Of a DNA stretch of 64,000 bases, positions 1 through 64,000 are shown in pieces. Source of the stretch: Kiloniellales bacterium (GTDB lineage Bacteria > Pseudomonadota > Alphaproteobacteria > Kiloniellales > JAKSBE01); the NCBI GenBank assembly GCA_030066685.1, contig JASJBF010000052.1, positions 1 through 64,000 on the forward strand, in the 5' to 3' direction. The notes beneath the pieces are model-generated. The model had not been told where the DNA came from. It searched no databases and was given only the letters and a program-made list of their open reading frames with translations. Numbering within the stretch: position 1 is the stretch's first letter; each line of letters starts with the position of its first letter. A program made the translations under genes and the position numbers.

Positions 1-212
1 ATCTGCCGTCCGTTCCGCCGGGACGCCAGCAGCCCGGCCCGCTCCAGCTGGCCCAGGTGGAAGGAGAGCGTGGCCGGCGCGACCCCCAGGCGGGCGGCGA
101 TCAGCCCGGCCGGCAGGCCGCCGCGGCCTGCCTCGATCAGCAGGCGGAACACGGCGAGCCGGGTTTCCTGTGCCAAGGCCGCAAGGGCGACGACCGCGGA
201 TGTCATTTCCAT
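1..212 (-). CDS. ArsR-family winged-helix transcriptional regulator (3' end beyond the window)
   Basis: Only the N-terminal ~70 codons are present; the gene runs off the left edge. The reverse strand reads MEMTSAVVALAALAQETR and continues into a helix-turn-helix with the pattern 'GLIAARLGVAPATLSFHLGQLERAGLL', typical of ArsR/SmtB-type repressors, in which the SFHL helix is the recognition helix. The start is ATG at 212-210 or the in-frame ATG at 206-204. Neither has a clear Shine-Dalgarno sequence, and the first overlaps a palindromic operator. No metal-binding cysteine is visible in the part present, so the inducer cannot be named. It is divergent from the amidase gene at 327. The family call is solid; the ligand and targets are unknown. 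Confidence 0.85.
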   Translation of the reverse strand, partial: MEMTSAVVALAALAQETRLAVFRLLIEAGRGGLPAGLIAARLGVAPATLSFHLGQLERAGLLASRRNGRQ

Positions 213-234
213 ATTTTGACAATTATCAAAATAT
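211..234. promoter_or_regulatory. ArsR-type palindromic operator overlapping the regulator start
   Basis: Two perfect 9-base arms, ATATTTTGA and TCAAAATAT, flank a 6-base centre (CAATTA). This AT-rich palindrome stands out from its GC-rich surroundings and matches the usual ArsR operator shape. It touches the upstream ATG of the ArsR gene, which suggests autorepression, and could also control the divergent gene at 327. Seen directly; the binding assignment is inference. Confidence 0.7.
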
Positions 235-326
235 TGTGCCGTGTCAAGTCGCCGAGACCCGCAGCGAAAGGGGACCGAATCCGCTCCGCTCTGATAAGCT
301 GTCGCGCCAATCCGAAGCGAGGCCCC

Positions 327-1598
327 ATGACCGATCCCAGTTCCCTTCCAGCGGCCGCCACCTGGGGCCAGGACATCCTCGACCGCCTCGAGCTCCTGGC
401 CCGCCACAGCGAGGGCGGACCCGGGGTCACCCGGCGCCTGGCGACCGCCGAGCATCGAGCGGTGCACGACCTGCTGGCCGGCTGGATGGCCGATGCCGGC
501 ATGGCCGTGCACCTCGACGCCGCGGCCAACACCTGCGGCCGCTATGAGGCGAGCGAGCCCGGCGCGCCGGCGCTGATGATGGGCTCGCACCAGGACACGG
601 TGCGCCAGGGCGGCCGCTACGACGGCATCCTGGGCGTGGTCGTGCCGCTGGCCTGCATCAAGGTCCTGCACGACGCCGGCGAGCGCCTGCCCTTCGCGCT
701 GGAGGTCGTCGCCTTCAGCGACGAGGAGGGCCTGCGCTTCGGCACCGGCCTCTTCGGTAGCTCCGCCATCATCGGTCGGCTGAACCCAGAGGATTTGGCG
801 CGAAGAGACGAGGACGGCGCTACCCTGGCCGAGGCGCTGCGCGGCTTCGGGCTGGACCCCGACGGTCTGCCGGCGGCAGCGCGGCGGCCGGAGGAGCTTC
901 TGGCCTTCGTCGAGGTCCACATCGAGCAGGGGCCGATCCTCGAAGCCGAAGGTCTGCCGGTCGGGCTGGTCACCGACATCACCTTCGGCGCCAACCTGTC
1001 CGTCACCCTGACCGGCGTCGCCGGCCATGCCGGCACCGTGCCGATGAGCCGACGGCAGGACGCGCTGGCGGGGGCGGCCGAAGCGATCCAGGCCGTGGAG
1101 CGAACCTGCCGCGAGCGCGACGACCTGGTCGGCACCGTCGGCAAGCTGGCCGTGTCGCCCGGCGCGACCAACGTCATCCCCGGCGAGTGCAGCTTCACGG
1201 TCGACATCCGCTCGCCGCGGGAGCCGGTCGTGGCCGGGGCCATCGCGGACCTGCAGTCGGCCTTCGAGACCCTCGCGGCCGCGCGGGACCTCCAGATCGA
1301 CATCCAGCAGCGCTACCAGCTGCCCGGCTGTCCCTGCACACCCTGGCTCATGGAGCAGCTGGAGGCGGCGATATCGGCCCAGGACCTGCCGGTCCGGCGG
1401 CTGTTCAGCGGCGCCGGCCACGACGCCATGGCCATGCGGCACCTCACCGACATCGCCATGCTCTTCGTCCGCTGCACCGCGGGCATCAGCCACAATCCGG
1501 CCGAGGCGATCACGGCAAAGGATGCCGGGATCGCGGCGCAGGTACTGCTGCGCTTCATCCGCGACTTCGACCCGAGCCGAAGGCCGGCCGCCAGCTGA
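327..1598 (+). CDS. Zn-dependent hydantoinase/carbamoylase-family amidase (allantoate amidohydrolase or N-carbamoyl-L-amino acid hydrolase)
   Basis: The protein has 423 residues, the usual length of the M20/M28-like carbamoylase family. These enzymes hydrolyse N-carbamoyl amino acids, allantoate or ureidoglycolate to release ammonia and CO2. Visible metal-site signatures are SHQDTV with His88, Asp99 in RYDG, the pair Glu133-Glu134 in SDEEG and His198 in HIEQGP. GATNVIPG and SGAGHDAM are the family's substrate and dimer-lid motifs. The ATG at 327 is preferred over in-frame upstream codons because the family homology begins just after it; codons back to 57 run through the divergent ArsR gene and its operator. 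The last 44 bases overlap the convergent EamA gene. Family motifs alone do not separate allantoate from carbamoyl-amino-acid activity. Confidence 0.85.
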   Translation: MTDPSSLPAAATWGQDILDRLELLARHSEGGPGVTRRLATAEHRAVHDLLAGWMADAGMAVHLDAAANTCGRYEASEPGAPALMMGSHQDTVRQGGRYDGILGVVVPLACIKVLHDAGERLPFALEVVAFSDEEGLRFGTGLFGSSAIIGRLNPEDLARRDEDGATLAEALRGFGLDPDGLPAAARRPEELLAFVEVHIEQGPILEAEGLPVGLVTDITFGANLSVTLTGVAGHAGTVPMSRRQDALAGAAEAIQAVERTCRERDDLVGTVGKLAVSPGATNVIPGECSFTVDIRSPREPVVAGAIADLQSAFETLAAARDLQIDIQQRYQLPGCPCTPWLMEQLEAAISAQDLPVRRLFSGAGHDAMAMRHLTDIAMLFVRCTAGISHNPAEAITAKDAGIAAQVLLRFIRDFDPSRRPAAS

Positions 1599-2478
1599 AG
1601 CAGCGTCCGTCGATCACCAGCAGGCCGCCGAGGATGCAGGCCGCGCCGGCCCAGTCGCCGGCGGCCGGCCGCTCGCCGAGCAGGGCCATGCCCAAGGCGA
1701 GCGCGCTGACCGGGATCATCAGGGTCACCAGCATGAGGTTGGTCGCCCCGGCGCTGGCCAGGACCCGGAAGTAGATCACGTAGGCCGCCGCGGTGCCGAA
1801 GACCGCGAGGCTCACCAGCGCCGCCCAGGTGTCGGCGCCGGCGGTCAGGGTCCAGGGCCGATCGACGGCCAGCGCCAGCGGCAGGATCAGCAGCGTGGAG
1901 GCGGTCAGCTGTCCGCCGGCCACCACGACCGGCGGCCGGCCCGCGAAACGCCGTCCGAAGACCGCCGCACAGGCGTAGGACAGGGCCGCGCCCAGGACCA
2001 GGACCTGTCCGATCGCGACCGCGCCGAGGCCACGCAGCACCTGCGGCCCGGTCAGGATCGCCACCCCGAGGATGCCGAGGCCGATGCCCAGGCTCCGGTG
2101 CCAGTTGAGGCGCTCCGTCCCGGTGACGAAATGGCCGATCATCAGGCTGAACAGCGGCGTCGTGGCGTTGAGCACGGCGGCCAGCCCGCCGTCGATCGTC
2201 ACCTGCCCGGTGACGATCAGGCTGAAGGGCAGCACGTTGTTCAGCGCGCCCATCACGAAGAAGGCGGCCCAGACCCGCGGCTCGGCCGGCAGGCGCTGGC
2301 CGCGGGCCAGGAGCAAGAGGTTCAGCGCCAGGGCCGCGAGACCGATCCGCGCCAAGACCACGGTGAAAGGCGGCAGCTCGCGAAGCCCGACCTCGGTCAG
2401 GATGAAGGCCGCGCCCCAAAGCAGCGACAGAAGGACAAGCAATCCCCAGTCCCTGGCACCCATGCGCCCCGCACCCAT
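1555..2478 (-). CDS. EamA/DMT-family inner-membrane transporter
   Basis: This 307-residue protein is almost entirely hydrophobic, with about ten predicted transmembrane helices arranged as two EamA repeats. The first begins near WGLLVLLSLLWGAAFI and the second near GLGAVAIGQVLVLGAALSYA. The conserved N-terminal 'SLLWGAAFILTEVGLRELPP' type motif and 'TTPLFSLMIGHF' are typical of drug/metabolite transporters such as RhtA and YdcZ relatives. The family exports amino acids and other metabolites; the substrate here is unknown. ATG at 2478 or 2463 are both possible. The 3' end overlaps the convergent amidase gene by 44 bases. Confidence 0.88.
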   Translation of the reverse strand: MGAGRMGARDWGLLVLLSLLWGAAFILTEVGLRELPPFTVVLARIGLAALALNLLLLARGQRLPAEPRVWAAFFVMGALNNVLPFSLIVTGQVTIDGGLAAVLNATTPLFSLMIGHFVTGTERLNWHRSLGIGLGILGVAILTGPQVLRGLGAVAIGQVLVLGAALSYACAAVFGRRFAGRPPVVVAGGQLTASTLLILPLALAVDRPWTLTAGADTWAALVSLAVFGTAAAYVIYFRVLASAGATNLMLVTLMIPVSALALGMALLGERPAAGDWAGAACILGGLLVIDGRCFSWRPAFGSGRSRG

Positions 2479-2602
2479 CTCCGCGATCCTTTTCCGCCCG
2501 CGACCTGCGGCAGGCTACGGCGCGGCGCGGCCTGAGGGCTACCCGATCCTTGCGCCCGCGCCTGCGGCTCCCGCGGCCCTTCCGGTGCGGCCGCCGGCGG
2601 CA

Positions 2603-3166
2603 CTACCGCTCGGAGCTGTCGAGAGACGGAAAGGGGATCGGTTCGGGCGGGCGGTTGCCGAGGTCCGCGAGGGCAAGATGCCACCAGCCGACGTCGTGCC
2701 ACGCGCCGAACTTGAAGCCGACCTTCCTGTAGATTCCGATCAGCCCGAAGCCGAGGGAGTCGTGCAGGGCGACGCTGGCCGGGTTCGGCAGCCCGATTCC
2801 GGCGTAGGCCGCCGCCAGGTTCTGCCGGCGCAGGATCTCGAAAAGCGCCCTGTAGAGGCCTCCCCCGACGCCGCGCCGCTGCGCTTCGGGCCGAACGTAG
2901 ACCGAGACATCGGAGGCCCAGCGGTAGGCCGCGCGGCTCCGGTGCGGCCCGGCATAGGCGTAGCCCAGAATCCGGCCGTCTTCCTCGGCGACGAGCCAAG
3001 GATGGGTCTTCAGGACGTGCTCGACGCGGGCGGCCATCTGCCCCGCCGACGGGGGACCGGCCTCGAAGGAAATCACGGTCTCCCGGACGATGGGCGCATA
3101 GATCTCGGCGATCGCCGCCGCATCCGAAGTCTCTGCCGTACGAACCCGCAACTCAGCCTCCGGCAC
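2603..3166 (-). CDS. GNAT N-acetyltransferase, phosphinothricin/methionine-sulfoximine acetyltransferase type
   Basis: The protein has 187 residues, the usual size of the Pat/Bar/MddA subfamily. Diagnostic elements are IYAPIVRETVISFE near the N-terminus, the acetyl-CoA loop QRRGVGGGLY, PNPASVALHDSLGF, and the C-terminal KFGAWHDVGWWHL tryptophan-rich strand. The subfamily transfers acetyl from acetyl-CoA to the amino group of methionine sulfoximine, methionine sulfone or phosphinothricin, giving resistance to glutamine-synthetase inhibitors. The start ATG at 3166 fits the family N-terminus. It stands alone, with no co-directional partner. The subfamily call is good; the true substrate is inferred. 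Confidence 0.88.
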   Translation of the reverse strand: MPEAELRVRTAETSDAAAIAEIYAPIVRETVISFEAGPPSAGQMAARVEHVLKTHPWLVAEEDGRILGYAYAGPHRSRAAYRWASDVSVYVRPEAQRRGVGGGLYRALFEILRRQNLAAAYAGIGLPNPASVALHDSLGFGLIGIYRKVGFKFGAWHDVGWWHLALADLGNRPPEPIPFPSLDSSER

Positions 3167-3958
3167 TCAGGGCACTGAAGCCTAGCAGCGGCAGGGTCGG
3201 GGCAGGAAGCGCGCACGGCCGAAGCATGACCGGCGCCCCCGCGACATCGGCGCGGGCATCGGCAGGGCCTACCTTTGTGCCTATGCGGGGCCGGGCGCCA
3301 CCGCCGCCAAGAGAGCCAAACAGGGCGATGGCCAAGAGGCCATCCAACGGCCTGATATATCGAGATCTTCTGCAACCCCGCCAAGAACGGGAGAATCAAT
3401 TCTCTTGTCCGGCAAGAAGCGCCGCAGCCAGAATGCTGCATTTCCTGGCGGATTTCCAAGGCAAAGCAAATCAGCGGCCGGGGATCATTGACGGCCGAGA
3501 TACCTTATATTTAAATCAATTCCAAACTAATTGGGTTAAGCCCGATTTTTCGCGGCTTTGCCCATGGCAGAGCGCCGACGCGTCCCTCGGGAGGGTTCAC
3601 GGGAGCGACGGCGGCGACCTCGGGGCGGGCGCGCAGCCTTAGCCCAAAGGTCGTAGGGAGGTCAGGGTGACGACAAGGGCCGAGGCGCCTTCGGGGCGCA
3701 CCGCCACGTCCTGCAGGCGTATCGCCGAGCGAGCCAGCACCGCGATCGCCAAGGGTACGTATCGCGGCTTCGCAACCCCGTGCCGCGGGCGGCGGCCCGT
3801 CTTCACGGCTTCACAAAGTGGATTCGCGGGTGCCTAGAGGCGCGGCTGCGGCGGTGCGGTTCCACCGAGCCCTGCGACGGCAAGGCGCGGCATCTTGGCG
3901 GGCCCGGGCGGCGGCGGGCCGGAAATCCACAGCCGAGTGAGGAGAGGGAAAGGAAAAT
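3167..3958. other. Gene-poor interval between acetyltransferase and mscS
   Basis: About 790 bases contain no gene I can support. The part around 3350-3550 is clearly more AT-rich than its surroundings (for example 'cttatatttaaatcaattcc'), as expected of promoter or decayed DNA. On the minus strand, 3639-3806 can be read as a 55-codon GTG-started frame that looks coding-like near its end (VPLAIAVLARSAIRLQDV), but it has no ribosome binding site. It may be a relic of a lost gene. Confidence 0.4.
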
Positions 3959-4813
3959 ATGGACGACACCATCAAGGAAGCCGTTACCGAAGTGACGACG
4001 CTCTTGACCACTTACGGTCTGGACGTCGTCGGCGCCATCGCGATCCTCGTCATCGGCTGGTTCCTGTCCGGCTGGGCCCGGCGCGCGGTCAACCGCGGGC
4101 TGTCCAAGTTCGACAAGTTCGACGTGACGCTGCGCACCTTCTTCGCCAGCTTGGCCAAGTACCTGGTCATCGTCATCACGATCGTCGCGGTCCTCAACCA
4201 GTTCGGGGTCCAGACCGCCAGCCTGATCGCCGTCTTGGGTGCCGCCGGCCTGGCCATCGGCCTGGCGCTGCAGGGCACGCTGAGCAACGTCGCCGCCGGC
4301 GTGATGCTGCTGATCTTCCGGCCCTTCCGGGTTGGCGACTACATCGAGGCGGGCGGCATATCGGGGACGGTCAAGGGCGTGACCCTCTTCGTCACGGAGC
4401 TGGCGACACCGGACAACGTCCACATCGTCGCGCCCAACGCCCAGCTCTGGGGAACTGCGGTCAAGAACTACAGCTTCCATCCGACCCGGCGGGTCGATTT
4501 TCTCCTCGGCATCGCCTACGAGGACGACATGGACCAGGCCATCGCGGCGGTCCGCAGCGTGATCGACGCCGACAGCCGGCCCCTTAAAGACCCCGAGCCG
4601 GTGGTCGTGATCTCCGAGCTGGCGGACTCCTCGGTCAACCTCACGGTGCGGATCTGGGTCAACGCCGGCGACTACTGGCCGCTGAAGTTCGACCTGACCA
4701 AGGCCTTCAAGGAACGCCTGGACGCCGAAGGCATTTCGATCCCATACCCGCAACGCAGCATCCACTTGGCTTCGGGAGGTTCGGAGAAGATCGCCGCCGC
4801 GGCGGCGGAGTGA
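3959..4813 (+). CDS. mscS: Small-conductance mechanosensitive channel (MscS family)
   Basis: The protein has 284 residues, close to E. coli MscS in length. It has three N-terminal transmembrane helices. The third is the pore-lining helix with the Gly/Ala packing pattern AVLGAAGLAIGLALQG followed by LSNVAAGVMLLIFRPFRVGDYI, the hallmark of the family. The beta domain (GGISGTVKGVTLFVTELATPDN, IVAPNAQLWG) and the alpha/beta C-terminal domain follow. It forms a homoheptameric inner-membrane channel that opens under membrane tension during hypo-osmotic shock. The ATG lies about 8 bases after GGAAAGGAAAA. It is monocistronic: the next gene begins 160 bases later after its own untranslated region. 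Confidence 0.95.
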   Translation: MDDTIKEAVTEVTTLLTTYGLDVVGAIAILVIGWFLSGWARRAVNRGLSKFDKFDVTLRTFFASLAKYLVIVITIVAVLNQFGVQTASLIAVLGAAGLAIGLALQGTLSNVAAGVMLLIFRPFRVGDYIEAGGISGTVKGVTLFVTELATPDNVHIVAPNAQLWGTAVKNYSFHPTRRVDFLLGIAYEDDMDQAIAAVRSVIDADSRPLKDPEPVVVISELADSSVNLTVRIWVNAGDYWPLKFDLTKAFKERLDAEGISIPYPQRSIHLASGGSEKIAAAAAE

Positions 4814-4973
4814 CTTCAGGCCCGCATCGCGCCGGATCACAGGGGCGGCGCCTGCAAAGGCCGAAGTCGGAATCGACAGACGGGACGGAGGGGCTTGTTC
4901 GCAAGGCCGATCCCGTCGCCAAGGGCCGGTGAAACAAGGCCCTGGGGATTATCCTTGCACGGGAGAAGACGAA

Positions 4974-5813
4974 ATGAACGGATTGACTAAGGCAATTGCA
5001 TCCTGCTTGGGTCTGGTTCTCCTGACCGCCTGCGGGACCAAGCTTCAGGAGGCCGAGCGGGTTTCGCCGCAGGGCGCCGCCTTCGACCAGAACCTCTACG
5101 ACGGCTACATGGAGCTCTCCAGAAGCGAGTTCGGCGAGGGCGACTATCGCGCTTCCGACGACTTCGCGACGAGCGCCCTCGCCGCCGGCAAGGGCGGCGG
5201 GGTCCAGCCGGTGGAAATCGGCGAACGCCGCGTGCCGAGGGACAAGCTCGACGAAGTGTCCTCCGCTCGGCTGCGGCTGATGGCGGAACTCGCCGAAGGC
5301 GCCGCCGAGAAGAAGCCGATCGAGGCGGCCGAGGCCCAGGTCAAGTTCGACTGCTGGATGCAGGAGCTCGAGGAAAACCGGCAGCCGGAGGACATTGCCA
5401 ACTGCCGGGACGGCTTCATGACCGCGCTCGCAAAGCTGGAGGAAAGGCCGGTCGCCGCCGCCCCGGCCCCTGCGCCGCAGGCGCCGCCCGGACCCTGGGT
5501 CGTCAACTTCGAGTTCGATCGCTCGGAGCTGACGCCGAACGCCCGCGCGATCCTGACCGACATGATCGAGGCGGCGAAGAAATCGGGTTTCGAGACCATC
5601 AGCCTCGGCGGCCACACCGATCTCGTCGGTCCGGCCGACTACAACAAGGAGCTGTCCAAGAAGCGCTATCGGGCGGTGGCCGACTTTCTGATCGAAAGCG
5701 GAATCCAGAAAGAAAAAATCGTCGGCGCCGGCTTCGGCCCGAATAAGCCGATCGTCAACACGCCCAAGCCCGAGGAAAGGAATCGTCGCGTGGAGATCAA
5801 TCTCTCGCGTTAG
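4974..5813 (+). CDS. OmpA-family outer-membrane lipoprotein
   Basis: The protein has 279 residues. The N-terminus is a lipoprotein signal peptide ending in the lipobox LLTAC, so Cys20 would be lipidated. A helical middle region (about 21-160) and an Ala/Pro linker (VAAAPAPAPQAPPGP) lead to a C-terminal OmpA peptidoglycan-binding domain, with VNFEFDRSELTPNA, LGGHTDLVGPADYN, LSKKRYRAVADFL and NRRVEINL. It probably tethers the outer membrane to peptidoglycan. The start is ATG 4974 with GGGAGAA upstream, not the longer frame from 4929, because only this gives a clean signal peptide. A strong terminator follows directly. The middle segment with two cysteines is not a family I recognise. Confidence 0.9.
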   Translation: MNGLTKAIASCLGLVLLTACGTKLQEAERVSPQGAAFDQNLYDGYMELSRSEFGEGDYRASDDFATSALAAGKGGGVQPVEIGERRVPRDKLDEVSSARLRLMAELAEGAAEKKPIEAAEAQVKFDCWMQELEENRQPEDIANCRDGFMTALAKLEERPVAAAPAPAPQAPPGPWVVNFEFDRSELTPNARAILTDMIEAAKKSGFETISLGGHTDLVGPADYNKELSKKRYRAVADFLIESGIQKEKIVGAGFGPNKPIVNTPKPEERNRRVEINLSR

Positions 5814-5835
5814 GCTGAAAGACATATATGCTAGG

Positions 5836-5869
5836 GCCCCGCAGCCGGAGTCGGTTGCGGGGCTTTTTT
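5836..5869 (+). terminator. Rho-independent terminator after the OmpA-like lipoprotein
   Basis: A perfect 8-base stem GCCCCGCA/TGCGGGGC (5836-5843 and 5856-5863) is followed by six T's. It lies 23 bases after the lipoprotein stop codon. Confidence 0.9.
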
Positions 5870-5951
5870 CGCCGGCGCGGTCTCACTTCCGCCACATTGG
5901 CGGCGCAGGAGGCAGGGTGAGTCGAGCCGAGACCTGTTCTGAGGAAATGCG

Positions 5952-8015
5952 ATGAAAAAGACGCTGATCGCGGTCGCCGTGATCCTCGTGGTGGTCGTCG
6001 CCGGCCTCTTCGTGGCGCCGGCCTTCATCCCGGTCGAAACCTACCGGGGCCAGATCGAGACGGCGGCGCGCGAGGCGACGGGCCGCGCCCTGAAGATCGA
6101 GGGCGACATCAGCCTGAGCCTGCTGCCGCGCCTCGCGGTCGAGGCCGAGGACGTCAGCTTCGAAAACGCGCCGGGCGCCGCCGAACCGCAGATGGCGAGC
6201 ATCGAGAAACTCGCCGTCCAGCTGCAGATCCTGCCGCTGCTGTCGCGCGAGGTGAAGCTCGACCGCCTGGTCCTGGTCCGGCCCAGCATCCTGCTGGAGG
6301 TCGACGCGCAGGGCCGCCCGAACTGGGTTTTCGGGACTGCCTCGGCGCCTGCCGCGGCGGCGGAGTCCGCACCCTCTACGAGCGAGCCGGCCGAGGCCGG
6401 CGCCGGCGACGGCGGCGCGACCCTGGCCAACGTCGCCTTGGGCGAGGTCCGGCTGGAAGGCGGACGCCTGGCCTATAAGGATGCCCGCAGCGGCGCCGCC
6501 TACGAGGTCGATGACGTCAACATGGACGTCTCCCTGGCGAGCCTCGACAGCCCGCTCACGGCCGAGGGCGGACTGGTCTGGAACGGCAAGACGATCAGTC
6601 TGACGCTCGCCGCCGACCGCCCGCGCGCGCTCCTCGAGAACGGCACCACCAGCCTGAGCCTGAAGATCGAATCGGAGCCGCTGCAGCTCGGCTACGACGG
6701 CAGCCTCGACAAGGGCGAGACCCTGCAGATGGCCGCCGCGGTCGACCTCGAGGTTCCCTCGATCCGGGAGCTCGCGGCCTGGGCCGGCACGCCGCTCAAG
6801 CTGGACGGCGACGGACTGGGGCCCTTCTCGATCAAGGGCAAGCTCTCGGCCACGCCGACCCGCTTCGCCTTCACCGAGGCCGAGATCGGCCTCGACGGCA
6901 TGGCCGGCCAGGGCGCGCTCACCGCGGACGTGTCCGGCGCCAAACCCGATATCCGCGGCGAGTTGAAGCTCGACGTCCTCGACGCCAACAAGTACCTGCC
7001 GCCCGAGGCGGCCCAAGGCGAAGCCGCGACCGAGGGCGGTGACAGCGGCGGCGACGGCGGCGCCGACTCGGCCGAAAAGTCCGCTTCGCAGGAATGGAGC
7101 GACGCGCCGATTGATCTCGCCGGCCTGCAGGCCCTGAACCTGGCCTTCGACCTCTCCGCCCAGGGCATTCGCATCCGCAAGATCGAGATCGGCGAGTCGG
7201 CGCTCGGCGTCGCCATCAAGGACGGCCTGCTGACCGCGGACCTCAAGCAGCTCAAGCTCTACGACGGCGTCGGCCGTGCCGAGGTCGCGCTCGACGGGCG
7301 CGGCGCGACGCCGAGCGTCCGAAACAACTTCACCCTGACCGGCGTCGACGCCGGCCGCCTGCTGACCGACGCCGCCGATTTCGATCGTCTGGAAGGCAGC
7401 GGCGACATCGCGCTCGCCGTCACCGCCAGCGGCAAGAGCCAGAAAGAGATGGTCCAGTCCCTGAACGGCGACGGCGCGATCAAGTTCGTCGACGGCGCGA
7501 TCCGCGGCATCAACCTGGCCCAGATGGTGCGCAACGTGACCACGGCCTTCACCGACACCGGCGAGGCCCAGAAGACCGACTTCGCCGAGCTCTCCGGGAC
7601 CTTCCAAATCACCCGAGGACTCCTGCGCAACGACGACCTGCTGTTGCTCAATCCCCTGCTGCGGGTCACCGGGGCGGGGACGGCGGACCTGCCGGGCCGA
7701 ACCGTCGACTATCGGGTCGAGCCCAAGGTCGTGGGCTCGCTGGAGGGCCAGGGCGGCGATGCCCTGGCCAGGGGCCTGGCAGTGCCGGTCATCGCCGAAG
7801 GGCCCTGGCACGACATCACGTACCGCCCCGACCTCGCCGCCGCGGTCGGCGAGATCGCCAAGGACCCCAAGGAGGCCCTGAAGGACGTCAAGGAGACCGG
7901 GAAATCGCTGTTGAAGGGCCTGACCGGCGGCGGCGGCGAAACGCCGGAGGCCGGCGGCGCTCAGGAGGAGGCGCCTAATCCCGCCGACGCCCTGAAGAAG
8001 CTGTTCGGCGATTAG
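5952..8015 (+). CDS. AsmA-family envelope protein
   Basis: The 687-residue protein has a single N-terminal membrane helix (MKKTLIAVAVILVVVVAGLF), then the AsmA N-terminal domain (TYRGQIETAAREATGRALKI, ISLSLLPRLAVEAEDVSFEN). The C-terminal AsmA_2 region includes DFAELSGTFQITRGLL and TGAGTADLPGRTVDYRVEPKVVGS. AsmA-like proteins belong to the bacterial bridge-like lipid-transfer (YhdP/TamB) group and affect outer-membrane lipid homeostasis; the long repetitive beta-rich middle fits that. The C-terminus is low-complexity, with a Gly/Glu-rich stretch before LKKLFGD. The start is ATG 5952, 11 bases after GAGGAAA. It is transcribed alone and is convergent with HPPD. Confidence 0.9.
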   Translation: MKKTLIAVAVILVVVVAGLFVAPAFIPVETYRGQIETAAREATGRALKIEGDISLSLLPRLAVEAEDVSFENAPGAAEPQMASIEKLAVQLQILPLLSREVKLDRLVLVRPSILLEVDAQGRPNWVFGTASAPAAAAESAPSTSEPAEAGAGDGGATLANVALGEVRLEGGRLAYKDARSGAAYEVDDVNMDVSLASLDSPLTAEGGLVWNGKTISLTLAADRPRALLENGTTSLSLKIESEPLQLGYDGSLDKGETLQMAAAVDLEVPSIRELAAWAGTPLKLDGDGLGPFSIKGKLSATPTRFAFTEAEIGLDGMAGQGALTADVSGAKPDIRGELKLDVLDANKYLPPEAAQGEAATEGGDSGGDGGADSAEKSASQEWSDAPIDLAGLQALNLAFDLSAQGIRIRKIEIGESALGVAIKDGLLTADLKQLKLYDGVGRAEVALDGRGATPSVRNNFTLTGVDAGRLLTDAADFDRLEGSGDIALAVTASGKSQKEMVQSLNGDGAIKFVDGAIRGINLAQMVRNVTTAFTDTGEAQKTDFAELSGTFQITRGLLRNDDLLLLNPLLRVTGAGTADLPGRTVDYRVEPKVVGSLEGQGGDALARGLAVPVIAEGPWHDITYRPDLAAAVGEIAKDPKEALKDVKETGKSLLKGLTGGGGETPEAGGAQEEAPNPADALKKLFGD

Positions 8016-8017
8016 GA

Positions 8018-8046
8018 CATCGGCAGGGCAGATGCCGTCGGCGATG
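8018..8046. terminator. Imperfect hairpin between convergent AsmA-like and hppD genes
   Basis: CATCG (8018-8022) pairs with CGATG (8042-8046), with partial inner pairing. It lies in the 37-base gap between two convergent stop codons and has no T-run. It may serve both strands weakly. Confidence 0.3.
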
Positions 8047-8052
8047 GACCCC

Positions 8053-9174
<1,122 letters not shown>

Positions 9175-9266
9175 CTGTGACCTCCGGGCCCGCGCGCGGC
9201 GAAGGCGGCGGGGCAAAGCAAGGGCATTACGCTGGAGTCCCTCATAGATGGCCCAGCCGGACGCGC

Positions 9267-9479
9267 TTAGCAAGCGGCGCCTGCACGCGCCTTCGAGGCC
9301 GCGGCTTCAGGACCCTTGGCGTGCTGCCGCGCCTCCGGTCTCGGCAGCGCCTCACGCCACAGGGGCGCGCGCGTCTCGCCGTCAGGCCCGGATGCCTGAG
9401 TGGCGCCGTCCGAACGCCCGCCTTCGCGGACCGCCAGGGCCCAGAGCGGCGGCGCCTCGGGCAGCGGCAGAGCGGTCAT
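9267..9479 (-). CDS. Small hypothetical protein, third gene of the DUF1127 operon
   Basis: This 70-codon frame starts at an ATG that overlaps the stop codon of the preceding small gene (ATGA, 9479-9476), the classic sign of translational coupling. The product begins MTALPLPEAPPLWALAVREG and is Pro/Ala/Arg-rich without a membrane helix or recognisable motif. It has no independent Shine-Dalgarno sequence. I do not recognise a family. The coupling and operon position are the only support, so this is tentative. Confidence 0.4.
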   Translation of the reverse strand: MTALPLPEAPPLWALAVREGGRSDGATQASGPDGETRAPLWREALPRPEARQHAKGPEAAASKARAGAAC

Positions 9480-9637
9480 CGGCCCCGCACCGCCCGCAGC
9501 AGGCCGCCGACAAAGCTTTCCGCCGCCGAGACCAGCCGGAAGATCAAAACGCTGGCCCAGAGCGCGCTGGTCGGCGCAGGCCGAGCGGTCGACCGCGACG
9601 CCAAGTTCAGATGAGCCAAGGCCTGGTAGGGATTCAT
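9476..9637 (-). CDS. Small protein (53 aa) with one hydrophobic helix, second gene of the DUF1127 operon
   Basis: The ATG at 9637 has AGGAG 8 bases upstream and begins only 11 bases after the DUF1127 stop codon. The product starts MNPYQALAHLNLASRS, has a moderately hydrophobic amphipathic stretch (ALWASVLIFRLVSAAESFV) and ends basic (LLRAVRGR). This resembles the small proteins that accompany DUF1127 genes in alphaproteobacteria; function is unknown. Good ribosome binding site, spacing and coupling to the next frame support a real gene. Confidence 0.6.
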   Translation of the reverse strand: MNPYQALAHLNLASRSTARPAPTSALWASVLIFRLVSAAESFVGGLLRAVRGR

Positions 9638-9648
9638 GACCCGGTCTC

Positions 9649-10047
9649 CTAAGCTGCCAGCTTGCCCAGCCGGACGGGCTCGGCCCGCGGCTTCGGCAGG
9701 CGCAGCACCTCGGCCCGGGCCGCGGCCTCTTCGACCGGCACGCCCTGGCGGAGCTGGCGGACGACGCGCGCAACGTCGCCGCGGCTGAGACCGATGTCGC
9801 GCAGGCTGCGGTCGTCGAGAGCCAGCAACTCGGCGATTGCGAGGCGCCGCTGCCACCAGGCGCGATAGCGGCGCGCCAGCGCGAAGACGCCGGCGCCGAG
9901 GGCCCGCGCCAGGCGCCCGACTGCCCGGACCGCGGTCGCCAACGCGGCACGGAAGGCTTCGGCGCGCAGCCGCCGGCCGCGCGCGACGAGGACCTGCAGG
10001 ACGGCTCCATCCAGTTCGGTCTTGCGGGTCTTGGGCGTCGGGTGCAT
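9649..10047 (-). CDS. DUF1127 (YjiS-like) domain protein
   Basis: The 132-residue product has an N-terminal extension rich in Arg and Ala, then the DUF1127 core: YRAWWQRRLAIAELLALDDR followed by SLRDIGLSRGDV. The short Arg-rich helix pair is known in alphaproteobacteria to act in RNA-linked control of phosphate and carbon metabolism, but this longer version is not characterised. The start ATG 10047 has AAGGAGGA about 8 bases upstream. It heads a minus-strand operon of three short genes and is divergent from a GcvA-like regulator, a common arrangement that suggests LysR control. Confidence 0.85.
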   Translation of the reverse strand: MHPTPKTRKTELDGAVLQVLVARGRRLRAEAFRAALATAVRAVGRLARALGAGVFALARRYRAWWQRRLAIAELLALDDRSLRDIGLSRGDVARVVRQLRQGVPVEEAAARAEVLRLPKPRAEPVRLGKLAA

Positions 10048-10209
10048 GGGCGTCCTCCTTGCGAAGCGGTAGATGAATAATCCTAATCTGTTGAGTTAGA
10101 TTGCCTCATCTCCTTTCCGGTTCTTTTCATAAAATCGCTTGAATATCCTGATCCGACAAACGAGTATTCATCTAGCGTAAGGTTAGTTTTGCTAATGTTG
10201 GAGCTCGTC
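10048..10209. promoter_or_regulatory. AT-rich divergent promoter region, DUF1127 operon / GcvA-like regulator
   Basis: This 160-base interval is sharply AT-rich compared with both neighbours. It contains inverted repeats AATCT..AGATT (10085-10089/10098-10102) and TTAG..CTAA (10184-10187/10193-10196), of the kind LysR-type regulators bind. No -35/-10 pair is clear enough to name. Confidence 0.5.
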
Positions 10210-11139
10210 GTGTCGCGCCGTCTGCCGCCGCTCAACGCCCTGCGCGCCTTCGAGGCCGCGGCCCGCCATCTCAGCTTCGCCAAGGCGGCGCAGGAACTGC
10301 ACGTCACCCCGGCCGCGATCAGCCACCAGATCAAGGGCCTCGAGGACTACCTTGGCGTGGCCCTGTTCCAGCGCGGCAAGCGGACGATCTGGCTGACCGA
10401 AGCCGGCGAGGCGGCCCTGCCGGACCTGCGCAGCGGATTCGACTACCTGGCCGCCGGAATCGCCCGGATCCGGGACCTGGAGACCGGCGGCGTGATCACG
10501 GTCTCGGCCGCTCCGTCCTTCGCCGCCAAGTGGCTGGTGCCCCGGATCGAGCGCTTTCACCAGACCCATCCCGACATCGACGCCCGGGTCGCGGCCTCGG
10601 TCGGGCTGGTCGATTTCGACCGCGACCAGGTCGACATCGGCATCCGCTATGGCCAGGGCCGCTATCCGGACCTCAGCGCCGAGCTCCTGCTGCACGAGGA
10701 GGTGGTGCCGGTCTGCAGCCCGGCCCTGCTGGAGGACAAGCCGCCGCTCAAGCGCCCCAAGGACCTGGAGCATTTCCCCCTGATCCACGACGATACGCCG
10801 ATGGTCGGACAGCCGGTGCCGGACTGGCGGATGTGGCTGCTGGCCGCCGGGGTGCAGAGCGTCGACTGGACCCGCGGGCCGCGCTTCAGCCCGACCTCCA
10901 TGGCGATCCAGGCCGCCCTCGACGGCCAGGGCGTGGCCCTGGTCGGCCGGGTCCTGGCGGAATCGGACCTCAGCGCCGGGCGCCTGGTCCGGCCGCTGGC
11001 CTTCGCCGTGCCCAGCGACTTCGCCTACTACATCGTCTGCCCTCAGGCCAATGCCGAGCGGCCCAAGGTCAGAGCCTTCCGGGACTGGCTGCTGGAGGAG
11101 GCCGAGCGCTATCGCCAGGAAATCCGGCAAAAGCGCTGA
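10210..11139 (+). CDS. LysR-family regulator, GcvA-like
   Basis: The 309-residue protein has an N-terminal winged helix-turn-helix starting SRRLPPLNALRAFEAAARHL, with FAKAAQELHVTPAAISHQIK as the reader helix region. The periplasmic-binding-protein-like effector domain follows (AAPSFAAKWLVPRI, DVDIGIRYGQG-type motif). This is the GcvA/AmpR subgroup. I chose GTG 10210, because GGAG lies six bases upstream and the family begins MSRRLPPLNALR; ATG 10195 would add five residues. It is divergent from the DUF1127 operon, its likely target, and 73 bases upstream of the Rieske-like gene. The effector is unknown. E. coli GcvA responds to glycine, but no glycine-cleavage gene is nearby. Confidence 0.88.
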   Translation: MSRRLPPLNALRAFEAAARHLSFAKAAQELHVTPAAISHQIKGLEDYLGVALFQRGKRTIWLTEAGEAALPDLRSGFDYLAAGIARIRDLETGGVITVSAAPSFAAKWLVPRIERFHQTHPDIDARVAASVGLVDFDRDQVDIGIRYGQGRYPDLSAELLLHEEVVPVCSPALLEDKPPLKRPKDLEHFPLIHDDTPMVGQPVPDWRMWLLAAGVQSVDWTRGPRFSPTSMAIQAALDGQGVALVGRVLAESDLSAGRLVRPLAFAVPSDFAYYIVCPQANAERPKVRAFRDWLLEEAERYRQEIRQKR

Positions 11140-11212
11140 AAAACCTCGATTCTTGCGAATTATTAAGGATCTAACTCTAAGTTTGCCGATCGTTTCAGCA
11201 AGGCTATCCGAC

Positions 11213-12826
11213 ATGCAGATGGGTCTTTGGACCAAGGCGATCGCCACAGAGGAATTGAGGCAGAAGAAGCAGGCCGTCGTGGAGCTTGGCGAGCGGCAAC
11301 TGGCGCTCTTCCTGACCGAGGACGGCATCTTCGCCTGCAACAACCGCTGTCCCCAAGAAGGCCATCCGCTCAGCGAGGGTGCGGTGGACTGCGACAGTGT
11401 GCTGACCTGCAGCCAGGACAGCTGGAAGTTCGACCTCTTCACCGGTGCCAACGTCACGGGCGGCGACGCCCTGCGGGTCTACCCTGTCGAGGAGCGCGAC
11501 GGCCACGTCTACGTCGACCTGATGGATCCGCCGCTCGAGGACCAGCGGCAGACCATCCTGTTCCACCTCTGCAACGCCTTCGACGAGCACGACTTTCCGC
11601 GCATGGCGCGGGAGCTGGCCCGGCTCAGCCACCTGGAGGGCGATCCCCTGGAGGCGATGCGCGCCGCGATTGGCTGGTCATGCGATCGCCTCGAGTTCGG
11701 CCTGGGTCAGGCCTACGCCGGCGCCGCCGACTGGCTGTCGCTCTACGAGGAGCGGCCTGGCGAGCCGGAGGACCGTCTGATCTGCCTGCTCGAGGCGATG
11801 GGCCACATCGCCTACGAGGTCCGGCGCGAGAAGATCTACCCCTACTCCGCCATGGAAGAGCCCTACGACCAGGCGGTCTTCCTGCAGGCGATGGAGGACG
11901 AGGACGAGGCGGTGGCCATCGCCAACCTGCGCGGCGGTCTGGGCGAAGGCCGCAGCTTCGCCGAGTTCGAGGCCGCCCTGACCCAGGCCGCCCTGGCCCA
12001 CTACAGCGGCTTCGGCCATTCCCTGATCCACGTCCGCAAGGGCGGCGAACTGATCGCCCACCTGGGCCCGGAGATCACCACCCGCGTGATGCTGCCCCTG
12101 CTGCGGGCGATAATCTTCGCCCGGCGCGAGGACAGGCTGCCGCGCTTCGCCGGCTATCACGCCGCGCTGCAATCCTGGACCGAGGGCTTCAAGCCCAGCT
12201 TCGGCCGCTTCAAGCCGCCGAAGGTCTCGGACTACAAGGGCCTCGACGTCGACAAGGCCCTGGCCCTGACCCTGGACTACAAGAAGGCGGCGCCGGAGAA
12301 GCTCTACCTGAGCCTGCTCGGCGCCAACGCCGTCAACCTGCTGTGCTTCGACACCGACTACCAGGACCAGATCGACGGCAGCTTCGCCACCAACGTCGGC
12401 TGGCTCGACCTCACCCACGGCATCACCTTCGGCGCCGCGCTGCGCGGCCAGTGCCAGAAGTTCGCCGAGAGCTGGCCGCCCGGGCTGCTGCAGCTGGCCT
12501 GCTTCGCAGGCCGCAACGCCGGCTACCTGGACGACAAGGTGAAGCTCAAGGACTGGCTGGTCGACGACGTCGAGCACTTCTTCCAGCAGGCCCTCGACAG
12601 CCTTTTCGACCACGACCAGCCCGAATACGTCGTCTCGGCGCATCTGCTGAAGACGGTGCTCGCGGCCCGCGAGGAGGCGCGCTGGGCCCTGGCCAGCGAC
12701 GGCGAGGACACCGCCGCCCTGCTGGCGGCCGCGGTCAACCGCTTCCTCTCCTCTCCGATCAAGCGCAAGCACCTCCGCCGCACCGCCCGCCAGGCCCTGG
12801 GCTTCGCCGCCAAGGAACACGGCTAG
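11213..12826 (+). CDS. Rieske-fold protein lacking both histidine ligands, with a long helical C-terminal domain
   Basis: The protein has 537 residues. Residues ~1-105 align with a Rieske ferredoxin domain: FACNNRCPQEGHPLSEG, LTCSQDSWKFDLFTG and DALRVYPVEERDGHVYVDL. A normal cluster needs C-x-H and C-x-x-H. Here the first pair is Cys46-Pro-Gln48 and the second Cys66-Ser-Gln-Asp69, so both His ligands are replaced (Gln, Asp) while both Cys stay. Residues ~110-537 are mainly helical and contain no fold I recognise (DDKVKLKDWLVDDVEHFFQQ near the end). It starts at ATG 11213 (or 11219), just after the LysR gene. It probably does not hold an ordinary 2Fe-2S cluster; a structural or sensor role is inference. 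Confidence 0.75.
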   Translation: MQMGLWTKAIATEELRQKKQAVVELGERQLALFLTEDGIFACNNRCPQEGHPLSEGAVDCDSVLTCSQDSWKFDLFTGANVTGGDALRVYPVEERDGHVYVDLMDPPLEDQRQTILFHLCNAFDEHDFPRMARELARLSHLEGDPLEAMRAAIGWSCDRLEFGLGQAYAGAADWLSLYEERPGEPEDRLICLLEAMGHIAYEVRREKIYPYSAMEEPYDQAVFLQAMEDEDEAVAIANLRGGLGEGRSFAEFEAALTQAALAHYSGFGHSLIHVRKGGELIAHLGPEITTRVMLPLLRAIIFARREDRLPRFAGYHAALQSWTEGFKPSFGRFKPPKVSDYKGLDVDKALALTLDYKKAAPEKLYLSLLGANAVNLLCFDTDYQDQIDGSFATNVGWLDLTHGITFGAALRGQCQKFAESWPPGLLQLACFAGRNAGYLDDKVKLKDWLVDDVEHFFQQALDSLFDHDQPEYVVSAHLLKTVLAAREEARWALASDGEDTAALLAAAVNRFLSSPIKRKHLRRTARQALGFAAKEHG

Positions 12827-12874
12827 CGCACTTCCCGATCAGACGCCTTCGCGTCTGGCCGGGAGTAGTGCGCT
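12825..12874. repeat. Palindromic intergenic repeat, type B, copy 1
   Basis: AGCGCACT (12825-12832) pairs with AGTGCGCT (12867-12874), and CAGACGC/GCGTCTG forms a 7-base inner stem with a CTTC loop. Bases such as CCGATCAGA and TCTGGCCGG are shared with the neighbouring element in inverted orientation, so the two are copies of one family. It overlaps the Rieske-like stop codon and may end that transcript. Confidence 0.7.
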
Positions 12875-12887
12875 AATACGTTGGAAT

Positions 12888-12949
12888 TAGGGCATTACAT
12901 CCGGCCAGATGGATCGCGTAGCGATTCCATCTGATCGGATAACGCCCTA
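12888..12949. repeat. Palindromic intergenic repeat, type B, copy 2 (inverted)
   Basis: The outer arms TAGGGC and GCCCTA close a long hairpin. The inner stem CAGATGGA-TCGC / GCGA-TTCCATCTG has a GTA loop. Read on the minus strand it shares CCGATCAGA..TCTGGCCGG with the element 14 bases away. It has no coding potential and resembles REP-type elements. Confidence 0.7.
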
Positions 12950-12978
12950 GCCGCTACCTTCCCAGCCAATAGCTCGAC

Positions 12979-13055
12979 TGTCATGCCCGGACTTGATCCG
13001 GGCATCCATCGAGACGCTGCACCATGGATGGCCGGGTCAAGCCCGGCCATGACAG
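12979..13055. repeat. Dispersed palindromic repeat, type A, copy 1
   Basis: The element starts TGTCATGCCCGGACTTGATC and ends in the inverted counterpart GGTCAAGCCCGGCCATGACA. Each half is a small hairpin (GCCCGGA..TCCGGGC and GCCGGG..CCCGGC) and the whole pairs end to end. Three more copies lie at 17991, 20095 and 27729. It sits upstream of the tetR-type gene. Confidence 0.9.
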
Positions 13056-13125
13056 CGTTTCCGAACCGAAGATCAGGTCAATAAGCTGAGTGGACGGGAC
13101 GCCGTCGGGACAGCCGAGCTTATAT

Positions 13126-13140
13126 TGACCGATCGTTCCA
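13126..13140. promoter_or_regulatory. TetR-type operator in front of the regulator gene
   Basis: TGACCGATCGTTCCA lies 33 bases before the regulator ATG. The reverse complement of a site at 13778-13792, TGACTGAACGTTCCA, matches it at 13 of 15 positions. The position suggests autoregulation. Confidence 0.65.
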
Positions 13141-13173
13141 GACTCCCTAGCCTGAGCGGCGAGGAGGGCCGGC

Positions 13174-13755
13174 ATGCCCTGGGAAAAGCGGTTTGACAGC
13201 GAGGCGGTGCTCGACAAGGCCATGCGGGCCTTCTGGGCGCGCGGCTACGAGGCGACCTCGATGCAGGACCTAGTCGACTGCATGGGCATCAACCGTGGCA
13301 GCCTCTACGCCACCTTCGGCGACAAGCGCAGCCTCTTCATCAAGGCGCTGCGCCGCTACGACACCCGGGAGCGCGCGGCCTGGGTCGCGACCCTGGCGGC
13401 AGCCAAGTCGCCCCGGGAGTCGATCCTGGCCGCCTTCGACGGCGCGATTGCCGCGGTGCTCGAGCGGGGCTCGCGCGACGGCTGCCTGCTGGTCAACACG
13501 GCGCTGGAGCTTTCGCCCCACGACGAGGAGATCTCGAAGATCGTGGCCCGCGGCCTGGCCGAGATGGAAGCCTTCTTCCGCGGACGGATCGAAGCCGGCC
13601 AGCGCAGCGGCGAGATTCCAGCAAGGGTCGAGGCCGGCGAGGCCGCGCGGGCTCTGCTGGGTCTCTTCGTCGGGCTGCGGGTGCTGTCGCGTAGCCGTCC
13701 GGAGCCCGCGCTGCTCCGCTCCCTGCGCCGCCAGGCGGAGGCGCTGATCGGTTGA
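13174..13755 (+). CDS. TetR/AcrR-family transcriptional repressor
   Basis: This 193-residue TetR-family protein has an N-terminal helix-turn-helix: VLDKAMRAFWARGYEATSMQ, DLVDCMGINRGSLYATFGDK, RSLFIKAL. The 'G..R.SLYATFGDK' recognition helix is typical of the AcrR/NemR-like branch. A Cys lies in the HTH (DCMG) and another in the ligand domain (DGCLL). The ligand-binding domain is the usual length. ATG 13174 has GGAGG upstream. It heads a plus-strand unit with the AhpD-like and glutaredoxin genes; matching operators lie before this gene and before the next. It likely senses an electrophile or oxidant, which is inference from its partners. Confidence 0.9.
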   Translation: MPWEKRFDSEAVLDKAMRAFWARGYEATSMQDLVDCMGINRGSLYATFGDKRSLFIKALRRYDTRERAAWVATLAAAKSPRESILAAFDGAIAAVLERGSRDGCLLVNTALELSPHDEEISKIVARGLAEMEAFFRGRIEAGQRSGEIPARVEAGEAARALLGLFVGLRVLSRSRPEPALLRSLRRQAEALIG

Positions 13756-13777
13756 TCGACTTTTTATTTCAGCCGTT

Positions 13778-13792
13778 TGGAACGTTCAGTCA
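13778..13792. promoter_or_regulatory. TetR-type operator in front of the AhpD-like gene
   Basis: TGGAACGTTCAGTCA is the inverted near-copy of the site at 13126-13140. It lies in the 54-base gap between the regulator stop and the AhpD-like ATG, so this gene may have its own regulated promoter. The core GGAACGTTC is palindromic apart from one base. Confidence 0.65.
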
Positions 13793-13809
13793 AAACTAGG
13801 GAGGCAAAG

Positions 13810-14379
13810 ATGACCGTAGCCTATGTCGAACGCGCGCAGGCCGATGCCGTGACGAACGCCTTCTACGACAAGGCCGAAGACCGCTTCAAAGCGTTGCTCA
13901 ACATCTTCAAGGTCCTCGGCCACACCCCGGAGCTCGGGGTCGCCTTCACCGACCTGATCATGGCGATTCTGAAGGACGGCCACATCGACTGGGTCACCAA
14001 GGAGCTGCTGATCCTCAAGGCGACCCAGCGCAACGACTGCCAGTACTGCGTCGTGCAGCACGAGCGACTGTCGATGATGCTGGGCATTTCCGAGGAAAAG
14101 ATCGCCGACATCGACGGCGACAGGTACAAGACCAGCCCGCATTTCACCGAGGGTGAAAAGGCGCTCATGGACCTCACGGTGCAGATCGGCGTCGACGCCA
14201 ACCGGGTCTCCAAGGACCTCTGGGATCGGCTTCACGCGCACTTCACCGACGCGCAGATCGTCGAGGCCGCCTTCGTCATCGCGACCTACATCTTCGTCTC
14301 CAAGTTCGGCGACGCCATGGGCGTCGAGCTGGAGCCGATGTTCGACGGCGTCGAGCCCATCCTCCACATCAACCACTGA
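13810..14379 (+). CDS. AhpD-like carboxymuconolactone decarboxylase-family protein
   Basis: The 189-residue all-helical protein carries the AhpD catalytic set: Glu65 (VTKELLILKA), Cys77 and Cys80 in CQYC, and His84. The spacing between these four residues is identical to that in mycobacterial AhpD, whose Cys pair reduces alkylhydroperoxidase. It is therefore more likely a thiol peroxidase/disulfide reductase than a true decarboxylase. The ATG at 13810 has AGGGAGG 6-7 bases upstream. A glutaredoxin gene follows after 9 bases, so both are probably co-translated and may exchange thiols. It is controlled by the TetR-type regulator encoded upstream, judging from the shared operator. Confidence 0.88.
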   Translation: MTVAYVERAQADAVTNAFYDKAEDRFKALLNIFKVLGHTPELGVAFTDLIMAILKDGHIDWVTKELLILKATQRNDCQYCVVQHERLSMMLGISEEKIADIDGDRYKTSPHFTEGEKALMDLTVQIGVDANRVSKDLWDRLHAHFTDAQIVEAAFVIATYIFVSKFGDAMGVELEPMFDGVEPILHINH

Positions 14380-14388
14380 GATCGGACC

Positions 14389-14643
14389 ATGGCCAAGATC
14401 GAGATCTTCTCGGCCCCCGACTGCGGCTATTGCCGGCGGGCCAAGGAATTGCTGGACGGCAAGGGCCTGGCCTACCGGGAGCTCGACATCGCCGCCGACC
14501 CGGCGCAGCTCGGGGAGCTGCGCCGCCGCCTGCCGCGGTCCAAGGCGATCCCGCAGATCTTCATCGACGGCGAGCACATCGGCGGCTACGAGGACCTCTG
14601 CCTGCTCGAGGCGCGCGGCGAGCTGGACGCGTTGTCCGGATAA
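14389..14643 (+). CDS. Glutaredoxin (dithiol, GrxC-like)
   Basis: This 84-residue thioredoxin-fold protein has the active site Cys12-Gly-Tyr-Cys15, the cis-proline motif AIPQIFIDG and the glutathione-binding GGYEDL. Unlike the second glutaredoxin of the window (60252-60515, CPYC) it has a CGYC site. It reduces protein or mixed disulfides with glutathione. The ATG is 9 bases after the AhpD-like stop. The pairing suggests that glutathione feeds electrons to the AhpD-like Cys pair (inference). Confidence 0.92.
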   Translation: MAKIEIFSAPDCGYCRRAKELLDGKGLAYRELDIAADPAQLGELRRRLPRSKAIPQIFIDGEHIGGYEDLCLLEARGELDALSG

Positions 14644-14649
14644 GGAGAG

Positions 14650-15150
14650 CTACAGCTCCAGGACCATGCGCTGCTCGCGCATGGTCTTGCCCCACTGGTC
14701 GTCTTCCTGCTCTTCGACCACCCGGAAGCCGGCTGCGTCGTAGAGCCGCCGGGCGGCGTCGAGCCCGGCGAAGGTCCAGAGGTAGACCCGGGGATAGCCG
14801 CGGGCGGCGCAGAAGCCGAGCGCGGAGTCGAGCAGCCGCCGGCCGACGCCCCGGCCCTGTGCCGCCGGATCGACCATGAACCAGCGCAGGTGCGCGCCCT
14901 TGGCGGCGGCATCGCTGCCGTCGACCGAGATCGTCCCCAGGATATCGTCGCCGTCAAGCGCGAGCCGGAAGAGATCCCGCGCCTCATCGTAGCGCCGAAG
15001 GAAGCCCGCAAGCTCGCCGGCGATCTTGGCCTCGAAATAGACGCCGAAGCCCCAGTGGCGGCCGTAATAGGCCGCCTGGGTCTCGACCGCCCAGCCGAGC
15101 GCGCCCGGGCGATAGCCGCTCAGGGTGATCTCGCCGTCGGCGCCGCTCAT
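14650..15150 (-). CDS. GNAT N-acetyltransferase
   Basis: The 166-residue protein has the acetyl-CoA binding pattern VDPAAQGRGVGRRLLDSAL, then YLWTFAGLDAARRLYDAAGF. This is the form often found C-terminal to MarR regulators in alphaproteobacteria (the 'HLRWFMVDP' and 'WTFAGLDAARRLYDAAGF' motifs), but here it stands without a MarR domain. The ATG at 15150 is chosen because the longer frame runs into the MBL-hydrolase gene. The substrate is unknown. It is convergent with the glutaredoxin gene (6-base gap) and lies 11 bases downstream of the glyoxalase II-like gene, so it is probably co-transcribed with it. Confidence 0.88.
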   Translation of the reverse strand: MSGADGEITLSGYRPGALGWAVETQAAYYGRHWGFGVYFEAKIAGELAGFLRRYDEARDLFRLALDGDDILGTISVDGSDAAAKGAHLRWFMVDPAAQGRGVGRRLLDSALGFCAARGYPRVYLWTFAGLDAARRLYDAAGFRVVEEQEDDQWGKTMREQRMVLEL

Positions 15151-15161
15151 GGCCAAGTCCG

Positions 15162-15953
15162 CTACCAGCTGTTGCGCAGTTCGCGCAGCTTGAGGAACAC
15201 GGTCTTGGCGTCGGGCTCGTCCGGCAGGTCCGGAAAGACCTCGCGCAGCCGGGCGATGACCCCGGGGCTGTGCAGCCGGAAGAAGGTGTTGACCTCCTTC
15301 TCCAGGGCCAGGGTGGTGACCAGGGCCCGGCCGGGGTCCTGGTCCTCGATCTCGGCCAGCAGGCCCGGCGCCCGCGGGTTGTCCGGCTCGCGGTCCAGGG
15401 TGAAGCGCAGGTTGTTGGCGATGTAGTCGTGGCCCGGATAGATCAGGGTCTCGTCCGGCAGCTGCGAGAGCTGCTCGGCGAAGGTGTGGTAGAGCTCGTT
15501 GGGGTGGCCGCCGTTGTGGCAGTTGCCGGCCCCGGCGTTGAACAGGGTATCGCCGCAGAACAGCGCCGGCTGCTCGGTACGGGACAGCAGGCAGACGTGA
15601 CTCATGGTGTGGCCGGGGGTGTCGAGGGACTCCAGCTCCACCGTCTTGCCGACCTTGATCACGTCGCCGGCGCCCAGGCCGCGGTCGATGCCTGGGATCC
15701 GGTCGCGGGCGTTCGCGTGAGCCAGCAGCTTGGCGCCGGTGGCGGCGATCATCGGCTTGTTGCCGCCGATGTGGTCGCCGTGCTCGTGGGTGTTGAGGAT
15801 CTGGGTGATCTCCCAGCCCTTGCCCTCGGCGGCGGCCAGGCACTTGCGGTGATCCAGCGGATCGATGGCCAGGGCCTCGCCGGTCTCCGAACAGGCGATC
15901 AGGTAGTTGAAGTTGCGATAGGCGTTCGCGGTCCAGATCTGCTCGACGATCAT
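15162..15953 (-). CDS. Metallo-beta-lactamase-fold hydrolase, hydroxyacylglutathione hydrolase (glyoxalase II)-like
   Basis: This 263-residue protein has the binuclear metal site THEHGDHIGG (His56, His58, Asp60, His61), a further ligand in TPGHTMSH, Asp in FCGDTLF and His in YPGHDYI. These are glyoxalase II signatures. Glyoxalase II hydrolyses S-lactoylglutathione to lactate and glutathione in methylglyoxal detoxification. The substrate-binding C-terminal segment is helical, with NTFFRLHSPGV, and lacks the exact C-terminal RKxxD-type motif of classical GloB. The ATG at 15953 has GGAGG upstream. It lies 74 bases after the last ABC gene and could be expressed from that operon. Confidence 0.85.
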   Translation of the reverse strand: MIVEQIWTANAYRNFNYLIACSETGEALAIDPLDHRKCLAAAEGKGWEITQILNTHEHGDHIGGNKPMIAATGAKLLAHANARDRIPGIDRGLGAGDVIKVGKTVELESLDTPGHTMSHVCLLSRTEQPALFCGDTLFNAGAGNCHNGGHPNELYHTFAEQLSQLPDETLIYPGHDYIANNLRFTLDREPDNPRAPGLLAEIEDQDPGRALVTTLALEKEVNTFFRLHSPGVIARLREVFPDLPDEPDAKTVFLKLRELRNSW

Positions 15954-16027
15954 GCGGTCCTCCCCTTTGCCCCCAATGTAGTCATGGCAGACGCGAGCGG
16001 CCAGGGTCGGCTCAGGCCCGCCTTCGA

Positions 16028-16996
16028 TCAAGCGAGGTGGCAAGCGACCTGCCGGCCCCCGCCCAGCGGCCGCAGCAGCGGCGGCTCCTGGCGGCAGCGG
16101 GCCTCGGCCAGCGGGCAGCGGGCGGCGTAGGGACAACCGCCTCCTGGGCCGGCCGGGCCGCCGGGCTTGGCCTCCCGCGCCACCCGCCCGGGCCGGCGGC
16201 GGCGCGACGGATCAGGCTGCGGCACGGCGGCGACCAGGGCCCGGGTGTAGGGGTGGGCCGGGTCGGCGAGGACCGCCTGGCTCGGGCCCCGCTCGACGAT
16301 GCGTCCCAGGTACATCACCGCGACCTCCTGGGCGACGCTGCGGACCACCGAGAGGTCGTGGCTGATGAAGAGGTAGGCCAGGCCGAGGCGGTCCTGCAGG
16401 TCGAGCATCAGGTTCAGGACCTGGGCCTGGACCGAGACGTCGAGCGCCGAGACCGGCTCGTCGGCGACGATCAGATCCGGGTGGGTGATCAGGGCGCGGG
16501 CGATAGCGATGCGCTGGCGCTGGCCGCCGGAGAACTCGTGCGGATACTTCGCCGCGTCCGCCGGCTTGAGGCCGACCGCACCCAGGGCCTCGGCGATCCG
16601 CTCCCGACGGGTGCCCCTATCCTCGCCCTCCAGGGCGTCGAGCGGCTCGGCGACGCTGCGCCCGACGCGGTAGCGCGGGTCGAGCGAGCCGTAGGGATCC
16701 TGGAAGACCATCTGGAAGTGCCGCCGCAGGAGGCGCAGCGCCGCGGGGCGGAGGGCGAAGAGGTCCTGGCCCTTGAAGCGGACCCGGCCCCGGGTCGGCG
16801 TCTCGAGCGCCACCACCGCGCGGGCCAGGGTCGACTTGCCGCAGCCGGACTCGCCGACCACGCCCAGGCTGCGGCCGGCGGCCAGCTCCAGATCGACCCC
16901 GAAGAGCGCCCGCCGCCGCGGCGCCGGCTCGAGCAGCCTGCGCCGCGGCAGGCGGTAGTCGCGGACCAGCCCTTCGACCTGGAGCAGCGGCTTCAC
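16028..16996 (-). CDS. Peptide ABC transporter ATP-binding protein (DppF/OppF-type)
   Basis: The protein has 322 residues. It shows Walker A GESGCGKST, the ABC signature FSGGQRQRIAIARAL, Walker B DLIVADEPVSALD, and the H-loop LFISHDLS. The C-terminal OppD/F extension ends in a cysteine cluster (CPYAARCPLAEARC), the 4Fe-4S-like motif of peptide ABC ATPases. The start overlaps the end of the partner ATPase gene by four bases (ATGA). It powers uptake of di/oligopeptides through the DppBC-like permeases upstream. Confidence 0.93.
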   Translation of the reverse strand: MKPLLQVEGLVRDYRLPRRRLLEPAPRRRALFGVDLELAAGRSLGVVGESGCGKSTLARAVVALETPTRGRVRFKGQDLFALRPAALRLLRRHFQMVFQDPYGSLDPRYRVGRSVAEPLDALEGEDRGTRRERIAEALGAVGLKPADAAKYPHEFSGGQRQRIAIARALITHPDLIVADEPVSALDVSVQAQVLNLMLDLQDRLGLAYLFISHDLSVVRSVAQEVAVMYLGRIVERGPSQAVLADPAHPYTRALVAAVPQPDPSRRRRPGRVAREAKPGGPAGPGGGCPYAARCPLAEARCRQEPPLLRPLGGGRQVACHLA

Positions 16997-17964
16997 GGCG
17001 CTCCCTCTCGCAGGGGGTGAAAGCAGAAGACCTCATGGCCGCCGCCCAGCGCACTGCCGCGCGGCACGGACTCGCAGGCCCCGGTCGCGCGGGGGCAGCG
17101 CGGCGCGAAGGCGCAGCCGAGCGGCCGTTGCAAGGGATCCGGCACCTGGCCGGGGATCGAGGCCAGGCGGTCGCCGGGCGCGGCCTGCAGGCTGGGCAGG
17201 GCGGCGAAGAGGCCCTCGGTGTAGGGATGCGACCGCCGGCGGAAGACCTCGGCGGTGGGACCGCTCTCGACGATGGCGCCGGCGTACATCACCGCCATGC
17301 GGTCGGTCATCTCGGCGATCACCCCCAGGTCGTGGGAGATCAGGATCAAGGCCATGCCCTCCTCCGCCGCCAGCTCGGCGATGAGGTCGAGGATCTGGGC
17401 CTGGATGGTGACGTCGAGGGCGGTGGTCGGCTCGTCCGCGATCAGGATGTCCGGGCCGCAGGCCAGGGCCATGGCGACCACAACCCGCTGGCGCTGGCCG
17501 CCGGAGAGCTGGTGCGGATGGAGGCCGAGCGGAAAGTCCGCCGGGGGCAGGCCGACCCGCTCGAGCAGGGCGGCGGCCCGGTCCAGGGCCGCCCGGCCGT
17601 CCAGCCCGAGGTGCAGGCGCAGGCCTTCGGCCACCTGGTCGCCGATGCTGCGCACCGGGTTGAGCGCGGTCATCGGCTCCTGGAAGACCATGGCGAGACG
17701 CCGGCCGCGCAGGCGGCAGAGCTCGGCCTCGCCCAGGTCGAGCAGGTTCTTGCCCTCGAGCGCGATGCGCCCCCGGGCCCGCGCCGCCCCGGGCAGCAGG
17801 CCCAGGATCGCGAGCGCGGTCATCGACTTGCCGCAGCCGGACTCGCCGACCAGGCCCAGGCTCTCGCCACGGTCGAGCGACAGGCCGACCTCGCGCAGGA
17901 TCTCGATCGGCCCCAGAGGGGTCCGGATCTCGACGCCGAGTCCCTCGATCTCGAGCAAGGCCAT
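16993..17964 (-). CDS. Peptide ABC transporter ATP-binding protein (DppD/OppD-type)
   Basis: The 323-residue protein has Walker A GESGCGKS, signature LSGGQRQRVVVAMAL, Walker B ILIADEPTTALD and LISHDLG. The C-terminal CAFAPRCPRATGAC cysteine motif is typical of OppD. I start it at ATG 17964 (MALLEIEGLGVEIRTP). An in-frame ATG at 18021 would add 19 residues (MDARIKSGHDS..) that are encoded by the dispersed repeat, not by family sequence. It pairs with the second ATPase by a 4-base overlap. Together they form the nucleotide-binding pair of the importer. Confidence 0.93.
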   Translation of the reverse strand: MALLEIEGLGVEIRTPLGPIEILREVGLSLDRGESLGLVGESGCGKSMTALAILGLLPGAARARGRIALEGKNLLDLGEAELCRLRGRRLAMVFQEPMTALNPVRSIGDQVAEGLRLHLGLDGRAALDRAAALLERVGLPPADFPLGLHPHQLSGGQRQRVVVAMALACGPDILIADEPTTALDVTIQAQILDLIAELAAEEGMALILISHDLGVIAEMTDRMAVMYAGAIVESGPTAEVFRRRSHPYTEGLFAALPSLQAAPGDRLASIPGQVPDPLQRPLGCAFAPRCPRATGACESVPRGSALGGGHEVFCFHPLREGAP

Positions 17965-17990
17965 GGTCAGGGCCTCAGAGCAATGCATAC

Positions 17991-18068
17991 TGTCATGCCC
18001 GGACTTGATCCGGGCATCCATGGAGCAACTTGCACCATGGATTGCCGGGTCAAGCCCGGCAATGACAG
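17991..18068. repeat. Dispersed palindromic repeat, type A, copy 2
   Basis: Same sequence family as 12979-13055, here in the 153-base gap between the second permease gene and the first ATPase gene. If transcribed it folds as a long hairpin at this operon junction. Confidence 0.9.
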
Positions 18069-18117
18069 CGGAGAAGACGTCGAGGGTTGTTGAAGCTCCA
18101 ACGTGGCGTTCATACCG

Positions 18118-18966
18118 CTAGCGCGCCCGCCGAAGCTTGGGGTCGAGGATGTCGCGCAGGCCGTCGCCCAGGAGGTTGAGCCCCAGGACCGTCAGGGCGA
18201 TGGCGCAGCCCGGGAAGATCGCCAGGTAGGGCGCCTGGAACATGAAGGTCTGGGCGTCGTTCAGCATCTTGCCCCAGCTCGCCGCTGGCGGCTGGGTCCC
18301 CAGGCCCAGGTAGCTCAGGCCCGCCTCGGCGAGGATCGCCAGGGCGAACTGGATGGTCGCCTGGACGATCAGCACGCTGGCGATGTTGGGCAGCACGTGC
18401 TCGACGGTGACCCGCGCCTGGCCCTTGCCGGCGACCCGGGCCGCCAGGATGAACTCGCGCTGCCAGACCGAGAGCGCGGCGCCGCGCGCCAGTCGGGCGA
18501 AGACCGGCACGTTGAAGATCCCGATCGCGATGATCGAGTTCACCGCGCCGGGCCCCAGCAGGGCGGTGATCATGACCGCGGTCAGCAGCGCCGGAAAGGC
18601 GAAGGCGAAGTCGGAGAAGCGCATCACCGCCTCGCTGACCCAGCCGCCGCGCGCCGCGGCCAGCGCGCCCAGGGGCACGCCGAAGCCGAGCCCGATGCCG
18701 ACCGCGACCAGGGCGACGACGATGGAGTTGACCGCCCCGGCCATGATCATCGAGAGGATGTCCCGGCCGAAGTGGTCGGTGCCCAGCCAATGCGCCGCCG
18801 AGGGCGGCCGCAGCTTGCCGGCCACGTCGATCTCGGCGACGCCGTAGGGGGTCCAGACCAGCGACAGCGCCGCCATCGCGAGGAAGGCCAGCGTCAGGAT
18901 CCCGCCGATCAGGAAGGAACGGTGACGCAAGCCCTCGCGCAATAGCTCGCGGCCCGCCTCAAACAC
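18118..18966 (-). CDS. Peptide ABC transporter permease (DppC-type)
   Basis: The 282-residue membrane protein has an N-terminal OppC_N helix (FLIGGILTLAFLAMAALSLV), LGTDHFGRDILSMIMAGA, and the EAA loop EFILAARVAGKGQARVTVEH followed by HVLPNIASVLIV. GTG 18966 is the start: GGAGG sits 7 bases upstream and the codon overlaps the DppB-type stop (GTGTTTGA), so the two permeases are coupled. A longer frame from 19044 runs inside the dppB-like gene. It forms the heterodimeric inner-membrane channel with its partner. Confidence 0.9.
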   Translation of the reverse strand: MFEAGRELLREGLRHRSFLIGGILTLAFLAMAALSLVWTPYGVAEIDVAGKLRPPSAAHWLGTDHFGRDILSMIMAGAVNSIVVALVAVGIGLGFGVPLGALAAARGGWVSEAVMRFSDFAFAFPALLTAVMITALLGPGAVNSIIAIGIFNVPVFARLARGAALSVWQREFILAARVAGKGQARVTVEHVLPNIASVLIVQATIQFALAILAEAGLSYLGLGTQPPAASWGKMLNDAQTFMFQAPYLAIFPGCAIALTVLGLNLLGDGLRDILDPKLRRAR

Positions 18967-19915
18967 CTTCGACGCCTCCGCGCAGCCGCGGGTCGAGCAC
19001 AGCATAGAGCAGGTCGACCGTGAAGTTGACGAGGACCACGGCACCGGCCAGCAGCACCACCAGGTCCTTGACCACGATGAGATCGCGCTGGGCGATGGCC
19101 TGGAAGATCAGCCGGCCGAGCCCGGGCAGGTAGAAGACGTTCTCGATGATGATGGTGCCGGCGAGCAGGAAGGAGAACTGCAGGCCCATGATCGTGACCA
19201 CCGGGATCAGTGCGTTGCGCAGGGCGTGGCCCCAGAGCGCGGCGCCGCGGCTGAGCCCCTTGGCGCGGGCGGTGCGGACGTAGTCCTCGCCTAGGGTCTC
19301 GAGCACCGAGGAGCGGGTGACCCGCGCCAGGATCGCCGCCTGCGGCAGGGCGAGCGCGACCGCCGGGAGCAGCAGCGACTTCAGCGCCGGCAAAAGGCCC
19401 GCGTCCCAGCCGGCGAAGCCGCCGGCCGGCAGCCAGCGCAGGCCGACCGCGAAGAGCAGGATCAGCAGGATCGCGAACCAGAAGTTGGGGATCGCGACGC
19501 CGATCTGGCTGAAGCCCATGACGCAGAGGTCGGCCAAGCGCTTGTGCCGCGCCGCCGCCAGCACGCCGAGCGGGATCGCGATGGCGGTCGACAGCAGGAT
19601 CGCGATCACCGCCAGGGGCAGGCTGACCGCGACCCGGTCGGCGATCAGCTCGGCCACCGGCACGCTGTAGGTGTAGCTCCGGCCCAGGTCGCCCTGCAGC
19701 AGGCCCCCCAGCCAGTCGAAGAAACGCACCGGCGCCGGCAGGTCGAGGCCCAGCTCCCGGCGCAGCGCCGCCAGGCTGTCCGGCTGCGCCCCGGTGCCGA
19801 GGATGATCGCCGCCGGATCTCCGGGCAGCACCTCCAGCACCGTAAAGACCACCAGCGCCGCGACGAAGAGCGTCAGGACCAAGGTCACCAGGCGCTTGAC
19901 GAGGAAGAGGGCCAT
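18959..19915 (-). CDS. Peptide ABC transporter permease (DppB-type)
   Basis: The 318-residue protein has the OppB/DppB layout: MALFLVKRLVTLVLTLF, a periplasmic loop with GDPAAIILGTGAQPDSLAAL and LGLDLPAPVRFFDWL, and six predicted helices. The EAA loop is EDYVRTARAKGLSRGAALWG. It overlaps the DppC-type gene by 8 bases. It is separated from the binding-protein gene upstream by 306 bases that hold two palindromic elements. Confidence 0.93.
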   Translation of the reverse strand: MALFLVKRLVTLVLTLFVAALVVFTVLEVLPGDPAAIILGTGAQPDSLAALRRELGLDLPAPVRFFDWLGGLLQGDLGRSYTYSVPVAELIADRVAVSLPLAVIAILLSTAIAIPLGVLAAARHKRLADLCVMGFSQIGVAIPNFWFAILLILLFAVGLRWLPAGGFAGWDAGLLPALKSLLLPAVALALPQAAILARVTRSSVLETLGEDYVRTARAKGLSRGAALWGHALRNALIPVVTIMGLQFSFLLAGTIIIENVFYLPGLGRLIFQAIAQRDLIVVKDLVVLLAGAVVLVNFTVDLLYAVLDPRLRGGVEGV

Positions 19916-20000
19916 GGCTCAGCGCCAATCTCGAGGGCGAGGACATGTCGGCACCAAGACCGAACCGATCGGAACCACGGAGATGTCCCCCTCCCCCCGC

Positions 20001-20021
20001 CCCCTCCCACCAGGGGAGGGG
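20001..20021. repeat. G/C-run hairpin in the gap of the peptide operon
   Basis: CCCCTCCC (20001-20008) pairs with GGGAGGGG (20014-20021) around a 5-base loop. It lies in the 306-base gap (19916-20221) between the permease and binding-protein genes. The rest of that gap holds the type A repeat and nothing else I can name. Confidence 0.6.
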
Positions 20022-20094
20022 GAGCCATAAACGTGTCTGGCTAAAGGTTGGGCAATACCGCCTTGGGGGACAAGTCGGTGGCCCCCGTCTTAGA

Positions 20095-20172
20095 TGTCAT
20101 GCCCGGACTTGATCCGGGCATCCATCGAACAACCGGCACCATGGATTGCCGGGTCAAGCCCGGCAATGACAG
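20095..20172. repeat. Dispersed palindromic repeat, type A, copy 3
   Basis: Begins TGTCATGCCCGGACTTGATC and ends GGTCAAGCCCGGCAATGACA. It lies just downstream of the binding-protein stop codon, between it and the permease genes. Confidence 0.9.
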
Positions 20173-20221
20173 ATGAAAGAACCCAAGGGCCGGTCCCATA
20201 CCTTCAGCGTCTCAACCCGAC

Positions 20222-21700
20222 TCACTCGCTCCAGGAAACCTCGGTCAGGTCGTTGGCCTGGACCGGGCTGTTGGCCCAGAGGCCCTGGAGCTTGGCGTTC
20301 CAGACGCCGTGCTTGGCGAGCTGGAACAGGAAGCCGTTGACCGAGTCCTCGGCAATCCGCTGCTGCGCCTCGGCCATCAGCTTGTAGCGCTCGCCCTCCT
20401 CCACCGCCGCGTCCAGCTTGGCCAGGGTCGCCTTGAAGGCCTCGCTCTTGTAGTCGAAGTAATAGTCGTCGCGGCCGTAGATGCCGATGTCCATCGGCTC
20501 GGTATGGGAGACGATGGTCAGGTCGTAGTCCCGGCCGCGGAAGACCTGCTCCAGCCACTGCGCCCATTCGACCGGGATGATCTCGAGCTCGATCCCGACC
20601 TGGGCGAGCTGGGCGGCGACGATCTCGCCGCCGCGCCGGGCGTAGGTCGGCGGCGGCAGCTTGATGGTCGCCTTGAAGCCGTCGGCCAGACCGGCCTCGG
20701 CCAGCAGGGCCTTGGCCTTTTCCGGGTCGTAGGGATAGCGGTCGGTGAGGTCGACGTAGGCCGGGTGATGCGGCGCGAAGTGGCTGCCGATCGGCGTGCC
20801 GTAGCCAAACATCGCGCCGTCGACGATGGCCTTTCGGTCCAGGGCGTGGGCCACGGCGCGGCGCACCCGCAGGTCGCTGAAGGGCGCCTTGCCGTTGTTC
20901 ATGGTCAGGATGGTCTCGCCCTCGGTGCTGCCGATGACCACCTTGAAGCGCGGGTCGGCCTCGAACTGGCCCAGGCTCTCGGGCGCCGGGAAGTTGGCGA
21001 AGGCGTCGAGGTCGCCGGCCAGCATGGCCGCGACCGCCGCCGCCGGGTCCGGGATGAACTTGAAGGTCGCGCGCTCCAGCTTGACCGCGTCGCCCCAGTA
21101 GTCCGGGTTGCGGGCCAGTTCGACCCGGTCGCCCTTGACCCAGCGCTCGAACCTGAAGGGCCCGGTCCCGACCGGCTTGGCCTTGTTGCCCTCCGCCGAT
21201 CCCGGCGCGACCACGACGGCGTCGCCCCAGCCCAGGTTGAAGAGGAAATGCCCGGTCGGCCGCTTCAAGGTGACCACCACCGTGGCCGCATCGGGCGCGG
21301 CGACGCTCTCGATCGGCTCGAAGAGCACCTTCTGGGCGTTGACGCTGTCCTCGGCCCGGGCTCGGTCCAGGGAGAAGACCACGTCCGCGGCCTCCAGGCT
21401 CGTGCCGTCGTGGAAGCTGACGCCCTCGTGCAGGGTGAAGCTGTAGGTCAGGCCGTCGTCGGAGACCGTCCAGCTCTTGGCCAGGGCCGGCTGCACGGCG
21501 CCGTTGCGGTCGATCCGGGTCAGGCCCTCGAAGACGTTGGCGTAGACCACCTCGTCGATCGCCGCGGCGGCACCGGCCGTCGGATCCAGGTGCGGCGGCT
21601 CCAGCACCATGCCCATCACCAGGTCGGTCTTGGCCGCCTGCGCCGGCGGCGCCCCCAGCGCCAGGGCCGCCAGGGCCAGGCCGTAGAACAGCGCCCTCAT
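20222..21700 (-). CDS. Periplasmic peptide-binding protein of an ABC transporter (SBP family 5, DppA/OppA-like)
   Basis: The 492-residue protein has a Sec signal peptide (MRALFYGLALAALALGAPPAQA-type, cleaved after AQA) and family-5 motifs: EPPHLDPTAGAAAAIDEVVY, NVFEGLTRID, LAKSWTVSDDGLTYSFTLHE, GVSFHDGTSLEAADVVFSLD, and RNPDYWGD. It binds peptides or related compounds in the periplasm for the adjacent permease. ATG 21700 is chosen for its GGGAGG site; ATG 21715, which overlaps the P1 peptidase stop codon (ATGA), would add five residues. It is transcribed with the two peptidases upstream. Confidence 0.93.
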   Translation of the reverse strand: MRALFYGLALAALALGAPPAQAAKTDLVMGMVLEPPHLDPTAGAAAAIDEVVYANVFEGLTRIDRNGAVQPALAKSWTVSDDGLTYSFTLHEGVSFHDGTSLEAADVVFSLDRARAEDSVNAQKVLFEPIESVAAPDAATVVVTLKRPTGHFLFNLGWGDAVVVAPGSAEGNKAKPVGTGPFRFERWVKGDRVELARNPDYWGDAVKLERATFKFIPDPAAAVAAMLAGDLDAFANFPAPESLGQFEADPRFKVVIGSTEGETILTMNNGKAPFSDLRVRRAVAHALDRKAIVDGAMFGYGTPIGSHFAPHHPAYVDLTDRYPYDPEKAKALLAEAGLADGFKATIKLPPPTYARRGGEIVAAQLAQVGIELEIIPVEWAQWLEQVFRGRDYDLTIVSHTEPMDIGIYGRDDYYFDYKSEAFKATLAKLDAAVEEGERYKLMAEAQQRIAEDSVNGFLFQLAKHGVWNAKLQGLWANSPVQANDLTEVSWSE

Positions 21701-21711
21701 CTCTCCCTCCC

Positions 21712-22734
21712 TCATCCTTGCGCGGCCTTGCGGGCCGCGATGTCCTCGGCGAAGCGCGCCCGGTAGGAAGGCACGCCGCCCAGGCTTTCCGCCTCGAAGA
21801 CGGCGCGGGCCACCGCCCGCGCCAGGCAATCGGCCGCCATCATCCCCAGCCGCGCCAAGTCTGCCTCGGGATCCTCCAGAGCGCAGCGCCCGGTCGAAAG
21901 CGCGAAAACCGTATCACCGTCGTAGGGCGTATGCACGGGGCGGATCGCCCGCGCCAGGCCGTCCTGGGCCATGACCGCCAGGCGCCGGGCCTGGACCCGG
22001 CTCAGGGTCGCGTCGGTCGCGACCACCGCCAGGGTGGTGTTGCCGGCCACCGGCGACGCCAGGGCCGCGAGCGCCTCGGGCCCCGGGGCCGCCGTGGGCG
22101 GCGGCAGGCCGCCGAACTCCGCCGCCTGCTCGAAGGGCCAGGCCCAGAAGCTCGGATCCTCGGGATAGGTCACGCTGCCCAGGCTGTTGACCGCGGCCAG
22201 GGTGCCGAGCGTGATCGCGCCGTCGCGGACCGAGGCCGAGCCCAGGCCGCCCTTGAGCGGTCCGGCGGTCGCCCCGAGGCCGGCGCCGGCGTTGCCCAGG
22301 TCGAAGTCTGCGCCGGCGGCCTCCACCGCCTGGGCGCCAAGCCGGTGGTAGGGCGAAACCGGGCCCCAGTCCTTGTCGCCGCCGTTGTCGAGGTCGAAGA
22401 GGATGGCCGCCGGGACGATCGGGACCCGGGCGCCGCCGATCTCGAAACCGCGGCCCTGCGCCCTCAGCCAGCCCATGACCCCGTCCGCTGCCGCCAGGCC
22501 GAAGGCCGAGCCGCCGCTGAGCACCAGGGCGTCGACCGCCTGCACCGTGCCGGCCGGGTCGAGGAGATCCGTCTCCCGGGTGCCCGGCCCGCCGCCGCGT
22601 ACGTCGGCCGCCGCCACCGCCGGCGCCTCCGCAAGCACGACCGTCGCCCCGCTGCGCAGCGCGGCGTCTTCGGCGTTGCCGACCGTGAGGCCCGGCACGT
22701 CGGTGATCAGGTTACGCGGGCCCGGGCCGCTCAC
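21712..22734 (-). CDS. P1/S58-family aminopeptidase or oligomer hydrolase (DmpA/NylC-type N-terminal nucleophile)
   Basis: The 340-residue protein carries family signatures: LITDVPGLTVGNAED, VLAEAPAVAAADVRGGGPGT, VDALVLSGGSAFGLAAADGV, and AGAGLGATAGPLKGGLG. In this family the precursor cuts itself and the new N-terminal residue is the nucleophile. Here the site would be Asn232-Thr233 in SPVAGNTTLAVVATDA. This is the Asn/Thr type seen in 6-aminohexanoate-oligomer hydrolase NylC rather than the Gly/Ser of DmpA. It overlaps the M20 gene by four bases (ATGA) and is followed by the binding protein. It probably processes peptides or beta-/D-amino-acid amides imported by the transporter. It has no signal peptide, so it is cytoplasmic. 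Confidence 0.88.
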   Translation of the reverse strand: MSGPGPRNLITDVPGLTVGNAEDAALRSGATVVLAEAPAVAAADVRGGGPGTRETDLLDPAGTVQAVDALVLSGGSAFGLAAADGVMGWLRAQGRGFEIGGARVPIVPAAILFDLDNGGDKDWGPVSPYHRLGAQAVEAAGADFDLGNAGAGLGATAGPLKGGLGSASVRDGAITLGTLAAVNSLGSVTYPEDPSFWAWPFEQAAEFGGLPPPTAAPGPEALAALASPVAGNTTLAVVATDATLSRVQARRLAVMAQDGLARAIRPVHTPYDGDTVFALSTGRCALEDPEADLARLGMMAADCLARAVARAVFEAESLGGVPSYRARFAEDIAARKAAQG

Positions 22735-24005
22735 CCGGCGCCTCCGTCCAGCAGCGCCAGGGTGGCGCCGGCCATGACCTTGGCCGCGGCGACCATGTCG
22801 GCGACCTCGATGTACTCGTCGGGCTGATGCGCCAGGTCGAGGATGCCCGGGCCGTAGGCGATGCAGTCCTTAAGGTGGCCGATCCGGACCACGTGCTTCT
22901 GGTCGTAGGTCCCCGGCGAGACCACCGCCTGCGCCGGACGCCCCAGAACCTCCTCGATGCCCGCCGAGATCGCCCGCACCACCGGCGAGTCGGCCTCGGT
23001 CATGGTCGGCAGGAAGGTCATGATCTCGCGCAGGCGGTAGTCGAAACCGGGCCGTCCGGCCTTGAGGTCTTCGAGGATCCCGATCACCTCCCGCTTGACC
23101 TCCTCCAGATCCTCCTCGATCAGGAATCGCCGGTCGATCACCAGGCGGCAGGAGTCCGGCACCAGGGGACTGGGCAGGCCGTCGAAGCCCTCGGGCAGGC
23201 CGCCGTGCAGGGCGTTGAGGTTGAGGGTCGACTGGCGCGCGCCCTCCGGCACCACCGGCATCTCGGTGCGCTTGGCCGCCAGGCGCGGGTAGAGCTCGCT
23301 TTCGATGCGGGCCAAGAAGGCGGCCATGTGGCGTACGGCGCAGTCGCCGAGGAAGGGCATGGAGCCGTGCGCCTGGCGGCCCAGGGTTTCGATCTCGGCC
23401 CACCAGACCCCGCGGTGGCCGAGGCAGACCCGGTCGACGTTGAGCGGCTCAGGGATGATCACGTGGTCGACCCGCGGCCTGGAGAAAAAGCCGCGCTCGG
23501 CCAGGTAGCCGACCCCGCCGTAGCCGCCGGACTCCTCGTCGACCGTGCCGGAGATCTCGATCGCGCCGGGCCAGTCCGGCTCCGCCTCGAGCAGCGCCTC
23601 GACGGCGATCACCGCCGCCGCCAGGCCGCCCTTCATGTCGCAGGTGCCGCGGCCGTAGATGCGGCCGTCGCGCAGCTCGCCGCCGAAGGGATCGTAAGTC
23701 CAGCCGAGGCCCGCCGGGACCACGTCGATGTGGCCGTTGAAATGCACGCAGGGCCCCGGCCGCTTGCCCTCGATCCGGGCCACCACGTTGGTCCGCGGAT
23801 AGCGCGGGCTGTCGGCGACCACGCCCTCGGCCCGGTGGTAGCCGACCTCGAAGCCGCGCGCCGCCAGCCGCCGCCCCAGCGCCTCGGCGCAGTCCCTATA
23901 GGCGTCGCCCGGCGGATTGACCGTCGGAATCCGCACCAGCTCTTGGGTCAGCGCGACCAGGTCCCCGGTCTTGTCCTCGATGCGGCGATGCAGTGCGTCC
24001 GGCAC
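22731..24005 (-). CDS. M20-family metallopeptidase/deacylase (ArgE/DapE-like)
   Basis: This 424-residue protein has the M20 metal site: HFNGHIDVVPAG (first His and Asp), GRGTCDMKGGLAA (bridging Asp) and TVDEESGGYGG (catalytic Glu pair). The dimerisation domain includes GRQAHGSMPFLG, and HQPDEYIEVADM carries the last His. The family removes acyl groups from amino acids or cleaves dipeptides, using two Zn or Co ions. It is the first gene of the peptide-uptake unit, joined by overlap to the P1 peptidase. This points to breakdown of the imported substrate rather than arginine biosynthesis. Confidence 0.9.
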   Translation of the reverse strand: MPDALHRRIEDKTGDLVALTQELVRIPTVNPPGDAYRDCAEALGRRLAARGFEVGYHRAEGVVADSPRYPRTNVVARIEGKRPGPCVHFNGHIDVVPAGLGWTYDPFGGELRDGRIYGRGTCDMKGGLAAAVIAVEALLEAEPDWPGAIEISGTVDEESGGYGGVGYLAERGFFSRPRVDHVIIPEPLNVDRVCLGHRGVWWAEIETLGRQAHGSMPFLGDCAVRHMAAFLARIESELYPRLAAKRTEMPVVPEGARQSTLNLNALHGGLPEGFDGLPSPLVPDSCRLVIDRRFLIEEDLEEVKREVIGILEDLKAGRPGFDYRLREIMTFLPTMTEADSPVVRAISAGIEEVLGRPAQAVVSPGTYDQKHVVRIGHLKDCIAYGPGILDLAHQPDEYIEVADMVAAAKVMAGATLALLDGGAG

Positions 24006-24106
24006 AGCCCTCTCGGTCCTCCCTCAGATGTTCCGTCCGGCGACGAGACGCGCCGCGCAGGCTTCGATGACGACTATACGGAAACGCCGGACAATCGTCA
24101 GGGCGC

Positions 24107-24892
24107 TCAACGCGTCGCGTACTGCCGGACCATGTGGCCGCCGTCGACGTCGATGACCTGGCCGGTGAGATAGCCGTTGGTCATCATCATCAGCACGGCG
24201 TTCGCGATCTCCTCGGTGCTGCCGACCCGGCCGAGGGGCAGGCTCTCGCCGGTTGCCGCGTACATGGCCTCACGCTTGTCCTCGGGCATCTTTGCGTAGG
24301 CCTCGCTGCGCACCATGCCCGGCGAGCAGCAGTTGATCCGGAGCCGCGGCCCGAGCTCGAGCGCCAGGGCGCGGGTCAGTCCCTCGACGGCCGAATTCAC
24401 CGCGCCGAGGCCGGAGCAGTTCAGCCCCGGCCGACGGCTGAGGACGCCGGAAAAGAAGGTGATGCTGCCGCCGTCCCGGAGCTTCGGCAGGGCCGCCCGC
24501 GCCACCGCATAGGGGCCCCAGAACTTGGCATCGAACATGGCCCGCACCGGACCGGTCTCGAGCTCCGCGAAGCGGCCGTGGACCGCCGAGGACGCGGTGA
24601 TCACCAGATGATCGACGCTTTCCTCCGCGAGACCGCCGAACCAAGCCCCGACGGCGGCCTCGTCGGTCATGTCCAGGGACTGAACGGCAACCCGGTCACC
24701 GGCCCCGAGGGCCTTCCGCGCCGCCTCCAGCTTCTCCGACGAGCGGCTGACCAGGGTCACCCGCCCGCCCCGGTCGCAGACCGCCTTGGCCGTCGCCTTG
24801 CCGATGCCGCTGCTGCCGCCGACGATCACGACGTGGCAATCTCTCAGGCTCTGAAACGAGGGCAAGGCCGTTGACGTAGAGTCGCTGTCCAT
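24107..24892 (-). CDS. SDR-fold protein lacking the catalytic Tyr-Lys pair
   Basis: The 261-residue Rossmann protein has the cofactor motif VVIVGGSSGIGKATAKAV, a D-rich loop (SLDMTD), and ITASSAV where NNAG is usual. The active-site region reads FFSGVLSRRPGLNCSGLGAVNSAVEGLTRAL. The usual Y-x-x-x-K is replaced by L-G-A-V-N, so both catalytic Tyr and Lys are missing, though Ser is kept. The same loss is known in the Lin1944-like classical-SDR subgroup of undetermined function. ATG 24892 is preferred for its AGAGG site with a 6-base gap. It probably binds a nucleotide but has no ordinary dehydrogenase activity. Confidence 0.85.
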   Translation of the reverse strand: MDSDSTSTALPSFQSLRDCHVVIVGGSSGIGKATAKAVCDRGGRVTLVSRSSEKLEAARKALGAGDRVAVQSLDMTDEAAVGAWFGGLAEESVDHLVITASSAVHGRFAELETGPVRAMFDAKFWGPYAVARAALPKLRDGGSITFFSGVLSRRPGLNCSGLGAVNSAVEGLTRALALELGPRLRINCCSPGMVRSEAYAKMPEDKREAMYAATGESLPLGRVGSTEEIANAVLMMMTNGYLTGQVIDVDGGHMVRQYATR

Positions 24893-24991
24893 GGGCATCC
24901 TCTTGATCTGAAGGGCACAGATGTGCGGTTCCTCCAGCTTCCTCGCTCCGCGCCGGACCGGCAAGCGCGGGCTGCCCTCTCGCGACACGGT

Positions 24992-25441
24992 CTATCCGGC
25001 AAGCTCCTTTCGGTAGAAGACGCGCGAAAAGCCGTCTTCTTCGCGGCGGTCGGTCTCGACGTAGCCTAGCGCCGGATAGAAGGCCTGGTTCTCGACCATC
25101 TTGACGTTGGTGTAGAGCTCGATGGCCGAGAGGCCCCGGCGCCCGGCCTCGTCCTCGGCGAAGCGCATCAGCGCCTTGCCGAGTCCCTTTCCCTGTCCGG
25201 CCGGAAAGACCGCGACGTTCTCGACGTGAAGGTGGTCACGACGCGGATAGAGCACGATGAAACCCGCGACCTCGCCCTCCAGTTCCACGACATACAGCGT
25301 GCCGGTCTCGATCTGGGCCTCGAAGTCGGCGACCATCGGCGCCGGCTCCTTGCCCATGCGCGGCACATAGAGGCCGTAGGCCTGACGGGCGCAGTCCTTC
25401 ACGCGGTCGAGGTCACCCGGGACGGCCTTTCTGATGGTCAT
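24992..25441 (-). CDS. GNAT N-acetyltransferase
   Basis: The 149-residue protein has the GNAT fold: MTIRKAVPGDLDRVKDCARQ, a beta strand LHVENVAVFP, the acetyl-CoA loop AGQGKGLGKALMRFAEDEA and the C-terminal NQAFYPALGYVETDRR. The substrate is unknown; YETDRREEDGF-like ends occur in uncharacterised alphaproteobacterial members. ATG 25441 has GGAGG nearby. Its start lies inside the DUF2161 gene (29-base overlap), implying co-transcription from that gene. Confidence 0.9.
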   Translation of the reverse strand: MTIRKAVPGDLDRVKDCARQAYGLYVPRMGKEPAPMVADFEAQIETGTLYVVELEGEVAGFIVLYPRRDHLHVENVAVFPAGQGKGLGKALMRFAEDEAGRRGLSAIELYTNVKMVENQAFYPALGYVETDRREEDGFSRVFYRKELAG

Positions 25442-26183
25442 CTGCCCCTCCTTGCTCGTCTCGGGACGGGATGCCGACGAGTCCCAGGCTTTCCAAGGCC
25501 TCCGCGTAGACCGCCAGCGCCCTGCGCCCCAGCGGCGTGACCGCGTAGACGCCGCGCTCGACCCGCTGGAACCAGCCGTAGACGTCGCGCTGGAGCATCC
25601 GGGCGGCCCCGGTGACTCCGGTGGCGGCGCGGATCTCGGCCAGCTTGGCCGGGCCTCGCCCGTCCAGATAGACGGCGCAACGTAGCGCATCCTGGCGGTA
25701 AGCGGTGACCAGGCGGCGCTTGCTGCTGCCGCCGCAGTTGGGATCACCGACCCGGCGTTGGAACTCGCGCAACAGACGGCCGCGCCGCTGCGGGCTCTTG
25801 CGCGGCCGGTAGGGCGCCGGGTCCAGGTGAACCTCGACCAGCCCGGGCGCGCCGGCCGCCGGCGCCACGGTCATGAGACCAAGGCCGAGCCGGCGGCAGA
25901 GCTTGACGATGTCTCGGGACTGCCGGCGCCAGGACCGCGCGCCGGCACCGGCCTCGGGCTGGGCCACCGCCAGGTAGACCCAGTCGGTCAAGGCCTGGCG
26001 CCGAACGCCCTGGAAGACCAGGGGCAGGGAGAAGGCGGTCTTGAGCTCGACCACCACCGGGTCTTCGCCCTCGCGGCAGGCGACGACGTCGCAGTCTGCC
26101 ACCTCGCCCTTGACCTCGTAGCCCTGGCCCTCGAGGAAGCGCTTGATCGGCGGGTAGAGGTCGGTCTCCCGAAGGCGGGTCAT
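25413..26183 (-). CDS. DUF2161 protein with a PD-(D/E)xK-like nuclease fold
   Basis: The 256-residue protein begins MTRLRETDLYPPIKRFLEGQ. It shows the nuclease-like core GYEVKGEVADCDVVACREGE followed by PVVVELKTAF, giving the D..ExK set (DVVA and VELK) of PD-(D/E)xK enzymes. The middle and C-terminal parts are basic and contain a winged-helix-like end (LAEIRAATGVTGAARMLQRD, VYGWFQRVERGVYAVTPLG). The family is conserved but uncharacterised. It could act on DNA or phosphodiesters; this is inference from the fold. It is divergent from the PuuB-like gene. Confidence 0.85.
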   Translation of the reverse strand: MTRLRETDLYPPIKRFLEGQGYEVKGEVADCDVVACREGEDPVVVELKTAFSLPLVFQGVRRQALTDWVYLAVAQPEAGAGARSWRRQSRDIVKLCRRLGLGLMTVAPAAGAPGLVEVHLDPAPYRPRKSPQRRGRLLREFQRRVGDPNCGGSSKRRLVTAYRQDALRCAVYLDGRGPAKLAEIRAATGVTGAARMLQRDVYGWFQRVERGVYAVTPLGRRALAVYAEALESLGLVGIPSRDEQGGADDHQKGRPG

Positions 26184-26319
26184 GGCTTGCGGCCGGTAAC
26201 CGAAAATGAAGATAATCCGGCCCTGATATCACGATTCGCGACGACAGGGTCGCGCCGCTCCGGCCGCGCCCCTCCGCCCCCACATCCGGAGGCCGCCCCC
26301 GCGCGGCGGCGAGACGCAC

Positions 26320-27678
26320 ATGGAGGATACGGCCTACCGGCTCTACGACCCGGCCATGTACGACTTCTGGACCCCGGCGGAGAGCTATTGGGAAGCCAGC
26401 CTGCCGGGGCCGGAGCGGCTGGCGCCCCTGTCGGGGAGCGAGAGCTGCGACGTCGCGATCGTCGGCGGTGGCTACACCGGCCTCTCGGCCGCCCTGCACC
26501 TGGCCCGCGACCACCAGGTCGACGTCCGGGTCCTGGAGGCCGGCCACCTCGGCTGGGGCGCCTCGGGCCGCAACGGCGGCTTCTGCACCATGGCGCCGAC
26601 CAAGCTCTCGACCAAGGGCTTGATCCTGCGCCACGGCCTGGAAGCGGCCAAGGCCTTCTTCGATGCCCAGAAGGCGGGCCTCGAGCTGGCCCTGGCCCTG
26701 GAGCGCGACGAGGGCATCGATTTCGACCGCCAGGGCGACGGCGTCTTCGTGGTCGCCCACCAGGCCTCGCGCTACGAGGAGCTGGAAACCGAGGCGGCCC
26801 TTCTGAGCGGCCAGTTCGGCTTCGAGACCGAGGTCCTGCCGGCGGAAGCCTTCCAGGAGATCGGGCATGCTTCGACCGAGAACTTCGGCGCGCTCTTGAT
26901 CCGCTCCGGCTTCGGCCTCCATCCCCTGAAGTACGCCCGCGGCCTGGCCCGCGCCGCCCTACTGCGCGGCGCCAAGCTGCACCCCCACAGCCGCGTGGAG
27001 AGCTGGACCAAGGTCGGCAGCCAACACCTGCTGGAAACCGACGGCGGACGCCTGAAGGCGCGCCGCGTGCTGCTGGCGACCAACGGCTTCACGCCGGAGG
27101 GCGTCAACCCGGCCTTCGACGGCCGTACGCTTCCGGTCATTTCGAACATCGTCACCACGCGGCCGCTTACCGAGGCCGAGCTGGCGGCCCAGTCCTGGCG
27201 TACGGAGAACCCCATCTCGAATACGCGTACGCTGCTGTTCTACTACCGCCTGCTGCCGGACCGGCGGCTGCTGTTCGGCGCCCGCGGCGACACCAGCGGC
27301 ACGCCGGCGGCCGGCGAGCGCATGCAGGCCTGGCTGGCCCGGCGCCTTGGCGAGGTCTTCCCGGCCTGGCGCGAGGTCGAGATCAGTCATTTCTGGCGCG
27401 GCTTCGTCTGCGTCACCCGCGACCTGACTCCCGCGGCCGGCCAGCTCGAGGACGACCCCAGCGTCTTCTATGGCTTCGGCTACCACGGCACCGGGGTCAA
27501 CGCGGCGCCCTGGACCGGTCGCGCCCTGGCACGGATCATCGCCGGTGCGGCGGAGGCCGAGGCCGAGCTGCCGGAGATCCTGCGCGGACCGGCGCGGCCT
27601 TTCCCGTTGCCGGCCCTGCGGCTTTGGTTGTTGCGCTCGGCCAATCTCTACTATCGTCTGGTCAAGGACAGGTATTAG
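26320..27678 (+). CDS. FAD-dependent amine oxidoreductase (gamma-glutamylputrescine oxidase-like)
   Basis: The 452-residue DAO-fold flavoprotein starts with an N-terminal YDFWTPAESYWEASLPGP segment typical of PuuB relatives. The dinucleotide fold is CDVAIVGGGYTGLSAALHLA, followed by GWGASGRNGGF; the C-terminal FAD site is FYGFGYHGTGVNAAPWTGR. PuuB oxidises gamma-glutamylputrescine to the aldehyde, releasing ammonia and H2O2. The next gene is a glutamine-synthetase-like ligase that would make that substrate, supporting a polyamine pathway. No PuuC or PuuD gene is adjacent. The start ATG 26320 follows a GC-rich leader with no clear Shine-Dalgarno sequence. Confidence 0.88.
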   Translation: MEDTAYRLYDPAMYDFWTPAESYWEASLPGPERLAPLSGSESCDVAIVGGGYTGLSAALHLARDHQVDVRVLEAGHLGWGASGRNGGFCTMAPTKLSTKGLILRHGLEAAKAFFDAQKAGLELALALERDEGIDFDRQGDGVFVVAHQASRYEELETEAALLSGQFGFETEVLPAEAFQEIGHASTENFGALLIRSGFGLHPLKYARGLARAALLRGAKLHPHSRVESWTKVGSQHLLETDGGRLKARRVLLATNGFTPEGVNPAFDGRTLPVISNIVTTRPLTEAELAAQSWRTENPISNTRTLLFYYRLLPDRRLLFGARGDTSGTPAAGERMQAWLARRLGEVFPAWREVEISHFWRGFVCVTRDLTPAAGQLEDDPSVFYGFGYHGTGVNAAPWTGRALARIIAGAAEAEAELPEILRGPARPFPLPALRLWLLRSANLYYRLVKDRY

Positions 27679-27728
27679 TGATCCGATGGACCCGCTTGAT
27701 CCCCTCGTCCTCTTGCCTCTACCTCGGC

Positions 27729-27806
27729 TGTCATGCCCGGACTCGATCCGGGCATCCATCGAGCCGCCGGCGCCATGGATTGCCGGGTCAAGCCCGGCAA
27801 TGACAG
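27729..27806. repeat. Dispersed palindromic repeat, type A, copy 4
   Basis: Differs from the other copies by CTCGATC for CTTGATC in the first half. It lies in the 203-base gap between the amine oxidase and the glutamine-synthetase-like gene, so it may sit inside their common transcript. Confidence 0.9.
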
Positions 27807-27881
27807 ACAGTGGAACTCGAGTGTCAGGTTCATGACGCGAAAAAGTCTCACACCACGAGAAAGGTGCGGCAAAGCCACAGT

Positions 27882-29255
27882 ATGAAGAAGGCACGCCCCA
27901 AGACTACGCCCGCCGCCGAGTTCAAGGCCTTCCAGGCCGCCCACCCCGAGACCCGCTACGTCGACGCCATCCTGACCGACCTCTGCGGCATCGTGCGCGG
28001 CAAGCGCTATCCCATGGCCGAGGCGGAGAAGCTCTTCACAAACGGCCTGCAGCTCTGCGAATCGGTCTTCCTGCTCGACGTCACCGGGGCCAACACCGAT
28101 CCGGCCGGCCGGGGCTTCACCGACGGCGACCCCGACGGCACCTTGGTGCCGGTCCCCGGCACCCTGGTCCCGGTGCCCTGGGCCGAGGAGCCGCGTGGCC
28201 AGGTGCTGATGACCATGACCACGCCGGAAGGCGCGCCTTCGCCGGTCGACCCGCGCAACGTCGCGATCCGGGTGCTGGAGCGCTTCAAGGCGCTGGACCT
28301 GACCCCGGTGGTCGCCTTCGAGCTGGAGTTCTACCTGCTCGACTCCGAACGTAACGCGGCCGGCCTGCCGCAGCCGCCGATCTCGCCCAAGACCGGCCGG
28401 CGCGAGGCCAGCCTGCAGGTCTACGGCATCCAGGAGATCGACGGCTTCGCCGCCTTCCTGCGCGACGTCGAGGCCGCCGGCGCGGTGCAGAAGGTGCCGG
28501 CGAACATCGCGACCGCCGAGTTCGCCCCGGGACAGTACGAGATCAACCTGCACCACGTCGGCGACGCCCTCGCCGCCGCCGACCATGCGGCGCTGCTGCG
28601 TCACATCATCAAGTCGGTGGCGCGGCGCCACGGCGTCGAGGCCAGCTTCATGTCCAAGCCTTTCCTGGACCAGACCGGCAACGGCATGCACGTCCACATC
28701 AGCCTGCTGGACAAGCAGGGCCGCAACGTCTTCGCCGCCGAAAGCCCGCTGGGCAGCGAGACCCTGAGGCACGCGATCGGCGGCCTGATGGCGACCATGG
28801 CCGAGGCCATGGCGATCTTCGCGCCCAACGTGAACGCCTTCCGCCGCTTCGGGCCCAACCTCTTCGTGCCGGTCAACCGCTCCTGGGGCGCCAACAACCG
28901 CTCCGTGGCCTTCCGCATCCCGACCGGCCCGCCCGACAGCCGGCGCATCGAGCACCGCTTCGCCGGCGCCGAAGCCAACAGCTATCTGGTCCTGGCAGCG
29001 ATCCTCGCCGGGATCCACCACGGCATCACCGGGGAGATCGATCCAGGCCCGGCGAGTGAAGGCAACGCCTGCGAGACGGTCGATCCCGACCTGCCGCTCG
29101 ACGTGCCGTCCTCGCTGGCCCGCCTCGAGGCGGCGAAGGTCCTGGGCAGCTACCTTGGGCCGGAGTACCTTGAGGTCTATGCCGCGACCAAGCGCAACGA
29201 GTACCGGGACTTCATGAACGACATCTCGCTCAGGGAGTACGCTTGGTACCTGTAG
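27882..29255 (+). CDS. Glutamine synthetase-family ligase (gamma-glutamylputrescine synthetase-like)
   Basis: The 457-residue protein has the GS beta-grasp N-terminus (YVDAILTDLCGIVRGKRYPM). The catalytic domain shows VVAFELEFYLLD, EFAPGQYEINLHH, KPFLDQTGNGMHVHISLLD, the ATP-binding FRRFGPNLFVPVNRSWGANN, and RIEHRFAGAEANSYL. The DCGI-like 'TDLCGIVRGKR' start and the lack of the adenylylation Tyr loop are typical of PuuA/GlnA3-type gamma-glutamylpolyamine ligases rather than true GlnA. They join glutamate to putrescine or related amines using ATP. ATG 27882 is used; upstream in-frame codons lie in the repeat region. It forms a polyamine module with its neighbours. Confidence 0.9.
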   Translation: MKKARPKTTPAAEFKAFQAAHPETRYVDAILTDLCGIVRGKRYPMAEAEKLFTNGLQLCESVFLLDVTGANTDPAGRGFTDGDPDGTLVPVPGTLVPVPWAEEPRGQVLMTMTTPEGAPSPVDPRNVAIRVLERFKALDLTPVVAFELEFYLLDSERNAAGLPQPPISPKTGRREASLQVYGIQEIDGFAAFLRDVEAAGAVQKVPANIATAEFAPGQYEINLHHVGDALAAADHAALLRHIIKSVARRHGVEASFMSKPFLDQTGNGMHVHISLLDKQGRNVFAAESPLGSETLRHAIGGLMATMAEAMAIFAPNVNAFRRFGPNLFVPVNRSWGANNRSVAFRIPTGPPDSRRIEHRFAGAEANSYLVLAAILAGIHHGITGEIDPGPASEGNACETVDPDLPLDVPSSLARLEAAKVLGSYLGPEYLEVYAATKRNEYRDFMNDISLREYAWYL

Positions 29256-29286
29256 GAGGTCCGTGGGAGGGACCAGGGAGGACGTC

Positions 29287-29670
29287 ATGGCCGGCCAGGA
29301 TCAGAAATTCGCCCTCAGTCGGGGGGAGGACGCCGCCTTCGAGGGCGGCGGCCTGCGGTCCTTCTTCGAGTACCGCGACCTGGGGCTGGCCGAGGCGACC
29401 GGCGGCCGCTACCACGCCCAGGTCATCCGGGCCAGCGCCCCCTGCCAGGACGGCACCGGCCCGCACCGGCACAGCCTCGAATTCCAGATGGTCTACGTGC
29501 TCAAGGGCTGGGCCCGCTTCGACTACGAGGGCCAGGGCGAGGTGACCTTGAAGCCGGGCGACTGCGTGCTGCAGCCGCCGGGGATCCGGCACGAGCTGAC
29601 CGCCTGCTCCGACGACATGGAGCTTCTGGAGGTCACCTCGCCGGCCGAGTTCGGCACCGAGCCCGCCTGA
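29287..29670 (+). CDS. Cupin-domain protein linked to the polyamine module
   Basis: The 127-residue single-domain cupin has motif 1 GTGPHRHSLEFQMVYVLKGW (His-x-His-xxx-Glu) and motif 2 LKPGDCVLQPPGIRHEL. The metal-binding His/Glu set is complete (HRH, E, H). ATG 29287 is preceded by GGGAGG. It follows the ligase stop by 31 bases and is 23 bases before ppk2. Cupin proteins or domains often accompany puu genes (for example the cupin half of PuuR), but there is no DNA-binding domain here. Its role may be as a metal-dependent enzyme or a ligand binder; not resolved. Confidence 0.85.
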   Translation: MAGQDQKFALSRGEDAAFEGGGLRSFFEYRDLGLAEATGGRYHAQVIRASAPCQDGTGPHRHSLEFQMVYVLKGWARFDYEGQGEVTLKPGDCVLQPPGIRHELTACSDDMELLEVTSPAEFGTEPA

Positions 29671-29693
29671 CATATCCGCAAGGGAGTGCGGCC

Positions 29694-30611
29694 ATGAGCA
29701 GCAAGGAATGCGATGCTCCGAAGGCCCGGCACGGCGACGCGGCCAAGCCGGCGACCGGCGGCCGGCCGGAAAGCGGCCTGGACGAGGACTACCTCGCCCA
29801 ATGGACCGCCTGCGGCGAGGCCAAATACCCCTATGCCGACCGCCTGAAGCGCAAGCCTTTCGAGCGCGAGAAGCGGAGCCTGCAGATCGAGCTCCTTAAG
29901 CTGCAGGACTGGGTCAAGGCCAGCGGCGAGCGGATCGTCGTCGTCTTCGAGGGCCGCGACGCGGCCGGCAAGGGCGGCACCATCAAGACCCTGACCGAGC
30001 ACCTCAACCCCCGCGGCGCGCGGATCGCCGCCCTGGCCAAGCCCAACGACCGGGAGCGCAGCCAGTGGTACTTCCAGCGCTACGTCGAGCATCTGCCGTC
30101 GGGCGGGGAGATCGTGCTCTTCGACCGCTCCTGGTACAACCGTGCCGGGGTCGAGCGGGTCATGGGCTTCTGCTCGCAGGAGCAATGCCGGGCTTTCCTC
30201 GAGGAGGCGCCGGAGTTCGAGCGCCTGCTGGTCAAGCACGGCACCCACCTGATCAAATACTGGTTCGCGGTCACCCGCGAAGAGCAGGCCAAGCGCTTTG
30301 CCAAGCGCCGGACCGATCCGCTAAAGCGTTGGAAACTCAGTCCGATCGATCTGGCTTCGGTCGACAAGTGGCACGACTACACCGAGGCCCGCGAGGAGAT
30401 GTTCTTCGCCACCAACCGCGAGTGGGCACCCTGGACCGTGATCAAGTCGGACGACAAGAAGCGGGCCCGTCTCAACTGCATGCGCCACCTGCTTTCGCAG
30501 TTCTCCTATCCGCACAAGGATCAGGCGACGATCGAGGGAATCGACCCGCTGATCCTGGCCCGCGCCGACTCCATCTTCGAGGGCTACCTCGGCCCGGCCG
30601 AGACATCTTGA
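29694..30611 (+). CDS. ppk2: Polyphosphate kinase 2
   Basis: This 305-residue protein fits a single-domain PPK2. Walker A is FEGRDAAGKGGTIKTLTEHL, Walker B is EIVLFDRSWYNRAGVERVMG, and the lid segment is AKRFAKRRTDPLKRWKLSPI followed by DKWHDYTEAREEMFFATNRE. PPK2 makes GTP or ATP from polyphosphate and NDP (or the reverse). ATG 29694 follows AAGGGAGTG. It lies 23 bases after the cupin gene and may share the polyamine-module transcript. Motifs fit the ordinary one-domain class; nucleotide preference cannot be read from the sequence. Confidence 0.95.
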   Translation: MSSKECDAPKARHGDAAKPATGGRPESGLDEDYLAQWTACGEAKYPYADRLKRKPFEREKRSLQIELLKLQDWVKASGERIVVVFEGRDAAGKGGTIKTLTEHLNPRGARIAALAKPNDRERSQWYFQRYVEHLPSGGEIVLFDRSWYNRAGVERVMGFCSQEQCRAFLEEAPEFERLLVKHGTHLIKYWFAVTREEQAKRFAKRRTDPLKRWKLSPIDLASVDKWHDYTEAREEMFFATNREWAPWTVIKSDDKKRARLNCMRHLLSQFSYPHKDQATIEGIDPLILARADSIFEGYLGPAETS

Positions 30612-30973
30612 AGCGGCGCTGCTCCCGCTGAAGCGGTCCGACCGGCGCCGCTGCCGGAGCCTTCCAGGCGGCCAGGGCAGCGCCCGGCAGGAGGCCGCAT
30701 TCCACGCCCCTGGTTCCGCCGAATCGGCTACCCCGGATAGGCTGTCGCTCCCAGCCTGGAGAACCTTGCCGCGACCTCGGAATCGGCCACAGGCGAGTGC
30801 CGCCAACAAATTGATATCAATGGTCTTTTCACGCCCGAGTAAGATGAAAAATTGTTAATCTGGCCGTAAGGTCGCGGCAAGGACTCTCATCCCATCTTGC
30901 ACTATCAAGAGGGTGTAAGTCTTCGTGTCTTGGAACCTGGATTTTAGCCACGACACGATGGAGGAAAGGACAG
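30612..30973. other. Intergenic interval upstream of degP
   Basis: The 362 bases contain no gene I can support. The stretch 30800-30960 is AT-rich and is the likely degP promoter region. It includes GGAAC (30932-30936), an element typical of extracytoplasmic-function sigma -35 sites, and a 6-base inverted repeat CGTGTC/GACACG (30924-30929/30952-30957). A regulated promoter is plausible but not shown. Confidence 0.4.
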
Positions 30974-32476
30974 ATGGGGCAGATGTTCCCCCTGACACGC
31001 GAAACCAAGCTGACGCAGGCCGTGACCGGCTCGGTCCTGGCCGGCGGGCTTCTGGTTTTCGCGCTGGCCGGCGCCGAGACGGCCCTGGCGCGCCCCGCGC
31101 CGGAGAGCTTCGCCGACCTGACCGAGAAGGTCGCGCCGGCCGTGGTTAACGTTTCGATCGTCAAGACCGGCGGCCCGATCGTCCGCTTCGAAGGGCCCGA
31201 GGGACGGGACCTGATGCCCTTCGGCGAGGATCATCCCCTGCGCGACTTCTTCGAGCGCTTTCTCGGTCCGGACGCACCGGAACTGCCCGGCGGCCCGCAA
31301 GAGCAGCGTGGCCTGGGCTCCGGCTTCATCGTCGATCCCGATGGATATGTCGTGACCAACCGTCACGTCATCGCCGGGGCCGACGAAATAACGATTACCC
31401 TTCATGACGGGCGGTCGCTGACCGCCGAACTCGTTGGCCAGGACGAAAAGACGGACCTGGCCCTGCTCAAGGTCGAAGCGGACGAGGCCCTTCCCTCTGT
31501 TGCCTTCGGCGATTCTGAGGCGGTCCGGCCCGGTGATTGGGTCATCGCCGTCGGCAACCCCTTCGGCCTTGGCGGTTCCGTGACCGCCGGCATCGTCTCC
31601 GCCCGCGGGCGGGACCTGCCGGGCGGCAGCATCATCGACTTCCTGCAGATCGACGCACCGATCAACAAGGGCAACTCGGGCGGGCCGACCTTCGACATGG
31701 ACGGCAAGGTCATCGGCGTGAACACCGCGATCTACTCGCCGAACGGCGGCAGCGTCGGCATCGGCTTCGCGATCCCGTCGGAGATTGCCAGCGAGGTCGT
31801 CGCCGATTTGCGCGAGAAGGGCAAGGTCGAGCGCGGCTGGCTGGGCGTCCGGATCCAGGCGGTCACGCCGGAGTTCGCCGAGGGCTTCCGCCTCGAGGAG
31901 GCCAAGGGGGCGCTGATCTCCTCCGTCACGCCGGACAGCCCGGCCGCAGCAGCGGGGCTGGAAACCGGCGACGTCATCCTGTCCTGGGACGGCAAGGCCG
32001 TGGACGAGCTCAAGGATCTGCCCCGGCTGGTCGCCTTCACGCCGGTCGGCAAGACCGTCGAGGTCGAGATCTGGCGCGACGGCGCCCGCGAGACGCTCGA
32101 GGTCGTGACCGGCCAGGCGCCCGGCGAACAGCAGCTCGCCGCGATCGGCGGCCCCGACGACAGCGACAAGGTTCGCCTGCCCGGCACCGGCCTGACGGTT
32201 GCGACCCTGACCGCCGAGCGCCGGGACCGCTTCGGCATCGCCGAGGAGGTCGAAGGCGTGGTCATCCTGCGCGTCGAGCGCGACAGCCTGGCGGCCCGCG
32301 AGGGCCTGCGCCGCGGCGACGTCATCCGCAGCCTGGCCTCGGAAGCCGTCGAGACGGCGGCCGACGCCAAGCGCGAAATCGAAGAGATCAAGGCCGAGGG
32401 CCTGGAGGTCGTTACGCTCCTGGTTTCCAGGGACGGCGTCGAGACCTTCTTCGCCCTGCGGCTGAGGAACGCATAG
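30974..32476 (+). CDS. Do-family periplasmic serine protease (DegP/DegQ-type)
   Basis: The 500-residue protein has a signal peptide (AVTGSVLAGGLLVFALAGAE, cleavage near TALA). The trypsin-like domain carries the catalytic triad His131 (VTNRHVIAG), Asp161 (KTDLALLK) and Ser235 (NKGNSGGP). Two PDZ domains follow: RGWLGVRIQAVTPEFAEGF to about residue 380, and a second, degenerate one from ~400 to the end (REGLRRGDVIRSLASEAVE). It degrades or refolds damaged envelope proteins. ATG 30974 has GGAGGAAAGGAC upstream. It precedes a two-component pair after a hairpin, suggesting an envelope-stress unit. Confidence 0.94.
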   Translation: MGQMFPLTRETKLTQAVTGSVLAGGLLVFALAGAETALARPAPESFADLTEKVAPAVVNVSIVKTGGPIVRFEGPEGRDLMPFGEDHPLRDFFERFLGPDAPELPGGPQEQRGLGSGFIVDPDGYVVTNRHVIAGADEITITLHDGRSLTAELVGQDEKTDLALLKVEADEALPSVAFGDSEAVRPGDWVIAVGNPFGLGGSVTAGIVSARGRDLPGGSIIDFLQIDAPINKGNSGGPTFDMDGKVIGVNTAIYSPNGGSVGIGFAIPSEIASEVVADLREKGKVERGWLGVRIQAVTPEFAEGFRLEEAKGALISSVTPDSPAAAAGLETGDVILSWDGKAVDELKDLPRLVAFTPVGKTVEVEIWRDGARETLEVVTGQAPGEQQLAAIGGPDDSDKVRLPGTGLTVATLTAERRDRFGIAEEVEGVVILRVERDSLAAREGLRRGDVIRSLASEAVETAADAKREIEEIKAEGLEVVTLLVSRDGVETFFALRLRNA

Positions 32477-32518
32477 CACTGGACATACCCTCCTCTCCTA
32501 ACCAGAACCAGAGGGTTT

Positions 32519-32561
32519 CCGCGTCGGACTGCCAGGTAGGCACGTCCGACGCGGCCGTTTT
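32519..32561 (+). terminator. Hairpin between degP and the response-regulator gene
   Basis: The perfect 11-base arms CCGCGTCGGAC (32519-32529) and GTCCGACGCGG (32544-32554) continue into TGCC/GGCA with a one-base bulge, and four T's follow shortly. It could end degP transcription or attenuate read-through into the two-component genes. Confidence 0.65.
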
Positions 32562-32692
32562 GGGGACCGCTTGGTGCGACCGTGACCCTTGCCTGAAGGG
32601 GGCGCCAGCTCCGCATGACATGCTAGAATGGGCTTCGCCCGAGGCCCCGGGCCGTTGAGTAAGCCTGGAAGAGGCCGGAAGCGCTGGGAAAG

Positions 32693-33370
32693 ATGCGAGT
32701 ACTCATCGTCGAGGACGACAAGGAGACGGCCGGCTACATCGCCAAGGGCCTGAAGGAATCCGGCTACAGTCCCACGGTGGTGACCGACGGCAAGGAAGGC
32801 CTGCTGATGGCCGCCAGCGAGGACTTCGACCTGGCCATCGTCGACCGCATGCTGCCGGGCCTGGACGGCCTGTCCATGGTCGAGACCCTGCGCGGGACGG
32901 GCAAGGACCTGCCCATCGTCTTCCTCAGCGCCATGGGCAGCGTCGAGGAGCGGGTCAAGGGCCTGCGCGGCGGCGCCGACGACTATCTGGTCAAGCCCTT
33001 CGCCTTCTCGGAGCTTTTGGCCAGGATCGAGGTCCTGCTCCGCCGCGGCAGCGCCAGTGGCGCCGAGACCCATCTGCGTGTCGGCGATCTGGAACTGGAC
33101 CTGCTGGCCCGCACGGTGCGCCGGAGCGACAAGCCGATCGACCTGCAGCCCCGGGAGTTCAAGATCCTGGAATACCTCATGCGCAACACGGGCCGGGTGG
33201 TGACCCGGGTCATGCTCCTGGAGAACGTCTGGGACTACCACTTCGACCCCCAGACCAACGTCGTCGACGTCCACATCTCCCGGCTGCGCCAAAAGATCGA
33301 CAAGGACTTCGACAAGCCGCTGCTGCATACGGTCCGCGGCGCAGGGTACTGCCTCCGTGAGCCCGACTAG
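32693..33370 (+). CDS. OmpR/PhoB-family response regulator
   Basis: The 225-residue protein has a receiver domain with the acidic pocket EDD (7-9), phosphoacceptor Asp51 (LAIVDRMLPGLDG), Ser79 (VFLSAMGS) and Lys101 (YLVKPFAF). A C-terminal winged helix (LQPREFKILEYLMRNTGRVV, VDVHISRLRQKIDKDF, VRGAGYCLR) binds DNA. It is translated with the kinase: the two genes overlap by 14 bases. In similar loci it controls envelope, heavy-metal or degP-type genes. Upstream degP is a likely target (inference). Confidence 0.95.
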   Translation: MRVLIVEDDKETAGYIAKGLKESGYSPTVVTDGKEGLLMAASEDFDLAIVDRMLPGLDGLSMVETLRGTGKDLPIVFLSAMGSVEERVKGLRGGADDYLVKPFAFSELLARIEVLLRRGSASGAETHLRVGDLELDLLARTVRRSDKPIDLQPREFKILEYLMRNTGRVVTRVMLLENVWDYHFDPQTNVVDVHISRLRQKIDKDFDKPLLHTVRGAGYCLREPD

Positions 33371-34823
33371 CCTGTTCCGATCGCGGATCTTCCAGTTCGC
33401 GCTGATCTACCTCAGCCTGTTCGCGGTTATGGTGGGGCTGATCGGCTGGATCGTCTTCGACGTTGCCAAGGAGTCGGTCTCGCGCCAGATCGAAGCGACC
33501 ATCGACGCCGAGATCACCGGCCTGGTCGAGCAGTACGACCAGCGCGGCCTGCCCGGCCTGATCGAGGCGATCCGCCGCCGCGCGGCCGCCGAGGACGGCT
33601 CCCGCGGGCTTTACCTTCTGTCCGACCAACGAAACCGGGTCCTGGCCGGCAACCTCAGCGGCTGGCCCGACGAGCGGACGGACGACCAGGGCTGGGTCAC
33701 CTTCCGTCTGGGTTTCCCGGAGTCGGAAGGCGGGGGCACCAACTTCGGCCGGGCCCGGGTCCTGACCGGCAACGGCTTCAAGCTCCTGGTCGGCCACGAC
33801 GAGCGCGAGCGGACCTGGGTCCAGTCGACCATCCTCTGGACCCTGGTCGGCAGTTTGGCGGCCACGGTCACGGTGGCGCTGCTCGGCGCCGTCTTCATGA
33901 GCCGGACCCTGCTGCGGCGGATCGATGCGATCACCGCGACCAGCCGCGAGATCATGGCCGGCGACCTGACCCAGAGGGTACCGGCCAGCGGCCGCGGCGA
34001 CGAGTTCGACCGCCTGGCCGCGAACCTCAACGCCATGCTCGACCGGATCGAGGCCCTGATCACGGGGATCAAGCAGGTCTCGGACAACATCGCCCACGAC
34101 CTGCGCAGCCCCCTGGCCCGCCTGCGCAGCCGCTTGGAGGTCACCCTGATGGAGCCGCCCGACGCCGAGAGCTACCGGGTCGCGCTGGAAAAGACCATCA
34201 GCGAGGCCGATCACCTGCTCAAGACCTTCAATGCCCTGCTCAGCATCGCGCAGGCCGAGGCCGGGGCGCCGCGCCGCAACTTCGCCGAGGTCGACCTTTC
34301 GGCCGGCGCCCGCGACGCCGCGGAGCTCTACGAGCCCCTGGCGGAGGAGAAAGGCCTGCACCTGACCGTCGAGGTCGCCGAAGGGATCCGCCTCCAGGGC
34401 GACCAGCACCTGCTGTTCCAGGCGCTGGTCAACCTGCTGGACAACGCCATCAAGTTCTCGCCCGAAGGCGGCACGATCGAGCTGAGCCTGCGCCGAGCGG
34501 GCGCGCGCGCGGCCCTGGCCGTTGCCGACCGGGGACCCGGCATCCCCGAAGCGCTGCGCGAGCGGGCGCTGGAGCGCTTCTTCCGCCTGGAGGAGAGCCG
34601 CAGCACGCCGGGCAGCGGCCTGGGCCTCAGCCTGGTCGCTGCCGTGGCGCGGCTGCATGACGGCCGCATCGCCCTGGAGGACAACCACCCGGGCCTGCGC
34701 GCCGTTCTCGAGCTACCGCTGAACGACAGGCCGCCAAAGGCAGCGCGCGCCCACAAGGAGGCCGAGGTCGCTGGCGCGCCGGCGTCGGCCGGTCTCAAGC
34801 CTTCTTCCGAAGCAGCATCGTGA
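33357..34823 (+). CDS. Sensor histidine kinase, partner of the upstream regulator
   Basis: The 488-residue protein has TM1 at ~13-35, a periplasmic sensor at ~36-155 (no family I recognise), TM2 at ~157-180 and HAMP (RIDAITATSREIMAGDLTQR). HisKA has His247 in SDNIAHDLRSPLARL. The HATPase has N-box Asn363 (LVNLLDNAIKFSPEGG), G1 DRGPGIP and G2 GSGLGLSL. Start GTG 33357 overlaps the regulator. The HAMP-HisKA type and the CzcS/TctE-like topology suggest metal or envelope sensing. The 3' end overlaps the convergent methyltransferase gene by 29 bases. Confidence 0.94.
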   Translation: MSPTSLFRSRIFQFALIYLSLFAVMVGLIGWIVFDVAKESVSRQIEATIDAEITGLVEQYDQRGLPGLIEAIRRRAAAEDGSRGLYLLSDQRNRVLAGNLSGWPDERTDDQGWVTFRLGFPESEGGGTNFGRARVLTGNGFKLLVGHDERERTWVQSTILWTLVGSLAATVTVALLGAVFMSRTLLRRIDAITATSREIMAGDLTQRVPASGRGDEFDRLAANLNAMLDRIEALITGIKQVSDNIAHDLRSPLARLRSRLEVTLMEPPDAESYRVALEKTISEADHLLKTFNALLSIAQAEAGAPRRNFAEVDLSAGARDAAELYEPLAEEKGLHLTVEVAEGIRLQGDQHLLFQALVNLLDNAIKFSPEGGTIELSLRRAGARAALAVADRGPGIPEALRERALERFFRLEESRSTPGSGLGLSLVAAVARLHDGRIALEDNHPGLRAVLELPLNDRPPKAARAHKEAEVAGAPASAGLKPSSEAAS

Positions 34824-35610
34824 AGCTCATGGGCGGCCGCAAGGCCGCCGCGCCGAGTTCCGGAAATCCCATCGAGATGTCCTCCGGCCGCTCTTCGAAA
34901 TGGGTCAGCTCGAGACCTTGGCCCAGGGCGGCGGTGATCACATCCGAGAGCTTGTGCGGGAACCAGTAGTTCGGTCTGGCGCCGTAGTCGCTGCCGCCGT
35001 AGTAGTCGAGGCCGTCCTTGTCCTCGTAGACGCCCTGATTGAAGTAACTGTAGTGCAGCTGCGGCGGGTCGACCGGATCGCCGGGCTCGAACATGTAGAG
35101 CGCCGGATGCTGCTCGTGGATGAAGATCAGCCCGCTGGGCCGCAACAGACGGGCCGGCACCGCGAAGAAGGCGTCTAGGTCCGGCATCCAGCCGAGGACC
35201 CCGATGGTGATCAGCACCCGGTCGAAGGCCGCATCGTAGTCCTGCGGGATCTGGGTGATCTCGGTCTCGACGAAGTCGCAGGCGATGCCGCCGGCCGCGG
35301 CCAGGGCCCGCGCCTGCTCCAGAAAGCGGGCGGAGAAGTCGAAGCCGACGCAGCGCCCCGCGCCCAGGTTCTTGACCGAGAGGAGCTCGCGGCCGTCGTT
35401 ACAGCAGAGATGCGCGACGTCCTTGCCCTCGATCCCGATCTCGCGCAGGAGGTCGGTCTCGACCGGCTCGAGGCAGCTGTAGCCCGGCCGGCGAAAAGCG
35501 GCCAGCAGGCGTTCCTGGTTGTGCCGCGCATGGACCGGCGCGACCTCGTCCCAGGCGGCCCGGTTCGCCGCCACGTAGTCCTTGGGGTCCTCGTCCACCT
35601 CTCCTACCAC
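34795..35610 (-). CDS. Class I SAM-dependent methyltransferase
   Basis: The 271-residue protein begins DYVAANRAAWDEVAPVHARH. Motif I is atypical: VAHLCCNDGRELLSVKNLGA, with CCNDGRE in place of the usual glycine-rich loop. This is a known form in a subgroup of methyltransferases ('LCCGNGRELLS' type). Motif II is CVGFDFSARFLEQARALAAA, and the post-I region is FDRVLITIGVLGWMPDLDAF. The substrate is unknown. It is convergent with the kinase gene and divergent from the TMADH-like gene, so it is probably an independent single gene. Confidence 0.85.
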   Translation of the reverse strand: MVGEVDEDPKDYVAANRAAWDEVAPVHARHNQERLLAAFRRPGYSCLEPVETDLLREIGIEGKDVAHLCCNDGRELLSVKNLGAGRCVGFDFSARFLEQARALAAAGGIACDFVETEITQIPQDYDAAFDRVLITIGVLGWMPDLDAFFAVPARLLRPSGLIFIHEQHPALYMFEPGDPVDPPQLHYSYFNQGVYEDKDGLDYYGGSDYGARPNYWFPHKLSDVITAALGQGLELTHFEERPEDISMGFPELGAAALRPPMSFTMLLRKKA

Positions 35611-35738
35611 CTTCCATCGGATTGCCGGCCGCCGAGCCGCAAGGCTTGCGCGCGCCGGGAAGTGCCTGTCTGATAGCCCCGCTGATTTCGCAAGTCTATG
35701 GATAAGAAAAGAAAACGCCAGGGAGAGGAGGGCACTCG

Positions 35739-37799
35739 ATGAGCCGCGACCCGCGCTACGACCTGCTCTTCGAGCCGGTCCGGATCGGGCCGGTGACGGC
35801 CCGCAACCGCTTCTACCAGGTGCCCCACTGCGCCGGCATGGGCCATCGCGAGCCCAGCGCCTCGGCCGCCATGCGCGCCATGAAGGCCGAGGGCGGCTGG
35901 GCCGTGGTCTGCACCGAGGAATGCGACATCCACCCGGCCTCGGACTTCTCGCCCTACGCTGAGGCCCGGCTCTGGGACGACCGCGACATCCCGGCCCTGG
36001 CCCGCATGGTCGAGGCGGTGCAGGGCCACGGCGCCCTGGCCGGCATCGAGCTGGCCTTCAATGGCGCGGCAGCGCCCAACCGCTTCAGCCGCGAGATCCC
36101 CCTGGCGCCTTCCGACAGCGTGGTCGAGCCCTACGACCCGGTCCAGGCCCGCGCCATGGACAAGAGCGACATCCGCGACCTCAGGCGCTGGCACCGGGAG
36201 GCCGCGCTGAGGGCGCGCAAGGCCGGCTTCGACATCGTCTACGTCTACGCCGGGCACGATCTCGGCCTGCCGATGCACTTCCTGTCGCGCCGCCACAACC
36301 GGCGCGGCGACGAGTACGGCGGCAGCATCGAGAACCGGGCCCGCCTGCTGCGCGAGCTGATCGAGGACACCAAGGAGGCCGTCGGTGACCGCTGCGCGGT
36401 CGCGGTCCGCCTGGCGGTCGACGAGCTCCTGGGCAGGGAGGGGCTGACCGCCGAGGCCGAGGGCCGCGAGGTGGTCGAGCTGCTGGCCGAGCTGCCGGAC
36501 CTCTGGGACGTCAACGTCAGCGGCTGGCCGAACGACTCCCAGACCGCCCGCTTCGGCCCCGAGGGCGCCCAGGAGGCCTACGTGGCCTTCGTCAAGCAGG
36601 TGACCAGCAAGCCGGTTGTCGGAGTCGGCCGCTTCACCTCGCCCGACGCCATGGTCTCGCAAGTCAAGCGCGGCGTGCTCGACATGATCGGCGCGGCCCG
36701 GCCGTCGATCGCCGACCCCTTCCTGCCGCGCAAGATCGAGGAGGGCCGGCCGGAGGAGATCCGCGAGTGCATCGGCTGCAATATCTGCGTCTCCGGCGAC
36801 AACAACATCGTGCCCCTGCGCTGCACCCAGAACCCGACCATAGGCGAAGAATGGCGGCGCGGCTGGCATCCCGAGATCATCCCGCCCAAGGCCTCCGAAG
36901 ACCGGGTCCTGGTGGTCGGCGGCGGCCCGGCGGGGCTGGAGTGCGCCCGCGCCGCCGGCCAGCGCGGCTACGCCGTGACCCTCGCCGAGGCCGGGCGCGA
37001 GCTGGGCGGCCGGGTCACCCTGGAAAGCCGCCTGCCCGGCCTGGCGACCTGGGCCCGGGTCCGCGACTACCGCCTGGGCCGCCTGGCCGCCCTGCCCGAG
37101 GTCGAGATCTACCGGGAGAGCCGGCTGGACGCCGCACAGATCCTGGAGTTCGGCTTCGAGCGGGTGATCCTGGCCACGGGATCGCACTGGCGCCGCGACG
37201 GCCTCGGCCGGGCCCTGCGCCAGCCCCTGGCGGGCTGCGACCGGCCCGGGGTCCTGACCCCCGACGACCTCCTGTCCGGGATCCGGGCGGCCGGCCCGGT
37301 GCTGATCTACGACGACGACCACTACTACCTGGGCGGGGTCCTGGCCGAGAAGCTGCGCCGCGACGGGTTGGAGGTGATCCTGGCGACGCCCGCCCCCGAC
37401 GTCTCCCACTGGACCCACAACACCCTGGAACAGAACAACATTCAGAAGCGGCTCCTGGAGCTGGAGGTCGGCCTGCGGCCGCAGCGGGAGCTGAGTGCGA
37501 TCCACGACGGCGAGGCCGAGCTGGCCTGCGTCTTCACCGGGCGCCGCGAGCGGCTGCCGGCAGCGAGCGTGGTCCTGGTGACCGCGAGGCTGCCGGCGGA
37601 CGAGCTCTACCGGGACCTGATGAAGGCGCCCGAGGCCCTGGCCGAGGCCGGGATCAAATCGCTGCGCCGTATCGGGGATTGCCTGGCGCCGGGAACGATC
37701 GCCGCCGCGGTCTACTCTGGACAGCTTGCGGCCAGGGAATTAGACCAAAAGGGGTATGGTGATTTCCAACGAGAGGTTGTGGCCCTCAGCCCGGCCTGA
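35739..37799 (+). CDS. Trimethylamine dehydrogenase-like iron-sulfur flavoprotein
   Basis: The 686-residue protein is close throughout to the TMADH/DMADH/DgcA group. The N-terminal FMN TIM barrel includes RFYQVPHCAGMGH, where Cys31 matches the cysteine that links FMN covalently in TMADH. The 4Fe-4S cluster has CIGCNIC and a fourth Cys (LRCTQN). The C-terminal dinucleotide domain begins VLVVGGGPAGLECARAA. The substrate-pocket position that is Tyr60 in TMADH is Glu here (VVCTEECDIHP), while RRGWHPE is kept; the trimethylammonium site is therefore altered. It likely demethylates or oxidises a different amine such as dimethylglycine, but this is inference. It is monocistronic. The ATG at 35739 has GGAGAGGAGGG upstream. 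Confidence 0.88.
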   Translation: MSRDPRYDLLFEPVRIGPVTARNRFYQVPHCAGMGHREPSASAAMRAMKAEGGWAVVCTEECDIHPASDFSPYAEARLWDDRDIPALARMVEAVQGHGALAGIELAFNGAAAPNRFSREIPLAPSDSVVEPYDPVQARAMDKSDIRDLRRWHREAALRARKAGFDIVYVYAGHDLGLPMHFLSRRHNRRGDEYGGSIENRARLLRELIEDTKEAVGDRCAVAVRLAVDELLGREGLTAEAEGREVVELLAELPDLWDVNVSGWPNDSQTARFGPEGAQEAYVAFVKQVTSKPVVGVGRFTSPDAMVSQVKRGVLDMIGAARPSIADPFLPRKIEEGRPEEIRECIGCNICVSGDNNIVPLRCTQNPTIGEEWRRGWHPEIIPPKASEDRVLVVGGGPAGLECARAAGQRGYAVTLAEAGRELGGRVTLESRLPGLATWARVRDYRLGRLAALPEVEIYRESRLDAAQILEFGFERVILATGSHWRRDGLGRALRQPLAGCDRPGVLTPDDLLSGIRAAGPVLIYDDDHYYLGGVLAEKLRRDGLEVILATPAPDVSHWTHNTLEQNNIQKRLLELEVGLRPQRELSAIHDGEAELACVFTGRRERLPAASVVLVTARLPADELYRDLMKAPEALAEAGIKSLRRIGDCLAPGTIAAAVYSGQLAARELDQKGYGDFQREVVALSPA

Positions 37800-37896
37800 T
37801 CACGCTTTGTTCGGCAGAGTAAAGGTTAAGCTTTTAACACTTGGTGTCAGGGCCGGGGCATTTCTGAATCCAATAAGGTTTACGAGACCTTAACAA

Positions 37897-37924
37897 TTGA
37901 CAGGGCATACTACGGCCATATTCT
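37897..37924 (+). promoter_or_regulatory. Sigma-70-type promoter for the M23 peptidase gene
   Basis: TTGACA (37897-37902) and TATTCT (37919-37924) are separated by 16 bases. Upstream lies GTTAA-GCTT-TTAAC (37825-37838), an inverted repeat that could be a regulator site. Confidence 0.65.
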
Positions 37925-37960
37925 AATCCTCGCGCGTGGGTCGGGCCGCGTGGTTCAGAA

Positions 37961-39490
37961 TTGGTGTGCAGTATCAGCAGGCGCAGGTTAAGGACCTTGA
38001 GAATCCACCTCGGACCACGCTGGCGAAAAATCGGTCTTTACCGAACTGCAATTGTTTCCGGGCTCTTACTCGGCGTGGTTGTCGCTCTCTTCGACACAGG
38101 TCCGCAGTCCGGAACCGACCGAAGCGCATCCGTCCGAATTCCCGAGGTCGCCCGAATCGATACCGCGGTCGCAGCCGCGGTCGTGCCGCACCGTCTGTCC
38201 CAGGATCCGGCCAACGGCGAGATCCCGGCCCTGCCCTTCATCGCCAACTACGAGCCCAAGGAATGGACCGTGGATGCGGCCGAGGACGGGCCCTCGCCGG
38301 TTCAGCTCGCCTCGCTGCCGATGGCGCGCGCCGAGGTGATCCGGGTCGAACGCGGCGACACCCTCTTCGGCCTGCTCTCCGACCTCGGCGTCGAGCGCGA
38401 GGAAGCCCGGGCGGCGGTCGGCAGCCTGACCGACGTCTTCAATCCGAAGCACCTGCAGCCGGGCCAGGAGATCCACCTCGCGCTACACGAGGAGAAGGGC
38501 GAGAACGGGGTGCTGGTCACCGGCTTCTCCTTCCAGCCCAACGTCGATACCCGGGTCGTCGTTCAGCGCGACGATCGTGGCAGCTTCCAAGCGCGCAGCA
38601 TCGACCGGCACCTCTACAAGACCTACGCGGTCGCCGAGGGCACCATCGACACCAGCCTCTTCGACGCGGCGACCGACGCCGACGTCCCGCCGATCGTACT
38701 CTCCGAGATGGTTCGGGCGCTCAGCTTCGACATCGACTTTCAGCGCGACCTGCAGCGCGGCGACACCTTTGAGTTGCTCTACGAGCGCTACCTCGACGAG
38801 ACCGGCCTCGATGTCCGCTCAGGCAACGTGCTCTACGCGCAGATCGTCCTGCGCGGCAAGCCGGTGCGCTTCTATCGGCACGAGACCGCCGAGGGTGCCA
38901 GCGACTTCTTCAACGAGAACGGCGTCTCGATCCGCAAGTCCCTGATGCGGACGCCGATCGACGGCGCCCGACTGAGCTCCGGCTTCGGCATGCGCAAGCA
39001 TCCGATCCTGGGCTACAACAAGATGCACCGGGGCACCGACTTCGCGGCCCCGAGCGGCACCCCGATCTACGCCGCCGGCGACGGCGTCGTGGAGGTGGCC
39101 AAGTGGAACGGCGGCTACGGCAAGTACGTCCGGATCCGCCACAACTCGACCTACAAGACCGCTTATGCCCACATGAAGCGCTTCGCCCGCGGCATCACCA
39201 AGGGCAGCCGGGTGGAGCAGGGCCAGGTCATCGGTTACGTCGGCACCACCGGCCGCTCCACCGGCCCGCACCTGCACTACGAGGTGCTGCTGAACGGCCA
39301 GCAGGTCGACCCGCGCCGGATCAAGATGCCGACCGGCAGGATCCTGAAGAGCGAGGAACTGGTCGCGTTCCGCGATGCCCGTAAGCAGATCGACGAGCTG
39401 CGTCTGCGCTACAAGTCCTCGGTGATCGCGGGATTCGACTGCAAGGGCCAGCCCCAGGAAGAGCACCCCGGTCTCGCCGCCGGCTGCTGA
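37961..39490 (+). CDS. M23-family peptidoglycan endopeptidase with LysM-like domain
   Basis: The protein has about 509 residues: a short cytoplasmic basic start, one membrane helix (GLYRTAIVSGLLLGVVVALF), a LysM-like region (VIRVERGDTLFGLLSDLGVE to LQPGQEIHLAL) and a C-terminal LytM/M23 domain. The Zn site is HRGTDFAAPSG, with the second His in AYAHMKR and HLH in TGPHLHYEV. All ligand positions are present, so an active endopeptidase cutting cross-bridges is likely. The start is uncertain: TTG 37961, GTG 37964 or TTG 37997 precede the membrane helix and none has a strong Shine-Dalgarno sequence. It is monocistronic under the promoter above. Confidence 0.88.
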   Translation: MVCSISRRRLRTLRIHLGPRWRKIGLYRTAIVSGLLLGVVVALFDTGPQSGTDRSASVRIPEVARIDTAVAAAVVPHRLSQDPANGEIPALPFIANYEPKEWTVDAAEDGPSPVQLASLPMARAEVIRVERGDTLFGLLSDLGVEREEARAAVGSLTDVFNPKHLQPGQEIHLALHEEKGENGVLVTGFSFQPNVDTRVVVQRDDRGSFQARSIDRHLYKTYAVAEGTIDTSLFDAATDADVPPIVLSEMVRALSFDIDFQRDLQRGDTFELLYERYLDETGLDVRSGNVLYAQIVLRGKPVRFYRHETAEGASDFFNENGVSIRKSLMRTPIDGARLSSGFGMRKHPILGYNKMHRGTDFAAPSGTPIYAAGDGVVEVAKWNGGYGKYVRIRHNSTYKTAYAHMKRFARGITKGSRVEQGQVIGYVGTTGRSTGPHLHYEVLLNGQQVDPRRIKMPTGRILKSEELVAFRDARKQIDELRLRYKSSVIAGFDCKGQPQEEHPGLAAGC

Positions 39491-39568
39491 GCCTCCAATC
39501 CACCTAAAGCTCTTGCTCGCTGAAGCCCGCTTCGGCGCTGACGTGCGCGTGACCCTTTGGCCGGCTCG

Positions 39569-39681
39569 CCCCTCACCCTCCCATCGCCTGACGGCAACGG
39601 GCCCCTCCCTCTCCCTCGGGGAGAGGGTTGTGCAGGCTTGGTGCGGCGATAGCCGCGCCTTAGCCGGAGCTGGGTGAGGGG
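39569..39681. repeat. Composite palindromic element after the M23 gene
   Basis: The outer arms CCCCTCACCC (39569-39578) and GGGTGAGGGG (39672-39681) enclose an inner perfect 9-base hairpin CCCTCTCCC/GGGAGAGGG (39607-39615/39619-39627). The outer CCCCTCACCC and inner C/G runs are typical of dispersed alphaproteobacterial palindromes. It lies between convergent genes. Confidence 0.7.
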
Positions 39682-39708
39682 TAGTCCCGTCCTTTCCGGT
39701 CGGAGACC

Positions 39709-40323
39709 CTAACCCGGACGGCGCATGGCGAAGACGTGGTCGACCCGCGTGTAGTCCAGGTAGCCGAGGCGGGCGATGGGCTTGACCTTCTCCATGTCGA
39801 CCAGGCCCGCGGTCAGGACCGAATCGTCGATGTGGATCCCGATGACCTCGCCGATCACGATGGCGTTGCGGCTCCCGGGGTTCTTGGCCGGCAGCTCCAC
39901 GGTCTGGTGGAAGCGGCATTCCAGGTGGATCGGCGAGGCCTTGACCCGCGGCGGCTTGACCAGCGTGGAAGCCTCGGTCTCCAGCCCGGCGAGCTCGGAC
40001 TCGTCGACCGCGCCGGGGACATGAAGGCTGGTCTGGTTCATGGCCTCGCGCAGCTCCCAGGTGGCGATGTTGACCACGAACTCGCCGGTCGCCTCGCAGT
40101 TGGCGACGGAGTCCTTGCCGCTGCCGTCCGGCTTGCGGCCGTTGGTCGCGAACATCACCATCGGCGGCTCCCCGGCGACACCGTTGAAGAAGCTGTAGGG
40201 CGCCAGGTTGACCTCGCCGGTGGCGCTGATCGAAGTGATCCAGCCGATCGGCCGCGGCACGACGCAGCTCTTGAAGGGGTTGTGCGGCAGGCCGTGATCG
40301 CCCTTGCGCGTGTCGTAGAACAT
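39709..40323 (-). CDS. Flavin reductase-family FMN-binding protein
   Basis: The 204-residue split-barrel protein has typical elements RPIGWITSISATGEVNLAPY, SFFNGVAGEPPMVMFA, and DSVANCEATGEFVVNIATWE. These bind FMN in flavin reductases and related proteins (HpaC/DUF447 neighbours). It reduces flavin with NAD(P)H or serves as an FMN-binding oxidoreductase; no monooxygenase partner is adjacent. ATG 40323 is chosen because GGAGGAAGG lies just upstream, against an ATG at 40347 that adds eight non-family residues. It is convergent with M23 and downstream of no obvious partner. Confidence 0.88.
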   Translation of the reverse strand: MFYDTRKGDHGLPHNPFKSCVVPRPIGWITSISATGEVNLAPYSFFNGVAGEPPMVMFATNGRKPDGSGKDSVANCEATGEFVVNIATWELREAMNQTSLHVPGAVDESELAGLETEASTLVKPPRVKASPIHLECRFHQTVELPAKNPGSRNAIVIGEVIGIHIDDSVLTAGLVDMEKVKPIARLGYLDYTRVDHVFAMRRPG

Positions 40324-40399
40324 CCTTCCTCCCAACAGGCCGGTCACCGACTCAAGATCGGGGAATCATCGAAGAATTCAAGGGCGCCGGAACGCCGAA

Positions 40400-40424
40400 G
40401 GCGGCGGCAAGCTGCGCCGCCGCC
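40400..40424 (-). terminator. GC hairpin downstream of clpB
   Basis: GGCGGCGGC (40400-40408) pairs with GCCGCCGCC (40416-40424), starting 24 bases past the clpB stop on the minus strand. The T-run is poor, so termination strength is uncertain. Confidence 0.35.
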
Positions 40425-40448
40425 CCGGCAAATCCGCAAGTCGGGCGC

Positions 40449-43046
<2,598 letters not shown>

Positions 43047-43232
43047 GCTGTCCCTCTCCGGCGGCACCCGGTCTCGGCGTGCGGCCAAGGATTGCGGTCC
43101 AACGGCTCGCGCCCGAATTCAGCGGCGCGCGGCCCCTTAACGCATTGATCCCCTTGATATCCTTCGGGCGATCTCGCTTCCGAATATATGGGAGATCCGG
43201 CAGCCCAACTCAAGCGCTTCGGCCGGCCCCGC

Positions 43233-43265
43233 GAAGAAAAGACCCCCGCCTGTGCGGCGGGGGTC
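43233..43265 (-). terminator. Rho-independent terminator on the minus strand, upstream of clpB
   Basis: Perfect 10-base stem GACCCCCGCC/GGCGGGGGTC (43241-43250/43256-43265), followed on the minus strand by TTTTCTTC. It ends a transcript that comes from beyond 43265, not clpB, which starts later. The only candidate genes between are the two short frames at 43290-43438. Confidence 0.85.
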
Positions 43266-43289
43266 GGGGAAGATTCCCAAAGTGTCGTA

Positions 43290-43385
43290 TCAGGAGAGAT
43301 CGATGCCGACGGACGAGCCTTGGGAAGACCGGCCCAGGGCCCAGGGCTGAATGGGCCTGACCGGATCGGGCGCGGCGCCGAACAT
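43290..43385 (-). CDS. Candidate 31-residue protein ended by a strong terminator
   Basis: The frame begins MFGAAPDPVRPIQPWALG and ends in SVGIDLS. G or C in the third codon position is about 24 of 30, as in real genes here. Its ATG overlaps the TGA of an 17-codon frame upstream (TGATG), and a clear terminator follows 25 bases after its stop. No Shine-Dalgarno stands immediately before the ATG. I do not recognise a family. Support comes from context only; it may be a conserved small protein or a coincidence. Confidence 0.35.
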   Translation of the reverse strand: MFGAAPDPVRPIQPWALGRSSQGSSVGIDLS

Positions 43386-43438
43386 CACGCGCTTTGTACC
43401 CTGCCGCCACCGCAGATGCAATTGCAAATCACTCGCAT
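43385..43438 (-). CDS. Candidate 17-residue cysteine-containing leader peptide
   Basis: The frame encodes MRVICNCICGGGRVQSA, with three Cys in five residues after the start. The stop codon shares a base with the next ATG (TGATG). It lies in the only AT-rich part of the gap. It may be a regulatory leader peptide, but there is no good ribosome site. Very tentative. Confidence 0.2.
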   Translation of the reverse strand: MRVICNCICGGGRVQSA

Positions 43439-43529
43439 TATCAATTTGGCTCAGAGCCGCGCGGACCGCGGGGCATTGATTCCGGGGCTTCGGCGAAGGA
43501 TTATGGCGCTCCTTCGAGAGGGAACTGCG

Positions 43530-44294
43530 ATGTCCACGTCGATCCGGGCGATCTACCGCTATCCGGTCAAGGGCCTGTCCGGGGAAAGCCTGCCGCGGAT
43601 CGCCCTCAGCCCTGACCGCGCCCTCCCCCACGACCGGCGCTTCGCCATCGCCCGAGCGGCGCTCCGGCCGGGGGATCCGGCCCAGGACGGCTGGCAGCCG
43701 AAGTCCGCCTTCCACCAGCTCCAGCGCGACGAGCGCCTGGCCCAGCTGCGGGTCGCCTTCGACGACGACACCGAGCAACTGGTCCTGTTCCGCCACGGCC
43801 GGCAGGTGTCGCAAGGCAAGGCCGGCGACCCTCTGGGCCGAACCCTGCTGACCCAGTTCCTGACCGCCTTCCTCGCCGCCGCGGGCCAGGGCGCGCCCCG
43901 GCTCGTCGAGGCCAGGGGCTTCGCCTACACCGACGCGCCGGACCCATTCATCTCCCTGATCAACCTCGCGAGCGTCGGCGACCTCCAGCGTATCGTCGGG
44001 GCGCCGGTCGAGCCGCTGAGGTTCCGCGCCAACCTCTACGTCGAGGGCGCGGAGGCCTGGGAGGAGATGCAATGGATCGGAGGCCGCCTGCGGATCGGCG
44101 GCGCCACTTTCAAGGTCGTCGACGCCATCGAACGCTGCGCCGCCATCAACGTCGACCCGGAAACCGCCGAGCGCGACCTCAACCTGCCGCTGGCCTTGCA
44201 GCGGGGCTACGGTCACTGCCTGATGGGCGTCTATCTCCGTGTGCTCGAGGCGGGCCAGGTCGCCGAGGGGGACCCGCTGGAAACGATCGCCTGA
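43530..44294 (+). CDS. MOSC-domain molybdenum cofactor-related protein (YcbX/mARC-like)
   Basis: The 254-residue protein has the N-terminal MOSC_N strand (RAIYRYPVKGLSGESLPRIA) with PHDRRFAIARA. The MOSC domain has the Cys motif DAIERCAAINVDPETAERDL, where the Cys would bind molybdenum cofactor as in YcbX and mARC. Such proteins reduce N-hydroxylated bases or other amine N-oxides. The 2Fe-2S ferredoxin domain found in YcbX is absent, so an external electron donor is needed. ATG 43530 is preferred over a much longer frame from 43188 that runs through non-coding sequence. Confidence 0.88.
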   Translation: MSTSIRAIYRYPVKGLSGESLPRIALSPDRALPHDRRFAIARAALRPGDPAQDGWQPKSAFHQLQRDERLAQLRVAFDDDTEQLVLFRHGRQVSQGKAGDPLGRTLLTQFLTAFLAAAGQGAPRLVEARGFAYTDAPDPFISLINLASVGDLQRIVGAPVEPLRFRANLYVEGAEAWEEMQWIGGRLRIGGATFKVVDAIERCAAINVDPETAERDLNLPLALQRGYGHCLMGVYLRVLEAGQVAEGDPLETIA

Positions 44295-44387
44295 GTCGGC
44301 CGGGCGCCCGCGCGCCGCGCCGCCAAGGCGACTCCAACCTGTCGATGCTCTGGAGCGGCTGTTGGACTGGTCCGGCCGGCTGCTGCC

Positions 44388-44993
44388 CTACACGCCCGGC
44401 AGCGGCGGGGACTCCTTGTCTTCCTTGGCGGCCTCGCCGTCTTCCGGCTTGGCGGCCTTCGGGGCCCGCCTGCGGCGCTTCGGCGCCGGCCGCTCGCCGC
44501 CGCCGTTGACCTCGGCACCGTTGACGGCGGCCTCGGCCGCCGGCGCGGGAGAGGGTTCGGCCTTTGCCGCTTCTGCGGCTTGCCCGGCATCCGCGACCGG
44601 CTCGGCCCCGTCCGTCGCCTTGACCGGCTCCGCGCCCTCGGCGGGCTGAGCCGGCTCCGCGCGCTGACCACCGTCCGGACCCTGACGGTCGTGACCGTTC
44701 TCGCGCTGGCGCTGCTGCTGCTGTTGCGGCCGCTGCGCGCTCTGCGGATCGGTGCTGTCGTTCATGATCCGGAAGTAGTGCTCGGCGTGCTGGTAGTAGC
44801 CTTCGGCCGAGATTCGGTCACCTGTGGAAGTGGCGTCACGGGCCATGGCCAGGTACTTCTCGTAGACCTGGTGGGCATTGCCCCTGATCCGAACATCCGG
44901 ACCGTTGCTCTCGAAGCTCTGATGCTTGAGAGGGACGTTGTGCTTACGATTTGAGCGGCCGCGCGACCGCCTTGCGTTGTGCGCTTGTCTCAT
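44388..44993 (-). CDS. DUF4167 protein
   Basis: The 201-residue protein has a conserved N-terminal domain: RRSRGRSNRKHNVPLKHQSF, SNGPDVRIRGNAHQVYEKYL and ATSTGDRISAEGYYQHAEHY. A long Gln/Arg-rich then Ala/Glu/Pro-rich tail follows, with basic PKRRRRAPK near the end. DUF4167 is specific to alphaproteobacteria, is often found between prmC and clpB, and is not characterised. The RNA-like basic start and disordered tail suggest RNA binding (inference). ATG 44993 follows CAGGAACG. Confidence 0.88.
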   Translation of the reverse strand: MRQAHNARRSRGRSNRKHNVPLKHQSFESNGPDVRIRGNAHQVYEKYLAMARDATSTGDRISAEGYYQHAEHYFRIMNDSTDPQSAQRPQQQQQRQRENGHDRQGPDGGQRAEPAQPAEGAEPVKATDGAEPVADAGQAAEAAKAEPSPAPAAEAAVNGAEVNGGGERPAPKRRRRAPKAAKPEDGEAAKEDKESPPLPGV

Positions 44994-45199
44994 CGTTCCT
45001 GAAGTTCTTCCGCAAAACCCTGTTTGCTCGCATCCCCGACCCGCTTCGGGCCAAGCCACAGAAGGGTTGGCTCGCTACAGTACCTACGCTTTGGGATCGC
45101 GGGCGCCTTTGCCTGGCGCTGAGTCCGAGGGGCTATCCCCGTTCGGATGCGACACCCTAGTCGGGATTCCCCATATTTCCAACCCTTTTTTCCCTGATC

Positions 45200-46066
45200 T
45201 CAACCTCTTGAAAAGGGTGTGGCAATCAGGCACCGCTCGCGCCCGGCAAGGTCTCGGACCCTTTCCTGGACCTTGAGGCCGACCGCTTCGGCGAGCCCTT
45301 GGACCACGTCCGCCTGGCCAAAGCCGACTTCGAGGGCAAGCAGCCCTTCCGGAGCCAACAACCTGGCGGCCTGCGGGAGAAGGACGCGATAGGCGTCCAA
45401 GCCATCGCGGCCGCCGGAGAGCGCCTGGAGCGGGTCGTAGACCCTCACCTCAGGCGCGAGATCCTCGATCTCTGATTCGACTATATAGGGCGGATTGCTA
45501 ACAATTGCTTGCCAAGTCCCGGCAAGATCCTCGGCCCAGTCGCCGACTCGGAAGGCGGCCCGATCCTGCAGGCCGAGAGCCTCGGCGTTGCCCCTGGCGA
45601 CCTCGACCGCCGCCACGCTGCGGTCCACGCCCAAGCCCCGCGCCGCCGTCAGCTCCGACAGGAGGGCCAGCAGGATGCAGCCGCTGCCGCTGCCGAGATC
45701 GAGGACCCTGAGGTGCGCACGCCGGTCCGGCAGGCGCGCCAGCACAGCCTCGACCAGGGTTTCGGTCTCGGGCCGGGGATCCAAGGTGTCGGCCGTCACT
45801 GCGAAATCCAGGCTCCAGAACTCGCGCCGGCCGAGAATCCGGGAGACCGGCTCTCGGCGCGCCCTTCGGGCGAGGAAGGTCTCGTAGGCGGCCAGCTCGC
45901 CGGCATTCAGGCGTCGTTCCGGAAAAGCGGTCAGGCGGGTGCGCGCCTGGCCGGCGGCTTCGGCCAGCAACAGCCGGGCGTCGCGCGAGGCCGCCTCGAC
46001 GCCGGCCCGCCGCAGACGCAGCGTCCCACGCCGCAGGGCCTCGCCCACCTCGAGCGTATCCGACAT
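45200..46066 (-). CDS. prmC: Peptide chain release factor N5-glutamine methyltransferase
   Basis: The 288-residue protein has the PrmC N-terminal helical domain (ARDARLLLAEAAGQARTRLT), then REPVSRILGRREFWSLDFAV, TLDPRPETETLVEAVL, SAM motif VLDLGSGSGCILLAL and the diagnostic NPPY in IVSNPPYIVE. It methylates the Gln of the GGQ motif in release factors 1 and 2. ATG 46066 starts 8 bases after the prfA stop codon, so the two are co-translated, and prfA encodes its substrate. Confidence 0.95.
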   Translation of the reverse strand: MSDTLEVGEALRRGTLRLRRAGVEAASRDARLLLAEAAGQARTRLTAFPERRLNAGELAAYETFLARRARREPVSRILGRREFWSLDFAVTADTLDPRPETETLVEAVLARLPDRRAHLRVLDLGSGSGCILLALLSELTAARGLGVDRSVAAVEVARGNAEALGLQDRAAFRVGDWAEDLAGTWQAIVSNPPYIVESEIEDLAPEVRVYDPLQALSGGRDGLDAYRVLLPQAARLLAPEGLLALEVGFGQADVVQGLAEAVGLKVQERVRDLAGRERCLIATPFSRG

Positions 46067-46074
46067 CACGGCGC

Positions 46075-47171
<1,097 letters not shown>

Positions 47172-47175
<4 letters not shown>

Positions 47176-48461
47176 GTGCCGTCCTGTTCTTTCTTCGCCT
47201 TGTCCTCGGCCGGCGACCGGTCCAGGCCGAACAACCGGCGCAGCCCCTCCTCCAGCCGGGAGGCCTCACCGGCAGCCGCGGCGTCGCGCAGGCGGCGGGA
47301 GGGATCGTGGAGCAGCCGCTTGATGAGAAGGCGGGTCGCCGCCTCGGCATCCAGGCCGCCTTGCAACAGCACCTTGCGGCGCTCGCTCTCGAAATGGTCC
47401 CGCAGGGCCGCGACCGTCGGCGTCGCCGCCCGTTCGGCCCGGGTGCGGAGGAAGTTCCCGAGTTCCTCCTCGATCAGCGCCCAGGCCGAACCCGAGGCCT
47501 TGTCGCGGCTGGCCCGGCCCTCCTGCGCGACCCGTTCCAGATCGTCCAGATTGTAGACGAAAGCCTCTTCCAGCTGGTCGACCGCCGGTTCGACGTCGCC
47601 CGGCACCGCCGCGTCAATGATGAATATCGGGCGCCAGCGGCGGCGCTTCAATGCCGTGCGGACCATGGCCTCGGTGACGGTGTAGCGGCCGCTGCCCCGG
47701 GCCGCGACCAGGATGTCGGCGTCCTTCAGGGCCTCGGCCAGTTCCTCCCAGGGCCGGTAATGGCAGGCCAGGCGCCGGGCGACCTGGCCGGCGCGGGCTT
47801 CCGAGGGATGGGCGAAGACCAGATCGCCGATCTCGGCATCCTTGAGCTGCCAGCCCAGGACCTCGGCCATCTCGCCCAGCCCCGCGATCAAGGCGGTGGA
47901 GCGGTCGAGGGCGCCGTGGATCCGCCGGGCGACCTGCAGCGCCGCCGCGGCGATGGTCACCGGCTGCGCCGCCAGCCCGGTCTCGCTGCGGACCCGCTTG
48001 GCGGTGGCATAGGCCGCCTCGAAGAGGCGGTCGATGAAAGGCCCGGTCATGCCCGCCGCCGAGGCCGCGCGATGGCTCTCCTTGACCTGTCCGAGGACCT
48101 GGGGCTCGCCGAGGATCTCGCTGTCCAGCGAGGAGGCGACCGCGAAGAGGTGCCGGACCGCGGCCTCGCCCTCCAGCAGGTAGGCCTGCTCGGCCACCTC
48201 GCGGGCCTCGACCTGCCCCCAGGCGGCCAGGAGCGTGGAAAGCCGCTCGCGCAGGACCTCGGCCTCGCTGCCGGCCGCGACCACGTCGAGGCGCTCGCAG
48301 GTGTCGAGAAGGACCGCCTGTGTCAGGCCGGCGGCGCGCAGATCGGCAAGCCGTCGCGCGGCATCGCCGTCGACCTCCAGCAGCCGCTGGCGCAGCAGCG
48401 GACCGGCCGTCCTCTGATTGACCCCGAAGATCAGGGCGTCGTTTTCCGTCAGGGACTCCAT
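47172..48461 (-). CDS. hemA: Glutamyl-tRNA reductase-like protein, divergent
   Basis: The 429-residue protein matches HemA in layout. The catalytic Cys55 is in [10 protein letters not shown] (usual STCNRVE), His104 in [10 protein letters not shown] and the substrate motif is [20 protein letters not shown]. The NADPH site reads GLGEMAE, then AHPS where ANRT is usual, and AARGSG where SST-type residues are usual. VDIAVPRDVEP becomes [16 protein letters not shown]. The C-terminal dimer domain is present. GluTR makes glutamate-1-semialdehyde from Glu-tRNA in the C5 haem route. ATG 48461 has GGAG 7 bases upstream. Cofactor-site changes make the activity uncertain. Confidence 0.85.
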
Positions 48462-48487
48462 GGCATCTCCGGCCAGGATACCCCGGG

Positions 48488-49732
48488 CTAGCCGATCCGC
48501 GCGAGCCGTTCGCTCAGCGCGGCGAAGGGCACCAGCTCCTGCTCGCCGGAATCCAGGTCGCGCAGGGTCACGGACTCCTTTGCGAGTTCGTCTTCGCCCA
48601 GGATGAGAGCGGCGCGGGCTTTCATCCTGTTGGCCCGGGACAGCCGCTTCTTCATGTTGCCCGAGAAGCCGAGCTCGACCGTGAAGCCTTCGCGGCGCAG
48701 GCGCTCGGTCAGGGCCAGGGCCGCGCGCTCGGCCTCGGCGCCCAGCGGCACCACCACCAGGGGCCGCAGGTCGGGCAGCTCCGCGGCCATCAGCAGGACC
48801 AGGCGCTCGACCCCGGCGGCCCAGCCGGTGCCGGCCGTCGGCGGACCGCCGAGCTGCTCGATCAGAAAGTCGTAACGGCCGCCGGCCAGCACCGCGCCCT
48901 GGGCGCCGAGGGCCGTGGTGGTGAACTCGAAGGCGGTGTGGGTGTAGTAGTCCAGGCCGCGGACCAGCCGCGGGTTGAGCTGGTAGGCGATCCCCAGGGC
49001 GTCGAGGCCGGTCTTGACCTCGTCGAAGAAGTCCACGCTGGCCGGGTTCAGGTAGTCGGCGAAGAGCGGCGCGCCGGCGACCAGGGCGCGGTCGCCCTGG
49101 TCCTTGGAATCGAGGATCCGCAAGGGATTGCGGGTCAGCCGCAGGCGGCTGTCCTCTGAGAGATCGGCCTCGTGATCCCGGAAATAGGCGACCAGGGCCT
49201 CGCGGTAGGCCTTGCGGCTTTCCGGGTCGCCCAGGGTGTTGAGTTCCAGGGTGGTCTTGTCGCGCACGCCCAGGGCATCGAGTATCGCCGCGCCGGCGGC
49301 GATGATATCGACGTCGCCCAGGGGCTGCGGCACCCCCAGCAGCTCGATGTCGATCTGGTGGAACTGGCGCTGGCGGCCGGCCTGCGGCCGCTCGTGGCGG
49401 AACATCGGGCCGGCGAAGAAGAACTTCAGCGGAAGCTGCTGCGCCAGGCCGCCGGAGATGAAGGCGCGGGCCACCCCCGCGGTCGCCTCCGGGCGCAGGG
49501 TGACCTGCTCGCCGCCCTTGGTGTCGAAGGTGTACATTTCCTTGGTGACGACGTCGGAGGTGTCGCCCAGGGTCCGCTTGAAGACCTCGGTGAACTCGAA
49601 GATCGGCGTCGCCATCTCGCGGTAGCCGTAGCGCGCCGCCACCTCGCGCGCCGTCTCGAAGACGGCGCGGAAGCGGCGCATGTCGTCCGGCAAAATGTCG
49701 TGCGTGCCCTTGACGGGCTGCAAAGCGCGCAA
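48488..49732 (-). CDS. hisS: Histidyl-tRNA synthetase
   Basis: The 414-residue class II synthetase has motif 1 near RYGYREMATPIFEFTEVF, motif 2 AGPMFRHERPQAGRQRQFHQ, the His-specific LVRGLDYYTHTAFEF, and motif 3 AAGVERLVLLM. The C-terminal anticodon domain follows (PLVVVPLGAEAERAALALTE). It charges tRNA-His with histidine in the cytoplasm. ATG 49732 starts 18 bases after the ispG stop. The spacing suggests a shared transcript with ispG and hemA. Confidence 0.96.
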   Translation of the reverse strand: MRALQPVKGTHDILPDDMRRFRAVFETAREVAARYGYREMATPIFEFTEVFKRTLGDTSDVVTKEMYTFDTKGGEQVTLRPEATAGVARAFISGGLAQQLPLKFFFAGPMFRHERPQAGRQRQFHQIDIELLGVPQPLGDVDIIAAGAAILDALGVRDKTTLELNTLGDPESRKAYREALVAYFRDHEADLSEDSRLRLTRNPLRILDSKDQGDRALVAGAPLFADYLNPASVDFFDEVKTGLDALGIAYQLNPRLVRGLDYYTHTAFEFTTTALGAQGAVLAGGRYDFLIEQLGGPPTAGTGWAAGVERLVLLMAAELPDLRPLVVVPLGAEAERAALALTERLRREGFTVELGFSGNMKKRLSRANRMKARAALILGEDELAKESVTLRDLDSGEQELVPFAALSERLARIG

Positions 49733-49750
49733 CGCTGGAGATCCCCTGGG

Positions 49751-50902
49751 CTAGGACGCGGCGGCCTGGGGCGGAGCCTCGCCCTGCTCTTCGGCGGCCT
49801 TGGCGGCCTCGATCTCGGCCGCCTTGTCCTCGACCAGCTTGACCAGGTGCTCGACGATGTCCTCGTCCTGGAGGCGGTGGTGCGGCACGCCGCTGATGTA
49901 GACCTGGTGGGTGCCCTTGCCGCCGCCGGTGAAGCCGATGTCGGTCTCGCGGGCCTCGCCCGGGCCGTTGACGACGCAGCCGATCACCGAGAGCGTCATC
50001 GGCGTGGTGATGTGGGCCAGGCGCTGTTCCAGGACCTCGACGGTCTTGATGACCTCGAACTGCTGCCGGGCGCAGGACGGGCAGGAGATCACGTTGACCC
50101 CGCGGTGGCGCAGGTTCAGCGCCTTGAGCATGTCGAAGCCGACCTTGATCTCCTCGACCGGGTCGGCGGAGAGCGAGACCCGCAGGGTGTCGCCGATGCC
50201 CGACCACAGCAGCATGCCCAGGCCGATCGATGACTTGATGGTCCCCGAGCGCAGGCCGCCGGCCTCGGTGATGCCGATGTGCAGCGGATAGTCACAGGCC
50301 TCGGCCAGGCCCTGGTAGGCGGCGACGGCCAGGAACACGTCGGAGGCCTTGCAGGAGATCTTGAACTCGAAGAAGTCCTGGTCCTCGAGGATCTTGGCGT
50401 GGTTCAGGCCGCTCTCGACCATGGCCTCGGGGCAGGGCTCGCCGTAGCGCTCCAGTAGGTCGCGCTCCAGAGAGCCGGCGTTGACCCCGATCCGCATCGA
50501 GCAGCCGTGGTCCTTGGCCGCCTTGACCACCTCGCGCACCCGCTCGGTCGAGCCGATGTTGCCCGGGTTGATCCGCAAGCAGGCGGCGCCGTTCTTGGCC
50601 GCCTCGATCGCCCGCTTGTAGTGGAAATGGATGTCGGCGACGATCGGCACCGTAACCTCGGGCACGATCTGCTTAAGGGCCGCGGTCGACTCCTCGTCCG
50701 GACAGGAGACCCGCACGATGTCGGCCCCGGCGACCTCAAGGGCTCGGATCTGCGCCACCGTCGCAGCCACGTCCGAGGTCAGGGTGTTGGTCATCGACTG
50801 CACCGTGATCGGCGCGTCGCCGCCGACGGCCACCTTGCCGACCCGGATCTGCCGCGAGGCGCGGCGATGAATATCGCGATAAGGCCGAACGCTCATGAAC
50901 AT
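49751..50902 (-). CDS. ispG: 4-hydroxy-3-methylbut-2-enyl-diphosphate synthase
   Basis: The 383-residue protein converts MEcPP to HMBPP in the MEP isoprenoid pathway. It has the TIM-barrel start ([20 protein letters not shown]), [14 protein letters not shown] and [10 protein letters not shown]. The C-terminal 4Fe-4S ligands are in [10 protein letters not shown] and [11 protein letters not shown]. The start is ATG 50902 or 50896; both fit. A Lys/Glu/Ala-rich C-terminal tail follows the domain end. It is transcribed after the RodZ-like gene, with a 234-base gap. Confidence 0.95.
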
Positions 50903-51136
50903 CGCTCTCGATTGCGCCGCGCCGGGCCGGCCCCTGGGATCAACCCGGGCCGCCTTCGCCGCGGCCCGTCGCGACCGATGTCTCCGGTTCGCTCTGGAGG
51001 CGCCCGGCGCCTGTCGGGGCGCAAGATGCGTCCTTCGCGCCGAAAACTCAAGGCTCGCTGGACCCGGTCACAGATCTTAAACATCGCCGCTGCCGGCCCA
51101 GGCCCGGCCAGCGGATTCGGTGCGGCTGCCTTGGGA

Positions 51137-52837
51137 TCAGGGGTTGGTCGCGGTCCCGCTCTTGAGGCGCGTCGGGTCGAGGTTGATGTTGCGCACGATA
51201 GCGCCGACCGCGCCGACCGAGGGCGTGGCCTGGCCGTCGACTTCGATCTGCAGGCCGCCGGCATTGCCGGTCAGCATGGTCAGGCCTTGCTGGTCCGGCA
51301 CCCGATAGCTTTCGCCACGGCGCAGCACCTTGGTCAGGATCAGCTTGTCGTCGGCGTCCCGGATCAGGACGTAGGAGTCGTAGATCGCCCGGACGACGAT
51401 CCGGGACTCCCCGTTGACCGAGCCGTAGACGACCGGCGCCTCCGGCTCGCTCTCTCCCAGCGCGGCGGTCTGGACGGGCTCGGGCTGAACCGCGGGCTGG
51501 CGGCCCGGCGCCTGGGGCGGCAGGGGCGCGATGGTCACCCCTTCGCGCTGCTGCACGGCCGCCGGCCTCTGGGTCTCGGCTGTGCTCTGGTCTTCCGGCG
51601 CGGCGTCGGCCTGGGCCTCCGCGGTCTCGGCGCCTCGGGCCACGACGACGGCGGCCGTGTCCTCGGTGGCAGCGGCCCCGTCCGGGGTGCCGTTCTCGAA
51701 GGCGGCGGCCGCTCCGCCGGCGGGCGGTTCTGCCGCTTCTGCAGTCTCTTCGACCGGTGACACTAAGGGTGTCGGCGCCGCGACCGGGGCCGCCTCGCGG
51801 GGCTCGATCGCCTCCGCCTCGGCCGGCGCCTCGGCGAGCTCTGGCGCCTCCGGGACCTGTTCGGCCGCGGTCGGCTCAACCGGGGAGTCCTCCGCCTCCG
51901 GGCCGCCGCTCGGCAGCGTGGCCTCGGCGGTCGCGTCGTTGTCCAGGACGGCCTCGACCTGGGCCTCGACCTCGACCTCGACCGGCACCGCCGGCGGACT
52001 GAGGTCCTCGGTTGCCGCGGTCGGCGCCGGCGAAGCCTCGGTCGCCTCGGGTGCCGCGGCCGGCTCTGTTTCGGCAGACTGCGGCCCGATCGCGTCCGTC
52101 TCCGGAAGTTCGGCGACCGCGATCTGGGAGCCGGGTTCCGAACCGACCGGCGCGATGCCAGGATCCGAGGCCGAAGATCCCGCAGTGGCCGTGTCCGTGT
52201 CGGAGGGATCGACGAAGCCGGACGGGGCATCGGGAAGATCGGCGACGCTCACGCTGGGCGGTGGCGCGGGCACCTCGGCCGCCGGGACTGCCGGCACCTC
52301 GGGAACCTCGTCGACCCGCGGCGTTGCCACCTGCTCCGCTCCGGTCGAGGAGAAGTACCAGACCCCGTAGGCTCCCGCGATCAGGACGGCGGAGACGAGG
52401 AAGATCAGGCTGCCTGGAATCCGGGTCTCCGGCTCCGGACTCGGAAAGACCAGCTCGGTCCGGCGCGTGAAGTCCGCGACCTCGGCCTTGAAACGACTGG
52501 CGATGTCTTCCGTGTCGAGCTTGAGATAGTCGGCGTAGGCACGCACGAAGCCGACGGCATAGGTCGGCCCGGGCAGATCCTCGAAACGGCCCTCCTCGAT
52601 CGCCAGCAGATAGTCGTAGCGGATTCGCAAAGCGTGGGCGATATCGTCCAGTTCCTGACTGGCATCGGTCCGGGCCTCGCGCAGCTTGCGCGCGACGCTG
52701 TCAGCCGCCAGGGGCCGCGGCTCCGCGTCATCACCCGGCCAGGCCGGCGAGAAAGAGTCCCTGTTTTCCGTCGACGACACGAGTTTCCGCTTCTGATCCG
52801 ACAACACGTCTCTCTGCGCCCAGCGCAAGAGCCGCAC
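51137..52837 (-). CDS. RodZ-like protein: HTH, one membrane helix, long acidic linker, DUF4115
   Basis: About 566 residues. The N-terminus has the RodZ-type helix-turn-helix (VARKLREARTDASQELDDIA, LRIRYDYLLAIEEGRFEDLP) followed by ATYAVGFVRAYADYLKL-like sequence. One membrane helix lies at ~139-162 (PGSLIFLVSAVLIAGAYGVW). A very long Pro/Ala/Glu linker of more than 300 residues spans the periplasm. The C-terminal DUF4115 domain ends it (RIVVRAIYDSYVLIRDADDK). RodZ links the MreB cytoskeleton to the cell-wall elongation complex. The linker is unusually long compared with E. coli RodZ. The start at 52837 is uncertain; GTG/TTG codons at 52807-52777 are alternatives. Confidence 0.85.
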   Translation of the reverse strand: MRLLRWAQRDVLSDQKRKLVSSTENRDSFSPAWPGDDAEPRPLAADSVARKLREARTDASQELDDIAHALRIRYDYLLAIEEGRFEDLPGPTYAVGFVRAYADYLKLDTEDIASRFKAEVADFTRRTELVFPSPEPETRIPGSLIFLVSAVLIAGAYGVWYFSSTGAEQVATPRVDEVPEVPAVPAAEVPAPPPSVSVADLPDAPSGFVDPSDTDTATAGSSASDPGIAPVGSEPGSQIAVAELPETDAIGPQSAETEPAAAPEATEASPAPTAATEDLSPPAVPVEVEVEAQVEAVLDNDATAEATLPSGGPEAEDSPVEPTAAEQVPEAPELAEAPAEAEAIEPREAAPVAAPTPLVSPVEETAEAAEPPAGGAAAAFENGTPDGAAATEDTAAVVVARGAETAEAQADAAPEDQSTAETQRPAAVQQREGVTIAPLPPQAPGRQPAVQPEPVQTAALGESEPEAPVVYGSVNGESRIVVRAIYDSYVLIRDADDKLILTKVLRRGESYRVPDQQGLTMLTGNAGGLQIEVDGQATPSVGAVGAIVRNINLDPTRLKSGTATNP

Positions 52838-52980
52838 GCAGCCGCCCTGCCCTGGCCGAACAGACCATAGAAGTTACTGCTCAGTGGTTAACGCCAGCTT
52901 TCTAGACCTGTTGAAGGCCAAATCCACTAAGGCTTTGTAACAAATCGGCATGGCGGCACCTAGACGCTTCGCGTCCTGCC

Positions 52981-53001
52981 CCAAAAACGTCACATTTTTG
53001 G
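52981..53001. terminator. AT-rich hairpin downstream of lysC
   Basis: CCAAAAA (52981-52987) pairs with TTTTTGG (52995-53001) around a 7-base loop. It lies 68-88 bases past the lysC stop on the minus strand. It can end lysC transcription or the opposite strand weakly. Confidence 0.35.
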
Positions 53002-53068
53002 TCCGCAAAGCCGCCTTGCAGGGCCTCTGCCGTCGGGCCGATGCCGCGCGCCGCCCGAGCGGAAGCTC

Positions 53069-54289
53069 CTAGTCGGCGTCGAGGCCGTAGGCGGTGTGCA
53101 GGCTGCGCAGGGCCAGCTCGGTGTATTCCTCGGCGATCAGGACGCTGACCTTGATCTCGGAGGTCGAGATGACCTGGATGTTGATCCCCTTCTCGGCCAG
53201 GGCGCGGAACATGCTGAGCGCCACGCCGGCGTGGCTGCGCATGCCGACGCCGATCACCGAGACCTTGACGACATTGGGGTCGGAGACGATCTCGGCGGCG
53301 CCGAGCTCATCCTTCCTGGCCTCGAGCGCACGCACCGCGGCGGCCAGGTCGGCCTTGGGCACGGTGAAGGTCAGATCGGTCTTGCCGCCCTCGGCGGAGA
53401 CGTTCTGCACGATCATGTCGACGTTGATCGCGGATTCGGCCAGGGGCCCGAAGATCCCCGCCGCCACGCCGGGCCGGTCCGGAACCTGCACCAGGGTGAT
53501 CTTGGCCTCGTCCCGGCTGTAGGCGATGCCGCTGACGACTTGCTGTTCCATGATTTCGTCCTCATCGACGACCAGGGTTCCCGGCAGCTCCTCGAAGCTG
53601 GACAGCACCTGGACCCGGACCCGGTGGTTCATCGCCGCCTCGACGGCCCGCGTCTGCAGGACCTTGGCGCCCTGCGAGGCCATTTCGAGCATCTCTTCGT
53701 AGGTGATCCTGTGGAGCTTCCGGGCCTTGGCCACGATCCGGGGATCGGTGGTGTAGACGCCGTCGACGTCGGTGTAGATGTCGCAGCGTTCGGCCTGCAG
53801 GGCCGCGGCCAGGGCGACCGCCGAGGTGTCCGAGCCGCCGCGGCCCAGGGTCGTGATGCGGCCCTGGGAGTCGACGCCCTGGAAGCCGGCGACAACCGCG
53901 ACCTGGCCCTCGGTCATGCGGCGGCAGATCTCCGCGACCTCGATCTGCTGGATCCGGGCGCTGCCGTGGGAGTCGTCGGTGCGCATCGGCAGCTGCCAGC
54001 CGAGCCAGGAGCGGGCCATCACGCCCCGGTCCTGGAGCACCACCGCGAGGAGCCCGGCGGTCACCTGCTCGCCCGAGGAGACCACGACGTCGTATTCCCT
54101 GAGGTCGAAGAGGCTGGCGCTGTCGTTGACGTAGTCGACCAGCTGGTTGGTGACCCCGGACATGGCCGAGACCACGACCGCCACCTCGTTGCCGCGCTCG
54201 ACCTCGGCTTGGACCCGCTTGGCGACGTGCCGGATGCGCTCCAGGTTGGCCACCGAGGTGCCACCGAATTTCATGACAATTCGGGCCAT
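53069..54289 (-). CDS. lysC: Aspartate kinase
   Basis: The 406-residue protein has KFGGTSVANLERI, the substrate loop GRGGSDTSAVALAA, and two C-terminal ACT domains (DEAKITLVQVPDRPGVAAGI and VSVIGVGMRSHAGVALSMFR). It phosphorylates aspartate, the first step to Lys, Thr and Met, and the ACT domains usually allow feedback control by Lys/Thr. ATG 54289 is the natural start. It is divergent from ubiG with a 123-base gap. Confidence 0.96.
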   Translation of the reverse strand: MARIVMKFGGTSVANLERIRHVAKRVQAEVERGNEVAVVVSAMSGVTNQLVDYVNDSASLFDLREYDVVVSSGEQVTAGLLAVVLQDRGVMARSWLGWQLPMRTDDSHGSARIQQIEVAEICRRMTEGQVAVVAGFQGVDSQGRITTLGRGGSDTSAVALAAALQAERCDIYTDVDGVYTTDPRIVAKARKLHRITYEEMLEMASQGAKVLQTRAVEAAMNHRVRVQVLSSFEELPGTLVVDEDEIMEQQVVSGIAYSRDEAKITLVQVPDRPGVAAGIFGPLAESAINVDMIVQNVSAEGGKTDLTFTVPKADLAAAVRALEARKDELGAAEIVSDPNVVKVSVIGVGMRSHAGVALSMFRALAEKGINIQVISTSEIKVSVLIAEEYTELALRSLHTAYGLDAD

Positions 54290-54412
54290 GGTCCTGAGGT
54301 CCCGGAAGAAAGCAAGTGCCGCGGCGCGGCCGACGACGGCTTGCCCAGCTGAGGGCGGCTATCCATACTCCCTCCCCTCAGCCCTGACAAGCGGAGGCGA
54401 GGAGCGAGTCCC

Positions 54413-55183
54413 TTGGCCGAAAGCGACCACAAGACCGGCGGCGCCGCGGCGTCGACGGCCGACCCGCGGGAGATCGAGAAGTTCTCCGCCCTGGCCGAGG
54501 ACTGGTGGGATCCCGCGGGCCAGTTCGCCCCCCTTCACCGTCTCAACCCGGTGCGCCTGACCTATGTCCGCGACCGCCTGGCCGCGCAGTTCGGCCGCGA
54601 TCCCCTGGAGCCCCGCCCCCTGGAGGGTCTGTCGATCCTCGACGTCGGCTGCGGCGGCGGCCTGCTCTGCGAGCCTCTGACCCGGCTCGGCGCCCGGGTG
54701 ACCGGTCTCGACGCCTCGGCGACATCGGTCGAGGTCGCCCGGCGGCACGCCGAGCTGTCCGGCCTCGACATCGCCTATCGCCAGGGAACCGCGGAGGAGC
54801 TGGCGGCCGCGGGCGAGAGCTTCGATGCGGTCGTCTCGCTCGAGGTGGTCGAGCACGTCGCCGACCTGACCGCCTTCCTCGCCGCCGCGGTCGCCCTGAC
54901 CCGCCCCGGCGGCGCCCTGGTCCTGGCGACCTTGAACCGGACGCCGAAGTCCTTCCTCCTGGCGATCGTCGGCGCCGAGTATCTGCTCCGCTGGCTGCCG
55001 CGCGGCACCCATGACTGGCGGCGCTTTGTCCGGCCCTCGGAACTGGCCGCCGGCCTCCGGGCCCAGGGGGCGGCGGTCGCCGACATGATCGGGGTCGCCT
55101 ACAACCCCTTGAGCGACGACTGGCGACTGTCCAGAGACCTCGAGGTCAACTACATGCTCGCCGCGATCCGGCCTCGGGCCTGA
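54413..55183 (+). CDS. ubiG: Ubiquinone biosynthesis O-methyltransferase
   Basis: The 256-residue SAM methyltransferase has FSALAEDWWDPAGQFAPLHR, LNPVRLTYVRD, motif I ILDVGCGGGLLCEPL, and VVSLEVVEHVAD. The LNRTPKSFLLAIVGAEYLLR and RGTHDWRRFVRPSE segments are diagnostic of UbiG. It O-methylates two ring hydroxyls in ubiquinone synthesis. The start is TTG 54413, with GGAGG and GAGGAG in the 20 bases upstream. It is convergent with the DUF1178 gene. Confidence 0.95.
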   Translation: MAESDHKTGGAAASTADPREIEKFSALAEDWWDPAGQFAPLHRLNPVRLTYVRDRLAAQFGRDPLEPRPLEGLSILDVGCGGGLLCEPLTRLGARVTGLDASATSVEVARRHAELSGLDIAYRQGTAEELAAAGESFDAVVSLEVVEHVADLTAFLAAAVALTRPGGALVLATLNRTPKSFLLAIVGAEYLLRWLPRGTHDWRRFVRPSELAAGLRAQGAAVADMIGVAYNPLSDDWRLSRDLEVNYMLAAIRPRA

Positions 55184-55192
55184 GCCCGGCGC

Positions 55193-55654
55193 TCAGGAAT
55201 CGCGGCGCGGCAGCGGCAGGCGGCTGAACTCGACGCCTTCCTCGGCCAGGGCCTCGGCCTCCGTGTCGCTGGCCTGGCCGTAGATGCCGCGGGCCTCGGT
55301 CTCGCCGTAGTGGATCTTTCGGGCTTCCTCGGGAAAGGCCTCGCCGACATAGTCACAGGTCGCTTCCACGTGGTCACGCAGCCGCTCCAGGGTGGCGCGC
55401 AGGGCCTGCGCCTCTTCGGGCGATCCGCCCTTTGCCATGGCGACCGAGGCGTGGGGACGCGCGCCTTGGCCAGGCCCCGACGGATCGGCCGACCTGGCGA
55501 TGCGCGGCGCCATGATCGCCTTCTCGACCTTGTGGGACCCGCAGACGGGGCAGCCGAGATCTCCGGCCGCGGCCTGCGCCTCGAAGGCGGCGTTGTCGCG
55601 GAACCAGGCCTCGAAGTGATGATCACGCCGGCATCTGAGGTCGAAACGGATCAT
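55193..55654 (-). CDS. DUF1178 family protein
   Basis: The 153-residue protein starts MIRFDLRCRRDHHFEAWFRD and has a zinc-ribbon-like pair CxxC (LGCPVCGSHKVEKAIMAPRI) after an N-terminal Cys/His pair (LRCRRDHH). The C-terminal part (VGEAFPEEARKIHYGETEAR, GIYGQASDTEAEALAEEGVE) is conserved in alphaproteobacteria. Function is unknown. It resembles the FmdB-type short zinc-ribbon domains. ATG 55654 is the family start; upstream in-frame codons are not conserved. It is convergent with ubiG (9-base gap). Confidence 0.9.
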   Translation of the reverse strand: MIRFDLRCRRDHHFEAWFRDNAAFEAQAAAGDLGCPVCGSHKVEKAIMAPRIARSADPSGPGQGARPHASVAMAKGGSPEEAQALRATLERLRDHVEATCDYVGEAFPEEARKIHYGETEARGIYGQASDTEAEALAEEGVEFSRLPLPRRDS

Positions 55655-55843
55655 GTCGATATCGGATCCCGAAAGGGCCGGTATCGCGGCCCATCTCCAG
55701 GTCAAGTGTTACACGCCGTGAGGAGCAGGCAAGGACCAAGCCGCCTCTTGATTCAAAAAGTCGAGGGATTCGGCCTTTCTTGATCGGTCCAGCCAGGCGA
55801 AGTCAAGATGAAGATTCTGTTGCAATCGTTTTGAAGCGGAGTC

Positions 55844-55877
55844 AAAAATAAGGGGCCACCGCAAAAGAAGTGGCCCC
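55844..55877 (-). terminator. Rho-independent terminator on the minus strand
   Basis: Perfect 8-base stem GGGGCCAC/GTGGCCCC (55852-55859/55870-55877), followed on the minus strand by TTATTTTT. It ends the candidate RNA or the CHAP lipoprotein transcript from upstream. Confidence 0.85.
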
Positions 55878-55970
55878 GAGTTCACAGGGAGGATAAAGGG
55901 ACGACAGATTCAAAAGACGCAGAACCAAAACCTGTCGTCGGGGGCGACGCGAATCCGCGTCGCCCTTTCT
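55844..55970 (-). ncRNA. Candidate small RNA with three hairpins and an anti-Shine-Dalgarno segment
   Basis: Read on the minus strand this 130-base intergenic segment folds into: a perfect 10-base stem GGGCGACGCG/CGCGTCGCCC (55942-55965), a perfect 8-base stem GACGACAG/CTGTCGTC (55900-55907/55932-55939), an unpaired stretch with TATCCTCCCTGTGAAC (55880-55895) and a terminator stem with a T-run. It has no reading frame of its own. The segment TCCTCCC can pair with Shine-Dalgarno sites, as in anti-SD small RNAs of Rhizobiales. Promoter and 5' end are not identified. The plus strand could also be transcribed, ended by CCCTTTCT at 55966. Confidence 0.5.
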
Positions 55971-56017
55971 AACTTAGTGGGTCGTTCTCGGAAGCGTTAA
56001 CGAATTTTTACGCGAGT

Positions 56018-56040
56018 AACAGCGGAATTGCATCGCTGTT
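56018..56040. promoter_or_regulatory. Inverted repeat downstream of the CHAP lipoprotein gene
   Basis: AACAGCG (56018-56024) and CGCTGTT (56034-56040) are perfect arms around nine bases. It is upstream of the candidate RNA on the minus strand and could be an operator. No regulator is indicated. Confidence 0.35.
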
Positions 56041-56100
56041 GCAAATCTGCCACAAATTCCCGCAGCGATCTGAATTTCAAGCGATATATTGCTGTTTGAC

Positions 56101-56634
56101 TTACGCCGAAGGGCGCTTGGGGTAGATAAATCCCTTGGCTGGGTAGCTGCGGCCGCCCAAGGTCCGTCCCGGCGTATACCAGATGCGAACCAGCGACCAG
56201 TCGTTCTCCGGCGAGACGTCGACGACCGGGGTGTTCTCGTGGACCCGGCCCCGGTTCAGCCAGTTCGCGTGGCTGATCAGGATCACCCGATCGTTGAGGA
56301 CCGCCTCGACCACCGCGATGTGGCCGCCGCGCAGCTGCCGGCTGCGCCCCAGCACCAGGACCGATCCGGCCATGGGCGTGTGGCGCCGGGCGTAGCGGCC
56401 CGCGGCGGCACGCCACCAGGTCCAGGCGTCGCCGCGGATCTCGATGCCCGAGATCCGGCGCGCATAGGGCACGCACTGCAGCGGCCGCGAGGGCGTGCTG
56501 ATGCGCGCCGAGGCCGCCGCCAACTGAAGCTCCGAGCTCGGAAAGGCCGGCTGGGCGCCTTGCTCGGGCGCGCAGCCCAACAGGATCAGGCTTCCGGCAA
56601 GGACCGCGACGGGAGTGGCAAAGCCTGCGCGCAT
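56101..56634 (-). CDS. CHAP-domain lipoprotein
   Basis: The 177-residue protein has a lipoprotein signal peptide (ATPVAVLAGSLILLGC), so Cys is lipidated. A C-terminal CHAP domain has the nucleophile Cys in PLQCVPYARRISGIEIRGDA, the general base His in RGGHIAVVEAVL, and HANW with Asn further on. CHAP enzymes cut peptidoglycan amide bonds. The whole catalytic set appears present. ATG 56634 follows AAGGAATC; a longer frame from 56781 lacks a signal. The 3' side leads to the structured RNA region. Confidence 0.88.
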   Translation of the reverse strand: MRAGFATPVAVLAGSLILLGCAPEQGAQPAFPSSELQLAAASARISTPSRPLQCVPYARRISGIEIRGDAWTWWRAAAGRYARRHTPMAGSVLVLGRSRQLRGGHIAVVEAVLNDRVILISHANWLNRGRVHENTPVVDVSPENDWSLVRIWYTPGRTLGGRSYPAKGFIYPKRPSA

Positions 56635-56770
56635 GATTCCTTCTCGCCTCCGCGGTCCTTGGGTCATGGGTCCTCGAGCCGGCGGCAGCTTACCCGATCC
56701 GAGGATGGGACGCACCCGCTCGAGCGGCGGCCGCGCGTGACCTTTATCGGACTCGCCGGCAGCGTCTAGG

Positions 56771-57328
56771 ATGACCGCCATGTCCGAGCCCGCGCCCGCC
56801 CGACCTCACGGCCCGAGCCGGCCCTCCGCCTGGGTGGAGCGCTTCGCGCCGCTGGTCCCGGCGGTTGGGGCGGTCCTCGACCTCGCCTGCGGCGGCGGCC
56901 GGCACAGCCGGCTCTTCCTGGCGGCCGGCCACCCGGTGACCGCAGTCGACATCGCGGTCTCGGCCCTTGCCGACCTTGCCGGAAAGGAGGGCCTGGAGAT
57001 CGTCGAAGCCGACCTGGAGGACGGCGGGCCCTTCCCCTTGGCCGGCCGCAGCTTCGCCGGGGTCGTGGTGACCAACTACCTGCATCGGCCGCTCCTGCCG
57101 GCGCTGGTCGACGCCGTGGCCCCGGGCGGGGTCCTGATCTACGAGACCTTCGCCCGCGGCAACGAGCGCTTCGGCAAGCCCCGCAACCCCGACCATCTCT
57201 TGGTGCCTGGCGAGCTGCTGGCGGCCGTGCAGGGCCGGCTCCGGGTCCTGGCCTACGAGGACCTGGTCGTCGAGGAGCCGCGGCCGGCGGCGGTGCAGCG
57301 GATCTGCGCGCGGAACGAGGCCGGGTGA
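56771..57328 (+). CDS. Class I SAM methyltransferase (TehB/UbiE-like)
   Basis: The 185-residue protein has motif I AVLDLACGGGRHSRLFLAAG, motif II VTAVDIAVSAL, VTNYLHRPLLPALV and PGGVLIYETFARGNERFGKP. The YETFARGNE.FG.P pattern is typical of a group of small tellurite-resistance-like methyltransferases. The substrate is unknown. ATG 56771 or 56780. It is divergent from the CHAP gene and convergent with the cupin gene; both intergenic gaps are short. Confidence 0.88.
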   Translation: MTAMSEPAPARPHGPSRPSAWVERFAPLVPAVGAVLDLACGGGRHSRLFLAAGHPVTAVDIAVSALADLAGKEGLEIVEADLEDGGPFPLAGRSFAGVVVTNYLHRPLLPALVDAVAPGGVLIYETFARGNERFGKPRNPDHLLVPGELLAAVQGRLRVLAYEDLVVEEPRPAAVQRICARNEAG

Positions 57329-57341
57329 GGCCGCCGCCGGA

Positions 57342-57647
57342 TCACGTCCGGAACCAGAACTCGATCTCCTCGGTCTCGACCTCGAAGCGGGCGGCGTGCT
57401 CTTCCCCGGCCTCAAGGTGATACCAATCGCCGGGGCCGTAGCGCTCCTCCACCCCCGCGCGGATCAGGATCAGCTCGCCCTTGGTGATGACCCCGTGGTT
57501 CTCCGTGTCGTGATCGTGGGGCGGGATCGTCGTCCCTGCCGGATAGACCGCGAAGAGGACGTCCGCTCCCTCGGCCCGCAGGCGGAACGCGTCGAAACGC
57601 TCAGAGAAAGGCTCGAGAGCCTGAATTCTCTCGGGAAAGCTGGACAT
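57342..57647 (-). CDS. Small cupin protein
   Basis: The 101-residue protein has one cupin domain: YPAGTTIPPHDHDTENHGVI (metal site H-x-H-x(4)-H) and GPGDWYHLEAGEEHAARF. Single-cupin proteins of this type are often metal-dependent enzymes or ligand-binding partners. I do not recognise the subfamily. The ATG at 57647 has GGAG at the right distance; an upstream ATG at 57674 adds nine residues without support. Confidence 0.85.
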   Translation of the reverse strand: MSSFPERIQALEPFSERFDAFRLRAEGADVLFAVYPAGTTIPPHDHDTENHGVITKGELILIRAGVEERYGPGDWYHLEAGEEHAARFEVETEEIEFWFRT

Positions 57648-57686
57648 GGCGAACTCCTTCGGTATTCCGCTCATTGGGTCCGGGGC

Positions 57687-58379
57687 TCACGATAGCGCGA
57701 AGTCGAGGGCCCGCTCGGCGTGGATCCGCGTCGTGTCGAAGACCGGCAGGTCAACGTCTTCAGGGCCGATCAGCATGCAGACCTCGGTACAGCCGAGGAT
57801 CACCCCGTCGACGCCGCCGCACCGCTGGGCCTCGATCAGATCGAGATAGGCAGCCTTGGACTCAGGTCGGACCACGCCCTGGCAGAGCTCCTCGTAGATC
57901 ACCCGATGGACGAGATCGCGGCCCGCTTCGTCCGGCACCGCGACATCGATGCCGTGGCGGTCGCGCAGCCGGCCCTTGTAGAAGTCCTGCGCCATCGTAT
58001 AGCCGGTGGCCAGCAGCAGCGGATGCTGCGCGGGCGACGACTGGATTGCCGCCGCCGTGGTATCGGCGATGTGGATCAGCGGGATCTCGACCGCGGCCTC
58101 AACCTCGGCCGCCATGCGGTGCATGGTGTTGGTGCAGATCACGATCGCGTCGGCGCCCGCCAGGGCCAGAGCCCGCGCGGCTTCGACCATGCTGTCCGTG
58201 GCCGCCTCCCAATCCTCGGCGGCCTGGAGGGCCTCGATCTCGGCGAAGTCGAAGGACCACAGCAGAAGCTGCGCCGAGTGCAGGCCGCCCAGGCGCTGTC
58301 GCGCCAGTTCGTTGAGGTGGCGGTAGTAGATGGCGGTGCTTTCCCAGCTCATCCCGCCGATCAGCCCCAGGGTCTTCAT
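57687..58379 (-). CDS. Aspartate/glutamate racemase-family protein
   Basis: The 230-residue PLP-independent protein has both catalytic cysteines: VICTNTMHRMA and VILGCTEVCMLI. The N-terminal LGLIGGMSWESTAIYYRHLN motif is typical of the YgeA/aspartate racemase group. The family interconverts D- and L-amino acids (aspartate, glutamate or others). ATG 58379 follows GGGGAGCCTTGCCGG. It lies 40 bases downstream of no co-directional partner other than the cupin after it. It is divergent from a LysR gene, which may control it. Confidence 0.92.
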   Translation of the reverse strand: MKTLGLIGGMSWESTAIYYRHLNELARQRLGGLHSAQLLLWSFDFAEIEALQAAEDWEAATDSMVEAARALALAGADAIVICTNTMHRMAAEVEAAVEIPLIHIADTTAAAIQSSPAQHPLLLATGYTMAQDFYKGRLRDRHGIDVAVPDEAGRDLVHRVIYEELCQGVVRPESKAAYLDLIEAQRCGGVDGVILGCTEVCMLIGPEDVDLPVFDTTRIHAERALDFALS

Positions 58380-58491
58380 CCGGCAAGGCTCCCCGTTTCC
58401 AACCATTCGCGAACCAGAAACCAGACTATGGCCCTCAAACCCGAAACAAAACTCCTGGATTTGAAAAAGCTCATTTCATATTCGTAACGGT

Positions 58492-59379
58492 ATGAATTGG
58501 GACGACCTGCGCTTCTTTGCCGCCCTGGCCTCGGCGGGCAACCTTGCCGCCGCCGCGCGCCGGCTCGAGAGCTCGCCGGCCACGGTGTGGCGACGGGTGA
58601 CCGCGCTCGAGGCCCGGCTCGAGACCCGGCTCTTCGAGCAGCGCCGCAACCCCTATGCGCCCTCCCCGGCCGGCCGGCGCCTGCTGGAAACGGTGGAGCG
58701 TATGGAGGCGGAGCTGGCCGCAGCGACGGCGGATCTGGGCGGCCTGTCCGACGAGGTCGGCGGCGAGGCCCGGGTCACCGCACCCGAGTTCCTGGGCGCG
58801 GCGGTCATCGCCGAGAGCCTCGGCCGGCTTGCCGAGGCCCATCCCCTGCTGCGGGTCGAGCTGGTGACCGCGAGCCCCACGGCCAGCCTGGCCCAGCGCG
58901 AAACCGACCTGGCGCTGCGCTTCGAGCGGCCGCAGCGCGGCGGCTTCCAGGCGGTCGCCGGCTTCGCGGTCGGCTTCGGGATCTATGCCGCGCCCGCCTA
59001 CCTGGACCGCCGAAGCAGACCCGCCTCGCCCTTCGACCTGGAGGGTCACGCCGTCATCGATTTCGACGAGAGCCAGGGCCACGCCGCCCCCGCGCGTTGG
59101 CTGAGCCGCAGCCTGCGCAAGGCCCGGATCGTCTTCCGCAGCAACAGCCTGCAGGCCCGGCGGGCCGCGGGCGAGGCCGGCCTGGGCCTGCTGCTCCTGC
59201 CCTCGATCACCGGCGATCGCACCCCCGGCCTCGAGAGACTTTGGTCAGGCGCCGAGCTGGGCCGCCTCGAGTTGCTGCTGCTGGTCAACGAGAGTGTCGG
59301 CCGGGCGCCACGGGTCCGGGTCCTGCGCGACCACCTGCTCGCGACGCTGGAGGCCGAATCCGAAGCCCTGGCGGGGTGA
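58492..59379 (+). CDS. LysR-family transcriptional regulator
   Basis: The 295-residue protein has an HTH starting NWDDLRFFAALASAGNLAAA, with ESSPATVWRRVTALEARLET as the recognition region. The effector domain follows (EARVTAPEFLGAAVIAESLG, LPSITGDRTPGL). It is the 'MNWDDLRFF' subgroup. It is divergent from the racemase gene with a 112-base gap containing an AT-rich stretch (TTTGAAAAAGCTCATTTCAT). ATG 58492. The effector is unknown. Confidence 0.9.
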   Translation: MNWDDLRFFAALASAGNLAAAARRLESSPATVWRRVTALEARLETRLFEQRRNPYAPSPAGRRLLETVERMEAELAAATADLGGLSDEVGGEARVTAPEFLGAAVIAESLGRLAEAHPLLRVELVTASPTASLAQRETDLALRFERPQRGGFQAVAGFAVGFGIYAAPAYLDRRSRPASPFDLEGHAVIDFDESQGHAAPARWLSRSLRKARIVFRSNSLQARRAAGEAGLGLLLLPSITGDRTPGLERLWSGAELGRLELLLLVNESVGRAPRVRVLRDHLLATLEAESEALAG

Positions 59380-59400
59380 AGCGGACCGGTGTCGCCGAGC

Positions 59401-60255
59401 CTACTCCCCGGCCTCGCGGAGATGGGATGCCGCCGGAGGCTCGAAGCGGCGGTCGTGGCCCAGCGCGGGCACCATGCGCCGGGCCTCGGCGATCCGGGCG
59501 GGATCGATCTCGGCGGTGACCACGGCGGGCGCCTCGCCACCGTCGGCCAGAATCTCGCCCCAGGGCGCCACGACCAGTGAATGGCCGTAGGTCCGTCGCC
59601 CCTCGGCGTGCTCGCCGCACTGGGCCGGGGCGAAGACGAAGCATCCGGTCTCGATGGCCCGGGCGCGCAGCAGGACGTGCCAATGGGCTTGGCCGGTGAA
59701 CTCAGTGAAGGCGGCGGGGACGGTCAGGAAATCGGCCCCGGCCTGGGCCAGGCCCCGGTAGAGCTGAGGAAAGCGCAGGTCGTAGCAGACGCTGAGGCCC
59801 AGGATGCCCCAAGGCAGGGTCGTGGTCACCGCCGCGCTGCCGGCCTGGTAGGTCGAGGATTCCCGGTAACTCTGGCCGTCCGGGATCTCGACGTCGAACA
59901 TGTGGATCTTGTCGTAGCGCGCGGCGATCCGGCCGGCCGGGTCGAAGAGGAAGGACCGGTTGGCGACCTTCTCGCCGTCCAGCCCAACCGTCATGGAGCC
60001 GATCAGCAGCCAGAGCTCGAGCTCCGCCGCCAAGGCCGAAAAGGCTGTGACCCCTTCGTGCTCGGCCTCCGGGCGCGCCTTTTCGAGGGTCAGCCGGCGG
60101 CGCGGCTCCATCATGGTCGTTGTCTCGGGGGTCAGCACGAAGTCGGCGCCCCGATCCCGGGCGTCGCGGATCAGGGCCGTGGCGGCCTCGATGTTGGGGC
60201 CGAGGTCGCGGCCCGAGGTCATCTGGACCAGACCGACGGTGAAGCGGCCGGTCAT
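59401..60255 (-). CDS. Carbon-nitrogen hydrolase (Nit2/omega-amidase-like)
   Basis: The 284-residue nitrilase-superfamily protein has the Glu-Lys-Cys triad: Glu in FVLTPETTTMM, Lys in RYDKIHMFDV and Cys in GLSVCYDLRFPQLYRGL. It matches Nit1/Nit2-type enzymes, which clear deaminated glutathione or alpha-ketoglutaramate. The start (ATG 60255) overlaps the glutaredoxin stop by four bases (ATGA), a link to glutathione metabolism. It is probably cotranscribed with comF and grxC. Confidence 0.93.
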   Translation of the reverse strand: MTGRFTVGLVQMTSGRDLGPNIEAATALIRDARDRGADFVLTPETTTMMEPRRRLTLEKARPEAEHEGVTAFSALAAELELWLLIGSMTVGLDGEKVANRSFLFDPAGRIAARYDKIHMFDVEIPDGQSYRESSTYQAGSAAVTTTLPWGILGLSVCYDLRFPQLYRGLAQAGADFLTVPAAFTEFTGQAHWHVLLRARAIETGCFVFAPAQCGEHAEGRRTYGHSLVVAPWGEILADGGEAPAVVTAEIDPARIAEARRMVPALGHDRRFEPPAASHLREAGE

Positions 60256-60515
60256 CCCACGCGCTCCAGGAGCGGGTCGAGCTTGCCGCTCTGCTCCAGG
60301 GCGTAGAGCTCGTCGGAGCCGCCGACGTGCTCATCGTCGATGAAGATCTGCGGCACAGACGTGCGCCCGCCGGCCCGTTGGATCATTTTCTGGCGGCCGC
60401 CCGGATCCATGCTTACGTCGATCTCACGGTAGGGCACGCCCTTGTCCTTCAAGAGCCGCTTCGCCCGAAAGCAATATGGACAGAACATCGTCGTATAGAT
60501 CTCGACCTCGGCCAT
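60252..60515 (-). CDS. grxC: Glutaredoxin 3
   Basis: The 87-residue protein has the active site CPYC (TTMFCPYCFRAKRLL), TSVPQIFIDDEHVGGSDEL and a thioredoxin fold. It is the second glutaredoxin of the window and is the usual GrxC. The gene overlaps the nitrilase gene by four bases (ATGA) and is 87 bases downstream of comF. Coupling of GrxC to a Nit-type hydrolase is common in alphaproteobacteria. Confidence 0.95.
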   Translation of the reverse strand: MAEVEIYTTMFCPYCFRAKRLLKDKGVPYREIDVSMDPGGRQKMIQRAGGRTSVPQIFIDDEHVGGSDELYALEQSGKLDPLLERVG

Positions 60516-60602
60516 CCTGGACTCCCACTTCCCGACACCACCGGGATCCCCACAATCCCAGGCTCAATGTAAGTCTAAAGGCCGCGGATTTACAGGTCGT
60601 GA

Positions 60603-61364
60603 TCACACCGCGCTGGGCCGGACCACCCGGGCCAGCACCAGGGCGTCGACCTGCGCGGCCCCGGCGCGGCGCAGCACCCGGGCGCAGGCCGACAGCGTCG
60701 CGCCCGTGGTCAAGACATCGTCAACCAAGAGCAGACGCCGGCCTTCGATCTCCGGCCGCCGGCGCGGCTCGACCGCGAAGGCGCCCCGAAGGTTGCGCTT
60801 GCGGGCGGCTGCAGAGAGCCGGCCCTGGGGCGGGGTGTGCCGGCACCGGCGCAGGATCTCCGGGCGGTAGGGCAGCCCGGTCCGGCGGCCGAGGGCCTGG
60901 GCCAGCAGGGCGGCCTGGTTGTAGCGCCGGGCGAAGAGCCGGCGCCAATGCAGCGGCACCGGCAGGATCATCTCGGCCTCGCCGAGCAGCTCGGTCCCGG
61001 CCCGCGCCAGCCACTCGGCATAGGCTGGCGCGGCCTCGGTCCGGTCGCCGTGCTTGAAGCCGAGGATCAGGCCGCGGCTGTTGTCGTCGTAGCGCATCAC
61101 CGCCCGGGCCCGGTCGAAGGCCGGCCGCCGGCGCAGGCAGGCGCCGCAGAAGACCTCGGGTCCCGGGTCGTAGGCGAAGGGCAGGCCGCAGATCCCGCAG
61201 TGGGGCGGCGCCAGGAAGGCGACCCCCTGCCAGCAGCTCGGGCAGAGGCTGCCCGGCGCCGAGACCAGCCCGCCGCAGGACAGGCAGCGCGGCGGCAGCA
61301 AGGCGTTGAGCACGGAGCGGCCGGCCTGGCCGACGGCGCCCCCCAATCTCGACACGGCGACCAT
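60603..61364 (-). CDS. comF: ComF-family amidophosphoribosyltransferase-like protein
   Basis: The 253-residue protein has an N-terminal zinc-finger pair (CLSCGGLV, SLCPSCWQGV, HCGICGLPF, VFCGACLRRRPAFDRAR). The PRTase core has PLHWRRLFARRYNQAALLAQ and RRLLLVDDVLTTGATLSACA. ComF proteins are needed for DNA uptake in naturally competent bacteria; in others their role is unclear. The ATG at 61364 is chosen because the family start MVAVSRLGG-like lies there; a longer frame runs into the divergent methyltransferase gene. Confidence 0.92.
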   Translation of the reverse strand: MVAVSRLGGAVGQAGRSVLNALLPPRCLSCGGLVSAPGSLCPSCWQGVAFLAPPHCGICGLPFAYDPGPEVFCGACLRRRPAFDRARAVMRYDDNSRGLILGFKHGDRTEAAPAYAEWLARAGTELLGEAEMILPVPLHWRRLFARRYNQAALLAQALGRRTGLPYRPEILRRCRHTPPQGRLSAAARKRNLRGAFAVEPRRRPEIEGRRLLLVDDVLTTGATLSACARVLRRAGAAQVDALVLARVVRPSAV

Positions 61365-61472
61365 GGCAGGAGTCTTGGCCACCGGCCGGCCGGCGTCAAC
61401 GCCCGGAGGGCGGGCGACCGAGGTTTCCGGACCCGGCCGCGGCATGCCATATAGGGACAAGGAGCGCTGATC

Positions 61473-62411
61473 GTGACAGAGAGCTATACCGTCTTCGACC
61501 GCCGCCTGCTGCGCCGGCACCGGGCCCGGGCCGCCGCGCTGGGCGGCGAGACCGCCCTGCTGCGCGAGATCGCCGAGCGCCTCGCCGACCGCCTGGACGA
61601 CGTCAAGCGCCGCTTCCCCCTGGCCCTCGACCTGGGCTGCCGCGTCGGCACCCTGGGCCGGGCCTTGAAGGGCCGGGGCGGGGTCGAGACGCTGGTGCAG
61701 AGCGACCTGGCCCCGGAAATGGCGGCGCAAGCGGCCGCCGGCGGCGGCCCGGCCCTGGCCGCCGACGAGGAATTTCTGCCCTTCGGCGCCGGGAGCTTCG
61801 ATCTGGTCCTCTCCTGCCTCTCGCTGCACTGGGTCAACGACCTGCCCGGCGCCCTGGTCCAGATTCGCCACGCGCTGAAGCCCGACGGGCTTTTCCTCGC
61901 CGCGCTGCTCGGCGGCGAGACCCTCGCGGAGCTGCGCCAGTCGTTGCTGGACGCGGAACTCGAGGTCGAGGGCGGCGCCAGCCCGCGGGTCTCGCCCTTC
62001 GCCGACCTGCGCGACCTTGGCGGCCTGCTGCAGCGTGCCGGCTTCGCCCTGCCGGTCGCCGACCTCGACAGCCTCACCCTCGACTACGAGAACGCCTTCG
62101 CCCTGGTCCAGGACCTCCGCGCGCTGGGCGAGACCAACGCGGTCGCGGCGCAGCGCCGCGGCGCCAGCCGGCGCGAGACCCTGCTCCGCGCCGCAGCCCT
62201 CTACCAGGCCCGCCACGCCCGGCCCGACGGCCGAATCCCGGCCAGCTTCCAGGTGCTCTATATGACCGGCTGGGCGCCCCACGCCTCCCAGCCGCAGCCC
62301 CTGGCTCCGGGCAGCGCCCGGACGCGGCTGGCCGCGGCGCTGGGCAGCGAAGAGCTGCCGGCCGGCGAGGCGGCCCGGCCCGGCCGGCCGGGCAAGAACC
62401 CGGACATCTGA
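61473..62411 (+). CDS. Methyltransferase of the NDUFAF5/BioC-like family
   Basis: The 312-residue protein begins TVFDRRLLRRHRARAAAL. The SAM domain has LALDLGCRVGTLGRAL, then ADEEFLPFGAGSFDLVLSCL, SLHWVNDLPGALVQIRHALK and PDGLFLAALLGGETLAELRQ. SLHWVND.P and LGG.TL.ELR are hallmarks of the alphaproteobacterial ancestor of human NDUFAF5, a complex I assembly hydroxylase. The gene is divergent from comF, a usual arrangement. Start GTG 61473. It is named only by homology; activity is inferred. Confidence 0.9.
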   Translation: MTESYTVFDRRLLRRHRARAAALGGETALLREIAERLADRLDDVKRRFPLALDLGCRVGTLGRALKGRGGVETLVQSDLAPEMAAQAAAGGGPALAADEEFLPFGAGSFDLVLSCLSLHWVNDLPGALVQIRHALKPDGLFLAALLGGETLAELRQSLLDAELEVEGGASPRVSPFADLRDLGGLLQRAGFALPVADLDSLTLDYENAFALVQDLRALGETNAVAAQRRGASRRETLLRAAALYQARHARPDGRIPASFQVLYMTGWAPHASQPQPLAPGSARTRLAAALGSEELPAGEAARPGRPGKNPDI

Positions 62412-62517
62412 TCGGGCGCTGCCTCCGCTCTTCGGCGGGCCGTTTAACGAATTCTAAGGCCGTCCTGCCAGACTCGCGGGCCAGTGCTGGCGGTTTCACA
62501 ACCGAGAGGTCCGGCCC

Positions 62518-63399
62518 ATGCAGGGCGCAAGGATCCGCATCTGGCGGATGGTCGGGGAAAGCTACGGTTTCCTGCGCGCCCACCCGGGCGCGCTGCTGCG
62601 GGTCGGCGGGCTGCCGCTGCTGCTGCTTTTCGGCCTGAACCTGGCCTTCGGCGGCTTCAGCCCCTGGCCCGAGGGCCTGGACCCGACGGCTCTGCTACCC
62701 CACCTCGGCCTTCTCTTCGCCAACGTCCTGGCCCAGTCCCTGGTCGCCGCCGCCGTCCTGGTCACCTGGCACCGCGTCGTGCTCCTGGGAGAGGACGCGG
62801 TCTCCGGTCCCCTGGGTATCCGTCTCGGCTTTCGCGAGGTCAGGTACTTGGGCGCCTGGCTGCTGCTGAGCCTGATGTTCCTTGCCGTGCTGGTGCTGGT
62901 CTCGGTGCTGTTCGTCACCCTGGGGTTCGGCGCGATGCTTGGCGCCAAGGCCGCTCTGGTCTCTGCCGGCCTGGCGGGCGGCATGTCGCTGGGCCAGGAA
63001 GTCCAGTTCATCGCGCTTCAGATCTTGAGCCTGATCGGCGCCCTCTTGATCGCCACCTACGCGACCACCCGGCTGTCCTTGATCCTGCCGGCTCTGGCCA
63101 CGGACCGGCAGCGTTCCTTCGGCGGCGCCTGGCACCTCAGCGACGGCAACGGCTGGCGGCTCGTCGCCGCCTCGCTGCTGGTCATGCTGCCGATACAGGT
63201 CGCGCACCTCGCCGCGGCGCGGCTGACCGCCCGCTTCGAGGGGGACCTGCTGTATTGGCCCGCGGCCTTCCTGGCCTCTGGCTTGACCCTGCTGTTGATC
63301 TTCGCCACCGGAACCCTGCTGTCGCTGTTCTCGAAGTCCCTGGAGCAGGACAGCCTCGCCGAGGCCGCGCCGGCCCGGGACGCCGCCCTGGTGGGCTGA
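62518..63399 (+). CDS. Integral membrane protein of unknown function
   Basis: The 293-residue protein has about six hydrophobic helices (LLRVGGLPLLLLFGLNLAFG; LLFANVLAQSLVAAAVLVTW; WLLLSLMFLAVLVLVSVLFV; LSLIGALLIATYATTRLSL; LVAASLLVMLPIQVAHLAA; AFLASGLTLLLIFATGTLL). The pattern YATTRLSLILPALATDRQRSF resembles membrane proteins related to the glycerophosphodiesterase-domain family. No catalytic residues are seen. It has its own ATG 62518 with GAGAGGTCCGGCCC upstream. It is convergent with mutT. Confidence 0.8.
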   Translation: MQGARIRIWRMVGESYGFLRAHPGALLRVGGLPLLLLFGLNLAFGGFSPWPEGLDPTALLPHLGLLFANVLAQSLVAAAVLVTWHRVVLLGEDAVSGPLGIRLGFREVRYLGAWLLLSLMFLAVLVLVSVLFVTLGFGAMLGAKAALVSAGLAGGMSLGQEVQFIALQILSLIGALLIATYATTRLSLILPALATDRQRSFGGAWHLSDGNGWRLVAASLLVMLPIQVAHLAAARLTARFEGDLLYWPAAFLASGLTLLLIFATGTLLSLFSKSLEQDSLAEAAPARDAALVG

Positions 63400-63407
63400 C
63401 CCCGGTT

Positions 63408-63863
63408 TCAAAGGAAATCGCGCAAGAGGGCGACCAGGGGCTCGTCGGCCGGCGGCATCGGGTAGTCGCGCAGGCGGAGCGGCCGGACCCAGGCGAGCTC
63501 CTGGCCTTCCAGGGCCTTCGGACTGCCCTTCCAGACCCGGCAGAGGAACAGCGGCATCAGCAGGTGGAAGTCCTCGTAGCCGTGCGAGGCGAAGGCCAGC
63601 GGGGCCAGGCAGCTCGCGCTGGTGTCGATGTCCAGCTCCTCCTTGAGCTCCCGGACCAGGGCCTGCTCCGGCGTCTCGCCGGAATGGACCTTGCCGCCAG
63701 GAAATTCCCAGAGACCGGCCATGGACTTACTCACCGGGCGACGCGCCAGGAGGACGCGGCCGTCCGGGTCGATCAGGGCCACGGCCGCGACCAGGACGAT
63801 CTTCGCCGCCCCGCCGCGGGTCTCTGCCGCCAGGCAGGCGCTGTCCTGGTCCGATGGCTCCAT
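63408..63863 (-). CDS. mutT: 8-oxo-dGTP diphosphatase-like Nudix hydrolase (MutT)
   Basis: The 151-residue protein has a Nudix box starting WEFPGGKVHSGETPEQALV followed by RELKEELDI, which fits G-x5-E-x7-R-E-U-x-E-E-x-G-U apart from the final Gly (Asp). It cleans the nucleotide pool of 8-oxo-dGTP or other oxidised nucleotides. It starts at ATG 63863, 18 bases after the argJ stop. It is usually found next to argJ in this group. Confidence 0.93.
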   Translation of the reverse strand: MEPSDQDSACLAAETRGGAAKIVLVAAVALIDPDGRVLLARRPVSKSMAGLWEFPGGKVHSGETPEQALVRELKEELDIDTSASCLAPLAFASHGYEDFHLLMPLFLCRVWKGSPKALEGQELAWVRPLRLRDYPMPPADEPLVALLRDFL

Positions 63864-63881
63864 GGGATCGTCCGGTCGCGT

Positions 63882-64000
63882 TCAGCTTCGGTAGTCGGCG
63901 TTGATGTCGATGTAGCCGTGGGTCAGGTCGCAGGTCCAGACCGTCGCCGCGCCATCCCCGACTCCGACGTCGACCTCGATATCGATCTCGCGGCCCTGCA
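63882..64000 (-). CDS. argJ: C-terminal end of ArgJ (glutamate N-acetyltransferase/amino-acid acetyltransferase)
   Basis: Only the last ~39 codons are in the window; the gene enters from the right edge. The end reads [19 protein letters not shown], which matches the conserved C-terminus of ArgJ (CDLTYDYVRINADYRS-type). ArgJ transfers acetyl between acetylornithine and glutamate in arginine biosynthesis. The mutT gene follows. Confidence 0.85.

Follow-up and report, generated by a model that had tools for sequence, protein, structure and literature searches.

The gene analysed here, which lies in a window of 64,000 nucleotides (the whole stretch of DNA considered), encodes a two-domain protein whose Rieske domain has lost both histidine ligands of its cluster, and it is best explained, with a probability of about 60%, as a paralogue confined to this lineage that has been drifting since its redox function was lost. 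It belongs to a two-domain family seen in Alphaproteobacteria, other members of which keep the complete set of Rieske ligands. The features on which this reading draws are located in Table 1. Regarding the start of the gene, an alternative in-frame ATG is present at 11051, and the start given is the likelier one because translation from 11051 would overlap the LysR gene. The frame is uninterrupted, with no in-frame stop, and aligns without a gap to its closest orthologue (L003) across 537 columns.

Table 1. Location of the two-domain protein gene, its domains and ligand-site codons, and of neighbouring or family-associated genes (window positions, except for the SufR-like regulator, given within its own locus).
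Feature	Position	Strand	Basis or remark
LysR-type regulator, upstream	10189..11139	+	Order kept at orthologue locus; Pfam LysR_substrate 137.6 bits
Two-domain protein gene (ligand-lost paralogue), 537 aa	11213..12826	+	Translation, Pfam, 86% identical orthologue L003
Rieske-fold domain, residues 1-108	11213..11536	+	Pfam, predicted fold
CPQEG motif (Cys46, Gln48), first ligand pair, His to Gln	11348..11362	+	Family alignment
Cys60 codon, new to window lineage, two residues before family Cys62 (Ser here)	11390..11392	+	Family alignment
CSQDSW motif (Cys66, Asp69), second ligand pair, His to Asp	11408..11425	+	Family alignment
C-terminal domain, residues 106-537, remotely questin-oxidase-like	11528..12823	+	Profile comparison, motif order
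Gln166 codon, place of first invariant C-domain His	11708..11710	+	His in 81/81 others, Gln in window and L003
His269 codon, kept	12017..12019	+	His in 81/81
His402 codon, kept	12416..12418	+	His in 80/80 with a letter there
His477-x-x-Lys480 codons, kept	12641..12652	+	His and Lys in 78/78 with letters there
TetR gene	13174-13755		First gene of the initially proposed redox module
AhpD-like CMD-family (carboxymuconolactone-decarboxylase-family) protein gene	13777-14379		After TetR gene
SufR-like regulator near intact gene (loci L077, L078, L081, L082, L083, L084, L085, L088, L090)	8363-9028 (L077)		

The N-terminal domain is a genuine Rieske domain by profile score and predicted fold. In Pfam, the protein reaches 43.5 bits with Rieske_2 (cut-off 27) and 40.8 bits with Rieske (cut-off 20.3), and an AlphaFold model of residues 1-108, built from two sequences and with a mean pLDDT of 66, has the Rieske ferredoxin 5bok as its best fold match (TM 0.80), the 50 fold-match rows shown being Rieske ferredoxins, Rieske oxygenases or nitrite reductase small subunits as judged by title or recall. 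A full-length model, likewise built from two sequences, has a mean pLDDT of 35.9 and was kept out of the fold search. The ring-hydroxylating catalytic domain of classical Rieske oxygenase alpha subunits is absent from the Pfam matches of the whole protein at E<=1. Membership of NirD (TIGR02378) was considered and rejected, the score of 50.7 bits being below the equivalog-domain cut-off of 74.65; copies with both histidines score similarly, i.e. 51.0 bits for L003 and 50.9 bits for L036. Besides, no nirB is present among the five window neighbours scanned.

While most of the Rieske fold motifs are retained, the ligand signature by which Rieske proteins are recognised (CxH and CxxH, i.e. two Cys and two His) is broken, both histidines being replaced in the contexts NNRC46-P-Q48-EGHPLSEG and LTC66-S-Q-D69-S-W-KFDLFTG. 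The initial annotation of this stretch had reported these two replacements and the retention of both ligand cysteines, which translation and family alignment bear out. In an alignment of the window protein, L003 and 81 other members, namely the second copy from the window's own genome (L002) and 80 further loci, both ligand cysteines are present in all 81 others and both ligand histidines in all 81 as well as in L003, the Gln/Asp pair occurring in the window protein alone (1/83). The first motif filter applied to the fetched loci admitted H/Q and H/D only, and no locus failed it; three loci that escaped the second motif pattern (L109, L111 and L112) show both histidines on inspection by eye.

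The closest of these relatives are the most informative. A genome of the same genus (G001) carries an orthologue (L004) that is 86% identical to the window protein, and the public record L003, from a Kiloniellales MAG, reads the same as L004, both standing for one locus. The motifs of L003 are CPHEG and CSRHNC, with both histidines present, and the gene order HPPD, DUF1127, LysR and window-type gene is common to the two loci. G002, the remaining genome of this genus (81% complete), shows no window-type copy, which leaves the copy in two of three, and none was seen outside the genus in 61 genomes of the order or 385 drawn from the class. The window's genome also has an intact paralogue (L002, on contig G000:C19), which is 46% identical and reads CPHEG/CNWHNW. 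Outside the genus, full-length rows are 38-55% identical to the window protein, the nearest one, at 55%, having normal ligands. Since the relatives, including the 86% identical orthologue, keep both histidines, their loss is specific to the window lineage. The initial annotation had suggested examining whether Gln and Asp are conserved across species and had regarded normal histidines in homologues as contrary to its reading; the pair is found in none of the 82 aligned relatives, and homologues as close as L003 carry normal histidines at both positions.

This distribution bears directly on a further proposal made at that stage, that is a cluster held by other ligands (for instance Asp or Gln beside the two Cys) or a redox sensor built on cysteines. 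Both ligand cysteines are indeed kept, Asp serves as a ligand of Fe-S clusters in some proteins, and the domain has four cysteines (42, 46, 60 and 66), of which Cys60 is new, being present in none of the 81 other members, absent from L003 and hence unique among the 83 aligned. Yet the Gln/Asp pair has no conservation behind it, and Cys60 may merely stand in for the family Cys62, which is present in 81/81 other members and is Ser in the window and changed in L003 too; four is also the usual total of cysteines in this domain (68/81 members). Such a redox role is improbable for the window protein, and a conserved Gln/Asp-ligated cluster was rejected because the pair stands in one sequence of 83. 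Because a single genome is concerned and the two codons lie only 63 bases apart, an error of sequencing or assembly could be suspected instead. However, three codons of the site differ from L003 (48, CAC to CAA; 69, CAT to GAC; 70, AAC to AGC) and stand alongside numerous ordinary differences, the frame is open, and the genome is listed as 100% complete with 2.3% contamination, on which grounds an error was rejected as scarcely credible.

Regarding the family at large, full-length matches occur in 33 of 61 genomes of the order (the window's genome, G000, included) and in at least 38 of 385 genomes drawn from the class (counting G000 and the broken copy of G221), and among 398 genomes of the phylum the C-domain profile matches at least 5, G000 included, none of which lies outside this class; the class and phylum counts are lower bounds because only three and four candidates, respectively, were scored per genome. 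The class search also gave weak partial matches over residues 7-308 in G085 and G216. Of note, in-frame stops are found in the family matches L022 (G039), L057 (G146) and L105 (G221); those of L022 and L105 interrupt the gene, reflecting either pseudogenes or assembly errors, and that of L057 may lie outside the gene. L022 was excluded from the conserved-column test and from the hhalign profile described below, L123 is the same locus as L105, L122 is incomplete, and the fragments L124 and L125 (G803, C-domain only) were excluded from scoring. The Pfam and NCBIfam scans run gave no family name for the intact two-domain architecture, and the titles and abstract openings of the literature matches listed make no mention of a Rieske-questin oxidase fusion.

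In the family tree, the window protein and L003 form one clade (support 100/100) on a long stem of 0.65, in a different part of the tree from the genus's own intact copies; the clade is an old second lineage rather than a recent duplicate, and the exact neighbour of this clade is unsure (support 89/76). Polarised against the sister sequence and the other members, the changes within the clade divide as follows: the window branch carries H48Q, H69D and N70S, the L003 branch carries N43S, N44D, R45P, W71C and F73Y, and Cys62, Asn67 and Trp68 are altered in both. The cluster site of L003 is thus itself odd, with all four ligands kept yet SDPC in place of NNRC. In that record (L003:3774-4097), the CSRHNC motif places a cysteine beside the ligand where the family has tryptophan.

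How far the constraint on the cluster site has changed can be appreciated from the nearly invariant columns, taken here as those in which at least 93% of 57 further members agree. Between the window protein and L003, the Rieske domain differs at 10 of its 35 such columns and the C-domain at 4 of its 73 (Fisher p 0.0016), and 10 of the 77 differences between the two proteins fall in those 35 Rieske columns where 5.0 would be expected at random (p 0.018). The seven control pairs, whose divergence ranges from below to above that of the window pair and two of which have L002 in common, each differ at zero or one of 35-36 Rieske columns, giving 1/246 in sum vs. 10/35 here (Fisher p 2.6e-9, a value to be taken as a guide only, the pairs being related). 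In the pair formed by the window protein and L003, the cluster site has thus lost its constraint or is now under a different one. The C-domain of this pair is somewhat looser as well, as indicated by the 4/73 nearly invariant columns changed vs. 6/517 in the controls (p 0.025). The view that the rest of the fold was too well preserved for decay does not withstand this comparison, since nearly invariant Rieske columns change far faster here than in the control pairs.

Over the whole gene, the dN/dS between window and L003 is 0.347 (bootstrap 0.241-0.492) and nearly equal in the two domains (0.341 and 0.344), compared with 0.218 (0.150-0.293) for the intact copies from the same two genomes and 0.215-0.248 for three intact-copy pairs of the genus; among the neighbours, LysR has 0.158, HPPD 0.270 (0.180-0.413) and the small DUF1127 gene 0.574. 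Purifying selection on the window gene looks weaker than on the intact copies, as these values suggest, but the intervals for the window gene, the intact pair and HPPD overlap, so that relaxed selection is suggested rather than proven. A ratio well below 1 makes some continued function of the window protein likely, and its value of 0.35 together with the intact frame indicates that a folded protein has been kept.

Such persistence could also be the mark of selected repurposing, in which a positive role unrelated to redox chemistry (for example in regulating the intact paralogue as its partner, as a pseudoenzyme that binds a ligand, or within a LysR-controlled unit) would have made the ligand losses tolerable or even favourable. 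The open frame and the similar ratio of about 0.34 in both domains are consistent with it, as are the same-strand LysR gene adjoining the window-type gene in both species and the C-domain columns, which are mostly held (only the 4/73 mentioned above being changed). Nevertheless, the window and L003 differ at the cluster site without sharing a new state, no window-type copy appears outside the genus in the order and class genomes searched, and within the genus it is present in two genomes of three, the third being the incomplete one. Repurposing is accordingly an unlikely account, and drift after loss of the redox function is preferred.

The C-terminal domain, first described as some 430 residues of unknown fold, stands as a domain but is no longer of a wholly unknown kind, given a remote similarity to questin-oxidase-like proteins (PF14027) by profile, motif order and spacing. 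At the level of single domain models the signal is absent: no Pfam family reaches its cut-off on the window C-domain, PF14027 is missing there at E<=1 and likewise from all 31 intact C-domains scanned at E<=5, and a PDB profile search with the C-domain gave a single match at E 3.6. Frankia_peptide, the most frequent match among the intact C-domains (9/31, best E 6.3e-5), was taken for chance and discarded; it scores 19.1 bits against a cut-off of 48 in the one member with a printed score. Across the family, histidines are invariant at window positions 166, 263 and 269 (81/81 each), 402 (80/80) and 477 (78/78), and a lysine at 480 (78/78), the first histidine being Gln in both the window and L003.

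PF14027 members for comparison were taken from the genome searches, five of them being rescanned and found above the cut-off; a five-row alignment has the invariants H30, H120, H248, H316 and K319. An hhalign comparison of 57 family C-domains with six PF14027 rows gave E 1.9e-4, a score of 39.9 and a probability of 47.6%; none of 100 block-shuffled profiles reached that score (maximum 29.5, mean 21.0), and the reversed profile scored 18.2. Smaller comparisons were weaker, with E 0.038 (probability 1.4%) for one sequence and E 0.0032 (10%) for five rows. The confident block, in which FTHAIT pairs with FTHAIT and HxxK with HxxK, covers the third histidine and the HxxK only, the second histidine pairs in a relaxed full-length alignment only, and the first is matched by order alone. 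The intervals from one histidine to the next are 99-103, 124-133 and 74-75 in four family members vs. 89-92, 113-128 and 67-77 in six PF14027 members. All five residues of the four-His and HxxK set thus occur in matching order in the intact family, and the window protein has H269, H402, H477 and K480 but Q166. In the reference BTG13, the metal ligand set is four His and a carboxylated Lys, and the conserved four His and Lys of the present family are presumably iron ligands by extension from it. Against the PDB, the five-row PF14027 profile finds PaD, BTG13 and AflY (E 1.6e-6 to 5.1e-4), and phmmer with one PF14027 member finds nothing at 0.01. BTG13 is termed an atypical non-heme iron dioxygenase in the titles of two references.

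The gene neighbourhoods differ between the two kinds of copies. The regulator preceding the window gene, initially described as GcvA-like, is of LysR type, and the downstream redox module announced with it corresponds to the TetR gene and the AhpD-like protein gene, perhaps a two-gene redox unit. For the intact copies, 16 loci were fetched and 15 read (L091 being excluded), with two to four neighbours each, and a regulator with conserved C-terminal cysteines lies near the intact gene in 9/15; it adjoins the gene divergently in eight and is one frame away in L088. All four of the regulators tested match the SufR model with 109-127.5 bits, below its cut-off of 178.8. Two of the loci with such a SufR-like regulator, L077 and L078, belong to the window's own genus; the window copy has a LysR gene where intact copies often have this regulator. 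The other neighbours of the intact copies are varied and point to no substrate.

The window protein can be situated with respect to several known systems. It shares the fold and most fold motifs with the Rieske-type ferredoxins of aromatic oxygenases (BphA3, CarAc and T4moC; PF00355/PF13806), but unlike them it lacks both His ligands and carries a fused domain of about 430 residues. With the intact Rieske and helical-domain family, it shares the two-domain architecture over the full length; all 81 intact members keep the two Cys, the two His and the first C-domain His, whereas the window protein is without all three of these histidines. Its C-domain resembles the questin-oxidase-like proteins (BTG13, 7y3w-y; PaD, 8z4q; AflY, 8yxs) in the order and spacing of H, H, H and HxxK, and departs from them in the fused Rieske domain, in the lack of a Pfam-level match and in the replacement of the first histidine. 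Finally, the Rieske fold is common to the nitrite reductase small subunit NirD, 3c0d and 4aiv being among the fold matches. NirD is not known to carry the cluster ligands and hence offers a precedent for a cluster-free Rieske fold.

Taken at this level, a Rieske domain joined to a C-domain with conserved four His and Lys gives the intact family the appearance of a Rieske ferredoxin-oxygenase fusion. In intact members, a [2Fe-2S] ferredoxin domain would be fused to a questin-oxidase-like domain holding a non-heme iron by the invariant four His and Lys; the cluster would pass electrons to this iron, which would activate O2 and oxidise a substrate, perhaps aromatic or quinone-like. Any catalytic activity of the family is thus a prediction from conserved residues. 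The losses of the window copy fall into two steps, the first being shared with L003 (first C-domain His to Gln, Trp68 and Cys62 being changed in both) and the later one, on the window branch alone, being that of both Rieske histidines; the intact paralogue elsewhere in the genome can supply the activity. With both histidines lost and the constraint on the site loosened, the redox-dead option put forward in the initial annotation is the likeliest state: the window protein is most likely without a Rieske cluster and does not pass on electrons, and with an iron site one ligand short as well, it would be a pseudoenzyme. More tentatively, at somewhat under even odds, the intact family may represent a second kind of Rieske oxygenase, put together independently of the classical one, in which the ferredoxin domain serves a helical domain with a four-His and Lys (possibly carboxylated) iron site in place of the classical 2-His-1-carboxylate domain, under the control of a SufR-like Fe-S sensor, the window copy being a natural pseudoenzyme that has lost residues of both metal sites stepwise.

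That a single copy within the family has recently lost its Rieske ligands is of modest to moderate interest, as a natural experiment showing which features a Rieske protein gives up first once it is freed from its function. The intact family is a better lead than the ligand-lost window copy: if its C-domain does hold a questin-oxidase-type iron site, Rieske electron delivery would there be coupled to a non-heme iron scaffold different from that of the classical Rieske oxygenases.
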